Below are positions 1-40,018 of a stretch of DNA of 40,018 bases, piece by piece; positions within the stretch are counted from its first letter, which is position 1; each line of letters begins with the position of its first letter. The position numbers and the translations under genes are program-made. The DNA comes from a virus. Below the pieces are notes generated by a model that worked only from the letters and a program-made list of their open reading frames with translations, had not been told where the DNA came from and ran no database searches. The stretch lies in IMG/VR virus record IMGVR_UViG_3300009156_000053, positions 1-40,018 of that record. One strand, given 5' to 3'.

Positions 1-2
1 AT

Positions 3-116
3 GCTTCTACGGCGCCGCCGCTTGATACGGAGCCCGAGGCTAGACGTCTAAATCGCTCATCACTCCTCGAAAAGGACGGTTTTCGTCGTGATATACGCTT
101 TCCCGCATGGAGATGA
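3..116 (+). CDS. possible 3' end of a gene entering from the left edge
   Basis: This reading frame is open from the left edge to a TGA at 114-116. That stop overlaps the ATG at 113 of the next gene in the ATGA arrangement used by many genes in this window. Only about 37 residues are visible, ending in DIRFPAWR. No motif is recognisable and codon use is less GC-biased than in the neighbours, so coding is supported mainly by the start/stop coupling. The alternative is that 1-112 is non-coding leader; a competing frame starting at GTG 88 is discussed under rejected items. Confidence 0.3.
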   Translation, partial: ASTAPPLDTEPEARRLNRSSLLEKDGFRRDIRFPAWR

Positions 117-313
117 CGGCAAACCGGCCATTGACGCCCCTAGACGACCGAATCTACCGTATCGAGTGTCGCTGCCTGTGCCACAGCGGCCTCCAAGCCC
201 TCAGGTTCTGCCTGAGTTGCCACGGCTACCACATGGTGGAGTACCCGCGAGCTCGTAACCTGAGTCCCTTCCGCGCGCCGACGCCGGTGCAGGTGCTCCG
301 GGTGAAGGCATAA
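113..313 (+). CDS. small cysteine-rich (putative zinc-binding) protein upstream of terminase
   Basis: This is a 66-residue protein of unknown function. Cysteines and histidines cluster in its middle as CRCLCH followed by CLSCHGYH (about residues 20-40), which resembles a small zinc-knuckle. It ends 3 bases before the terminase small subunit start, so it is probably co-transcribed and co-translated with it. ATG 113 is chosen because it overlaps an upstream TGA; ATG 107 is an in-frame alternative adding two residues. Small zinc-binding or HNH-type proteins are common beside phage terminases, but no HNH motif is visible here. Confidence 0.55.
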   Translation: MTANRPLTPLDDRIYRIECRCLCHSGLQALRFCLSCHGYHMVEYPRARNLSPFRAPTPVQVLRVKA

Positions 314-316
314 CCC

Positions 317-850
317 ATGCCGGGGAGTCGCCGGGGTGGGAGGCAGCCGCTCCCCACCGACTTGAAGATGCTCACCAAGCCCACGGGCGAGGCGCTGCGC
401 GACAAGAGCAAGTACCGCGTCCAAGGCGGGGCCGGAGAGTATGTGGACGCTGGCCCGCTCAAGGGGGACGTGCCACCGTGTCCAGACAGCATTCCCGTGG
501 CCTCCCTCGGGCGCAAGTATTGGAAACTCTACTGGACAGCCGCCGGGAACTGGCTGGCCCAAGCCGACATTCCCGCTGTGGTGCGGCTGTGCGAGCTCCA
601 CAACGTCGCCAAGACCCTATGGGACACCATCCAGCGGGACGGCACCGTCCGGGAGAACGCGAAAGAGGGCGGACCGCATGTGGCCCACCCCATGCTGCGG
701 GAATGGGACAACGTGCTCGGCCGTATCGAGCGCATCGAGGACCGCTTGGGGCTGAACCCGACCGAACGCAGCCGCATTCGTCTACAGGTGAAGGAGAGTG
801 AGAGCGCACTCGACCGCTGGCAGCGCGGCCGTCCTACCGGAACCGGATAG
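317..850 (+). CDS. terS: terminase small subunit, P27 family
   Basis: This is the 177-residue DNA-recognition subunit of the packaging motor. It should bind the packaging site and deliver the DNA to the large subunit. The C-terminal half carries the P27-family pattern: HPMLREWDNVLGRIERIEDR, then GLNPTERSRIRLQV (about residues 115-160). The middle is helical, with YWKLYW and a conserved-looking VRLCELHNVAKTLWDTI segment. GGTGAAGG lies at a suitable distance before ATG 317. The gene overlaps the large subunit by 53 bases, consistent with coupled synthesis of the two motor proteins. Confidence 0.9.
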   Translation: MPGSRRGGRQPLPTDLKMLTKPTGEALRDKSKYRVQGGAGEYVDAGPLKGDVPPCPDSIPVASLGRKYWKLYWTAAGNWLAQADIPAVVRLCELHNVAKTLWDTIQRDGTVRENAKEGGPHVAHPMLREWDNVLGRIERIEDRLGLNPTERSRIRLQVKESESALDRWQRGRPTGTG

Positions 851-2531
851 CCCGCAGCAGCCCGCGTACGACCGGCCGACGCAGTACGCGGTGGACGTGC
901 TGGCAGGCTCCATTCCGGCCGGTGAGCTCGTGCGCCTCGCATGCCAGCGACACATGGACGACCTCGTACTGGGCGGGGAGCGGGATATCATCTGGGACAG
1001 CGACGAGGCCGAGCATGCCGTGGACTTCTTTCCTGCGGCGCTGCGCCACTGGAAGGGGGAGTTGGCGGGCCAGCCCGTCTTCCTCGAGCCGTGGCAGCAG
1101 TTCATCATCGGGAGCGCCTTCGGCTGGAAGAAGTGGTCGGAGAAGTGGCAGCAGTGGATTCGTCGCTACAAGTTGGTCTACGTCGAGATCGGGAAGAAGA
1201 ACGGCAAGACCCTCATCGCTGGTGGCGTGGGGCTCAAACTCGCCTTCTTCGACGGTGAGGGTGGTGCCGACGTGTTCAGTGCGGCCACCAAGCGGGACCA
1301 AGCCAAACTGTCTTGGCTCGACGCGCGCATGGCGGTGAAGGCCAGCCCGGACCTGAGCAAGATCATCGGAATCAAAGACTCCACGAGTGTGTTGTACGAC
1401 ACGCGCAGTGGCAGCAAGTTCGAGCCGTTGGGCAAAGACAGCGACAGCAGCCAAGGCATCAACGTCCACGGCGGCATCATCGACGAGTTGCACGTCCATG
1501 CCGACAGCGAACTGTGGGACAACATAGAGACAGCCACGGCCAGTCGTAAGCAGCCCATGCGCTTCGTCATCACCACGGCAGGCGTGCGGCGCCAGAGCAT
1601 CTGGTGGGACGTGCGTCAGGACGTGCTGGCTGTCGTAGAGGGGCGGGCGCGGGACGACACCGTCTTTGGCTACATCGCCACGCTTGACCCCAAGGACGAC
1701 CCGTGGCAGGAGGCCAACTGGTACAAGGCCAACCCGAACATGGGCAAGAGCGTGTTCCTGGAGGACCTGCGGGAAGCCGCGCAGCGTGCCGAGCGCAGCC
1801 CGAGCCGCCAAACCGCCTTTTTCCGCTTCCGCCTGAACCTGCCCACCAGCGCGAGCATTCGCGGTGTCGACATGCGGGAGTGGGAGAAGCGCCCCAACAG
1901 CGACCAGCCACGCATAGAACTCGGGCAGGGCTGCTACGGCGGGCTGGACCTTGCCAGTGTCAAAGACCTGACCTGCCTCATTCTGCTGTTCCGCAACCCC
2001 AACGACGGCATCTACGATGTGTTGTGCCGATTCTGGTGCCCGGAGGAGGGCATCGCAGAGCGCAGCCGTATCGACGGGGTCCCATATGACCAATGGGTGC
2101 GGGACGGGTTTCTCATTCCGACACCGGGGGACGTGACCGACTACTCCTATGTCGAAAAGGAGCTCGAGGTACTGGCAGAGCAGTACGCCATCGGTGAGAT
2201 CGGGTACGACCGCTGGAACGCCACCCAACTGGTCACCAACCTGACCAACAGCGGCGCCACCATGACCCCCATCTCTCAGACGTACACCAGCCTTAGCGGC
2301 CCGTGGAAGGAACTCGAGCGCTTGATCCTAGACGGTATGCTTCGGCACGGCAACCACCCCATTCTTAGTTGGATGGCGGATAACGTCGAGATCGAGCTCG
2401 ACCCATGGGAGAACGTGCGGCCAAGTAAGCGGAAAAGCAGCGAGCGCATCGACGGCATGATCAGCCTCACCATGGCGGTCGGACGCTGGCTCACGTGGGG
2501 TGACGAACCGGGCGTGGGGTACGCGGTATGA
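798..2531 (+). CDS. terL: terminase large subunit (Terminase_1 type ATPase/nuclease)
   Basis: This 577-residue packaging motor couples ATP hydrolysis to DNA translocation and cuts the concatemer. The ATPase half shows a variant Walker A, EIGKKNGKT, near residues 130-138. A Walker B, GGIIDELH, has its acidic pair at about D229-E230, and RFVITTAGV probably forms the coupling motif. The nuclease half shows three acidic clusters: GLDLASVKD (D384 region), GYDRWN and RIDGMISL near the C-terminus. This order is typical of HK97-like terminases. GTG 798 is used because the family N-terminus (YDRPTQYAVDVLAGSIPAG) follows soon after; GTG 891 would remove part of it. The stop overlaps the portal ATG. Confidence 0.95.
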   Translation: MRAHSTAGSAAVLPEPDSPQQPAYDRPTQYAVDVLAGSIPAGELVRLACQRHMDDLVLGGERDIIWDSDEAEHAVDFFPAALRHWKGELAGQPVFLEPWQQFIIGSAFGWKKWSEKWQQWIRRYKLVYVEIGKKNGKTLIAGGVGLKLAFFDGEGGADVFSAATKRDQAKLSWLDARMAVKASPDLSKIIGIKDSTSVLYDTRSGSKFEPLGKDSDSSQGINVHGGIIDELHVHADSELWDNIETATASRKQPMRFVITTAGVRRQSIWWDVRQDVLAVVEGRARDDTVFGYIATLDPKDDPWQEANWYKANPNMGKSVFLEDLREAAQRAERSPSRQTAFFRFRLNLPTSASIRGVDMREWEKRPNSDQPRIELGQGCYGGLDLASVKDLTCLILLFRNPNDGIYDVLCRFWCPEEGIAERSRIDGVPYDQWVRDGFLIPTPGDVTDYSYVEKELEVLAEQYAIGEIGYDRWNATQLVTNLTNSGATMTPISQTYTSLSGPWKELERLILDGMLRHGNHPILSWMADNVEIELDPWENVRPSKRKSSERIDGMISLTMAVGRWLTWGDEPGVGYAV

Positions 2532-4027
2532 GCAATGCACTCGTGAAGGCGGTGGACTGGCCGTTAGAGAAGGCGGCAGCGGTGGTCCGCCAGACATTCC
2601 GCTACGGCTACGGGGTGGGCAAGCGGACAGAGCTCATGCGGTGGGCCAAGGGACCCACTTGGTGGGTCGGCCAGACCATGAACCGCACCCGCTACGACTA
2701 CAAGACCGAGGTGGGGGACGCTGCCACCAACAGCATCGTGGTCGCCACGGTGGGGTGGATCGCCCGGAACTTCCCCGAGGCTCCCGTTCGCATCATGCGG
2801 GTGCCCAGTACCGACAGTACGCCGCCCGAGTTCGTGGCGCCGCGCATGACCGGCCCCGGCTACATGCTCAAACTGCTGGAACGTCCCAATCCCTACTACA
2901 GCGGCGTGCTCCAGTGGATGGCAACGATCACCGACCTGAAATGCACTGGGAACGCCTACTGGCTCAAGGTGCGGAACAACGCAGGGCGAATCATCGGGTT
3001 GTGGTGGCTCCCCTCTTGGCTGACCGAGCCTGCATGGGACGAGCAGCGCAGCGACCAGTTCATCGGCTGGTACGAGTACCAACTCGACGGTATCACGTGG
3101 GTGTACCGGCCGGAGGATATCGTGCATTTCCGGCAGGGGATAGACCCGCACAACACTCGTAAGGGCCTCAGCCCCCTCGCGAGCCTGTACCGGGAGGTCT
3201 TCACCGACGACGAGGCAGCCAACATGACGGCCAGCCTCATGCGGAACATCGGTGTGCCCGGTGTGGTGCTGAGTCCTGCCAACACCAGCGGGCCGACGGG
3301 TCGCTTCAAGGACCCCGAGGAGATGAAAGAGATCTACATGGAGAAGTTCGGCGGCGACAAGACCGGCGAACCATTCATCTCCACCGTTCCCGTCGACCTC
3401 AAGGTTGCGTCGTGGTCCCCGCAGCAGATGAACCTGCGCGACCTGCGGAAGATTCCCGAGGAGCGCGTGAGCGCGGTCTTTGGCGTTGCTGCCGTGGTGG
3501 TGGGCCTCGGCGCTGGTCTGGACCGCAGCACCTTCAGCAACTTCAGTGAGGCTCGCAAGGCTGCCTACCAAGAAGCCATCATTCCCGACCAGCGGCTCAT
3601 CGCCAGCGAGATCGAGATCCAACTGCTGCCCGAGTTCGGCGTGATCGACAACTTGGACGTGCAGTTCGACTGGACCGTGGCAACGGCCATGCAGGAGAAC
3701 GCTGCCGACGTGTGGAAGCGCAACATGGACGCTGCCACCAAGGGCCTCATCACCCGTAGCGACTTTCGCAGGGCGGTTCACCTGCCACTGAGTACGGAAA
3801 CCGACGATGTGTATGTGGTGGCCGACAACTTCCTATTGCTGAAACCGGGGGAGACGCCGCAGCAGGCCAAGGAGCAAGCGGCACAGGCCCAAGCCGTCCG
3901 TGACGAGGAGGCCGCAGCCACGGCTGCCGAGCGAACCAAGGAACAGGCATTGCTGCTCCCCGCGCGCAGTGCTGATAATGCAACGCCGAGTCGCAACGGG
4001 CGGGCCTTGGAGGTATCGGTCAAGTGA
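2528..4027 (+). CDS. portal protein (HK97 family)
   Basis: This 499-residue protein should form the dodecameric portal ring at one capsid vertex, through which DNA enters and leaves and where the tail attaches. Family features include the early WVGQTMNRTRYDY region and GWIARNFPEAPVRI. The core segment ITDLKCTGNAYWLKVRNNAG is followed by the membrane-free beta core and FGVAAVVVGLGAGLDRSTFS, a typical portal pattern before the C-terminal helices. The Ala/Glu-rich tail (residues about 440-480) is low in complexity. ATG 2528 overlaps the terminase stop as ATGA, and its own end overlaps the protease GTG start. Length and position fit the family. Confidence 0.93.
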   Translation: MSNALVKAVDWPLEKAAAVVRQTFRYGYGVGKRTELMRWAKGPTWWVGQTMNRTRYDYKTEVGDAATNSIVVATVGWIARNFPEAPVRIMRVPSTDSTPPEFVAPRMTGPGYMLKLLERPNPYYSGVLQWMATITDLKCTGNAYWLKVRNNAGRIIGLWWLPSWLTEPAWDEQRSDQFIGWYEYQLDGITWVYRPEDIVHFRQGIDPHNTRKGLSPLASLYREVFTDDEAANMTASLMRNIGVPGVVLSPANTSGPTGRFKDPEEMKEIYMEKFGGDKTGEPFISTVPVDLKVASWSPQQMNLRDLRKIPEERVSAVFGVAAVVVGLGAGLDRSTFSNFSEARKAAYQEAIIPDQRLIASEIEIQLLPEFGVIDNLDVQFDWTVATAMQENAADVWKRNMDAATKGLITRSDFRRAVHLPLSTETDDVYVVADNFLLLKPGETPQQAKEQAAQAQAVRDEEAAATAAERTKEQALLLPARSADNATPSRNGRALEVSVK

Positions 4028-5286
4028 ACTACCCACATATCGCCAGCATGGTGTTCAATCACCCGTGGGCGGTCCACCCCGACACCATGGGCACCATCGT
4101 AGAGATCCTCAGCGGACGCATGGCTGGCATGGGGTTCAGCGCCGAGGAGATCGAGCACCGCTTAGAAGCGGCTGCGAGCAAGAACGGCCCCCGCCAAGGT
4201 CCCCGTAAGGACAGTGCCGTGGCCGTCCTCCCCATCTACGGAGTGATCAATCCACGCGCGGGCATGCTGGCCCAGACCAGCGGGGGGACTAGCGTCGAGT
4301 CCCTACGTGCTCATGTCCGCGCGGTGCTGGATGACCCCGAGGTCCACGCGTTGGTGTTCGACATCGACAGTCCCGGTGGGGACGTGGCCGGTGTGCCCGA
4401 GCTCGCGCAGGAGCTCTTTGCGGCGCGTGGGAGCAAGCCCATGCTCGCCGTGGCGAACACCAACGCATTCAGCGCCGCCTACTGGCTCGGCGCGCAGGCC
4501 GACGAGTTCTACGTGACCCCCAGTGGCAGCGTCGGCTCTATCGGAGTGGTGGCCGTGCATGAAGACCATACCGAGCGGCTCGCGAAGGAGGGCGTGCGGC
4601 CCACGGTGGTCACCAGCAGCAAGTTCAAGGCGGAGCGCAGCAAGGCCACCGCGCTCAGCAAGGAGGCGCTGGCCGACATTCAGGCCGAAGTGGACGCCTA
4701 CCACGACATGTTCATCCAGGCGGTGGCGCAGGGGCGCGGTGTCGACCCCGGCAGTGTGACCAAGGACTATGGGGAGGGGCGCACCTTCGTCGCGAAGAAG
4801 GCCGAGGCGCGGGGCATGGTGGACGGTGTCGCCACGCTCGACCAAGTGGTGGCGCGTGCTCACAGCCTCGTCCAACTGGCAGACAGCCAGCCCGAGCTCG
4901 TGGGTGCCTACCATATCGACCTGACCAACCACAGCAGCACCACCACCATGGGGGAATTTCTCCCGACTATTGTCAGCGACGGCACCAATGCTGTATCTAA
5001 CATCAAGCTCAACTGGGAACCGGTACCGGAACCCTTCGCCATACGCCTCGACCGGGTACTCGGTGAGGTAGAGGCAGTCGCCGCTCATGCGAAGGAGCGG
5101 GCCGACATGCGAGCCGAAGAGGGGCGGACACTCTCTCCGGCCACGCGCGAGCGACTGGAAGCCATGTGGACCCATCTTGGTGAGCTTGTCCAAGCCACGC
5201 GAGAGCCGGTGCCACAGCAGCGGTCCAGTGTCGCGGGTCTCGAAGCCATCCTCAAGCAGTACGAGTTGGAGGCCATACGTGGGTAA
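4024..5286 (+). CDS. S49/SppA-like capsid maturation protease with C-terminal scaffold-like region
   Basis: This 420-residue protein has a ClpP/SppA-fold serine protease domain at about residues 65-280. DIDSPGGDVAG (S116-P-G-G) forms the oxyanion region. NAFSAAYWLG carries the likely nucleophile S150, and SSKFKAERSK carries the likely general-base lysine at K200 or K202. Such proteases cleave scaffold and capsid proteins during prohead maturation. Residues about 300-420 leave the protease fold and become helical and charged, with a coiled-coil-like stretch (RLDRVLGEVEAVAAHAKERA). This could serve as a fused scaffold, since no separate scaffold gene lies between this gene and the capsid gene. 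GTG 4024 overlaps the portal stop. Confidence 0.9.
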   Translation: MNYPHIASMVFNHPWAVHPDTMGTIVEILSGRMAGMGFSAEEIEHRLEAAASKNGPRQGPRKDSAVAVLPIYGVINPRAGMLAQTSGGTSVESLRAHVRAVLDDPEVHALVFDIDSPGGDVAGVPELAQELFAARGSKPMLAVANTNAFSAAYWLGAQADEFYVTPSGSVGSIGVVAVHEDHTERLAKEGVRPTVVTSSKFKAERSKATALSKEALADIQAEVDAYHDMFIQAVAQGRGVDPGSVTKDYGEGRTFVAKKAEARGMVDGVATLDQVVARAHSLVQLADSQPELVGAYHIDLTNHSSTTTMGEFLPTIVSDGTNAVSNIKLNWEPVPEPFAIRLDRVLGEVEAVAAHAKERADMRAEEGRTLSPATRERLEAMWTHLGELVQATREPVPQQRSSVAGLEAILKQYELEAIRG

Positions 5287-6598
5287 GGCGGCGGAACTCC
5301 GGGAGCAGGCGCTCCAGAAGTTCATCGACGCTCGCGCGCTCGCAGGTGACGACGGGGTGGTCCCGCCGGAGAACCAAGAGCGTTTCGAGACGACCATGAG
5401 CGAGGGCATGGCCCTCGACAAGCAGTACAAGGAAGAGGCCAAGCGCGAGGGGCTGAGTGTCCCCGCCCTTGACGAGCGCATCACGGAGTACACGGCGGCT
5501 GCCACGGGTGGCCCCGGTATCCGGTTCAACCGCACCGTGCTCCACCCGGACCGTCCCCAGAGCATGGGGCAGCAGTTCGTCCAGAGCGAGGCGTACAAGC
5601 AACTGGTCAACAGCCGTGTGCTGGAAAGCGACATGGGTCGTTTCGATACGGGTCGTATCGAGATGGCGATGACCCCATGGGGCATGGTGCGGCCGGGTGC
5701 CGCAGCCAGCGACCTCATCAGCACCATTCCCAGTACCGGCCCTGCCGTGGACCTCGTCACGCCGAACTACCTGCCGGGAATTCTCCCGCTGCGGCAGCGG
5801 GAGCTCACCGTGCGGGACCTGTTCAGTCAGGCCACCATGTCCGGCGGGGACACACTGTCTTACGCGGCGCAGGTCGGGTTCGACAGTGGCGCCGCCACAT
5901 TCAGCCAGTCCAGCACCGTCAGCGACAGCGCCGGACTCAAGCCGCAGTCCAGCATCTCGTGGGAGCGGCGCACGGCCGTCGCCGAGTGGATCGGCACATG
6001 GATGGTCGTCACCCGGCAGGCACTCGCCGACGCGGGCGTCATTCAGGGCATCATCGACAATCAGGGTCGGCTCATGCTGCAACTCGAAGAGGAGGACCAA
6101 CTCCTCAACGGGAACGGCACACCGCCCAACTTGTCCGGCATTCTCGACCAAGCCATTCAGACGCTCGACCTGACCGGCGAGGACAACCTCGACGGTATCC
6201 GCACGGCGCGGCGGCTGGTGAAGACGGGGCTCAGTCGCCTAGAAGCCGACTGGATCGTCCTCAACCCGACCGATAGCGAGGAGTTCGACCTTCTCAAGGA
6301 CGACAACCGCCTATACCGGGGCGGCAACCCCATCGGCAACTTCACGTTCGATCAGGCCATCTGGCATCTGACCCGCGTGGAGTCCGAGGCCATGACCGAG
6401 GGTACGGCGCTCGTCGGGGCGCGCGCGGGTGCCACGGTGTACCAGCGCCAGCCCATCACCGTGCTCACGACCGACAGCCACAGTGACTTCTTCGTGCGGA
6501 ACCTGATCGTGGTCCTGTTCGAAGAGCGACTGGCATTCCCGGTGTGGTTCCCGAGCGCCTTCGTCGAGGTCACCCTCGCCGACTGGGGCGGGTCCTAA
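5279..6598 (+). CDS. major capsid protein (HK97 fold)
   Basis: This 439-residue protein should build the icosahedral shell. The first ~90 residues are helical and charged (ELREQALQKFIDA, KQYKEEAKREG), like an HK97 delta/scaffold domain. The capsid body follows, with TIPSTGPAVDLVTPNYLPGI, ELTVRDLFSQ, a WERRTAVAEWIGTWM strand pair, and the family-like tail LIVVLFEERLAFPVWFPSAF. The start is GTG 5279, because GGAGG at 5268-5272 lies six bases upstream and the start overlaps the protease stop. Longer in-frame starts would overlap the protease by ~200 bases. Position after the protease supports the call. Confidence 0.93.
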   Translation: MGKAAELREQALQKFIDARALAGDDGVVPPENQERFETTMSEGMALDKQYKEEAKREGLSVPALDERITEYTAAATGGPGIRFNRTVLHPDRPQSMGQQFVQSEAYKQLVNSRVLESDMGRFDTGRIEMAMTPWGMVRPGAAASDLISTIPSTGPAVDLVTPNYLPGILPLRQRELTVRDLFSQATMSGGDTLSYAAQVGFDSGAATFSQSSTVSDSAGLKPQSSISWERRTAVAEWIGTWMVVTRQALADAGVIQGIIDNQGRLMLQLEEEDQLLNGNGTPPNLSGILDQAIQTLDLTGEDNLDGIRTARRLVKTGLSRLEADWIVLNPTDSEEFDLLKDDNRLYRGGNPIGNFTFDQAIWHLTRVESEAMTEGTALVGARAGATVYQRQPITVLTTDSHSDFFVRNLIVVLFEERLAFPVWFPSAFVEVTLADWGGS

Positions 6599-6609
6599 CA
6601 GCCAGCGGG

Positions 6610-6647
6610 GCGGCGGTCCGGTGGAACCTGAGCCCCCAGACCGCCGC
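6610..6647 (+). terminator. stem-loop after the capsid gene
   Basis: GCGGCGGTC (6610-6618) and GACCGCCGC (6639-6647) form a perfect 9-bp stem around a 20-base loop. It lies in the 70-base gap between the capsid stop and the next Shine-Dalgarno. No U-rich tract follows, so it may act as partial terminator, RNA stability element or processing site setting capsid mRNA apart from downstream genes. Confidence 0.45.
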
Positions 6648-6668
6648 ACTCGCATCGTAGGAGCAGTC

Positions 6669-6833
6669 ATGCCAGACGAGAAGATCTACCTCCGCAAGCA
6701 GCACACGCGCCGGGGAGTGGCGGGCTACAAGACCGCCCATAAGGACAACCCCGACCGCTACGTCGTCATCGACCAAGAGACGGGCAAGGCCGACCCGTCG
6801 GCCGTGCGTGGCGGGAAGAAGCGCAAGGGATAA
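6669..6833 (+). CDS. small basic protein of unknown function
   Basis: This 54-residue protein lies just after the capsid gene. ATG 6669 is preceded by TAGGAG (6658-6663) at good spacing, which decides the start; a longer in-frame ATG at 6621 lacks this and would run into the stem-loop. The protein is rich in Lys and Arg and ends RGGKKRKG, with a YVVIDQETGKAD middle section. It could be a capsid-associated or nucleic-acid-binding protein, but I recognise no family. Its TAA overlaps the presumed ATA start of the glycosyltransferase. Confidence 0.6.
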   Translation: MPDEKIYLRKQHTRRGVAGYKTAHKDNPDRYVVIDQETGKADPSAVRGGKKRKG

Positions 6834-8128
6834 GCAGCACCGTCATTCTCGTTCCCCGCCGGGAGGGCTATAAGGACCGCGACCGCATCTGGGAGTGGGT
6901 GCGGGGCTGGTGGGAACGAGAATTCAGCAAGTTCCCCGTGGTGGAGGGCCACCACAACGTCGGCCTGTTCAACCGGAGCGCAGCGGTGAACACCGCTGCG
7001 ACGTTGGCTGGTGACTGGCGAACGGCCATCATCATCGACAGCGACGTCATCTGCCACCCCCCCAACGTGTTCGAGGCCATAGAACTCGCCAACAGCAGCG
7101 GGCGCATGGTGCTGCCCTATGACGTTCGCAAGGACCTGAACGCCATGGGCAGTGAAGCCATCATGACGGGCTACAAGGGCAACTGGAACAAGTTCGTCAG
7201 GCTGAGGTACACAGACGGTGTCAGCAACGTGGTCGTGCTGACAAGGGCGTTGTGGGACGCCGTTGGCGGGCTCGACCCGGCTTTCCAAGGGTGGGGGTGG
7301 GAGGACAACGCCTTCCGCGCGGCCTGCTGGACCTTTTCCGGTGGACCGGAGCTCCGCATACCGGGGGAGGTGTGGCACTTCTACCACCGCAGCGCCAAGA
7401 CCGAGGCCAAGGGCACCCCGAGTTGGGCGGCGAACCAAGCCCGCGCCGAGCGCTACCGCACCAACACGGGCGACAAGGACGCCATACGGGCCATTCGGGC
7501 AGAGACGGTGTCAGTCGACCACGGCAGCGGCATTCCCCGCATTCTCCACAGGGTCGTGCCAGCAGACACCACAGTGCAGGCAGAGGAATACTGGCGGACC
7601 GCACAACGTCTCCATCCCGACTGGCGCTTCATGACGCATAGGGACCCACTCGTACCAGACGCGTACCCGCTCACAAGCGGCGCATGGGACGCCGTAGAAG
7701 CCGGAGCGCAACTCGCAGACCTTGTCCGGTTGGAAGTTCTTTACGTCCATGGCGGCGTGTATGTGGACCAGGACTATGAGCCGTACCGGCCGTTCGACAG
7801 CCTACTGGGCGCGCAGGTGTTCGCGGCGTATGAGGACCGTACCAGCGTGCCGAACGCGGTACTCGGCTCTGTGCCCAACCACCCCGCGATCAAACAGTGT
7901 CTAGACCTTGCCGTGCAGCGGGTGAAGGCGCATAAGGGGGTCTGGAACGCTGGACCCGGTGTCACCACACAGGTGTTCACCAGCCGGGACGACGTGCTGT
8001 TGCTTCCACCCGGCGCCTTCTACCCCTATCACTACAAGGAGAAGGAGAAGGCAGGGGTAGACCATAAGCGGGAGCAGCCATGGGCTTTTGGCGCTCACCA
8101 CTGGTGGCACAGTTGGAAAGGGCATTGA
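6830..8128 (+). CDS. two-domain glycosyltransferase (GT7/GT27-like plus GT32-like), apparent ATA start
   Basis: The protein has two sugar-transferase domains. The N-terminal half (about residues 1-225) is a GT-A fold that opens with a STVILVPRREGY strand. It carries IIIDSDVI (metal-binding D70-S-D72) and GWGWEDNAF (about 154-162), the GWGxED signature of galactosyltransferase-like enzymes. The C-terminal half (about 228-432) begins IPRILHRVVP and has ADLVRLEVLYVHGGVYVDQD with a DxD at D313-Q-D315, as in GT32/OCH1-like sugar transferases. Coding clearly begins upstream of the first standard start (GTG 6899), which would delete the first strand. The only candidate at the right place is ATA 6830, overlapping the previous stop as ATAA. 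Acceptor and sugar are unknown; position suggests a virion glycan. Confidence 0.85.
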   Translation: MSSTVILVPRREGYKDRDRIWEWVRGWWEREFSKFPVVEGHHNVGLFNRSAAVNTAATLAGDWRTAIIIDSDVICHPPNVFEAIELANSSGRMVLPYDVRKDLNAMGSEAIMTGYKGNWNKFVRLRYTDGVSNVVVLTRALWDAVGGLDPAFQGWGWEDNAFRAACWTFSGGPELRIPGEVWHFYHRSAKTEAKGTPSWAANQARAERYRTNTGDKDAIRAIRAETVSVDHGSGIPRILHRVVPADTTVQAEEYWRTAQRLHPDWRFMTHRDPLVPDAYPLTSGAWDAVEAGAQLADLVRLEVLYVHGGVYVDQDYEPYRPFDSLLGAQVFAAYEDRTSVPNAVLGSVPNHPAIKQCLDLAVQRVKAHKGVWNAGPGVTTQVFTSRDDVLLLPPGAFYPYHYKEKEKAGVDHKREQPWAFGAHHWWHSWKGH

Positions 8129-8739
8129 CGGTGAACGTGTGGGACCACATCTATACGGACAACGTGTGGAACGGTGTGGAGTCCTTGAGCGGGCCGGGGA
8201 GCGGAAGCGCCAGCACCAGTAGTCTGCCAGCCATGCTCCAAGACTTATGTGCGCGCTTGCACATTCGCAGCGTACTGGACGTCGGCTGCGGGGACGGCTA
8301 CTGGATGCCTGATCTTCCGGGGTACATCGGTATCGACGTGAGCAAGGTCGCTATCGACCTGAGCCGCCTACGCCACCCGAGTCGCAGTTACATTCGCTGC
8401 AACCTGCTGGACACCACCATGCGCGCAGACCTCATCATTCTGCGGGACGTGGTGCAGCACCTGTCGTTAGAGGAGGGGACCGCGCTGGTGCATGCCGCGC
8501 ATGAGCGCTGCCAATGGCTGCTCGCCAGCACCTATGTCGGCGGGGAGAACACCGGCCTGAACCGGGAGCAGCAGGAGCGCGGCTACGGCTACCCCAATGA
8601 CCTGACGGTAGACCCGTTCCACTTGGGCCAGCCCGTGAATACGTACTTCGACGGGGCCGGGTGGCAAGACCCTGCCGAGGTACGGGACAAGCGCAAGGTG
8701 CTCGGGCTGTGGACGGGCGTGCCCTACCCCACCCGTTGA
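8125..8739 (+). CDS. class I SAM-dependent methyltransferase
   Basis: This protein of about 204 residues has a Rossmann methyltransferase core. VLDVGCGDGYW is the SAM-binding glycine motif, GYIGIDVSKVAIDLSR gives the acidic residue after strand 2, and ADLIILRDVVQHLS matches motif IV/post-IV. An N-terminal SLSGPGSGSASTS segment is typical of small phage methyltransferases found beside sugar-transfer genes. It lies between two glycosyltransferases, so methylation of a sugar or sugar-modified protein is more likely than DNA methylation; there is no PC or DPPY catalytic motif. The start is TTG 8125 (overlapping the previous stop as TTGA) or GTG 8131, which has better spacing from GGAAAGGG. Confidence 0.82.
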   Translation: MTVNVWDHIYTDNVWNGVESLSGPGSGSASTSSLPAMLQDLCARLHIRSVLDVGCGDGYWMPDLPGYIGIDVSKVAIDLSRLRHPSRSYIRCNLLDTTMRADLIILRDVVQHLSLEEGTALVHAAHERCQWLLASTYVGGENTGLNREQQERGYGYPNDLTVDPFHLGQPVNTYFDGAGWQDPAEVRDKRKVLGLWTGVPYPTR

Positions 8740-9671
8740 CGGTCGCCTTCTACGCGAGCGAGGTGCATTTCGCCGACCATTTGCTCCCGCTGTATCGGGC
8801 GCTGCCACCGGAGCGCCAAGGCCCGTTCATCATGCCGGGGGAGCCGGTCAAGGGTCGCTACATGCATCGCAGCGTGGTCGTGGCGGGCTACGGCGACTTG
8901 AAGAACAGTCGGCGCTGGTTCCCCATGGCACGGCGCGCTCTACTCCAACACGGCAGCGGACAGTCGTACTGGGGCACCACTCGCGGCCGGGGCCACCCGA
9001 GTTACAGCGGCGGGGCCGACCATTACGACGTGAGCCTGTTCCTGTGCCCCAATGAGTTCAGCGCGAGCAAGTGGCGGCAGGTGTACCCCAAAGCGAACGT
9101 GGCGGTGGTGGGGAGCCCCAAGGTGAGCACGCTGCCCACCACGGCTCCAGCCGAGCCAACGGTGGCAGTGTCTTTCCACTGGCAATGCGGCCTGCTCGAG
9201 GAGACCAAGAGCGCATACCCGGCCTTCCGCTTGGCCTACCAGACACTGGCCGAGCGGTGGCCGGTGGTGGGCCATGCTCACCCGCGCGCTCAGCGAATGG
9301 TGAAGCCCATGGCGCTGCGAGCCAAGGTGCCGTGGTATGAGCAGTTCGCGGACGTGTGTGCGGCTGCGAGCGTGTACGTGTGCGACAACAGCAGCACGCT
9401 GTTCGAGTTCGCCGCCACCGGCAAGCCGGTCGTGCTGCTGAATGCGCCGGGGTATCGTAAGGACGTGGACCATGGCATGCGCTTTTGGGAGCTCGCCACC
9501 ATGGGACCACAGGTGGACCATATACGCGACCTTGCGGGGGCAGTAGAGTTCGCGCTGGCCGACCCCGCGACACAGCGGGCAGAGCGGGAGCGTGTGGTGG
9601 ACCTCGTCTATCCGGTGCGTGCGGGTTCGAGTGAACTGGCGGCAGCGGCCGTGCAGGAGTGGGCACGGTGA
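8736..9671 (+). CDS. GT-B-type transferase, CDP-glycerol glycerophosphotransferase-like
   Basis: This protein of about 311 residues has the layout of GT-B transferases. An N-terminal VAFYASEVHFADHLLPLYRA strand-helix is followed by RRALLQHGSGQSYWG. The C-terminal nucleotide-binding half carries AAASVYVCDNSSTLFEFAAT and GKPVVLLNAPGY. The DNSSTxxEFxxxGKPVV pattern is characteristic of CDP-glycerol:polyglycerophosphate transferases and UDP-GlcNAc epimerase relatives. TTG 8736 overlaps the methyltransferase stop as TTGA, the same TTGACGGT string as at 8125; GTG 8709 is an alternative. It closes a three-gene cassette inserted between capsid and connector genes, and probably modifies a virion protein or an attached glycan. 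Confidence 0.78.
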   Translation: MTVAFYASEVHFADHLLPLYRALPPERQGPFIMPGEPVKGRYMHRSVVVAGYGDLKNSRRWFPMARRALLQHGSGQSYWGTTRGRGHPSYSGGADHYDVSLFLCPNEFSASKWRQVYPKANVAVVGSPKVSTLPTTAPAEPTVAVSFHWQCGLLEETKSAYPAFRLAYQTLAERWPVVGHAHPRAQRMVKPMALRAKVPWYEQFADVCAAASVYVCDNSSTLFEFAATGKPVVLLNAPGYRKDVDHGMRFWELATMGPQVDHIRDLAGAVEFALADPATQRAERERVVDLVYPVRAGSSELAAAAVQEWAR

Positions 9672-10219
9672 CGGCCAAGTTACTGACCGTCGACGACCTG
9701 CGGGCGCGCATGCTGACCACCAGCGCCATGAGTGACGAGGCCCTACAGGGCATACTCGACGGTGCCGAAGCCGATATCGACCAGTGGTGCGGCAGGCTGA
9801 CGTTGGGCAGCGGCGACCAGTGGACCACCGTGGAACAGCACGACTATGGGCGCGTGTTCGGCCAGAGCGTGTTCCGGCTGGACCAGTACCCGGAGGTGGT
9901 GCTGGAAGTGGCCGTGTATGACGACCTCGAGAATGAGACCATTCTGGAGGAAGGGCGAGACCTCGACTACGTGGTGGACGGGCAACTCATTCGCCGCTAC
10001 GGCGCCTTGTGGGGTCACCACAGTCGGGTGACCTACGTGCCGCTGAACGACCTGAGCCAGCGCCGCAACGCCCTCGTGCTGCTGTGCCAGTTGGAGCTCA
10101 ACGTGCAGCCGGGACAGGGCTTCACGGGTGCGGCCACATGGCAGGAGACCTACAAGGACTACGAGACCGAGAAGCAGCACATTCTGTGGTCCCTATGCCC
10201 GCCCTTCCCATTCGCGTGA
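9668..10219 (+). CDS. head-tail connector protein (gp6-like)
   Basis: This 183-residue protein should sit under the portal and join head to tail. The N-terminal helical half (KLLTVDDLRARMLT, ALQGILDGAEADIDQWCGR) matches the gp6/gp15 connector pattern, in which small helices are followed by a central beta insertion. GTG 9668 overlaps the upstream stop as GTGA, with AGGAG (9655-9659) eight bases upstream. Its distance from the portal is unusual because the sugar cassette lies between capsid and connector. Confidence 0.8.
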   Translation: MTAKLLTVDDLRARMLTTSAMSDEALQGILDGAEADIDQWCGRLTLGSGDQWTTVEQHDYGRVFGQSVFRLDQYPEVVLEVAVYDDLENETILEEGRDLDYVVDGQLIRRYGALWGHHSRVTYVPLNDLSQRRNALVLLCQLELNVQPGQGFTGAATWQETYKDYETEKQHILWSLCPPFPFA

Positions 10220-10220
10220 C

Positions 10221-10505
10221 ATGGGTGTCCACCATGCGTTCGTCAATCACAAGCCAGACGGGCCAGACACCAGCGTGGTGCGGCCCAGTGACTGGAACGC
10301 CGAGCACGAAGGTGCCGTGTACCACCATGCCCAAATGGTCCCGTCCACGGTGTGGACGGTGACGCACAACCTCGGGCGGCACCCCAATGTCACCGTACTC
10401 GACTCCGCAGGCAGCCAAGTGGAAGTCGACGTGTTCCACACCAGCACCAACGTGCTCACCCTGACGCTCGCCTATGCGGTGTCGGGGACGGCGGACTGTT
10501 CGTAG
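10221..10505 (+). CDS. small fibre-associated protein
   Basis: This 94-residue protein starts at ATG 10221, one base after the connector stop. The N-terminus carries HKPDGPDTSVVRPSDWNAEH, a pattern seen at the start of phage fibre proteins. The C-terminal half (TVTHNLGRHPNVTVLDSAGS, then VEVDVFHTSTNVLTLTLAYA) is a small beta domain common at the end of phage fibres. A related domain closes the next gene. It could be a fibre tip, adaptor or decoration protein; whether it sits on head or tail is not visible. Confidence 0.65.
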   Translation: MGVHHAFVNHKPDGPDTSVVRPSDWNAEHEGAVYHHAQMVPSTVWTVTHNLGRHPNVTVLDSAGSQVEVDVFHTSTNVLTLTLAYAVSGTADCS

Positions 10506-10519
10506 CGGAGGCATAGGAC

Positions 10520-11878
10520 ATGGCACGGTCGTTCCTGGTCCCTATCGACCTGAACAAGTTGGAGTTGCTCCAGCCGCGACTCCAGCAGTTGAGCAGCGAC
10601 CCGTCCACCCCCGTTAGCGGGCAGGTCTACTACAACACCGCCGACAACGCCATCCGCTTCTACAACGGCACCGTCTGGATCATCCTCGGACGGCTGAACC
10701 AGATCACCGCGCCCACGGCGTCGGTATCGATGAACAACCAGCTCATCACCAACCTGCTGGACCCGGTGTCCGCGCAGGACGCCGCCACCAAGAACTACGT
10801 CGACACGTTCAGTCAGGGCCTGTCTTGGAAGGACAGCGTGCGCGCTGCCACCACCGCGAACGGCACGCTCGCCACGGCGTTCGCCAACGGGCAGGTCATC
10901 GACGGTGTGACCCTTGCCACCGGTAACCGCATTCTCCTGAAGAACCAGACCACCGGCGGCGAGAACGGCATCTATATCGTCGCGTCCAGCGGTGCGCCCG
11001 CGCGCGCCAGCGACGCCGACACCGGCCCAGAGATCGTCGGGGCGGCGGTGTTCGTCGAGGAAGGCACCACGCAGGCCGACACCGCGTGGGTGAACCAGAC
11101 CAACGCGCCCATCACCATCGGCACGACAGCCACCACATGGGCGCAGTTCGGCAGCGGTACGTCGTACACGCAGGGCGCCGGTATCAGCATCAGTGGCAAC
11201 ACCATCGCCATCGAGAACAGCGGTGTGCTGCTCCCGGCCCATGGCGGCACCGGCCAAAGCACGCTGACCGACCATGGCGTGCTCGTGGGCAGTGGCACCG
11301 CCGCTGTCGACGCGCTGACGGTGGGCACCACTGGCACCGTGTTGCGTGGTGTGACGGGAGCCGACCCGGCCTTCGGGCAGGTGACTCTCACGACCGATGT
11401 GACGGGTACGCTCCCCGTGACCAATGGCGGTCTCGGAGTCGCCACCCTCACCGACCATGGCGTGGTGCTCGGCAGTGGCACGGCAGCCGTCGACATCACG
11501 GCTGCCGGGGCGACCGGGACGGTGCTGCGTGGAGCCGGTGCAGCAGCCGACCCGTCCTTCGGGCAGGTGGTGCTCACCACCGACGTGACGGGTGTGCTGC
11601 CCGTGGCGAACGGCGGCACGAACGGGAACACGGCGGCAGCCGCCAAGACCAGTCTTGGCTTTATGACCCGCTTCGCCCAGACCTACGGGGACGGTGCGGC
11701 CACCTCCTACAACATCGACCACAACCTCGGCACGCTGGACGTGCTGGTGCAGGTATTCCGCAACAGCGACGGTGTCGAGGTGGAGGTCGACGTGACGCGC
11801 AGCACCACCAACCGCGTCATTCTCATCCACGCGGTGGCGCCCACGAGCAACCAGTACCGCGTCATCGTGCTCGGCTAG
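10520..11878 (+). CDS. fibre-like protein with tandem repeats
   Basis: This 452-residue protein resembles phage tail-fibre proteins. The N-terminus contains GQVYYNTADNAIRFYNG and LLDPVSAQDAATKNYVD, both standard fibre modules. A beta domain follows (KDSVRAATTANG, GVTLATGNRILLKNQT, FVEEGTTQADTAWV). Residues about 237-365 hold two tandem 61-62-residue repeats plus the start of a third, each opening LPxxxGG and containing LTDHGV and LTTDVTG. The end (DHNLGTLDVLVQVFRNSDG) is a small beta domain like that of the preceding gene. GGAGG at 10507-10511 precedes ATG 10520 by eight bases. Its place within the head-completion genes means it could be a head fibre rather than a tail fibre. Confidence 0.82.
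   Translation: MARSFLVPIDLNKLELLQPRLQQLSSDPSTPVSGQVYYNTADNAIRFYNGTVWIILGRLNQITAPTASVSMNNQLITNLLDPVSAQDAATKNYVDTFSQGLSWKDSVRAATTANGTLATAFANGQVIDGVTLATGNRILLKNQTTGGENGIYIVASSGAPARASDADTGPEIVGAAVFVEEGTTQADTAWVNQTNAPITIGTTATTWAQFGSGTSYTQGAGISISGNTIAIENSGVLLPAHGGTGQSTLTDHGVLVGSGTAAVDALTVGTTGTVLRGVTGADPAFGQVTLTTDVTGTLPVTNGGLGVATLTDHGVVLGSGTAAVDITAAGATGTVLRGAGAAADPSFGQVVLTTDVTGVLPVANGGTNGNTAAAAKTSLGFMTRFAQTYGDGAATSYNIDHNLGTLDVLVQVFRNSDGVEVEVDVTRSTTNRVILIHAVAPTSNQYRVIVLG
11228..11596 (+). repeat. two tandem ~185-bp coding repeats in the fibre gene
   Basis: Unit 1 (11228-11410, 61 codons) and unit 2 (11411-11596, 62 codons) are similar at DNA and protein level. Both carry LTDHGV, GSGTAAVD, TGTVLRG, FGQV and LTTDVTG in the same order. 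A third unit begins at 11597 but diverges after the LPVANGG segment. Such repeats can expand or contract by recombination and change fibre length. Confidence 0.8.
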
Positions 11879-12873
11879 TGCCAGTCGAACTGCGGGACAC
11901 GCTCCCAAGCCCAACGCAGACACTCAATGTCGGTGCGGACGCGAACAGGTACGACACCCTGTTCGCCCGCTTCCTGAACCTCGCTGGTCCTACCGGCGGG
12001 ACAGCCTATGGCGCACAGATGCTCTATCGGGGCAACTCCAACCCCGGCGGGCTCCGGTTCTACCGTGGCCGGGACACGGCGGGTGCCAATACCGTGGTCC
12101 AGAGCGGCGACCTCATCGGCTATATCGACTCGCTCGGCTACGACGGCGCCGCCTACCAGACCGTGGCCCGCATCCAGATGGCCGTCGACGGCACGCCGGG
12201 TGCGAACGACATGCCGGGGCGGCTCGAGTTCCACACCACGCCAGACGGTAGCAGTGGTCTGTCGGAGCGCTGGCGTATCGATAACGCGGGCATGCTCCGG
12301 CCCGCCAGCGACAGCACCGTGGACCTCGGCCTGCCCGCGACTCGTGTGCGGGCGGTCTACTCGGACGACGACATATCGGTCACCCCGACCACGGGCACCA
12401 ACGTCGCTTCGACGACGGATGTCACCCTCGCCAGCAAGACGGTCGAGAACCTCGCCGCTGGCGACTGCGTAGCCATCGACGCGTGGATCGCCATCACCAA
12501 CAACTCAGGCGCGACCCGCACCTATGCCGCCACGCTGGACATCGGCACGACGTGGGACAACGAATTCCAGTTGGTCAACGGGACGAACGGGTCCACGCTG
12601 CGTTACCTCGTTCATATCAACAGTGTGATCACGATCATGTCAACCTCCCTCGCGCTGATCGTCGTTCAGATGTGGGGAGCCGCAGCGGGAACGGCGGCAG
12701 GGTATGACCCCGGTACGACGTGGAATGCCACAGCAAGCGATATCGCGTGGAACTCGGTCGCCTCGAACCTGACCGGCTCCCAGACCATCGGGCTGAAACT
12801 GCGCTCCAACTCGGCCACCGCCACACAGACCTGCGACGTGCTGATGATGCGCTGCGAGCGGGTCCGCCCATAG
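11878..12873 (+). CDS. fibre/appendage protein
   Basis: This 331-residue protein starts at GTG 11878, whose first base is the last base of the previous TAG stop. The first half includes a segment often seen in phage fibres near a chaperone or tip domain: RIQMAVDGTPGANDMPGRLE, then FHTTPDG, RWRIDNAGMLRPASDSTVDL and GLPATRVRAVYSDD. The second half is a separate, Thr/Ser/Asn-rich beta domain (residues ~170-331) that could bind a receptor or glycan. The function is inferred from these patterns and from position between other fibre-like genes. Confidence 0.68.
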   Translation: MPVELRDTLPSPTQTLNVGADANRYDTLFARFLNLAGPTGGTAYGAQMLYRGNSNPGGLRFYRGRDTAGANTVVQSGDLIGYIDSLGYDGAAYQTVARIQMAVDGTPGANDMPGRLEFHTTPDGSSGLSERWRIDNAGMLRPASDSTVDLGLPATRVRAVYSDDDISVTPTTGTNVASTTDVTLASKTVENLAAGDCVAIDAWIAITNNSGATRTYAATLDIGTTWDNEFQLVNGTNGSTLRYLVHINSVITIMSTSLALIVVQMWGAAAGTAAGYDPGTTWNATASDIAWNSVASNLTGSQTIGLKLRSNSATATQTCDVLMMRCERVRP

Positions 12874-12886
12874 CGGGCTGCGCCAC

Positions 12887-13300
12887 ATGGACCAGAGTTG
12901 GCCGGGGTTCCAACAGGACGCCTTCCAACAGGACGCCTTCCAAATGGGCGTGTCTGTGCCATTCAGCGCCACGGGTACCCCCCGCACCTTGGCGCCCACG
13001 GCCACCGTGCTCGGCTACACCGTCCGAGCGTTCCCGGTGGACAAGCGCCCGACGGCGTGGTTCCGCTGGCTGCGCGCTACGAGCACCGTGCAGACAGCAT
13101 TGCCCACGGTCACCGTGCTGACCAACGCTCCATTCGCCACGGTGTTCGCCACAGGACCACGCGCCACCGTGCAGGAATTCGACCCACTGTGCGCGGAGTT
13201 CGCCACAGACAGCCTGCCCCAGACTGCCACACTACGGGCGGTCCGGGCCACGGCCACTGTTCGCAACCGAGGTCCCAGTGCTACGGTGGAGGTGAAGTGA
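12887..13300 (+). CDS. beta-rich structural protein of unknown function
   Basis: This 137-residue protein begins MDQSWPG followed by a repeated FQQDA unit, encoded by two copies of a 15-base direct repeat at 12910-12939. The remainder is a run of short beta-strand-like units with recurring TATV, TVTV and RATV motifs, suggesting a repetitive beta structure. No known family is recognised. ATG 12887 is the only reasonable start, though its ribosome binding site is weak. Context suggests a structural role with the adjacent fibre genes. Confidence 0.55.
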   Translation: MDQSWPGFQQDAFQQDAFQMGVSVPFSATGTPRTLAPTATVLGYTVRAFPVDKRPTAWFRWLRATSTVQTALPTVTVLTNAPFATVFATGPRATVQEFDPLCAEFATDSLPQTATLRAVRATATVRNRGPSATVEVK

Positions 13301-13653
13301 GCACGCTACGACTCACCCGTGGGGACAGCGCCGTGTGGGACTTCACCTGCGTCGACGGGGACGGTGCGCCGCTGCTACTGGCAGGCGTACAGGCCACCTT
13401 CACGGTCAAGCAAGAACCGCACGACAGCATGCCGTACATCGTCAAGGAACTGGACGATGGCATCTCCATCGTCGACAGTGCCGGTGGCTTGCTGCGCGTG
13501 ACCCTGTCCCCCGACGACACCTATGGCTGGCCCGCCACGCGGACCTACCACTGGGACCTGCAACTCGCCTACAGCAGCGACAGCGTGTTCACCATAGACA
13601 CAGGGCTGCTGCTGGTGAACGTCGATATCAGCCGCAACAGGTACGCGTCGTAA
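13297..13653 (+). CDS. BppU-N-like baseplate/fibre-associated protein
   Basis: This 118-residue protein begins STLRLTRGDSAVWDFT and continues with GVQATFTVKQEP, a KELDDGISIVDSAGG turn and RVTLSPDDTYGW. This order of strands matches the small phage beta-sandwich domain seen at the N-terminus of lactococcal-type baseplate upper proteins and in many actinophage structural proteins. GTG 13297 overlaps the upstream stop, and GGAGG at 13288-13292 precedes it. It may be a trimeric adaptor for fibres. The assignment is by pattern only. Confidence 0.6.
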   Translation: MSTLRLTRGDSAVWDFTCVDGDGAPLLLAGVQATFTVKQEPHDSMPYIVKELDDGISIVDSAGGLLRVTLSPDDTYGWPATRTYHWDLQLAYSSDSVFTIDTGLLLVNVDISRNRYAS

Positions 13654-13760
13654 TGCCATTCAAGAGCGTGAAGCAGCGCAAGTTCATGTACGCCAAGCAC
13701 CCGACCATCGCCAAGCGGTGGGCGAAGAAGTACGGCACCAAGGTCCGCCGGAAGAAGTGA
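13653..13760 (+). CDS. tiny basic protein
   Basis: This 35-residue protein has about one third Lys/Arg and the core SVKQRKFMYAKHPTIAKRW. Very similar mini-proteins (KxxQRxFMxAxHPxxAKxW) recur in phages and mobile elements, without known function. ATG 13653 overlaps the preceding TAA by one base and the TGA overlaps the next GTG, so the gene is clearly embedded in the operon. A nucleic-acid-binding role is plausible but unproven. Confidence 0.65.
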   Translation: MPFKSVKQRKFMYAKHPTIAKRWAKKYGTKVRRKK

Positions 13761-14074
13761 GGTTCACCACGCGGGTGGCGATTCAGACGGGCACCGAGAT
13801 TCGTGACAGCGTGGGCGGCGTCAGTTACGACTACACCCCCCTGCCAGAGCATACGAGCCTGCCCGCCACCATTCTTCCGTACGTGGACGAGACTCGGCAG
13901 GAACGCTTCACCATGGACACCGAGCACTGGTCCATCATCCTTGGCGGGCACTACCCCGCCATCACTCCGAGCATGTGGGTGGCGGAGGGGGACGACCGCT
14001 ACGAGATCACGCGGGTGAGCACCACCAAGGGGCGCCGGGTGACCACCGTGCTCGCACGCAGGCCGAGCCTGTAA
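13757..14074 (+). CDS. head-tail joining (stopper) protein
   Basis: This 105-residue beta-rich protein has the length and order expected for the stopper/adaptor that seals DNA beneath the connector. Visible features include VSYDYTPLPEHTSLPATILP, WSIILGGHYPAITPSMWVAE and GDDRYEITRVSTTKGR. GTG 13757 overlaps the upstream TGA, and its TAA overlaps the next ATG by one base. Position before a gp10-like protein and a tail-terminator-like protein supports the call; sequence alone would be weak. Confidence 0.6.
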   Translation: MRFTTRVAIQTGTEIRDSVGGVSYDYTPLPEHTSLPATILPYVDETRQERFTMDTEHWSIILGGHYPAITPSMWVAEGDDRYEITRVSTTKGRRVTTVLARRPSL

Positions 14075-14664
14075 TGGCACGACCGCGCGCCGGAGGGCTC
14101 CGCGCTGCCCGCGTTCCCATGAAGGCGTTGCCCTTCGCCAAGTTGACCAAGGGCATGAACGTCACGCGGCGCATGAACCCCAGTGGCAGCCGAGTGCGGG
14201 CGGTCATTCTCAACGCGCCGCAGGTCATGGCCCAGATAAGCAAGTTGAGCATTCTGGTGTCCGGACCCATAGCGGACCGGGCTGTGACCAACGGTGGCGA
14301 GGTCATTCGGGACAAGTGGCGGGACTTGGTACAGGCCCAGTTCACCAGTGACCGCAGCGAAGGCAACTACGAGCGTGCCATCATCGTCCGCAAGGCCAGT
14401 GTGCGGGAGACCGAGGAGGGCACTCTAAAAGGTGCCAGCGTCTACATCTACCCCGGCACGGTGGCGGGAGTGCCAGAGGTGGACCAGCCGCGCCACTACG
14501 CAGCGGTGTTGGAGTTCGGCGGGCAACTGCCCGCCGCGCAGCACAGCAGCGTCATTCCGGCGACACCCACGGCGCGGCCCGCGTTCGACGCCAGTTATGA
14601 GGACGCCGTCGACGAGGTGGCCGACACGCTGCGGGCCGCACTGGCGACGGTGGTGGGGCCATGA
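14074..14664 (+). CDS. tail completion protein, HK97 gp10-like
   Basis: This 196-residue protein resembles the HK97 gp10 family of head-tail/tail completion factors. The core runs ADRAVTNGGEVIRDKWRDLV, then a variable region, then HYAAVLEFGG and the family-like ending ATPTARPAFDASYEDAVDEV. The HYAxxxEFG and RPAxD elements are the most diagnostic. The N-terminal ~40 residues are basic and extend beyond the usual family start. ATG 14074 overlaps the upstream stop by one base. Confidence 0.75.
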   Translation: MARPRAGGLRAARVPMKALPFAKLTKGMNVTRRMNPSGSRVRAVILNAPQVMAQISKLSILVSGPIADRAVTNGGEVIRDKWRDLVQAQFTSDRSEGNYERAIIVRKASVRETEEGTLKGASVYIYPGTVAGVPEVDQPRHYAAVLEFGGQLPAAQHSSVIPATPTARPAFDASYEDAVDEVADTLRAALATVVGP

Positions 14665-15071
14665 GGCTCGGCCAAGCCATATGGGCGCACTTTCCCAACG
14701 TGATGAGCGTGGGGCAGCGCGTGTACCCTCGCCGCCTGCCCAAGGACGCCATACTCCCGGCGCTGTGCTTTCAGGTCATTCCCGCCGTGGGGCCGCTCAA
14801 GGTGCAGAGCGACGCACACAGCAGCGGCTTCGTCGAGGGGTACCACCGGGACCGCGTCCAGTGGGACTGTTGGGGCTACACCTACGCGCAGATGGAAGAC
14901 TTGGCCGAGGAACTACGCCAGCACATTCATGGCTTCGCGGGCTACTGGGGCGACCTGTACGTGGCCGTCCATACCGACCTCGACTTCGACAGTTATGACC
15001 AAGAGCTCGACCACTATCGACGCATCATCGACTGCATGGTCCAGTACAACGCCATTGTCCGGGGCAGTTGA
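14661..15071 (+). CDS. tail terminator-like protein (DUF3168-like)
   Basis: This 136-residue protein has the pattern of the tail terminator family that caps the tail tube. RVYPRRLPKDAILPALCFQV gives the first strand-turn-strand, DRVQWDCWGYTYAQMEDLAE the central strand and helix, and the C-terminal strands follow. ATG 14661 overlaps the previous stop as ATGA. It lies directly before the tail tube gene, the standard place for this protein. Confidence 0.75.
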   Translation: MRLGQAIWAHFPNVMSVGQRVYPRRLPKDAILPALCFQVIPAVGPLKVQSDAHSSGFVEGYHRDRVQWDCWGYTYAQMEDLAEELRQHIHGFAGYWGDLYVAVHTDLDFDSYDQELDHYRRIIDCMVQYNAIVRGS

Positions 15072-15084
15072 GTAGGGCATAGTG

Positions 15085-15100
15085 CCACCAGCCTTGGTGG
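15085..15100 (+). repeat. short stem-loop before the tail tube gene
   Basis: CCACCA (15085-15090) and TGGTGG (15095-15100) pair around the loop GCCT. The stem lies in the 49-base gap before the tail tube gene and upstream of its AGGGAG ribosome binding site. It may mark an RNA processing or regulatory point ahead of a highly expressed gene. Confidence 0.4.
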
Positions 15101-15120
15101 GATAGCAGGGAGAAACAGGG

Positions 15121-15528
15121 ATGAGCGAAGGGATCGCGACTCTTGGCACGACGCTGACGCTGAACGCCACGCAGATCGCCCAGATTCAGGATATCGAGGG
15201 TCCGGACCTCAGCACGGACACCGACGAGATCACCAACCACAGCAGCCCGGACAACACCGAAGAGTTCCTGGTGACCATCAAGCGGGTCGGTGAGATCACC
15301 TTCCCCATGGTGTTCAACAGCGCCCTCGCGAGTCACGACGCGTTCTTCGCCGCGTGGGAAGCCCGCAGCCTCGACAGTTACGTCATGACCTACCCCGACG
15401 GTAGCAACTGGACGTTCGAGGCGTACGTCACCGGGTTCAGCATGTCGGCCCCGGTGGACGGTCACCTGTCGGCCGACGTCACCCTGCGTATGGGGAGCGC
15501 CCCGACCTTCGTCGGCGCAGCGTCGTAA
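15121..15528 (+). CDS. major tail tube protein
   Basis: This 135-residue protein fits siphovirus tail tube proteins that stack as hexameric rings. Visible features are an N-terminal TLGTTLTLNATQIAQIQDIE, the GPDLSTDTDEITNHSS loop, EFLVTIKRVGEITFPMVFN, and a C-terminal VTGFSMSAPVDGHLSADVTL strand pair. The last pattern (GFxMSAPVDGxLxADVTLRxxG) is common in tail tube proteins. It has its own upstream gap and an AGGGAG-type binding site, consistent with high expression. It is followed by the tail assembly chaperones and tape measure. Confidence 0.88.
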   Translation: MSEGIATLGTTLTLNATQIAQIQDIEGPDLSTDTDEITNHSSPDNTEEFLVTIKRVGEITFPMVFNSALASHDAFFAAWEARSLDSYVMTYPDGSNWTFEAYVTGFSMSAPVDGHLSADVTLRMGSAPTFVGAAS

Positions 15529-15531
15529 CCC

Positions 15532-15996
15532 GTGCCCGCGACGAAAGCGGTGGAGGTGGTGGCTGCTCCCACCTCCACCAGCACCAACGGTGCGAACACC
15601 CACGAATTCCTCAGCCGCGATGCCATTCTCGCCCGCGACGACATTCTTACCGAAGCGGTCGACGTTCCAGAGTGGGGCGGCAAGGTGCTGGTGCGGGGCC
15701 TGACCGGCCAGCAGCGTGACGCCTTCGAGCGGAGCAACATCGAACAGCGCGGCAACAAGGTCGAGACCAACCTGAACAACTTCCGGGCCAAGTTGGTGAC
15801 GTGGTCTGTCGTCGACGAGAACGGCAACCGGCTGTTCACCGCCATGGACGCCGAAGCCCTCGGCAAGAAGAGCGCTGCCGCACTCCAGCGCGTGTTCGGG
15901 GTGGCGACCCGCCTGAGCGGCATGTCCGCTGAGGACGTGGAGGAACTGACGGAGGGCCTAAAAGCCGTCCCGAGCGAAGGTTCTGGTTCCGACTAG
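15532..15996 (+). CDS. tail assembly chaperone, upstream frame
   Basis: This 154-residue protein corresponds to the first tail assembly chaperone, analogous to lambda gpG. It has a Ser/Thr-rich N-terminus followed by WGGKVLVRGLTGQQRDAFER, VETNLNNFRAKLVTWSVVDE and SAAALQRVFGVATRLSGMSA. These are typical chaperone segments between tail tube and tape measure genes. The zero-frame product ends at TAG 15994-15996. A fraction of ribosomes probably shifts -1 near 15957-15963 to add the downstream frame. Confidence 0.85.
   Translation: MPATKAVEVVAAPTSTSTNGANTHEFLSRDAILARDDILTEAVDVPEWGGKVLVRGLTGQQRDAFERSNIEQRGNKVETNLNNFRAKLVTWSVVDENGNRLFTAMDAEALGKKSAAALQRVFGVATRLSGMSAEDVEELTEGLKAVPSEGSGSD
15957..15963 (+). 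promoter_or_regulatory. probable -1 ribosomal frameshift site
   Basis: In the zero frame the heptamer reads C CTA AAA, followed by GCC. A -1 slip lets the AAA codon re-pair perfectly on AAA at 15960-15962, although the P-site CTA to CCT pairing is poor, so a single-tRNA slip may be involved. The site is inferred because the -1 frame is clearly coding from about here, with no good start codon to account for it. The exact slip point needs protein data. Confidence 0.5.
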
Positions 15997-16295
15997 CCCT
16001 TGCGCTCGGACACCGCAGTGTGGCCGAGGCCCAACGTCATATCTCCAGTGCTGAGTTCACCGAGTGGTTCGCCTTCTACACGTTGGAGCCGTGGGGCTAT
16101 GAGGTCGAGAACTGGCGTAGTGGGCTCGTAGCGGCCATGGTCGCGAACACGGCACGCGACCCGAAGAAACACCGCAAGCCGTACCAGCCAGAGGACTTCA
16201 TGCCGAACATGGAGCCCAAGCGACCGCAAACGTGGCAGGCCCTGAAGCAGAAGGCTGCCATGGCGTTCGCGGCCCTCGGCGGGAAGCGAGCCTAA
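15963..16295 (+). CDS. tail assembly chaperone, -1 frame extension (gpGT-like fusion)
   Basis: The -1 frame carries RPERRFWFRLALALGHRSVA, then SAEFTEWFAFYTLEPWG and ARDPKKHRKPYQPEDFMP. These are typical of the second tail chaperone (lambda gpT-like), where W/F-rich helices are followed by a DPKK...P.DF segment. The family pattern begins upstream of the only start in this frame (GTG 16020) and within the zero-frame gene, so the segment is most likely made as a fusion of about 254 residues by -1 frameshifting. The fusion normally coats the tape measure protein during tail assembly. The stop lies immediately before the tape measure start. Confidence 0.85.
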   Translation, partial: SRPERRFWFRLALALGHRSVAEAQRHISSAEFTEWFAFYTLEPWGYEVENWRSGLVAAMVANTARDPKKHRKPYQPEDFMPNMEPKRPQTWQALKQKAAMAFAALGGKRA

Positions 16296-19196
16296 GTGGC
16301 TGGCACACTCGCCACCCTACGCATCGGCCTGTTCCTCGACACCACCGCGCTCAAGGCGGGGCTGGCGAGCGCACAGTCCCAGATCGCCACCGCTGGCACG
16401 GCGCTGAACACGGCGGTGGGGCTTGGTAGTGTCGCTGTGGCCGTCGGCATGGCGAAGGCTGCTGGCGCCGCCATGGAGTGGGAAGACGCCATGGCGGGCG
16501 TCAAGCGGACCACCATCGACGCGAACAAGCCACTCGAGGTCCAGCGGAAAGAGATGGACCAACTCGAGGAGAGCCTGCTCAACCTGACCCACACCATCCC
16601 CATCACGCATGCCGAGATCGCGGAGATGGCGCGGCAGGCTGGTGCGTTGGGCGTCCCGGTGGAACAGGTGGACGAGTTCGTGCAGGCCGTCGCCACCATG
16701 TCGGAACTGTCGGACGACCTGTCGCCAGACATGGCAGCCACCTACTTCGGCAAGATTCGTACGGTCATCGGCCTTGCCAACGAAGACTTCATGCGGTTGA
16801 CCAGCACCATCGTGGGTCTTGGCATCTCAGGCGCGTCGACCGAAGGCGAGATTCTTCACATGAGCCAGCGGTTCGCGGGCACCGCCAGCGCCGTGGGCTT
16901 GAGTGCAGCCGAGATGGCCGGATGGGCCGCAGCCATGGCGAACGTCGGGGAGCAAAGCGAGGCCGGTGGCAGCACCTTGCAGCGACTGTTCCTCATCGTC
17001 CAGCGCGACATGGTGGCGGGCGGCAACAAGCTCCAGATGATCGCCGACGCGGCGGGCATGACCGGCGAGGCGTTCAAGACGGCCTTCCGCGATGACGCCA
17101 GCGGCGCCATCAAGGAGTTCCTGAATGGCTTGTCACACATGGACCAAGAGACGCGCAGCGGCATTCTCAAGGACGTGGGCTTGGGGGATATTCGTCTCAC
17201 GCGTGGCCTGAATGCCATGATCGCTGCCATCGGTGCGGGGCTCGAGGGCAACCTGAACGACGCCTTGGTGAAGAGCAACCAGTATTGGGAGGACCAAGAG
17301 CAGGTCACCAAGATGGCCGAGACTCGCTGGGGCACCACCAGCAAGCGGCTGCAACTGCTCAGCAATGACTTCGAGACGATGGCCATCAAGATCGGCGAGG
17401 GCTTGCTGCCCGCCATCGGCCTGCTGATCGACGGGCTGGAACTCGTGGCCGAGTGGGGCACCAGCGTGGCGGTGGCTCTTGGCCCGCTCATGGGCATCAT
17501 CAGCCCGCTCATCGCGGGGCTGTCTGCGTTGTTCGCGCTCAAGTTCGCGAGTCGCATCGTGGGCATGCTCCTTCCCGGTACCGCAGGCAGCGCCGTCGGG
17601 ACGGCATGGGCGGGCTTTATGGAGGCAGCCATCGTCGGCCCCATCAGCCGGGGCTTCGGCGCCGCCAAGGGGCTCATCGTGCGCGGCATGGCGGCGTTGA
17701 GCGGTGTCCTGTTCGATGCCTTCGCCACGATGGCGATGCGAGGCGGCATCGTGGGCAGTATCGGCACCATGCTGGCGAATGGCGTACTCGCGGGACCACG
17801 CGGGCTGCTCGCCAGCGCGGCTAGCAAGCTCGGCCTGACCTTCGGCACGGCGTTCGCGCTGGCGGCAGCCGGGGTCATCACCAAGGTCCTGCTGGACAAG
17901 TTGGGCGACCAGTTCTCCCAGATACGGGACATGGTCGATAAGATGGCGAAGGCGCCAGCGGCCATTCCGGGTGCGCTCAGTCTGGAAGAACTGAACAAGC
18001 AACTCGCCACCCTCGACAAGCAGATGGAGGGCTTGGGCACCACCGACGCCGACAAGAACCTGTTGCAGTTCGCGGCCGACGCCACCTCGTTCCTGACGAA
18101 CCAGCCGCATGTGGAATTGGGGACCCTGCGGGCGAACCTGCAAAAGCAGCGCGCGGTGATCGTCCAAGAGATCGCCAAGATCCAGTCAGGCGCACGGGAC
18201 GCAGCGGCCGACCCCAAGGCACGCCACCTGTTGTTCAGCATCTTCAATCCGGACGAGGCTGCCAAGGACGTGGTGACTCTCGGGCAGCAGATCATGCGGG
18301 GCGCTCAGACCGTCGTCGGCAATGTGGAGCTCGCCGTTCAAGAGGCCATGGTCGGCGTGGTGGCCCAGTTGCACGACGGTTTCCAACTCGCCAAGGAGGA
18401 AGTGGTCAAGGGGTTCGGCAACATCAAGGACGCGCTCAAGAACCCGCCCATGCTCATTCCCAAGCAGCAGCGGTTGAAGAACATGACGGCGCGCATGGTC
18501 AAGGTGCAGGCCATGCTCGCCAAGGCGACCAAGGCCAAGGACCCGGCGAGCCAGCGGTACTGGAGCAACGCCGTGCTCAACCTGCAAGGCAAGATGGACC
18601 GGCTCCGTGGCACCCATGTGGCCGACATGAAGGACATACAAAAGGCCCATAAGGACGCGGGCATCAAGATCGTCGGGACGTGGCGCAAGACCGGGCAGAG
18701 CATGGTGCGCCACGCGCAGCGTGCGGCCCGTGATAGTTTCGACGCCATACTCGGCCTAAAGACCGATATCCTCAGTATGAACCTGTACAGCGCGGGCTTC
18801 AACCTCGTGAAGACCTTGGCCGAGGGGATGAAAAACGCAGTCGACATCGTCCAGCGCGTGGTGAACGCTGCGGGCCAGACCATCGCAGACTTCCTCAAGG
18901 GCGGCAGTCCCCCCAAGCGTGGACCCCTTAGCACCATCGACCAGTGGGGGGCGCCTATCATCCGGGCGTGGGCAGGAGGGCTGTCTGGGAACCTCGGGCC
19001 GGTGCGGGCAGCAGGGGAGGCAGTGGGGGGCGCCTTCCACCCCCGAGTGGGTATGACGGCCCCGGTGGGCATGGGCATGGGACGTGGCGGGACAGAGATT
19101 CACATTCACGGCAACGTGTACGGGGGACCGCAGGGTCTACGCGACCTCGACCGGCAGATTCGCCGCGCGGTCCGACTGCAAAGCCGGGAGCGATAA
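16296..19196 (+). CDS. tail tape measure protein
   Basis: This 966-residue protein is the largest in the window and sets tail length. The N-terminal third matches the TP901 core region: WEDAMAGVKRTTIDANKPLE, LNLTHTIPITHAEIAEMARQ, AGALGVPVEQVDEFVQAVAT and later MSQRFAGTASAVGLSAAEMA. The middle (about residues 380-560) is hydrophobic with several glycine-rich, membrane-like stretches. The C-terminal part is helical (GSPPKRGPLSTIDQWGAPII, then RAWAGGL) and ends in a basic segment. By the usual ~1.5 Å per residue the tail would be about 140-150 nm long. The start is GTG 16296, immediately after the chaperone stop. Confidence 0.93.
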   Translation: MAGTLATLRIGLFLDTTALKAGLASAQSQIATAGTALNTAVGLGSVAVAVGMAKAAGAAMEWEDAMAGVKRTTIDANKPLEVQRKEMDQLEESLLNLTHTIPITHAEIAEMARQAGALGVPVEQVDEFVQAVATMSELSDDLSPDMAATYFGKIRTVIGLANEDFMRLTSTIVGLGISGASTEGEILHMSQRFAGTASAVGLSAAEMAGWAAAMANVGEQSEAGGSTLQRLFLIVQRDMVAGGNKLQMIADAAGMTGEAFKTAFRDDASGAIKEFLNGLSHMDQETRSGILKDVGLGDIRLTRGLNAMIAAIGAGLEGNLNDALVKSNQYWEDQEQVTKMAETRWGTTSKRLQLLSNDFETMAIKIGEGLLPAIGLLIDGLELVAEWGTSVAVALGPLMGIISPLIAGLSALFALKFASRIVGMLLPGTAGSAVGTAWAGFMEAAIVGPISRGFGAAKGLIVRGMAALSGVLFDAFATMAMRGGIVGSIGTMLANGVLAGPRGLLASAASKLGLTFGTAFALAAAGVITKVLLDKLGDQFSQIRDMVDKMAKAPAAIPGALSLEELNKQLATLDKQMEGLGTTDADKNLLQFAADATSFLTNQPHVELGTLRANLQKQRAVIVQEIAKIQSGARDAAADPKARHLLFSIFNPDEAAKDVVTLGQQIMRGAQTVVGNVELAVQEAMVGVVAQLHDGFQLAKEEVVKGFGNIKDALKNPPMLIPKQQRLKNMTARMVKVQAMLAKATKAKDPASQRYWSNAVLNLQGKMDRLRGTHVADMKDIQKAHKDAGIKIVGTWRKTGQSMVRHAQRAARDSFDAILGLKTDILSMNLYSAGFNLVKTLAEGMKNAVDIVQRVVNAAGQTIADFLKGGSPPKRGPLSTIDQWGAPIIRAWAGGLSGNLGPVRAAGEAVGGAFHPRVGMTAPVGMGMGRGGTEIHIHGNVYGGPQGLRDLDRQIRRAVRLQSRER

Positions 19197-21926
19197 GTGC
19201 CCTACCCCAGTCGTGGTGCGTGGCAGTTCCACAACGTGTCGCAGAGCCAGAACTTCTGGCCGGTGCTCGAGAGCATCAACGTCGAGGAGCTCCACCCCGA
19301 CGGCCTGAGCACCTTTAGTTGCAACGTCCTGTTCGACGGTGTGGTCGACTTCGACAACGAAGACCGCGTGTGGGTCAAGTTCGACGGGAACAAGATCTGG
19401 GGCGGGCACATCCGGGTCATGAACAAGACCTTCCTCCAGAACCAGATCGGCATCCAGAAGATGTGGGAGTTGGAGGGTCAGGACTACACGGCCAAGTTGG
19501 ACGACAGCGTGGTCGTGTACGAGCGGGACCGTCCACGGGAGACTGCGGCCAGCCGCGTGGCGTTCATTCTGGACAGCCTCAACTTCAACCTGACCACGGG
19601 CGACGTGAACCTGCCCAGTGAAAGCGTGGAGCGCGCCAACTACGAGAACATGACGGTGGGGGAAGCCCTGCGCCAAGTGGCAGACGAGCTCATCCTCCAT
19701 CTCTACGTGGACTTCGGCCCGGACGACGGGGGACCACCGGGCCTGCACATGTTCCGCAGCGAGACATTGGCGAGCCCCTTCGACCTGACCGACAGTAGCC
19801 CCAACTTCAGCACGACCTTTCCGTATAGCGAACTCGTCATCAGCCGGGACAGCCAAGACCTGAAAACGGCCGTGCATGTGGTGGGCGACAAGATTCGGCG
19901 GTGGGTTCCGGGAACCACCATCGGCACGTATGGGCGGCAGGAGATCGGCATCACCGACCTGTCCCTGCGGACAGAGGCGCAACTCCTGGCCGCTGGCAAC
20001 CGGGTGCTCGACCAGAACGACCGCCCGGAGATTCATGGCACCGTCCTCATCCACGAACCGGGCATGCGCGCGGGAATGCGCTTCGGGTTGGTGAACACGC
20101 CTTGGGGCATCAACACGAACTACTTCGTCGAGCAGGTCGCCATGGAAGCGCCCGACCCGCACGACGAAGACGGCAAGGCGCTGCTGTTCACTCGCTTGTC
20201 TTTTACCGACAAGCGCCGGGTGGGGCGCATGCCGGGAGGCGGGCGACGGCGCGACCGCACCAAGAAGGGTGACGGGCGCGACGGTGGCGACAGCGGCGCT
20301 GGCGACAGCGGCGGCACGCAGCACCCACCGGGGACGGGTGGCGGTACCGAGCCCAACGAGGACCCGGACCCGCCCGAGGACACCGGTGGTGAATTCCTCA
20401 TCGAGAACTGGACCCGGCTGGTGGGTTCGTACCCGGCCGACGTGGGCCGCGAGACCCTGACCAGCACCGGCACGAGTCATGCGTTCCCCATACCCGGTGG
20501 GGGAGCGGACGGGGACTGCGTGCTGCTGTTCTACGTCACCACCGAGGACGCCAACACCATGGCGAGCCAGTTCAGCGGCTGGCACCTGCTGGAGAGCGTG
20601 ACGGGCCTTGGCAGTCCAGCCACCAGCGGTGGGGCGCTCGCCTTCTTCATCACCGCTGGAGACAACCCCGGCACCAGCGTGACCGTGACCACACCGGGCA
20701 GCGAGACGGTGCTCGGGGTGACGGCACTCATCCAAGGCGGGCCACTCAGCACCGCCGATATCTCCCACAGCCAGCAGACCAACACCAACGCCACGCCGAG
20801 CGTCAGCGGCTGGACGGGCGAGAACGAACTGGCCTTCACCGTGGGGGCCGACAGTCAGGCCGTGGCAGGCGGCTCCATCGGCTTGCCCTACGTGCTCGTC
20901 GAGAACTTGGTGAGCGGCTTCGCGGGCTTACGCATTCACGAGGCCAACGTCACGGGGGCCATCAACCCGCCGGACTACACGAGCAGTGCCAGCGGGGAAC
21001 AGTTCTGCTTCACGCTGGCGCTGCGCTACCACGACCCTGAGTGGGGGCGCCTCCCTTACGGGCAGGGCGTCCAGTTGGACAACCCGTGGGAGGGTGGCAA
21101 CACCTACGTGAAGGTGTCCAGCGGCAGTGCGACGGTGTCGGGCGCCAGTGGCGCAGGCACCATAAGCATGAGCAGCACGGCCAGCGTCAGCATGATGCTC
21201 CGCAGCGACGCACCCGACGACGACAACGGGGAGCCGTGGGAGCCATGGGCCGATGGGGATGCGCGCTTCCGCATCAAGTGGAAGGTCAACCCACTCGGCA
21301 GCACCGGCAACGCCCACCCCCAGTACCTCGAGTTCCAGTGCATCAGCGCGCCGTGGCGAGGACAGTTCCGTATCAACCTCGGGGACGCTGCCACATGGGT
21401 GTACCAGACCGGCGGCGACGAGGTGGGCGTGGTGGTGGGACAGACCGCCAGCGAGGTGTGGTCGGACTTCGTACCCAAGACGCTGGCTGCCGACACCTAC
21501 TACTGGACCATCTGCGACTTCCGGGACACACGCGTCCGCATGAAGACGTGGGCCTATGGCAGCGCCGAGCCGGTGGCATGGGATATCGACGTCGCCAAGG
21601 TCGACGAGGACTTGGGCGAAGACGACGTGAGCCAGTGGTACATCACCTGCGTGGGCATCAGCGGCATGGTGTTCTCGTTCGACGAGGAGTACGCGCAAAC
21701 CACCGACGCTGGCAGCGGCGGGCAGGAGCCGGGTGACGAGGACCTGCCACTGGGCGACGGTACCACCACCACATGGACGCTGCGCCCATGGGTCGGCCCC
21801 ATCTGGCTGTACGTGGACGGCATTCTCACCGAGCCTGCCAGCAAGGACCCTGTGGCTGGTACCGTCACCTTTGACCGGGCACCGAGCCGGGGCGCGTACA
21901 TCGTGGCGCTCTACACGGCGGCGTAA
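19197..21926 (+). CDS. tail hub/minor tail protein with C-terminal lectin-like domains
   Basis: This 909-residue protein follows the tape measure gene directly. The first ~340 residues look like a phage tail hub (gp27/Tal-like): IWGGHIRVMNKTFLQNQIG, QDYTAKLDDSVVVYERDRPR, NYENMTVGEALRQVADELIL and a closing VEQVAMEAPDPHDEDGKALL region. Residues about 345-398 form a low-complexity Gly/Asp/Pro/Arg linker. The C-terminal 500 residues are beta-rich and resemble jelly-roll or lectin domains that could bind a surface polysaccharide. The final ~40 residues (TTTWTLRPWVGPIWLYVDGI) form another small domain. It could be two functional proteins joined by a linker. Confidence 0.78.
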   Translation: MPYPSRGAWQFHNVSQSQNFWPVLESINVEELHPDGLSTFSCNVLFDGVVDFDNEDRVWVKFDGNKIWGGHIRVMNKTFLQNQIGIQKMWELEGQDYTAKLDDSVVVYERDRPRETAASRVAFILDSLNFNLTTGDVNLPSESVERANYENMTVGEALRQVADELILHLYVDFGPDDGGPPGLHMFRSETLASPFDLTDSSPNFSTTFPYSELVISRDSQDLKTAVHVVGDKIRRWVPGTTIGTYGRQEIGITDLSLRTEAQLLAAGNRVLDQNDRPEIHGTVLIHEPGMRAGMRFGLVNTPWGINTNYFVEQVAMEAPDPHDEDGKALLFTRLSFTDKRRVGRMPGGGRRRDRTKKGDGRDGGDSGAGDSGGTQHPPGTGGGTEPNEDPDPPEDTGGEFLIENWTRLVGSYPADVGRETLTSTGTSHAFPIPGGGADGDCVLLFYVTTEDANTMASQFSGWHLLESVTGLGSPATSGGALAFFITAGDNPGTSVTVTTPGSETVLGVTALIQGGPLSTADISHSQQTNTNATPSVSGWTGENELAFTVGADSQAVAGGSIGLPYVLVENLVSGFAGLRIHEANVTGAINPPDYTSSASGEQFCFTLALRYHDPEWGRLPYGQGVQLDNPWEGGNTYVKVSSGSATVSGASGAGTISMSSTASVSMMLRSDAPDDDNGEPWEPWADGDARFRIKWKVNPLGSTGNAHPQYLEFQCISAPWRGQFRINLGDAATWVYQTGGDEVGVVVGQTASEVWSDFVPKTLAADTYYWTICDFRDTRVRMKTWAYGSAEPVAWDIDVAKVDEDLGEDDVSQWYITCVGISGMVFSFDEEYAQTTDAGSGGQEPGDEDLPLGDGTTTTWTLRPWVGPIWLYVDGILTEPASKDPVAGTVTFDRAPSRGAYIVALYTAA

Positions 21927-21928
21927 GC

Positions 21929-22618
21929 ATGAGCACCGACGAATTCGACCTGACCATGACGCAGTCGGCCAAGACGCCGGGACGTCGGAAGAACAACTAC
22001 ACCGCCACTACCGACCCCGGCGCCGGGGACGACAGCGCCGACGACTACGAGGTCGGCAGCGAGTGGATCAACGTCACGCTGGACAAGTCGTGGAAGTGCG
22101 TCGACAGCACGGCCGCTGCTGCCGTCTGGATAGAGGGGGGCGGCGGCAGCCTTGACTTCGGCGAGGTCGGGGATATCGTCCAGATCGATTATGCGGACGC
22201 AGCGTCGGCTGGCAGCACCGGGGAGGTGGCGGACGCTGGTCACCAGCACGCCGTCAACGCGAAGTTCCAGCATGCCGCGATGATCTTCGAGTTCGGCCCT
22301 GCGGCAGCCGTCAACGACTACCACCTCATTCAGATTCCCTTCGACTTTCAGCCCACGGACTGGTCCATCATGGGGGACGTGTCTGGCAGTTGCTCCGTAG
22401 ACCTGTGGATGGACACCTTCGCCAACGGGCAGCCCACCAACGCGGACAGCATCACCGCCTCCGCGACCCCCGGTGTCACCACGGCCCTGAGCAATTCCTC
22501 GTCCTCCCTTACGGGGTGGGACACGAGTTGGGTCAAGGGTGACATGCTCAAGGTGGTGGTGGAGTCATTGACCACCATGACCCAGTTGACTCTGACCGTC
22601 AACGGCCTCAAGACCTAG
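21929..22618 (+). CDS. minor tail/fibre protein
   Basis: This 229-residue protein contains DYEVGSEWINVTLDKSWKCV with DSTAAAAVW, a small module found repeatedly in phage fibres, then ASAGSTGEVADAGHQHAVNA, a fibre linker of the type ending in an HxH-like turn. The C-terminal half is a beta domain of unknown specificity (residues ~115-229). ATG 21929 lies two bases after the hub stop. Host-surface binding is a reasonable inference. Confidence 0.68.
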   Translation: MSTDEFDLTMTQSAKTPGRRKNNYTATTDPGAGDDSADDYEVGSEWINVTLDKSWKCVDSTAAAAVWIEGGGGSLDFGEVGDIVQIDYADAASAGSTGEVADAGHQHAVNAKFQHAAMIFEFGPAAAVNDYHLIQIPFDFQPTDWSIMGDVSGSCSVDLWMDTFANGQPTNADSITASATPGVTTALSNSSSSLTGWDTSWVKGDMLKVVVESLTTMTQLTLTVNGLKT

Positions 22619-23326
22619 ATGGCTCGCCCCACCGCCAGCATCAGCGCGCAGATCACCACGAACAACACGACGCAGACCCCTCCTGCCACGGCGCGCGCCA
22701 TGATCGTGTTCTTGGCGGGCAACCCGGCGTCTGGCACGACGACCTTCACCCACGCCATGACGGGCGTCACCTTCGGCAGCAAGGCGCTGACGGGGCCAGA
22801 CCAGAACCGCACGTCGGTCGCCAGCCACATGTGTACGTTCAGCCTGTTCGACTATGCCCAGTTCCGTGGTCGTAGCAGCGACACGCTCTCGTTCAGCGGC
22901 GGCACCATGGGCACGACGACGGCCGGGACGTACCGCGCCTATGTGGTGTGGCTGCTCCACCCGACACACAGCGTGGCCTCTTCCGGAGCCAGCGCCGGGG
23001 CCGCTCAGTCGGTGGGGAACGGCGCCACCTTGTCGGTCACGGCCACGGTGGGCGTGGGAGTCGACGCCATTCTGCTGACCGGGCTACGGTGCAACACATC
23101 GACCATCGGCCTCGTCGCGTCGTTGGCAGGCCAGTCCCACCTGACCGACACGGCCTTCCAGTTCGGCCACGTGAAGATCGACCAAGAGAACACCACCGGC
23201 AACCAAGCCGAGGGGTTCACCAACAACAGCGGCGCCCCGCTCACCTTCGCAGAGTCTGGCTATGGAGCCAAGGAGGGGACGCCCATTCCCAAGTTCCAAG
23301 GTGGCCGCTTGTGGGTGTTCGGGTGA
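22619..23326 (+). CDS. beta-rich tail protein of unknown specificity
   Basis: This 235-residue protein starts immediately after the previous stop. It is dominated by Thr, Ser, Gly and Ala and by alternating hydrophobic strands (ARAMIVFLAGNPASGTTTFT, YRAYVVWLLHPTHSVASSGA, VGVGVDAILLTGLRCNTSTI). The pattern resembles the jelly-roll region of the upstream hub protein. It probably belongs to the tail tip and may contact the host surface. No catalytic motif is visible. Confidence 0.6.
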   Translation: MARPTASISAQITTNNTTQTPPATARAMIVFLAGNPASGTTTFTHAMTGVTFGSKALTGPDQNRTSVASHMCTFSLFDYAQFRGRSSDTLSFSGGTMGTTTAGTYRAYVVWLLHPTHSVASSGASAGAAQSVGNGATLSVTATVGVGVDAILLTGLRCNTSTIGLVASLAGQSHLTDTAFQFGHVKIDQENTTGNQAEGFTNNSGAPLTFAESGYGAKEGTPIPKFQGGRLWVFG

Positions 23327-23499
23327 ACCTGTCCCCCAATGGTCGCTACATGGTCGGCACGGTGGCGTTGCTGGTCATCGGGTTCGCGCTCGGCAGCCTG
23401 AGCGGCGTCAACCTTGCCGTGGAGCCTGCCCTCGCCATGCTCGGTGGGGCAGCCACGCTCCTGCTGCTGGCCGCTCGCAGAGGACCCAACGGTAGTTAG
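23323..23499 (+). CDS. small two-span membrane protein (possible holin partner)
   Basis: This 58-residue protein has two hydrophobic stretches, MVGTVALLVIGFALGSL and VEPALAMLGGAATLLLLAA, and a basic tail (RRGPNGS). GTG 23323 overlaps the preceding stop as GTGA. It sits just before the lysis peptidase, so it may be a holin or antiholin; an alternative is a tail or membrane-associated accessory protein. Confidence 0.55.
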   Translation: MNLSPNGRYMVGTVALLVIGFALGSLSGVNLAVEPALAMLGGAATLLLLAARRGPNGS

Positions 23500-23511
23500 T
23501 ATGGAGGACCT

Positions 23512-24144
23512 ATGAACCCACCCGCCATCTATATCGAGGGCGGCAGGCCCAAGCACCAGAAGCAACTCCAGATTCCCAGTCGCTACGCGGGCATGAACTG
23601 CGGACCCACCACCGAGCTCGTGGCGCTGGAGGCTGTCAGCAACAACGAGCTCCGGCCGCGCCGGGAGAACCGCAGCAGTTGGCTGGAGCTCATTCGCCGC
23701 CCAATGTCCCACGGCCCGAGTTGGCCCGCCACCACGCTCCAGAACATCGAGGAGAGCGTGGAGTCTGCCGTGGTGCGGCGGCGCATGCGCGACCGGGGCT
23801 ACGGTCGCCCTTACGGTGTCGTCCGCAAGGTCACCGTGGAGGAGGCCATCAACCTTCTGAAGAAGGGCAAGTTCCTGCACGTCGCCATCGACTACGGACG
23901 GCTGAACAACCTGTACCCCGGCCTGAGCGGGGCCAAAGATTTCAATGGCGGGCATGCCATCGGCCTGTATGGACATGCTTTCCAAGGCTTCCACTGGACA
24001 TACTTGTATGACCCCCTGCACGATGGTCGTCGCGCGGGCATTCCCAAGGGCGTGCAAAAGGTGCGCGTCCGCAGGTACCTCAAGGTCGCAGCCACATGGG
24101 GGAATGCCGGGGCGGGCAACGCATGGGTGGTCGTAGTCTCATAG
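23512..24144 (+). CDS. cysteine peptidase, C39-like; probable endolysin peptidase
   Basis: This 210-residue protein has a papain-like cysteine peptidase layout. The likely nucleophile is C30 in GMNCGPTTELVALEAVS. The histidine lies in FNGGHAIGLYGH (H148) and the third residue in YLYDPLHDG (D167). The Cys-Gly-Pro/Ala opening and GGHA histidine motif are typical of C39-type peptidases used in actinophage endolysins. It would cut peptidoglycan cross-links. GGAGGAC precedes ATG 23512 at suitable spacing. There is no signal peptide, so release would need the membrane proteins encoded nearby. There is no cell-wall-binding domain. Confidence 0.72.
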   Translation: MNPPAIYIEGGRPKHQKQLQIPSRYAGMNCGPTTELVALEAVSNNELRPRRENRSSWLELIRRPMSHGPSWPATTLQNIEESVESAVVRRRMRDRGYGRPYGVVRKVTVEEAINLLKKGKFLHVAIDYGRLNNLYPGLSGAKDFNGGHAIGLYGHAFQGFHWTYLYDPLHDGRRAGIPKGVQKVRVRRYLKVAATWGNAGAGNAWVVVVS

Positions 24145-24154
24145 GGAGGTAGAC

Positions 24155-24322
24155 ATGGAACGCAAGCGCACCGAGAAGAAGGTCGAAGTCGACACTGGCA
24201 TGACCGTCGACCGCACCACCGAGGGTATCGTGCGCGACACCGACATGTCCGTCGAGGAGAAGCCCGACGTCACCGTCGAGCGTGAGCGCGACGAAGAGCA
24301 GCAGCCAGAGGAGGCGGAGTAA
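24155..24322 (+). CDS. small highly charged protein in the lysis cassette
   Basis: This 55-residue protein is made of alternating acidic and basic residues (begins MERKRTEKKVEVD) with a Glu-rich end (EQQPEEAE). It has no membrane segment and no recognisable motif. A strong AGGGAGGT (24143-24150) precedes ATG 24155. Its stop is followed directly by the next ATG. It is likely disordered, and its function is unknown. Confidence 0.6.
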   Translation: MERKRTEKKVEVDTGMTVDRTTEGIVRDTDMSVEEKPDVTVERERDEEQQPEEAE

Positions 24323-24451
24323 ATGGTCCAAGAACCCATCGAGCCGGAAGACCCGGACGACGAAGAAAACGACGACGCCGTGGACGACCCCGAGGATGAT
24401 GACCCGGTGCTCGACCCCGACGCCGAACCCGAAGAGGGCATGAAGGAGTAA
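24323..24451 (+). CDS. very acidic mini-protein
   Basis: This 42-residue protein is more than half Asp/Glu (for example PEDPDDEENDDAVDDPEDDD) and contains a single lysine. The ATG immediately follows the previous stop and the TAA overlaps the holin ATG by one base, so it is firmly embedded in the operon. Strongly acidic small phage proteins can mimic DNA or act as charged regulators, but nothing here proves either. It could equally be an inhibitor of the neighbouring lysis proteins. Confidence 0.55.
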   Translation: MVQEPIEPEDPDDEENDDAVDDPEDDDPVLDPDAEPEEGMKE

Positions 24452-24726
24452 TGGACCCCACCGTCCCAAGCACCAATGCGCTGCTCACCTTTGGTGGGCT
24501 GACGGTGTTCGTGACGGCCGTGACCGAGATCATCCTGCGTGCGTGGCGTCCTGCACCCGCCACGCAGGATCGGTTCGGCCCCCTGCTCGCGCTGGTCGTG
24601 GGCGTGGTCGCCGCTGTGGCCGCTGCCATCTGGCTCAACGACGACGTGTTCCAAGCACTCATTCTTGGCGTGCTCGTGGCCTTCGCTGGCATGGGTCTGC
24701 ACGACACAGCCAGTACGGTGGCGTGA
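24451..24726 (+). CDS. holin-like membrane protein
   Basis: This 91-residue protein has two or three predicted membrane spans: LLTFGGLTVFVTAVTEIIL, FGPLLALVVGVVAAVAAAIW and ALILGVLVAFAGMGL. A basic/polar loop separates them (RAWRPAPATQDR). Size and topology fit holins, which permeabilise the membrane at the end of infection. It lies between the peptidase and glycosidase genes, the expected lysis context. AAGGAG sits close upstream of ATG 24451. Confidence 0.7.
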   Translation: MDPTVPSTNALLTFGGLTVFVTAVTEIILRAWRPAPATQDRFGPLLALVVGVVAAVAAAIWLNDDVFQALILGVLVAFAGMGLHDTASTVA

Positions 24727-25505
24727 CCCGACACGGGGTCGCCATACTCGCAGGAGTCAACGACCCCACACTCGAGCGCACCATTCCACCGCTGGACGCA
24801 TGGGCAGCCAAGAGCCGCATGCCCGAGGTGTTCCCCGTGTGGGTGGGATACCGCAACAACGAGTGGCCGTTGGACACGCGTCTGCTGGCGGCGCTGCGCC
24901 AGCGCGGGGTGGAGCCGGTCATATTCCTGGAGTCCACAGGAGTCCGCTACGACGCCATTCTGGCGGGAACGTACGACCAGTCCTTGACGGCGCTGGCGCA
25001 CAAGGCAGACGGTCTGGTGGTCCGGTGGGACCAAGAGCCCAACGGCACCGGAGCGGGGTTCGAATGGCAGCGGGAACCCAAGCGCAGCCTGTATGTGAAG
25101 ACCTTCCAGTACGTGTCTGCCTTGCTCCGGGGCGTTGCCAACATCCGCATGTTCTACTGCCCCGTGGGACGTGGTGCGCGTGACAACGACATGCCCGACT
25201 ACTACCCCGGAGGGCAAGCCACGCAGGTGGTCGGCTTCGACCGATACAGCAGCGCCGCCTATGGCAAGTTCCCCTTCCAGCAGTGGGACTACGCCTTGGA
25301 CTACTGGCAGACCCGCACCCCCAAGAAACCCATATGGGTGGGGGAGTGTGGTCGCACGTACGGCCTCCCACGCAGCGCGCGCTGGCTCAAGGAGACCGAG
25401 CAGCGCCGGGTGGACACATGCATCGTCTTCGACATGCTGCTGCCGCAGTTCGACGACGACTGGCGCTGGACACCCACCATGTACCGCGCCTTCAAGGACA
25501 TGTGA
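24723..25505 (+). CDS. TIM-barrel glycoside hydrolase, GH26-like
   Basis: This 260-residue protein has the spacing of a (beta/alpha)8 glycosidase resembling GH26. The motif VVRWDQEPNGTG provides the likely acid/base E105, where GH26 enzymes have HExN. VVGFDRYSSA corresponds to the later GxDxY strand. KKPIWVGECGRTYG provides the likely nucleophile E208. No signal peptide or binding domain is present. GTG 24723 overlaps the holin stop as GTGA. In this place it may cut host cell-wall polysaccharide together with the C39-like peptidase. Known GH26 enzymes act on mannans and related beta-glycans, so an envelope polysaccharide such as mannan or arabinogalactan-type material is a possible substrate; peptidoglycan is less certain. 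Confidence 0.68.
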   Translation: MTRHGVAILAGVNDPTLERTIPPLDAWAAKSRMPEVFPVWVGYRNNEWPLDTRLLAALRQRGVEPVIFLESTGVRYDAILAGTYDQSLTALAHKADGLVVRWDQEPNGTGAGFEWQREPKRSLYVKTFQYVSALLRGVANIRMFYCPVGRGARDNDMPDYYPGGQATQVVGFDRYSSAAYGKFPFQQWDYALDYWQTRTPKKPIWVGECGRTYGLPRSARWLKETEQRRVDTCIVFDMLLPQFDDDWRWTPTMYRAFKDM

Positions 25506-25508
25506 ACG

Positions 25509-25898
25509 GTGCCGTGGGCGCCGAAAGCCCACTGCCGGGAGTGTAAGACCGGCTATGTGAGCAAGGGCGGGCTGTGCCGCGTGTGTGCTGCAGGACGCTA
25601 TCCCACTCGGTACCGCACGCTGGCAAGACACGCCCTCCGGGAGTGGGTGCTGGCTCATGGGTGGGTGTGTCCAGGATACCGAATACCTGCTCACGCTGTC
25701 GGCCCCGGCGCGTTGACGGTGGACCACATTCGCCCGCTCGCCCGTGGAGGGCAGGACACCCCGCAGAATCTAGCCGTGCTCTGCCGCCCCTGCAACAGCG
25801 CCAAGCAGGCTTTGGCTCCAGGCGCGTCCAAGGCCCAAGACGCCACTCCACCCCCCGGTACGGTGCATGCACCCAAGCGCACCCCAAACGGGCGGTAG
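25509..25898 (+). CDS. HNH endonuclease with zinc-binding cysteines
   Basis: This 129-residue protein has a clear HNH signature. LTVDHIRPLARGG contains the metal/catalytic D72-H73, TPQNLAVLCRPCN provides N88 and the C92/C95 pair, and NSAK closes the motif at N96-K99. An N-terminal pair C9/C12 and C23/C26 suggests a second zinc site. HNH enzymes assist packaging in many HK97-like phages, where they usually lie beside the terminase. Here it is the last gene of the late block, about 25 kb from the terminase. A free-standing homing-type nuclease is the alternative. Confidence 0.88.
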   Translation: MPWAPKAHCRECKTGYVSKGGLCRVCAAGRYPTRYRTLARHALREWVLAHGWVCPGYRIPAHAVGPGALTVDHIRPLARGGQDTPQNLAVLCRPCNSAKQALAPGASKAQDATPPPGTVHAPKRTPNGR

Positions 25899-25931
25899 AG
25901 CCAGCAGGACACGCTGTGAGTTTGTGGGTTT

Positions 25932-25948
25932 GGGCGCCGTGGGCGCCC
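25932..25948. terminator. hairpin 1 between converging operons
   Basis: GGGCGCC (25932-25938) and GGCGCCC (25942-25948) form a perfect 7-bp stem around a GTG loop. It lies between the convergent HNH gene and the leftward block. There is no U-tract on either side, so it may slow polymerase or assist the second hairpin rather than terminate alone. Confidence 0.45.
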
Positions 25949-25984
25949 CACAGGCGCCAGCCAGCGCAACTCCGGGCAACTCAA

Positions 25985-26020
25985 AGCGCCCCCCCGTGCA
26001 TGGGCGCACAGGGGGGCGCT
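25985..26020. terminator. hairpin 2, probable bidirectional terminator
   Basis: AGCGCCCCCC (25985-25994) pairs with GGGGGGCGCT (26011-26020). Inside, GTGC (25996-25999) pairs with GCAC (26006-26009) around a six-base loop. The result is a very stable hairpin exactly between the converging transcription blocks. The lack of a T-tract on either strand is common for terminators in high-GC phages. Confidence 0.65.
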
Positions 26021-26040
26021 AAGGCGGCGTGTCGCCGGGG

Positions 26041-26295
26041 TTACGTCTTGTTCTTGCTCAGGTATTCCGTCATCTCCTCTAGCGTCTCGGGGAGGAGGAC
26101 GTGTTCGCTTTCAGGTGTGACCACCTTGATGGCACACGGCACGCACAGAATGCGACTGTTGGCTGGCTTGCCCCGGAACGTGCCGAGGCTGATGTGAACG
26201 CTTTGGCCGCAGTCGGCGCATTCCTTGATGAGGGAGGCCACATGCGGTGGCCCCCACTTGGTCGGGTTGCAGATGACGACGGTGTCTTCGGTCAC
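26041..26295 (-). CDS. small CxxC protein, last gene of the leftward block
   Basis: This 84-residue protein has two cysteine pairs, ECADCGQ and LCVPCAIKV, separated by about 22 residues, a probable zinc ribbon. The C-terminal 20 residues are acidic and helical (LPETLEEMTEYLSK). The start overlaps the preceding gene's stop as ATGA. Function unknown; possibly a regulator or host-takeover factor. Confidence 0.6.
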   Translation of the reverse strand: MTEDTVVICNPTKWGPPHVASLIKECADCGQSVHISLGTFRGKPANSRILCVPCAIKVVTPESEHVLLPETLEEMTEYLSKNKT

Positions 26296-26570
26296 ACTTC
26301 ACCGCCTAGCGCGGTATGGAACGCGTCGATCTCGTCGTCTAATAGGTGCCGCATCTCCGAGCGGATAGTCGAGTAGTCGTCGCCTTCGTCGGAGAAGAAC
26401 TCCAACTCGTTCTGGAGGAAGTCATCGAACCGTTTGGCTGCGGCGGTCAGGGTGCGGACGGCCTTGATGAGCGCAGCGGCGTCGTCGCGTGTCCACATCT
26501 GCATGTGAGCGCCGAGGCGCGCCTCGATGGCCTCGAGGTCGGCGTCGGAGAGGGGCGTGTATTCGGTCAT
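26292..26570 (-). CDS. small acidic helical protein
   Basis: This 92-residue protein is almost entirely helical, with LSDADLEAIEARLGAHMQMW, AALIKAVRTLTAAAKRFDDF and an acidic end (SEMRHLLDDEIDAFHTALGG). The start is ATG 26570, overlapping the upstream gene's stop. The opening TPLSDADLEAIEARL pattern occurs in many small phage proteins of unknown function. Confidence 0.6.
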   Translation of the reverse strand: MTEYTPLSDADLEAIEARLGAHMQMWTRDDAAALIKAVRTLTAAAKRFDDFLQNELEFFSDEGDDYSTIRSEMRHLLDDEIDAFHTALGGEV

Positions 26571-26923
26571 ACGCGGGCCGCGTAGTACGAGTTCGTGATA
26601 TTGGTGACATGGGTCCAGCCCCACTCGTCCTCGACGAACTGGCGGTACATAGACCAGTCGAGGTCCATGGTGGTGTTGACGTTCATCTCCAGCATGCCGA
26701 TCAACTGGTCGTAGTCGGCGGTGTGGTCCTCCGGCACGGGGTGAGGAGGAATACGGTCGAAGGACTTGCCATTCTGGGCCTTGCCTAGTTGCTCGTCGAA
26801 CCACTCGCGCATGGCCTGTTCGTAGCCAGCCCACGCCTTTTCGAACTCGGCCCGGTGGAACTCGCGGTTGTTCTGCACCTTCTCGAGCAGTTCGGCCACA
26901 TTGACCGTGATGTCGATGTTCAT
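26567..26923 (-). CDS. hypothetical protein
   Basis: This 118-residue protein begins MNIDITVNVAELLEKVQNNR and contains a long helix rich in Glu and Trp (EFEKAWAGYEQAMREWFDEQ). A Tyr/Trp-rich acidic end follows (SMYRQFVEDEWGWTHV). ATG 26923 overlaps the upstream stop as ATGA. No family is recognised with certainty; similar short proteins are common in actinophage early regions. Confidence 0.58.
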   Translation of the reverse strand: MNIDITVNVAELLEKVQNNREFHRAEFEKAWAGYEQAMREWFDEQLGKAQNGKSFDRIPPHPVPEDHTADYDQLIGMLEMNVNTTMDLDWSMYRQFVEDEWGWTHVTNITNSYYAARV

Positions 26924-27405
26924 GGGTACACCATCGTCCCGACCGCGATCCTGCGGAACCGGGCCTCGTCGTACTTGATCATGAGGACCTTGGCTGCCAT
27001 GACGTCGTACTTGGGTACCATCTCCTCCGGTGGCAGGTGGTAGTACGACTTCCACCCCGAGTCCGTGCGGGGTCCTTGAATGGCGCACCAGTAGCGGTGC
27101 TTGGAGCCGTTCTTGTACTCGAACACGCCGCTGGTGTCCACCCGGAAGGTGCCGCCAGCGCTCCCTGCCACCGTCACGTAGCCGAGGTGTTTCAGTTCAC
27201 GACGCTGGCCGGTGTCCAGTACCGACTCAAGTAGGTCCTTGCTGCGCTCTTTCGCCGCCCAGACGCGGTCTTCGTATGACGTTAGGGCCACGTTTCGTCT
27301 CCCTTGCAGGTACGCCATCGCCAACAGGCCGCCGACGATGCCGATGGGTAGGGGGGCGAGCACCCACAGGAGCTCGCCCCCGACGCGTAACGCGTCGTCC
27401 AGCAA
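26920..27405 (-). CDS. membrane-anchored protein with a phage-conserved C-terminal domain
   Basis: This 161-residue protein starts at TTG 27405. A single membrane span (about residues 12-34, VLAPLPIGIVGGLLAMAYL) is followed by a charged helix. The C-terminal domain begins LGYVTVAGSAGGTFRVDTSG and continues to LPPEEMVPKYDVMAAKVLMI with KYDEARFRRIA. This VxGSxGGxYRI...LPxxDxxxAxxLMLxxDExxF arrangement recurs in phage and virus proteins of unknown function. It would face the cytoplasm or periplasm depending on topology. Confidence 0.55.
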   Translation of the reverse strand: MLDDALRVGGELLWVLAPLPIGIVGGLLAMAYLQGRRNVALTSYEDRVWAAKERSKDLLESVLDTGQRRELKHLGYVTVAGSAGGTFRVDTSGVFEYKNGSKHRYWCAIQGPRTDSGWKSYYHLPPEEMVPKYDVMAAKVLMIKYDEARFRRIAVGTMVYP

Positions 27406-27407
27406 GG

Positions 27408-27674
27408 TCAGCCGCCAGCCATGGGCACCGCCATGACGATGCGTTCTGCCTGCGGGTCGAACTCGCGCAGTTGGGTGCCCTTGCGCTCACCGGACTTGGT
27501 GAGCGTGGGCGCCACCGCGTAGGCGAAGTAGCCGAGCGCGAGGTGCTTGTCGAATATGGCCTTGGCCTCCTCTACGGAGACGTAGCCCTCTTCCTTGTGC
27601 TCGGTCTCGACCTCGGACCACTGGACCTCGGTGTGGCCCTTGGCATCCATCAGTTGCAGGACGTGCTTTGCCAC
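27408..27674 (-). CDS. conserved small phage protein
   Basis: This 88-residue protein carries HTEVQWSEVETEHKEEGYVS, VEEAKAIFDKHLALGYFAYA and the end FDPQAERIVMAVPMAGG. The combination of a FDxHLxxGYxAY segment and a C-terminal FDPxAxxIxMxPxxxGG is a recurrent actinophage protein of unknown function. GTG 27674 is preceded by AAAGGGGAACC and is preferred over the longer TTG 27689. Confidence 0.62.
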   Translation of the reverse strand: MAKHVLQLMDAKGHTEVQWSEVETEHKEEGYVSVEEAKAIFDKHLALGYFAYAVAPTLTKSGERKGTQLREFDPQAERIVMAVPMAGG

Positions 27675-27717
27675 GGTTCCCCTTTCCAAATCCTTTCTAG
27701 CAGGCTCGGTGGGCGCG

Positions 27718-27927
27718 TCACTCCATAGGCGCCTCCTTTTCGCGTGCCTTCTTGACGGCGATAAGAGCCAGCACCAAGCGGCGCTGGTCGGGCGTGAGCT
27801 CGTCGAGGCGTGCCACGCGCCTCAGTCCTGGAGTGCGATCATCACCACCAGTACGATCACCGTCGCCACCACCAGTGCCACCACCCACGGGGCCAGACCC
27901 GGCTCCGGGTTCACGCTGGTCCGTCAT
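27718..27927 (-). CDS. small Gly/Asp-rich protein
   Basis: This 69-residue protein has a disordered Gly/Asp-rich first half and a helical second half (VARLDELTPDQRRLVLALIA). The start overlaps the upstream stop as ATGA. The LTPDQRRLVLAL helix is typical of small phage proteins, but no role is known. Confidence 0.5.
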   Translation of the reverse strand: MTDQREPGAGSGPVGGGTGGGDGDRTGGDDRTPGLRRVARLDELTPDQRRLVLALIAVKKAREKEAPME

Positions 27928-28436
27928 GAAATGGTGGGCGACGTGCTGACGTGCCCGTCGCTAAAGAACGTGATATAGGTGCGCCCACCGCGCGACACTG
28001 GACCAAAGCTCACCTCATAGGCAGCGCCAGCGGCGCGGTCACCGTCCCCCAAGTACCACGTCCCGCAGCGTGTCAAGCGCAGTGTCACCACGTAGGCGTA
28101 GTCCTGCCAGCACTCTGTGCTGAGAATGCGCCATGCTCCACTGGGGTATTTGTCATAACTGACCTCCACCTTGAATTGCCACATGAAGTTCCCGACGCGC
28201 CACTTCCAGTAGCCGTCGTCTTCGACTTGGGCGGCGTGGTAGCCCACCGTCCGGACACGAATGCGGCACTTGCGGCGCCGCTGCTCAAAGGTGTAGCCCT
28301 CGTGCCGGAGGGCGTGCATGCAGGTCCTGTCGACCGGCGTGGCCGCGCTGACGTGGGGCGGGACGAACACGCCCAGTAGCCCGAGCAACGCGAACCCGAC
28401 CAGCAGCACCAGCAGCAGTAGGGCGAGGCGTCTCAT
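27924..28436 (-). CDS. secreted or membrane-anchored protein of unknown function
   Basis: This 170-residue protein begins MRRLALLLLVLLVGFALLGL, a clear signal peptide or membrane anchor ending near VSAATPVD. The rest contains four cysteines and many aromatic residues (RVGNFMWQFKVEVSYDKY; WQDYAYVVTLRLTRCGTWYL). ATG 28436 overlaps the upstream stop; the longer in-frame start would hide the signal at an unusual distance. A phage-encoded exported early protein could act at the envelope, for example in superinfection exclusion, but this is conjecture. Confidence 0.6.
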   Translation of the reverse strand: MRRLALLLLVLLVGFALLGLLGVFVPPHVSAATPVDRTCMHALRHEGYTFEQRRRKCRIRVRTVGYHAAQVEDDGYWKWRVGNFMWQFKVEVSYDKYPSGAWRILSTECWQDYAYVVTLRLTRCGTWYLGDGDRAAGAAYEVSFGPVSRGGRTYITFFSDGHVSTSPTIS

Positions 28437-28663
28437 TGCACCAGCACCCCTTCCCGTTCGGCCGAATGCTCCGTGTGCTTGGGAAGTTCCCATGGGTCTT
28501 CCCTGCGGTAGATGCCGTCACGGGTGGGGTTGCCGCACCAGCAGCAGCGCTCCCGCTTGCGCTCGCTCTCGATGAGCCGCACTGGACTGCGGCGCGGGTT
28601 GATGGCGAACCAGCATTGGTCACAAATGGGGTGGTTATACCCCTCGCTCCTGTTCCTGGACAT
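28433..28663 (-). CDS. small zinc-binding protein
   Basis: This 76-residue protein has CDQCW (about residues 14-18) and ERCCWCGNPT (about 39-48), a probable single zinc site. It ends in GIYRREDPWELPKH. The spacing HPICDQCWFAINPRRSPVRL followed by CCWCGxxTxxGIYxRxDP is familiar from many actinophage early proteins. AAAAGGGGAG lies just before ATG 28663, a strong ribosome binding site of the type repeated in this block. Confidence 0.68.
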   Translation of the reverse strand: MSRNRSEGYNHPICDQCWFAINPRRSPVRLIESERKRERCCWCGNPTRDGIYRREDPWELPKHTEHSAEREGVLVQ

Positions 28664-28913
28664 GTGCTCCCCTTTTGCCTGTCTTCATCTCAGCCAATGT
28701 GCTGACCGTACCGGTCCACTCGAGCCACACGTATATGCCCTCATCCTCCTTGTGGGTACGAAGCCGATAGCCCTTGGTGCGGACGAACTGGCTGACATAG
28801 CCGAGGCGTCCGCTGCTGAATGAGTCGTCGAGCCACACCATCTCCCCGTCGTCGAGGAGTTGGTGGAGCAAGGCGGGCGCGAAGCCCCGGCCCGCGTTGG
28901 TGTTCTGGCTCAT
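28635..28913 (-). CDS. hypothetical protein
   Basis: This 92-residue protein overlaps the next gene by 29 bases and starts at ATG 28913 within the end of the ParB-like gene (ATGA). It shows FAPALLHQLLDDGEMVWLDD, GYVSQFVRTKGYRLRTHKED and a basic tail. The beta-strand-rich middle may form a small barrel. No family recognised. Confidence 0.52.
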   Translation of the reverse strand: MSQNTNAGRGFAPALLHQLLDDGEMVWLDDSFSSGRLGYVSQFVRTKGYRLRTHKEDEGIYVWLEWTGTVSTLAEMKTGKRGAHVQEQERGV

Positions 28914-29716
28914 TCACCTGTCTCCACTCGATGACTGGGAAGTTGCTTGGCTGGCGAGAGCCGGGTGTTGTACGTGAGCCGTATGGCCTCGGTCACGGTG
29001 GTATGGCCGGTACTCTGCACACTGCCGCGCTCCGCGATGATCTCTTGGGCAAGCCGGTTCAGCGTGCTCGGGCTGGTGTTCACCATGACCTGCGCGAGCC
29101 GTGCCCGGTCGTAGTTGGGGTGCGGCCGGTACGACTTGATGAAGTGGGCGAGGGCATGCAGGACGGTGCCATAGAAACGGTTCTTGTCGACCGTCCAGTT
29201 GGTCACGATGAGGTCCAGCACCTCCCCGAGCAGGTCCGGCCCCATCTCATAGACGCGCATGAGCGCCCCTACGGCCTGGATGTCGTAGTCCGGCCCTTGG
29301 CCCATGGTCAGGCCACGGCTGTACACGTCGTGCTGGACGCCGAGCGCCACAGGGTCCCGCGCGGTCACTTGTGCGCGGAACAAGTCCAACACGGTCATGT
29401 TCCGGCGGTTCTTGTTGAACCGAATGAACAGGCTGGCTTCGTCCACTTGGCTCAGGTTCTGTAGCACCGTGGCGTCGGCATACTCCACGCCCAGTTCTCG
29501 CATGGCTGCGACCCTGTGGCCTCCGTCGAGACACCACAGCGCATTGCCCCGGTGGCTCACCACCAGCACTCCTGCCAGCAGCGGCTCCCACCCGCGCACC
29601 AGTTCGCGCACGAACTCGGGCTTGGGCTGCCGCTGGTATTCGCTGTCCATGCGGACCCGCTCCACAGGGACCTGCCGGTAACTCTTGACGATGGGGTACT
29701 GCTCCACACCCCCCAT
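28910..29716 (-). CDS. ParB/sulfiredoxin-fold protein
   Basis: This protein of about 268 residues has a ParB-like nucleotide-binding domain in its first third. VPVERVRMDSEYQRQ is the opening strand and loop, and ALWCLDGGHRVAAMRELG contains the DGxHR signature at residues 64-68. RFNKNRRNMTVLDLFRAQVT follows, typical of phage ParB-like proteins that lack a partition partner. The rest is helical. ParB-fold proteins in phages can have CTPase or nuclease activity, and some occur in DNA-modification gene clusters. ATG 29716 is chosen because 61 bases separate it from the upstream stop; GTG 29707 is an alternative. Confidence 0.75.
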   Translation of the reverse strand: MGGVEQYPIVKSYRQVPVERVRMDSEYQRQPKPEFVRELVRGWEPLLAGVLVVSHRGNALWCLDGGHRVAAMRELGVEYADATVLQNLSQVDEASLFIRFNKNRRNMTVLDLFRAQVTARDPVALGVQHDVYSRGLTMGQGPDYDIQAVGALMRVYEMGPDLLGEVLDLIVTNWTVDKNRFYGTVLHALAHFIKSYRPHPNYDRARLAQVMVNTSPSTLNRLAQEIIAERGSVQSTGHTTVTEAIRLTYNTRLSPAKQLPSHRVETGE

Positions 29717-29777
29717 GTCGGCGAGCCCGCCGCCGGAAATGCCATGGCGAGGTGGATTCGTGGCGGTGTGTACACGC

Positions 29778-30119
29778 TCACTCCCGCGTCCTGTTGCCAA
29801 CGCCCTTTTCCTCCTTCACGGTGACGTAGCCCAAGGCACGCGCATGGCCCGCGACCGCTTCGTCCCATGTGCTGTACCGCTCGGTGTATTCCTCGTCCAG
29901 TGGTGCGTCCGCTATGCCCCGCCAGAAGATCATGGTCTCGAATATGTGGGGTGGACCACCGGGCTCCCAGTTGTGGTCCAACCCCAAGAACACCGTGCTG
30001 ACCCACCACGGGCCAACGCGTGTCTGCTGCACCACCCGGCCGGAGAAGTCCGCTAGGGACCACTCCTCCAGCGGGCACTCCACCACCGTGTGGTCTGGCA
30101 GCAGTCGGTAGGTCCGCAT
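29778..30119 (-). CDS. conserved phage/bacterial protein of unknown function
   Basis: This 113-residue protein contains VSTVFLGLDHNWEPGGPPHI, FETMIFWRG and ERYSTWDEAVAGHARAL. This block (VSTVFLGLDHN...PPxxFETMxF...RYxTWxEAxxGH) is widely conserved among actinophages and bacteria without known function. The N-terminus MRTYRLLPDHTVVECPLEEW also fits the family, which fixes the ATG 30119 start. It could be a small enzyme-like fold, but no catalytic set is obvious. Confidence 0.68.
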   Translation of the reverse strand: MRTYRLLPDHTVVECPLEEWSLADFSGRVVQQTRVGPWWVSTVFLGLDHNWEPGGPPHIFETMIFWRGIADAPLDEEYTERYSTWDEAVAGHARALGYVTVKEEKGVGNRTRE

Positions 30120-30121
30120 GA

Positions 30122-30232
30122 CTAGAACACCAGATAGTGGATCTTGCAGAGGTTGACCGCGTACACCGGCTTCGTGCAGCGAGTGCCACGCCGGGTGCGA
30201 GCCACGCACGTCGCCTTTGGCACCTTCTCCAT
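30122..30232 (-). CDS. 36-residue zinc-knuckle-like protein
   Basis: The protein has the pattern CVARTRRGTRCTKPV followed by LCKIHY. The C...RRGxRC...P...CxxH arrangement is a known small zinc-binding motif of phage and bacterial mini-proteins. The ATG at 30232 overlaps the previous stop by one base (TGATG). Its small size means it would be missed by length-based gene calling. Confidence 0.6.
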   Translation of the reverse strand: MEKVPKATCVARTRRGTRCTKPVYAVNLCKIHYLVF

Positions 30233-30645
30233 CAGTGCATCTGCTCCCGTGGTAGTTCCGGCAGTTCCTCTATGGAGTCCTTGGTGACCACCAAGGTGGT
30301 CTCGCCCACGCCCACCCGCTGTGCGCTTTCGCTGTCGGTGAGGAACATGCCCTCCGGAATGGACCCCATGGGGAAGAACCCCGCCTTGAGGGCTGCTTGC
30401 GAGAGGATGCCCGCGAACTTGAGCACCACCTTTTCCAGCAGCCGCATGGTTTGCTCGTCGGTCAACTGCACGGCCTCGTCTGGCAGGCGTGCCGCATAGA
30501 TCTGCGTCGACTCGACCAAGTCCTGGTGCAGGTAGGTGAACATGCGCTCGTCCTCTTCGCCGTCTGGCATGACCACCGCACAGGCCACCTTCATGTCGAA
30601 CCGCACCCACGGCACGTCCTTGAGGGCCTTTTCGTCGTCAGCCAC
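30232..30645 (-). CDS. hypothetical protein
   Basis: This 137-residue protein starts at GTG 30645, overlapping the preceding gene by eight bases. It has a beta-rich first half (VPWVRFDMKVACAVVMPDGE) and a helical middle (LTDEQTMRLLEKVVLKFAGI). The C-terminal half contains SQALKAG-like and GETTLVVTKDSIEELPEL segments. No family recognised; position places it among genes just downstream of the AAA+ ATPase. Confidence 0.55.
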   Translation of the reverse strand: MADDEKALKDVPWVRFDMKVACAVVMPDGEEDERMFTYLHQDLVESTQIYAARLPDEAVQLTDEQTMRLLEKVVLKFAGILSQAALKAGFFPMGSIPEGMFLTDSESAQRVGVGETTLVVTKDSIEELPELPREQMH

Positions 30646-30850
30646 GGTGCTTGGTCTGGTGGTCGACGGCTTGCTGTAGACGCTCGACACGCTCGGTGAG
30701 TTCCAGTAGTGCGTGCCCAAGAGCCAGTGTCAGCAGAATGCTGGCGTACTGGTAGTCGGCCTTGGTCTTGCGCTTGCTGGTCTCGGCTTGGGTCTGGACG
30801 GCCGTGCTGGCGCTCGCCAGCAGTTGCTCCGCCTGTTCCTTATGCCCCAT
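30638..30850 (-). CDS. small helical protein
   Basis: This 70-residue, alpha-helical protein (EQAEQLLASASTAVQTQAET; ASILLTLALGHALLELTERV) may form a coiled coil. AAGGGGAACTGGA lies immediately upstream of ATG 30850, again the repeated ribosome binding site style of this block. Function unknown. Confidence 0.58.
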   Translation of the reverse strand: MGHKEQAEQLLASASTAVQTQAETSKRKTKADYQYASILLTLALGHALLELTERVERLQQAVDHQTKHRG

Positions 30851-30877
30851 TCCAGTTCCCCTTTGCACTCGGTAGGG

Positions 30878-30913
30878 GGCCGGGGTGGAGTCGGGAGCGG
30901 CCCCACCCCGGCC
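30878..30913 (-). terminator. stem-loop downstream of the AAA+ gene
   Basis: GGCCGGGGTGG (30878-30888) pairs perfectly with CCACCCCGGCC (30903-30913), an 11-bp stem with a 14-base loop. It sits in the 78-base gap between the AAA+ ATPase stop and the next start. It may partially terminate leftward transcription or stabilise the upstream mRNA. No U-tract follows. Confidence 0.5.
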
Positions 30914-30928
30914 AGAAGAGGAGAGCGG

Positions 30929-32386
30929 CTACGCGCCCGCCACGTCCTTGACACCCTCGGCGTACCCGTCCTGTAGCCAGTCGCCCTTGGCGCGAATACG
31001 CGCCGCCTCGATATGGCTGTCGGCCACCACTTGTGCGGCCTTGACGTGTTCGCTGCGGGTGTCGGGCTTGTGCTCCTCCAACAGGCGGAGCTGATTCTGC
31101 ATGGTGTGGGCGGCAGTCACGAGGTCAGCCCCCGTGATGGTGCCGGGGCCAAAGTCCATGTTGGGGTCGCGGAACACCGCTGCCAACTTGGACTTTTCGA
31201 CCACTTCCTGGATGACGCTGGGAATCTGCCCGGACAAGAGCCGCGCTGCCTCCCCCACGTTCTCCTCGACGGAGATGAGCCCACGGCCATACAGGCGCAT
31301 GAGCCGTGCCGCCGCGTCTGCGTCCGGCGGCTTGACGTCGATGACGGCGTCCAACCGGCCGGGGCGGAGCATGGCTTGGTTGATGTTCTCGACGTGGTTG
31401 GTGGTCAGGATGACCATCAGTTCCACGTTCTTGCTTTCCACCCCGTCGATGATGTTCAGAACCTCGTCCATGGACACGTCCCGCTCCCCGGACATGACCC
31501 GGTCGATGTCCTCGCAGAACACCACCGCAGGGCCGTACTCTCGAGCCAGACGCAGCATCTCACCGAGCTCGTTGGCCCGCTCGCACAGCAGGAATGTCCA
31601 GCCGTGGCTGGTGGCTAGGTCGGCCACGACCGTGCTGGTCATGGACTTGCCGGTGCCGTACTTGCCGCTCAGCAGAATGCCTCGCTTGCGCGGCACCCCC
31701 AACTTACGCACGAGCTCCGTCCGCACGATGGGCGTGAACACGTTCGTCTGAATGGCGTGTTCCACCTCGGCGCTGAACACCAACTCGTTCTTCAGGTCCC
31801 GGTTGATGTCGAGAAAGGTTGGCTCCGGGAACGGCACCGGCATGACGATGCCGCGCTCGTTCTCTGTGGTCCAGCGCAACCGGAACGCCTGTCCACGGAA
31901 CACGCTGTGGAGCCGCAAGTAGTCCTTGATCTGCTGGACGATCTCCTTGACCGTTTCCTCGTGCTTGCGCTTGACACGGCCCCCCATGACGAAACGCGCG
32001 CGCCCGTTGTGGTTTTCCACTTCGGGCTCGAGGAACCCTTCCACACCCGGCACGGTGGTCTTGCCCCACGGCACCTCGACGTGCTCGTTCAGGCCCACCG
32101 TCACGGTAAGCATGAGCGGCGGCTCGTCCTTGGGGCCGAAGAACGTCTGCACCGTGCGGGACTTGGTCTGCGCGTAGCCGTACCGCTGAATGAGCACTTG
32201 GTAGAACGCGTGTGCCACGTCGGGCAGGAACCCGTCTATGGGGGCACGCAATTCCACCGTGGTCTCGCGGTAGGTACGCTCTTCCTCGAGGACCTTGATG
32301 CCTCGAGAGATGGACATACCCTTGGGCAAGGCCAGCGGGCCATCGTGCTCGATGACCGTTACCTTGTCCACCTTTCTGGTTGCCAC
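30929..32386 (-). CDS. AAA+ ATPase
   Basis: This 485-residue protein has an N-terminal region of ~220 residues with no recognised motif, followed by a classical AAA+ module. GILLSGKYGTGKS is Walker A (about 236-248). AVVFCEDIDRVMSG is Walker B (E292, D293). LMVILTTNHVENINQAMLRP contains sensor 1, and RPGRLDAVIDV an arginine finger. This resembles CDC48/BCS1-type ATPases more than helicase loaders. Such proteins remodel protein complexes or unfold substrates. AGGAGA precedes GTG 32386. The gene follows the winged-helix-like gene and precedes a stem-loop. Its substrate in the phage is unknown. Confidence 0.88.
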   Translation of the reverse strand: MATRKVDKVTVIEHDGPLALPKGMSISRGIKVLEEERTYRETTVELRAPIDGFLPDVAHAFYQVLIQRYGYAQTKSRTVQTFFGPKDEPPLMLTVTVGLNEHVEVPWGKTTVPGVEGFLEPEVENHNGRARFVMGGRVKRKHEETVKEIVQQIKDYLRLHSVFRGQAFRLRWTTENERGIVMPVPFPEPTFLDINRDLKNELVFSAEVEHAIQTNVFTPIVRTELVRKLGVPRKRGILLSGKYGTGKSMTSTVVADLATSHGWTFLLCERANELGEMLRLAREYGPAVVFCEDIDRVMSGERDVSMDEVLNIIDGVESKNVELMVILTTNHVENINQAMLRPGRLDAVIDVKPPDADAAARLMRLYGRGLISVEENVGEAARLLSGQIPSVIQEVVEKSKLAAVFRDPNMDFGPGTITGADLVTAAHTMQNQLRLLEEHKPDTRSEHVKAAQVVADSHIEAARIRAKGDWLQDGYAEGVKDVAGA

Positions 32387-32418
32387 TAGTCTCTCCTCTT
32401 CACTGCTTGGTAGCGCGG

Positions 32419-33492
32419 CTAACCTTCGGCTTCGGCGGGTTCACCTCCTTCCTGAGTAGACGCCCTGCCGGGGAAGATGACCACGCCCCGGCGCTTGAGC
32501 GCTTCGTACAGCAGCGCCACCTCTTGCTCGAGCGGCGTGCGGTGGCCGAGCTCGGCTGCCACAAGGTCAGCCATGTCGTCCTTGCCCACTGCCCGCAGCA
32601 GGTCGGCTGCGTCACGAATGTTGCGTTCGGCCATGGCCGTCCTGTAGACCTCTGGGAAGAACAGCGCCTCCGCCTTGGCACGGTCGGCTAGTTCCGTGGC
32701 CCGGTCGGCTGGCTGGCTGGACGGCGGGACTAGGGTCCCGGCTGGTGTGACGGTCATACCGAGTATGCGTTGCGCCTCGGCTCCGCGCTGCACAGGGGCG
32801 GGCGGACCTGCCTCTGGCTCCGGTGGCTTAGGCACCACGCCACTGACACGTTCTTCCTCATTGACCACGGTCACGCCACCTTCCACTTCGAGGTCGGACG
32901 TATGTCCGCCGCCGTTCTGCACGACGGCTGGCAACATGTCGTCCGGCGTCAACCGGGCCTTCATGTAGCGCTCACCTTCCTCCATGCCCTTGTCTGTGAG
33001 TTGGATGCGGACAGGAATACCGCCCTGCGGGCTACCGCGTCCTCCCTCACCGCTGACGCCACCGGTCAGGCGCTGGTAGTCCTTGCCCTGCGCCTTGCTG
33101 GCATGGAACTTGACCAGCCCGTCGCGCCGAAGGTCGAACAGCATGTGCGCCACCTCGTGCATGTCGACGTGGCGGGCCATGATGTCGGTACAACGCTTGG
33201 CGAGCTCCATGACGGTCAAGCCGACGAAGTGGTGGCGGTCGTTGGCGAGCGCTCCCGTACCAGCGGTGATGCTGCCGGGGTTCACTCTTGGCCTATTCGG
33301 GTCGCTGGCTTGCTGGTACATGACCTCGAGCAAGCCCGCTTTCACGGTACGAGGGACCGGTGGGGGTGCAGCCTCTGGTCCCCTTACCACTGGCTGTGGC
33401 ACTTGATATACCTCCCGTCTATTGGTGACGACGGCGCGTTGGAGAACAGCACCTGCCTGCTCCCACCGCCCTCTACTCTTGCGGCGATTCAT
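32419..33492 (-). CDS. winged-helix-like protein with disordered linker
   Basis: This protein of about 357 residues starts at ATG 33492. A central part (about residues 80-190) contains VMELAKRCTDIMARHVDMHE, VAHMLFDLRRDGLVKFHASK and VRIQLTDKGMEEGERYM, a pattern like a winged helix. Pro/Glu/Val-rich, disordered stretches follow. The C-terminal region is helical (ADLLRAVGKDDMADLVAAEL) and ends with a short strand (RRGVVIFPG). It probably binds DNA or forms a scaffold with the AAA+ ATPase encoded directly downstream. A longer start (33540) would extend into the upstream gene. Confidence 0.58.
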   Translation of the reverse strand: MNRRKSRGRWEQAGAVLQRAVVTNRREVYQVPQPVVRGPEAAPPPVPRTVKAGLLEVMYQQASDPNRPRVNPGSITAGTGALANDRHHFVGLTVMELAKRCTDIMARHVDMHEVAHMLFDLRRDGLVKFHASKAQGKDYQRLTGGVSGEGGRGSPQGGIPVRIQLTDKGMEEGERYMKARLTPDDMLPAVVQNGGGHTSDLEVEGGVTVVNEEERVSGVVPKPPEPEAGPPAPVQRGAEAQRILGMTVTPAGTLVPPSSQPADRATELADRAKAEALFFPEVYRTAMAERNIRDAADLLRAVGKDDMADLVAAELGHRTPLEQEVALLYEALKRRGVVIFPGRASTQEGGEPAEAEG

Positions 33493-33811
33493 CGAATACC
33501 AGTTCGATACGCACGGCCACCCCACGCGGAGGCGAGCCATGCTCTAGGTGGTACTTCTTCACCCGTGCGGCGCTGAACATGGCGAGAGCCGTCATCATGA
33601 CGGTGCTCAGGCCCTTGCCTTCCTCGTCGTCTGGCGGGCCGACCAGTACGAATTCGACTTGGTCTTCCTCCAGTTCGACGAAGCCGCTGATGGGCATGGA
33701 CTTGATGACGTCCTTGCTGAGCCGCTGAAGCGCCTCGGAATTCTCAGGGAGGCGTACGCCTGCCCCTTCGTCATCCGCATCCTCCCTGAACACGAAGGCG
33801 TCTAAGTTCAT
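33473..33811 (-). CDS. hypothetical protein
   Basis: This 112-residue acidic protein has LPENSEALQRLSKDVIKSMP, ISGFVELEEDQVEFVLVGPP and GLSTVMMTALAMFSAARVKK. AGGAG followed by five bases precedes ATG 33811. It overlaps the next gene by 20 bases. No family recognised; the alternating strands and helix suggest a compact alpha/beta fold. Confidence 0.55.
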   Translation of the reverse strand: MNLDAFVFREDADDEGAGVRLPENSEALQRLSKDVIKSMPISGFVELEEDQVEFVLVGPPDDEEGKGLSTVMMTALAMFSAARVKKYHLEHGSPPRGVAVRIELVFDESPQE

Positions 33812-33984
33812 GGCTGCTCCTGCCCCGGTGGGGCGCTATTAGCGGTACGGGCGCGCGCGTAAGTTCTGACCTTCTGCACGCATGTCGTACCGAACCAGCG
33901 GCCGTTGAAGTCCACTGGGTGGGCGAGTGCCCGCCCGCAACGAGCGCAGGTGGCACTCGTAAGGGGACGCGGGCGGGCACTCAT
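33808..33984 (-). CDS. small CxxC protein
   Basis: This 58-residue protein has CARCGRALAHPVDFNG and WFGTTCVQKVR, a likely small zinc-binding fold. The stop overlaps the next ATG as ATGA, so the reading frame is trusted at its 3' end. The start is uncertain: GTG 34227 with an AGAGGAG sequence would extend the protein to 139 residues. That extension would cover the inverted repeat at 34151-34215 and has weaker GC bias at codon third positions, so I prefer ATG 33984. Confidence 0.5.
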   Translation of the reverse strand: MSARPRPLTSATCARCGRALAHPVDFNGRWFGTTCVQKVRTYARARTANSAPPGQEQP

Positions 33985-34248
33985 GGCAGAGGGCAGCGCG
34001 ACCGCCGTGACCGGTGGGGCACCGGAGGTCGGTGCGGTGTCCACCAGCCCGACGCCCACGCTAATAGCAAGAGCGGATAGGGTCCGCTGTGTCAGCCCGC
34101 CACCAAGGTGAACGTGCCGTGCTATCGCCCACGCGAGGCGCCGAGCCGCGCTGCCCTCCGGTGCCTGACTCAACAGGAGTGCCTGCTCCCGCGCTGAGTC
34201 AGGCCCGGAGGGCAGGTCCACGGCCACGCTACTCCTCTGCACTAACGC
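33985..34248 (-). promoter_or_regulatory. structured intergenic region in the leftward block
   Basis: This 264-base stretch separates two groups of tightly packed leftward genes. It contains the large hairpin at 34151-34215, a 6-bp hairpin at 34072-34088 (AGCGGA/TCCGCT) and a small hairpin at 34247-34260 overlapping the upstream stop. No convincing sigma-70 promoter is visible, but the arrangement suggests termination or regulation followed by renewed expression. It could also be coding if the next gene starts at GTG 34227. Confidence 0.45.
34151..34215. repeat. 20-bp interrupted inverted repeat (large hairpin)
   Basis: The left arm (34151-34172) holds CTGCCCTCCGG and CCTGACTCA; the right arm (34195-34215) holds TGAGTCAGG and CCGGAGGGCAG. 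The arms pair over 20 bp with one small bulge. The loop itself contains GGAG and CTCC that can pair. The structure is much longer than expected by chance and is similar on both strands, so it could act as RNA hairpin, protein-binding palindrome or replication element. Confidence 0.75.
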
Positions 34249-34410
34249 CTAGACGTAGGCTGGCTCAGGAACCGGGTCGGGCTGCGGTGGCTCGGGCACC
34301 GGGTCCGGGTCTGGCGTGGGCTCCGGTGGCTCGGTCTCTCGCCCGAATGCCTTCGCCATCATGGTGGCTGCGTCCTGTGCAGCGTCGTGGATGCGTGTCT
34401 CGTGGCACAT
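34249..34410 (-). CDS. small protein with Pro/Glu/Asp-rich tail
   Basis: This 53-residue protein starts at ATG 34410, preceded by AAGGAGGT nine bases upstream, one of the best ribosome binding sites in the window. The first half is helical (RIHDAAQDAATMMAKAFGRE). The second half repeats Pro-Glu/Asp units (PEPTPDPDPVPEPPQPDPVP). The tail is probably disordered. Function unknown. Confidence 0.6.
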   Translation of the reverse strand: MCHETRIHDAAQDAATMMAKAFGRETEPPEPTPDPDPVPEPPQPDPVPEPAYV

Positions 34411-34460
34411 TCCCCTTAGACCTCCTTCGTACCTGAATGGGTGGTGGGCGGTGTCTGGCG

Positions 34461-34841
34461 CTAGGCAGCCTCCTCCTCTTGTGCGTGCGCCGCGTTCGCG
34501 GCTGCTGTCTTGAGAGCGTCCTTGCTCTGGACCGTGGTCCGCCATGTGTGGTAGACCTCTTGCAGTTCGTCGTCGTCGTCGCGCTGCTCGATGGCTTCGA
34601 TGAGTTCCAAGAACTCCACCGACAGCATGTTCACCGTGACGAAGTCCACGGCCTGCCGAATGACTTGGTCCCGCACCACCTGCTCCACATTCAGCACGTG
34701 CTCGTGGAACCATTCCTCGTCCCTACCGGACAACTTGTCTTCGCTGTACTCGTTGCACAGGTCGGCGCCCTGCTCGCTGCGGTGGTTGCCTTCACCGCAT
34801 TCGAATTCCAGGTCCACCTTGGCCTTGGTGCTCTTTGCCAT
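34461..34841 (-). CDS. acidic hypothetical protein
   Basis: This 126-residue protein begins MAKSTKAKVDLEFECGEGNH, followed by SEQGADLC, which could form a Cys/His site. A long helical section follows (HEHVLNVEQVVRDQVIRQAV; VEFLELIEAIEQRDDDDELQ). AAGGGGAACAGGCG precedes ATG 34841. An in-frame GTG at 34928 overlaps the upstream stop as GTGA and would add 29 residues, so the start is not certain. No family recognised. Confidence 0.58.
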   Translation of the reverse strand: MAKSTKAKVDLEFECGEGNHRSEQGADLCNEYSEDKLSGRDEEWFHEHVLNVEQVVRDQVIRQAVDFVTVNMLSVEFLELIEAIEQRDDDDELQEVYHTWRTTVQSKDALKTAAANAAHAQEEEAA

Positions 34842-34924
34842 CGCCTGTTCCCCTTCTTTCTGGCGTAGTAACCAACGGAGGCGCAGCCCGAGTTGGTCCC
34901 GCATGACATGCCGAACGAACGACG

Positions 34925-35290
34925 TCACCCCAGTGGCTCCTCCTTGGCAGCCAGCGCGTCCAGCGCCACCCGCTGCACCTCGAATTCCCAACTGTGCCGC
35001 TTGTGTTCGTCGTCCCCGCTCGGGTTGCTCATGACGAACGACCCGGCGGCGTAGGTGCGCTCGTCCCCACTACGGCTCCCACGCCGAATGAACACGCTGC
35101 ACGTACCCCCGGCCTTGAGCGCCTTGACGTGCGACTGCGCCGCCTTGAAGAGCACTTCTCCTAGGCTGCTCTCGGCTTCGTGTTCCTCACTGGTGACAGC
35201 CAATATGGACTGCCTTGTGGTGTCTTCCTTGTCTTCCGGGTCCGGCCCCCATAACACGAAGATCTCGTGCTCCTTGCGAGCACTACGCAT
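34925..35290 (-). CDS. hypothetical protein
   Basis: This 121-residue protein has KEHEIFVLWGPDPEDKEDTT, an amphipathic helix (SSLGEVLFKAAQSHVKALKA) and a beta section (GGTCSVFIRRGSRSGDERTY). AAAGGGGAGCCAA precedes ATG 35290. Genes on both sides overlap by a few bases. No function visible. Confidence 0.55.
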   Translation of the reverse strand: MRSARKEHEIFVLWGPDPEDKEDTTRQSILAVTSEEHEAESSLGEVLFKAAQSHVKALKAGGTCSVFIRRGSRSGDERTYAAGSFVMSNPSGDDEHKRHSWEFEVQRVALDALAAKEEPLG

Positions 35291-35501
35291 TTGGCTCCCC
35301 TTTCTTCACCACCAAGGTGTGGTCCTCCCCCACCTTGACCGGGTTATAGCCCTCGCTTGGCTTGGTGGGGTCCTCGGCGGTGGCAAGCCACTCGAGCGCT
35401 CGTAGGAACTCGGCCTTGGCCTCTGGGTCCATCGCCATGACGGCCAACTTCGCCTGCTCGCTCAGTTCGATGGTGCGGCGCTCAGGCTTCTTCTTGCTCA
35501 T
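35283..35501 (-). CDS. small hypothetical protein
   Basis: This 72-residue protein has a basic start (MSKKKPERR), a helix LSEQAKLAVMAMDPEAKAEF and an ending YNPVKVGEDHTLVVKKGEPN. It overlaps the downstream gene by eight bases and the upstream one by twenty. The folded core suggests a small regulator, but no family is recognised. Confidence 0.55.
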   Translation of the reverse strand: MSKKKPERRTIELSEQAKLAVMAMDPEAKAEFLRALEWLATAEDPTKPSEGYNPVKVGEDHTLVVKKGEPNA

Positions 35502-35667
35502 ACCTGACCTTGTGCTTCCCGAGCCGCCGCTCGTAATAGACCGGGTCCCGCGCCTCTATGGAGCGGAAGTGCCGGTGGTGTACGCCCCCGTTCCCCTTCC
35601 AGCGATACCACTGGCACATGGAGCAGACTGGCTGACGCCGTGGACGGTTCCGCCGGAAGTGGCTCAT
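35482..35667 (-). CDS. small basic CxxC protein
   Basis: This 61-residue protein begins MSHFRRNRPRRQPVCSMCQW and is strongly basic with one CxxC pair. Comparable FRRxRxxxxPCxMCxWxKxNG proteins occur in actinophages. ATG 35667 overlaps the stop of the newly recognised upstream small gene as ATGA. It may bind nucleic acid. Confidence 0.55.
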   Translation of the reverse strand: MSHFRRNRPRRQPVCSMCQWYRWKGNGGVHHRHFRSIEARDPVYYERRLGKHKVRYEQEEA

Positions 35668-35795
35668 GGCCGCGCACCCCGCGTACTAACTGCCCCCGCG
35701 CGGGTTGTGACGGGGGCCGAGCCGGATGGGGGTCGTGCCGCCTCTCGACGGTCGACCGGCGCTGGCGCCCCGACTCGCCCCCTTGCATGCTTCAT
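35664..35795 (-). CDS. 43-residue Arg/Ala/Pro-rich protein
   Basis: ATG 35795 is preceded by AGGAGG six bases upstream, a strong ribosome binding site. The stop overlaps the next ATG as ATGA. The product begins MKHARGRVGAPAPVDRREAA and is disordered and basic. The translational signals are the main evidence; the amino-acid composition is compatible with a GC-rich non-coding frame, so a leader peptide is an alternative. Confidence 0.45.
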   Translation of the reverse strand: MKHARGRVGAPAPVDRREAARPPSGSAPVTTRAGAVSTRGARP

Positions 35796-35923
35796 TCCTG
35801 CCCTCCTGTCCCCTATTCAGGTGTGGCCCACTCCACCGGGCTGGTGGCACCCCCCAATGGTACCCCATGGACTACGTCAGGCATACCCCTAGAGTTGCTG
35901 GCCCAAAGACCAATGAGGGCGGC

Positions 35924-36910
35924 TTATCCCTTGTACGCCTCGGCCTGCATGCTCGCCAGGAGTGCCTCCTTGTGAGCAGCAGCACGCTCGGTCTGTGTCT
36001 CGAGGAACTCCCGGCCACGAGCATATTCCTCGTCGGCACTGCCACACTCGGCCATTCGTGTCCGATAGTAGGACACCACCGATATGCGCTCTGCTCCGCA
36101 CTTGGTATGGTCGGGGTGCAGGTCCAGACTGCCCATTGGCTCCTTACAGACGCCGCACTCCATGTACGTGTTGCCATGCCACTGGTGCGCGTCCATGAGG
36201 AGCAGGTCCCCGTGCTGCATGTTCACGCCGATGCGATACTCCGGGAACACGAACAGCCCGCCGCTGTAGTTCCCCTTCCGTAGCACGGCGAGGGTGCTGA
36301 ACCCCTCGTCCAAATCACCCGCATCGGTATGGACCCCGGTCGGATAACTGCGGTTGACCGTGACCGTGGTAAAGACCGTGTCGGCTATGCGCCAGTCGGG
36401 GTGGGTCTTGGCAGCGAACCCCTCCTGCACGGCGTAGCGCTCGGGGACGTGGACCTTGAAGTATTCGTTGATGGACTGGAACAGGGGGAACAGAGCCTGC
36501 CACTTGTAGAGCTCCTTCCCACTCCACGCTGTCAGCCGACACCGCATCTGATGGGCCGGTGAGCGGTCGAACGCCCCGATGATGCTGCTATTCACATGGG
36601 GGGTCCGGGTGCGGGTGCTCTTGCCCTTGGTGTAGACGCGCTCGTACCCGCTGGCGTCCCCTCGGTTGTCGCTGCTGCCCTTGCTGACGATGTACAGAAT
36701 GTCGTGAATCTCGTCGAGCATGAATGTGTCGAGGGCACCGGGCAGGTACTTCGCCAGCAGCCGTCCGTCGGGCAGGCGCACCTCGGTCGGCCCCACCAGC
36801 ATGGTGTCCAAGAAGTCCATGGTGGGGAGTTTGCCCCGGACAGCCTCCATGTCCTTGGCATTGGTCTTGGTGCGAACACGGAGCTCGGTGAAGCGTGGGT
36901 AGTCCTTCAT
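35924..36910 (-). CDS. TET/JBP-family 2-oxoglutarate/Fe(II) dioxygenase
   Basis: This 328-residue protein has the double-stranded beta-helix dioxygenase core. VNRSYPTGVHTDAGDLDEGF carries the first two iron ligands (H194 and D196). YSGGLFVFPEYRIGVNMQHG leads to DAHQWHGNTY, where H242 or H245 is the distal ligand (H245 fits best). RISVVSYYRTRM supplies the 2-oxoglutarate-binding arginine (R275 or R283). This HxD...H...R pattern with the GVHTDxGD and GGxFVFPEY elements matches the phage branch of TET/JBP enzymes, which oxidise 5-methylcytosine or thymine in DNA. The cluster with a TET-associated glycosyltransferase strongly suggests DNA modification. A 128-base gap follows the gene. Confidence 0.88.
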   Translation of the reverse strand: MKDYPRFTELRVRTKTNAKDMEAVRGKLPTMDFLDTMLVGPTEVRLPDGRLLAKYLPGALDTFMLDEIHDILYIVSKGSSDNRGDASGYERVYTKGKSTRTRTPHVNSSIIGAFDRSPAHQMRCRLTAWSGKELYKWQALFPLFQSINEYFKVHVPERYAVQEGFAAKTHPDWRIADTVFTTVTVNRSYPTGVHTDAGDLDEGFSTLAVLRKGNYSGGLFVFPEYRIGVNMQHGDLLLMDAHQWHGNTYMECGVCKEPMGSLDLHPDHTKCGAERISVVSYYRTRMAECGSADEEYARGREFLETQTERAAAHKEALLASMQAEAYKG

Positions 36911-36914
36911 GGGT

Positions 36915-37304
36915 CTAGTCTATCGCAACCTTGGGTGCTGTCAACCGTTTCTTGTACTTCATCCCGACCTTGGTCAGCGCGGCTTTGCGATTCTTCGCAA
37001 GCAACAGGTCTGGATTGTTGCGGCCCCATTCTGCGAGGGCTAGCCCGGTCGCACGGAGTTCTTCCGGGCTCCGCCTAGCCGCGCTGGCTTTCCCGGCCAG
37101 CCTCGCCTGTGCCCTCCTGCCTCGCTTCCCTATCTTCTTGGCATGCTCTGTCCAACCCATGTGCGGCTTGTCTTTCAGCATGTCCAGCACCGTCGCTCGT
37201 CGGACTGCCGACAGACACTCTGGAGAGCACGTCAGGCGCCACCCATACCCGCTCGGCCGGGGCGCCGTGGGCGCCCCGCACGACACGCATGGCGGTCTAG
37301 TCAC
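36915..37304 (-). CDS. zinc-ribbon/basic protein in the modification cluster
   Basis: This 129-residue protein has CVSCGAPTAP and LTCSPECLSAVRR at the N-terminus, a likely zinc ribbon. A highly basic helical region follows (GKRGRRAQARLAGKASAARR; NRKAALTKVGMKYKKR). It resembles DNA-binding parts of phage nucleases, but no catalytic HNH or GIY motif is visible. GTG 37304 overlaps the kinase stop. It could direct the modification enzymes to DNA or bind DNA as a regulator. Confidence 0.6.
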   Translation of the reverse strand: MTRPPCVSCGAPTAPRPSGYGWRLTCSPECLSAVRRATVLDMLKDKPHMGWTEHAKKIGKRGRRAQARLAGKASAARRSPEELRATGLALAEWGRNNPDLLLAKNRKAALTKVGMKYKKRLTAPKVAID

Positions 37305-37824
37305 GGAACGCCTGTGCCACTGGACCTTGGAACAGCCGCGCCGTCAGGTGCGGGGGCAGACTGCTGCGAATGTCCTGCGCGCCGAAGCGAATGGACAGGT
37401 CCTTGAACTTGGTGCGGCGCCCCTTTATCCACGCTTCGTCTTGGTGGCTCCCACGCTGCGCCCGCCGTGCGGCAGCAAGGTCTTCCCCCTCTAAGTGGTA
37501 CAGCCACAGCCGGTACCCGAGGCCAGCCATGGCGTCGAAGAAGGCGCCGTTGCCCAAGCGGTCCCCCTCGCCCAAGACAAGGTCGGGCCGTATGGCTTCG
37601 ATCCACTTGACCACCTTGGGCTGCGCGTCCAACCCCAGACTGTCGGTCCCCGGATAGTCGACACGGTCGGCACCCAGTTCCACCACGCCGCAGTCGTAGC
37701 GACGGAAGTAGAAGGGGTGGTCGTAGTCCTCGTATGCCTGCTCTCCTTTGAGCGCCCGCACCACCGTCGACTTGCCGATGCCGGGTTCGCCCATGACGTA
37801 CAACAGGTGCTTCTGGTCACCCAT
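37297..37824 (-). CDS. P-loop kinase-like protein
   Basis: This 175-residue protein has LLYVMGEPGIGKSTVVRAL with Walker A at G12-S19. VDYPGTDSLGLDAQPKVVKW and DLVLGEGDRLGNGAFFDAMA follow, and then a lid-like arginine/lysine-rich QRGSHQDEAWIKGRRTKF. This is the small P-loop kinase layout found repeatedly in actinophages. Related P-loop proteins phosphorylate hydroxymethylated bases during DNA hypermodification. Here the substrate is inferred only from the neighbouring TET and glycosyltransferase genes. A nucleotide kinase is the main alternative. ATG 37824 overlaps the upstream 57-residue gene. Confidence 0.72.
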   Translation of the reverse strand: MGDQKHLLYVMGEPGIGKSTVVRALKGEQAYEDYDHPFYFRRYDCGVVELGADRVDYPGTDSLGLDAQPKVVKWIEAIRPDLVLGEGDRLGNGAFFDAMAGLGYRLWLYHLEGEDLAAARRAQRGSHQDEAWIKGRRTKFKDLSIRFGAQDIRSSLPPHLTARLFQGPVAQAFRD

Positions 37825-37990
37825 CGTGCAACGCCTCCTTGATCTCCTTGATCAACTCGTCCCGCCCGCAGGTGCAGCGCCCGCTGTCCATCGGCATGTA
37901 GATGCTACAGCGAGGCTGCTTGAGGTGCCCGCCCTGCTCCATGTATGGGAGCGTCCTCTCCAGCAGACGTAGTAGTTCCCCCTCACCCAT
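37817..37990 (-). CDS. 57-residue conserved phage protein
   Basis: This small protein has ELLRLLERTLPYMEQGGHLK followed by CSIYMPMDSGRCTCGRDELI. The C...GxCxCGRDxL pattern with a preceding helix is familiar from many actinophage mini-proteins of unknown function. Both ends overlap neighbouring genes (kinase and phosphatase) in the same ATGGGTGA arrangement. An AAGGAG lies ten bases before ATG 37990. It may bind zinc and could link the kinase and phosphatase activities. Confidence 0.65.
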   Translation of the reverse strand: MGEGELLRLLERTLPYMEQGGHLKQPRCSIYMPMDSGRCTCGRDELIKEIKEALHDG

Positions 37991-38498
37991 CGTTCAGTGG
38001 CTCCTTCCAGATGAGATCGCTGTCCAACACGTCTTGGACTAGGTTCGGGTTGATGGCGCTGTTGGGCACCGCGTCCTTGACGATGTCCAGCGCGGACCGT
38101 CCCGACACTCGCATGAACTCTCGTACCAGACGCGCACACAGCCATGCGCTACGGTTCCGGCCAGCCTCGCAGTGAACAAGGACCACGTGTCCTCGCCGTA
38201 GCAGGTAGACCAAGAACCCCACGAGCGCGGTGGCTTCGTCGGGCGCATAGTCGGTCTCCATGTGCCAGTTGAGGTAGATGGCCGGGACGCCACGCGCCTT
38301 GCGCGTGTGGTGAATGTTCCGACTGTCGGCCATGTCGCTGTCGACCGGTCGCCATAGGTTCACCACCACGTTCACCCCGAGGCGGTGGATGAGCTCCTGC
38401 TTGGCCGCGTGCGACCACGTGAGGAAGTGCCCCCGCTGATACAACTTGCCGGGGAGCACCTCGTTGACGCCATGACGGCGCTTGTCGGTGGGGTTCAC
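37983..38498 (-). CDS. dual-specificity-type protein phosphatase
   Basis: This 171-residue protein has the cysteine phosphatase signature HCEAGRNRS, with catalytic C110 and phosphate-binding R116. A possible general-acid region lies in LNWHMETDYAPDE. The N-terminal part (LPGKLYQRGHFLTW; LGVNVVVNLWRPVDSD) matches dual-specificity or atypical tyrosine phosphatases. GTG 38498 overlaps the small upstream gene as GTGA. The enzyme could remove phosphate from proteins, nucleotides, RNA 5' ends or a phosphorylated base or sugar intermediate. Its place between a P-loop kinase and a glycosyltransferase makes a role in the modification pathway possible. Confidence 0.82.
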   Translation of the reverse strand: MNPTDKRRHGVNEVLPGKLYQRGHFLTWSHAAKQELIHRLGVNVVVNLWRPVDSDMADSRNIHHTRKARGVPAIYLNWHMETDYAPDEATALVGFLVYLLRRGHVVLVHCEAGRNRSAWLCARLVREFMRVSGRSALDIVKDAVPNSAINPNLVQDVLDSDLIWKEPLNDG

Positions 38499-38596
38499 CA
38501 GAACAGAATGAGGTTGGCCTCTGCCAAGGACACGCCCGAGCGCTTGCGCTTGGCCTTGGCTGGCGCGAGGGTCAACGTGACACGGTGCAGATTCAC
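38495..38596 (-). CDS. 33-residue coupled mini-protein
   Basis: GTG 38596 overlaps the glycosyltransferase stop as GTGA, and its own TGA overlaps the phosphatase GTG in the same way. The product begins MNLHRVTLTLAPAKAKRKRS and ends ANLILFW. It fills the gap of the operon exactly, which supports translation. It may be a coupling peptide or small regulator. There is no motif. Confidence 0.45.
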   Translation of the reverse strand: MNLHRVTLTLAPAKAKRKRSGVSLAEANLILFW

Positions 38597-39387
38597 TTTG
38601 ATATCGGTGACGACGGTGTCAAAGGTGAACTGAACGTTCCCCCCTGACGGAACCGCCACCACTGAATTCGTGTTACTGGAACTCCCTGCTTGGAGCGTGT
38701 AAGTGAAACCAGTCCCGGATGAGTTCGTTCCCACTTGTGTACCAATGCCTCCCCTGCGTACTCTGCTGCGCCGCGCTGGTAGTCCGGCTGGCAGCCTCCT
38801 TCCTTGTGGGACATGTGCCCCGTGTGGAACACGAACTGCGGCAACTTGAGCGTCTGGTGGCCGCTGGTCAGGATCTGTAACGTCAGGTCGGTGTCCTCGT
38901 GGAGGAAGGGCCAGTAGTTCCACGGGCCGTCCGTCCGCAGGAGTATGGCGTAGCCCACTCGCTTGTTGGGTATGGCGCTGTCTTCCATCCAGCCGTACTG
39001 GCGGAGCATGCCGGTGACCGCAGCCACGCCACCGGCCACGTCCTCCACACCCGCCAGCCAGTCGGTCCATGGCACGACGCGGTACGGGTCCCCATACCAG
39101 CGGCGTGTGCTCGGCTTGGTCAGGTCGTCGTCTAGCATCCAGATCTTCTCGACACCACGGCTGCGTGCGTTGCGGAGAATCCACTGGCGCGTCGGGCCGA
39201 TGCCTTGGACGTCTACGCCCATGACCCACGCCTGCGGGTACACGCACATGTAGGTCGCCCGCTCCTCCCGTGGCACCACCACGAGGGGAATGCGGCCCTC
39301 GTCCAAGAGTTGCTCTATGGTGCTGGACTTTCCGGCTCGTCCCCGGCTTGGGACGTAGACCTCGGTAAGCCAGCCGTCCTCTTGCAA
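38593..39387 (-). CDS. TET-associated glycosyltransferase (TAGT-like)
   Basis: This protein of about 264 residues has a GT-A fold of the type found with phage TET enzymes. VYVPSRGRAGKSSTIEQLLD opens the domain, GIGPTRQWILRNARSRG is the conserved helix, and KIWMLDDDLTKP contains the metal-binding D86-D88. FLHEDTDLTLQILTSGH and FVFHTGHMSHKEGGCQPDYQ give the later acidic and histidine motifs. These match glycosyltransferases that transfer a sugar to 5-hydroxymethylcytosine. AAGGAG eight bases before TTG 39387 decides the start; longer in-frame starts lack it. The last ~20 residues are less conserved. Confidence 0.83.
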   Translation of the reverse strand: MQEDGWLTEVYVPSRGRAGKSSTIEQLLDEGRIPLVVVPREERATYMCVYPQAWVMGVDVQGIGPTRQWILRNARSRGVEKIWMLDDDLTKPSTRRWYGDPYRVVPWTDWLAGVEDVAGGVAAVTGMLRQYGWMEDSAIPNKRVGYAILLRTDGPWNYWPFLHEDTDLTLQILTSGHQTLKLPQFVFHTGHMSHKEGGCQPDYQRGAAEYAGEALVHKWERTHPGLVSLTRSKQGVPVTRIQWWRFRQGGTFSSPLTPSSPISK

Positions 39388-39551
39388 ACCACGCACTCCT
39401 TTCGGCCTGCTATAGAAGGTCCCTGCTCGTAGTAGTCGCCGGGTTGCATGAAGAACAGACGACCACAATGCGTGACTACCTCCTCATCGTTGGTCCAGCG
39501 TGTCGCGACGATGTGCCAGAGATTCTGACGGTCCCGGTACCACTCGATCAC
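39315..39551 (-). CDS. small CxxC protein
   Basis: This 78-residue protein carries WHIVATRWTNDEEVVTHCGR and ECVVCKRTAG, a likely zinc site common in actinophage small proteins. GTG 39551 overlaps the previous gene's stop as GTGA. Its 3' end overlaps the glycosyltransferase by 73 bases; the last ~20 residues look like overlap sequence. Function unknown. Confidence 0.55.
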   Translation of the reverse strand: MIEWYRDRQNLWHIVATRWTNDEEVVTHCGRLFFMQPGDYYEQGPSIAGRKECVVCKRTAGLPRSTSQAGDEPESPAP

Positions 39552-39745
39552 GGCTCGCAGCGACGGCACCGCTTCGTCTGCGGCGGGTCGTCCAGCACCA
39601 CCAGCCCGTGCCCGTCGACGTCTGGCTCCAGCCGCCGCCCGCACTTGGTGATGGCTGCGTCGCTGATGGTCGATTCGACGAGATGGTAGCGCGGTTCAGG
39701 CTCCTTGCCGGGGTCGTCGCGCATGGCCCACTGCCCGATGTCCAC
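39548..39745 (-). CDS. small CxxC protein
   Basis: This 65-residue protein shows RYHLVESTISDAAITKCGRR and a closing TKRCRRCEP, so C...CxxC could bind zinc. GGAGG five bases before GTG 39745 decides the start. It resembles its downstream neighbour in overall design (HxxV...CGR...CxxC), which may reflect a duplicated small gene. Function unknown. Confidence 0.6.
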   Translation of the reverse strand: MDIGQWAMRDDPGKEPEPRYHLVESTISDAAITKCGRRLEPDVDGHGLVVLDDPPQTKRCRRCEP

Positions 39746-39746
39746 G

Positions 39747-40018
39747 TTATCCTCCGACGTAGTCGTACTTGAGGTCGGACCAGTTCTGCCCCCGGTCTCG
39801 TAGCCAGCGGGACAGGTCGTGGCGCACGCCGCTCCAGCCTTGCAGTTCGCCAAGGGAGGCCGCTGGAAACAACTCTGCGCGGGCTTCCCACAGCCGTGTG
39901 CTGAACCCCCGGTCTTCCCACCAGCGGGCCTTAGAGCCCGTTAGATAGGCCAGTTCTTGGTCGATGGTGCGTCCGGGGTACTGGTGCCGGTCCTCGTATG
40001 CCTCCCGGTACTCGCACA
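39747..40018 (-). CDS. partial gene running off the right edge
   Basis: The reading frame is open to the right edge, with a TAA at 39747-39749, so only the C-terminal ~89 residues are visible. They contain YPGRTIDQELAYLTGSKARW, SLGELQGWSGVRHDLSRWLR and end DLKYDYVGG. The Trp/Arg-rich helical character is not one I can assign. The stop lies one base before the next start. Confidence 0.6.
   Translation of the reverse strand, partial: CEYREAYEDRHQYPGRTIDQELAYLTGSKARWWEDRGFSTRLWEARAELFPAASLGELQGWSGVRHDLSRWLRDRGQNWSDLKYDYVGG

Follow-up and report, generated by a model that had tools for sequence, protein, structure and literature searches.

The stretch of DNA analysed here (the window, 40,018 nucleotides of IMG/VR virus record IMGVR_UViG_3300009156_000053) ends inside a leftward operon, all of whose genes lie on the minus strand. 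Four enzyme genes have this operon in common: a TET/JBP dioxygenase (328 aa; 35924..36910), a P-loop kinase (175 aa; 37297..37824), a dual-specificity phosphatase (171 aa; 37983..38498) and a TAGT glycosyltransferase (264 aa; 38593..39387). A fifth, truncated gene (39747..40016) supplies the C-terminal 89 codons of an amino acid:DNA transferase (ADDT), the full 336-aa gene of which is found at positions 8631-9641 of locus L063 on an overlapping contig, G001, that is identical to the window (100%) over 6,930 b. A preliminary description of this DNA had placed TET and TAGT in one leftward operon covering 35924-39387; the operon and the genes in that range are as described, but its extent is greater, as it runs past 39387 and beyond the window end into the ADDT gene. 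The five main genes have pN/pS values of 0.35-0.76 relative to loci L003 and L004, and hence are under purifying selection. A DNA-level search for close named phages gave no match.

Several small open reading frames are interspersed among these genes. A zinc/basic 129-aa frame between TET and kinase (36915..37304, with a weak HNH-like PHROG match, E 0.013), a 57-aa CxxC frame (37817..37990) and a 33-residue peptide have zero homologues in the other fetched loci, and for this reason we reject them as parts of the system and treat them as accessory. A small Cys-rich frame overlapping the TAGT start (39315..39644) has a homologue at the same place in L003 (phmmer E 5e-19).

The dioxygenase carries a Tet_JBP domain (PF12851, E 1.8e-19; 70 bits against a Pfam cut-off of 34.9). 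The residues first picked out from the sequence (H194, D196, H245, R275 and R283) are present as stated: the first four make up the Fe(II) HxD...H triad and the 2OG-binding Arg, and all five are invariant in 51/51 aligned clade members, while R283 is replaced by Asp in the clade of C5-MTase-linked TETs. The TET profile gave no match to PDB sequences. The AF2 model (pLDDT 89.5) has its best structural matches in TET2 (Z 21.5), CMD1 (19.6), NgTET1 (18.8) and CcTet (18.6); TET-type matches span Z 21.5-18.5 and no AlkB exceeds 14.8, so that by predicted structure the fold is closer to TET, CMD1 and NgTET1 than to other 2OG oxygenases. The structural comparison with known TETs that the preliminary description had called for thus puts TETs ahead of AlkB, and its counter-possibility, a prolyl hydroxylase with a protein substrate, we consider improbable, there being no prolyl hydroxylase among the structural matches listed, where the TET-type enzymes stand well above the rest.

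The glycosyltransferase matches PF20691 (E 1.4e-20; 74.6 bits against a cut-off of 27.5) and phrog_842 (beta-glucosyl-HMC-alpha-glucosyltransferase; E 8e-25), and starts at a TTG codon with a Shine-Dalgarno sequence. Its assignment as TAGT-like on the strength of D86-D88 holds: the DxD-type motif D86-D87-D88, like E164-D165, is invariant in six aligned relatives. A single-sequence scan for close TAGT relatives returned only the overlapping contig itself, or nothing new. In T6, TAGT is known to use glucosylated hydroxymethylcytosine as its substrate (PMC13216743). The phosphatase (PF00782, E 3.2e-10), which retains an intact HCxxGxxRS loop, is kept with TAGT in L003, L004 and L005; the two genes are paired in 4/4 loci having both ADDT and TAGT. 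The kinase matches PF18751 (E 9.4e-19), and is a putative 5-hydroxymethyl-pyrimidine DNA kinase, for which 5-hydroxymethyl-dU may be the substrate.

The ADDT of the window phage is divergent (about 17-20% identity to ADDTs of the PLP/FAD type) and alone matches no Pfam family. The PF18724 ADDT profile matches 35/36 of its homologues, however, and therefore no fewer than two of the three nearest (64%, 62% and 47% identity). Its predicted fold matches PDB 8z2m with Z 17.8 (next unrelated chain, 9.6), and its profile also matches 25qc and 8z2m. According to its title, 8z2m is the 5-PmdU glycinyltransferase of phage PaMx11; the solved members of the family come from the 5-PmdU pathway. By homology and its predicted PUGT/ADDT fold, the 336-aa gene encodes an ADDT.

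Comparison of TET loci reveals two clades. Among 62 loci with TETs related to that of the window phage, the conserved core is ParB, ADDT, a tailoring slot, kinase and TET, in that order; the kinase is present in 50/62, ADDT in 46/62, ParB in 50/62 and a C5-MTase in 1/62. The separate Melnitz TET clade has a C5-MTase in 66/71 loci, and ADDT and ParB in 0/71. After dereplication at 80% identity the difference persists, for the C5-MTase (1/39 versus 11/12; Fisher p 3e-9) as for ADDT (30/39 versus 0/12; p 2e-6). Elsewhere the slot contains PLP, FAD or NlpC-like enzymes; here TAGT and the phosphatase take the place that a PLP or FAD enzyme usually has. The gene set had been called unusual, but is less so: kinase and TET belong to the conserved core, TAGT and phosphatase fill the variable slot, and the three mini-genes of that set are not conserved. 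No PF00145 C5-MTase was found in the window or in G001, although a phage C5-MTase could be missing from a joined record that may be incomplete. PF00145 scores above cut-off in 4/48 clade records, in none of them near TET. For PF00303 (thymidylate synthase homologue), a search covering G001 and 19 other clade records gave none, and none of the window genes annotated by Pfam or PHROGs has a thymidylate synthase match.

We propose that this operon of ParB, ADDT, TAGT, phosphatase, kinase and TET is a cassette that hypermodifies DNA bases after replication, most likely thymine, a reading to which we assign a probability of about two-thirds. The enzyme families, the operon and the conserved gene order are given by sequence, profile or predicted fold; for the chemistry we infer the following order. 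TET would first act on a pyrimidine of the phage DNA, most probably thymine, and hydroxylate its 5-methyl group, yielding 5-hydroxymethyl-dU; the P-loop kinase would phosphorylate the hydroxymethyl group; and ADDT would exchange the phosphate for an amino acid. TAGT may then place a sugar on a hydroxyl of the adduct, or on hydroxymethyl groups that stay unphosphorylated or are made so by the phosphatase. The product would shield phage DNA from restriction and other defences. A fuller version, which we regard as less likely than not, has the same hydroxylated thymine bearing both an amino acid (through kinase and ADDT) and a sugar (through TAGT), with the ParB-like protein choosing sites after replication, and a branch resembling base J in those relatives that have only ParB, TAGT and TET.

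The preliminary description saw a likely cytosine hypermodification island. That the island, with TET and TAGT as its basis, serves DNA-base hypermodification is well supported, but the cytosine part is not, nor is the proposed conversion of 5mC to 5hmC followed by sugar addition: since characterised relatives of the adjoining kinase and ADDT act on 5-hydroxymethyl-dU (PMC6449724; PDB 8z2m title) and the window and G001 contain no C5-MTase, that chemistry is unsupported. The target base is therefore, on comparative grounds, probably thymine rather than cytosine.

Within thymine chemistry, TAGT might instead glycosylate TET-made 5hmU directly, the kinase and ADDT working at other sites and the phosphatase keeping 5hmU free. 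Five related loci, which combine ParB, a TAGT-like glycosyltransferase and TET without kinase, ADDT or C5-MTase, agree with such a route, as does the constant company of phosphatase and TAGT in the loci with ADDT; but TAGT here occupies a slot filled elsewhere by tailoring enzymes that act after ADDT, and no phage with glucosylated 5hmdU had been reported by 2019 (PMC6449724). We consider this variant, which does not exclude the preferred reading, unlikely. Slightly less probable again is that 5mC, from the host or from an unseen phage gene, is oxidized by TET to 5hmC, which kinase, ADDT and TAGT would then decorate. Activity on cytosine has been reported for phage TET (PMC12730594, citing Burke et al. 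2021), the TAGT of T6 acts on glucosyl-hmC, and a PF18751-like kinase occurs near some C5-MTase-linked TETs (23/71 loci; 1/12 dereplicated). The residue three after HxD, considered as a discriminator of thymine from cytosine use, is Asp in both TET clades and so does not separate the two. Against cytosine stand the missing C5-MTase, in the window and its overlapping contig, near TET in the 48 clade records and in the complete genome of phage Zemanar, the 5-PmdU origin of the solved ADDTs, and the fact that ADDT and ParB never occur in the C5-MTase-linked clade. Finally, action of the dioxygenase on protein or RNA, amid unrelated metabolic genes, is very improbable: only the general 2OG-dioxygenase fold and a PHROGs label (tRNA-modifying enzyme) for the Coopervirus TET family are compatible with it, while every one of the top structural matches is a TET/CMD1 enzyme that acts on DNA, and TET is conserved beside ADDT and kinase in many phages.

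Phage TETs thus appear to inhabit two worlds, one tied to cytosine methyltransferases and the other to ParB, ADDT and kinase without them. If thymine hypermodification is the correct reading, the TET route would spare a phage that relies on the host polymerase the need to make hmdUTP for thymine hypermodification. From the exchangeable slot (PLP, FAD, NlpC-like, or TAGT with phosphatase) one would predict a family of DNA bases not yet described, and new enzymes that place sugars or amines on DNA. Direct thymine hydroxylation by prokaryotic TETs, of which we found no literature report in phages, becomes testable, with Zemanar on the M. smegmatis laboratory strain mc2 155 as a cultured stand-in for the uncultured window virus.

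This kind of system is already known, mostly as prediction; the variant with TAGT and phosphatase is new. Like the window phage, the cultured mycobacteriophage Zemanar, a Coopervirus, has ParB, TET, ADDT and a PF18751 kinase together (adjacent, as gp1-gp4); neither PF00145 nor PF00303 occurs in its complete 71-kb genome. Its gene order differs (ParB-TET-ADDT-kinase), there is no TAGT or phosphatase among the four genes, and its TET is very divergent, on a branch too long for tree placement; the existing annotation of the set reads queuine tRNA-ribosyltransferase, hypothetical and terminase small subunit. Cooper gp2 has been used as a phage TET (PMC12730594), and the literature searched gave no paper on DNA analysis of Coopervirus. 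Rhodococcus phage Tonitrus, annotated with a thymidine hypermodification system (PMC11955845), likewise groups ParB-like, TET/JBP, aGPT-Pplase2 (ADDT-type) and 5-hmU kinase genes, but its set, known from annotation only, has five genes, one of them hypothetical, and names no glycosyltransferase or phosphatase. The core, whose loci have almost no C5-MTase, Zemanar, which has none, and the Tonitrus annotation together point to TET-initiated hypermodification, probably of thymine. In the cytosine system of C5-MTase, TET and TAGT (Burke et al. 2021, as cited in PMC12730594), the TET and TAGT families are shared with the window cassette, which differs in lacking a C5-MTase, in having ADDT and ParB, and in the separate clade of its TET.

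Glutamicibacter phage Montesquieu, whose ADDT is 48% identical to that of locus L010, has a PLP enzyme and PF18751 kinases; it lacks a TET but carries a pyrimidine hydroxymethylase, so that TET and hydroxymethylase look interchangeable as sources of the hydroxymethyl group. In kinetoplastids, base J is synthesized by JBP1/2 and JGT; the window cassette similarly joins a TET/JBP hydroxylase to a sugar transferase, with thymine as the proposed base, although the glycosyltransferase family is, as far as known, a different one, and kinase, ADDT and phosphatase are additional here. The hypermodified-thymine phages proceed from 5hmdU through a 5hmdU DNA kinase to transferases (PMC6449724). The pathways of M6, ViI and PaMx11 resemble the window cassette in that a kinase and then an ADDT-type transferase act on a 5-hydroxymethyl group in DNA (PMC6449724; PDB 8z2m), but these phages incorporate 5hmdU made at the nucleotide level, whereas the window TET would add the hydroxyl group once thymine is part of the DNA. 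We therefore propose that the cassette works like, rather than belongs to, the classical thymidine pathway, with TET taking the place of the dUMP hydroxymethylase.

The window is a single IMG/VR virus record of 40,018 b whose structural genes (terminase, portal, major head protein and tape measure) run rightward from about 0.3 to 25.5 kb, the gene direction being leftward from 26 kb on. The preliminary description had placed a TET dioxygenase and a TET-associated glycosyltransferase (TAGT) within 35924-39387; both are real, with Pfam matches far above cut-off (PF12851, E 1.8e-19; PF20691, E 1.4e-20), and the catalytic residues it assigned are correct and invariant across the clade. Between the two genes, Pfam profiles identify a kinase (PF18751, E 9.4e-19) and a phosphatase (PF00782, E 3.2e-10). 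The main cassette genes have pN/pS values of 0.35-0.76 against the comparison loci L003 and L004 and are thus under purifying selection. For the small ORFs between them, homologues outside this virus were not found among the fetched loci, except for the ORF at 39315-39644, which has one in L003. Elsewhere in the window, the region 6899-9671 (+ strand), with the major head protein on one side and the head-tail genes on the other, encodes two glycosyltransferases (PF04488/PF02709; PF04464) together with a SAM methyltransferase; these probably serve virion glycosylation, apart from the DNA module. About 6 kb from the cassette (28910-29716, - strand) is the gene for a second ParB-like protein (DUF6551; PF20188, E 1.6e-16).

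An overlapping contig, IMGVR_UViG_3300050511_000080 (loci L002 and L063), matches the window end with 100% identity over 6,930 b and extends about 11.1 kb further. The added stretch carries RecT, YqaJ and ParB-like genes as well as a 336-aa gene that sits immediately before the TAGT region in the operon and whose final 89 codons occupy window positions 39747-40016. Alone, the 336-aa protein matched no Pfam family; 35 of its 36 aligned homologues matched PF18724 (amino acid:DNA transferase, ADDT), and its homologue profile matches the solved structures 25qc and 8z2m. Compared by fold, its AlphaFold model (pLDDT 94.7) matches phage PaMx11's 5-phosphomethyl-dU glycinyltransferase (8z2m) at Z 17.8, the next chain scoring 9.6. 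Given the ADDT profile and the fold match to 8z2m, the operon contains relatives of thymidine hypermodification enzymes that act on 5hmdU.

Related TET loci were fetched from viral contigs (61) and bacterial genomes (two, one of which, from Streptomyces africanus, has the same coordinates as L014). Gene order is strikingly regular across them: ParB, ADDT, a slot for tailoring enzymes, kinase and TET, the last often followed by the same gene (cluster 3), probably a packaging gene. What fills the slot varies by locus: a PLP enzyme (PF00291), an FAD oxidoreductase (PF01266), an NlpC-like protein, or TAGT with phosphatase. This last pair occurs with ADDT in four loci, the window virus included (L005 has TAGT after TET), the phosphatase accompanying TAGT in 4/4. 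Kinase, ADDT and ParB are present in 50, 46 and 50 of 62 related loci, and a C5-MTase, scanned for with one query sequence, in 1. Minimal ParB-kinase-TET cassettes without ADDT were also seen (L011, L013, L026), whose product could stop at the phosphomethyl base.

We consider thymine the probable target base (roughly 0.7-0.75). TET requires a 5-methyl pyrimidine, for which thymine already qualifies, and no C5-MTase was found in the window or overlapping contig (PF00145) or in the complete genome of mycobacteriophage Zemanar, which favours thymine. So does the membership of the ADDT and kinase families in the 5hmdU pathway (PMC6449724; PDB 8z2m). Phage Montesquieu has a pyrimidine hydroxymethylase but lacks TET, as if the two enzymes were alternatives, and its ADDT, which shares 48% identity with the one in locus L010, lies next to a PLP enzyme and PF18751 kinases; that the hydroxymethylase seems to stand in for TET again argues for thymine, as does the same reading by the genome authors of a Rhodococcus phage with a similar set, ParB/TET/aGPT-Pplase2/5hmU-kinase (PMC11955845). 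Against thymine stands cytosine, the base originally proposed: phage TET is reported to act on cytosine (Burke et al. 2021, cited in PMC12730594), the T6 TAGT works in a cytosine context (PMC13216743), and an Asp near the TET active site does not discriminate T from C.

A search with the TET of the Methylophilales phage Melnitz gave 71 loci, of which 66 have a C5-MTase nearby (by the same single-query scan) and none has ADDT or ParB. When 48 whole records from the window virus's TET clade were searched with the Pfam model PF00145, 4 held a C5-MTase above the cut-off, none near TET. With an 80% identity cut-off for dereplication, the groups still differ (C5-MTase, Fisher p 3e-9; ADDT, 2e-6), these values expressing association and not independent events, as sequences within a clade share ancestry; single exceptions aside, the two TET groups are separate in the tree. 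A PF18751-like kinase lies near some C5-MTase-linked TETs (23/71 loci, 1/12 dereplicated; for example L075:7557-8087), hinting at phosphorylated 5hmC.

In the most probable scheme, TET would hydroxylate T in replicated DNA, the kinase would phosphorylate the hydroxymethyl group, ADDT would exchange the phosphate for an amino acid, and TAGT would add a sugar. The phosphatase might convert unused phosphomethyl bases back to hydroxymethyl, or work on the sugar donor. ParB, conserved at the cassette head, may choose the modification sites.

Five loci (L030, L032, L040, L044, L062) carry ParB, a TAGT-like glycosyltransferase and TET, the last at about positions 10001-10900 in most of them, but lack kinase, ADDT and C5-MTase; they are candidates for a phage base-J-like pathway, and no glucosylated 5hmdU had been reported from a phage by 2019 (PMC6449724). 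Microbacterium phage Glamour (L068, 3674-7256) has a TAGT relative whose neighbours include a kinase and a weak homologue of thymidylate synthase but no TET, which places TAGT in another, non-TET modification cluster.

Zemanar shares ParB, TET, ADDT and kinase with the window virus as gp1-gp4 (L069, 1-3465): gp2, annotated queuine tRNA-ribosyltransferase, is the TET, gp3, annotated hypothetical, the ADDT, and gp4, annotated 'terminase small subunit', the PF18751 kinase (E 9.5e-73). Many cluster B mycobacteriophages carry this kinase as gp1, under the name adenylate kinase. This kind of system is already known: TET-primed hypermodification was reportedly predicted computationally by Iyer et al. 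in 2013, and the annotation of the Rhodococcus phage (PMC11955845) includes a comparable gene set. The ADDT/kinase core with TAGT and phosphatase, found in none of the named phages searched and in only four loci, is a variant of it.
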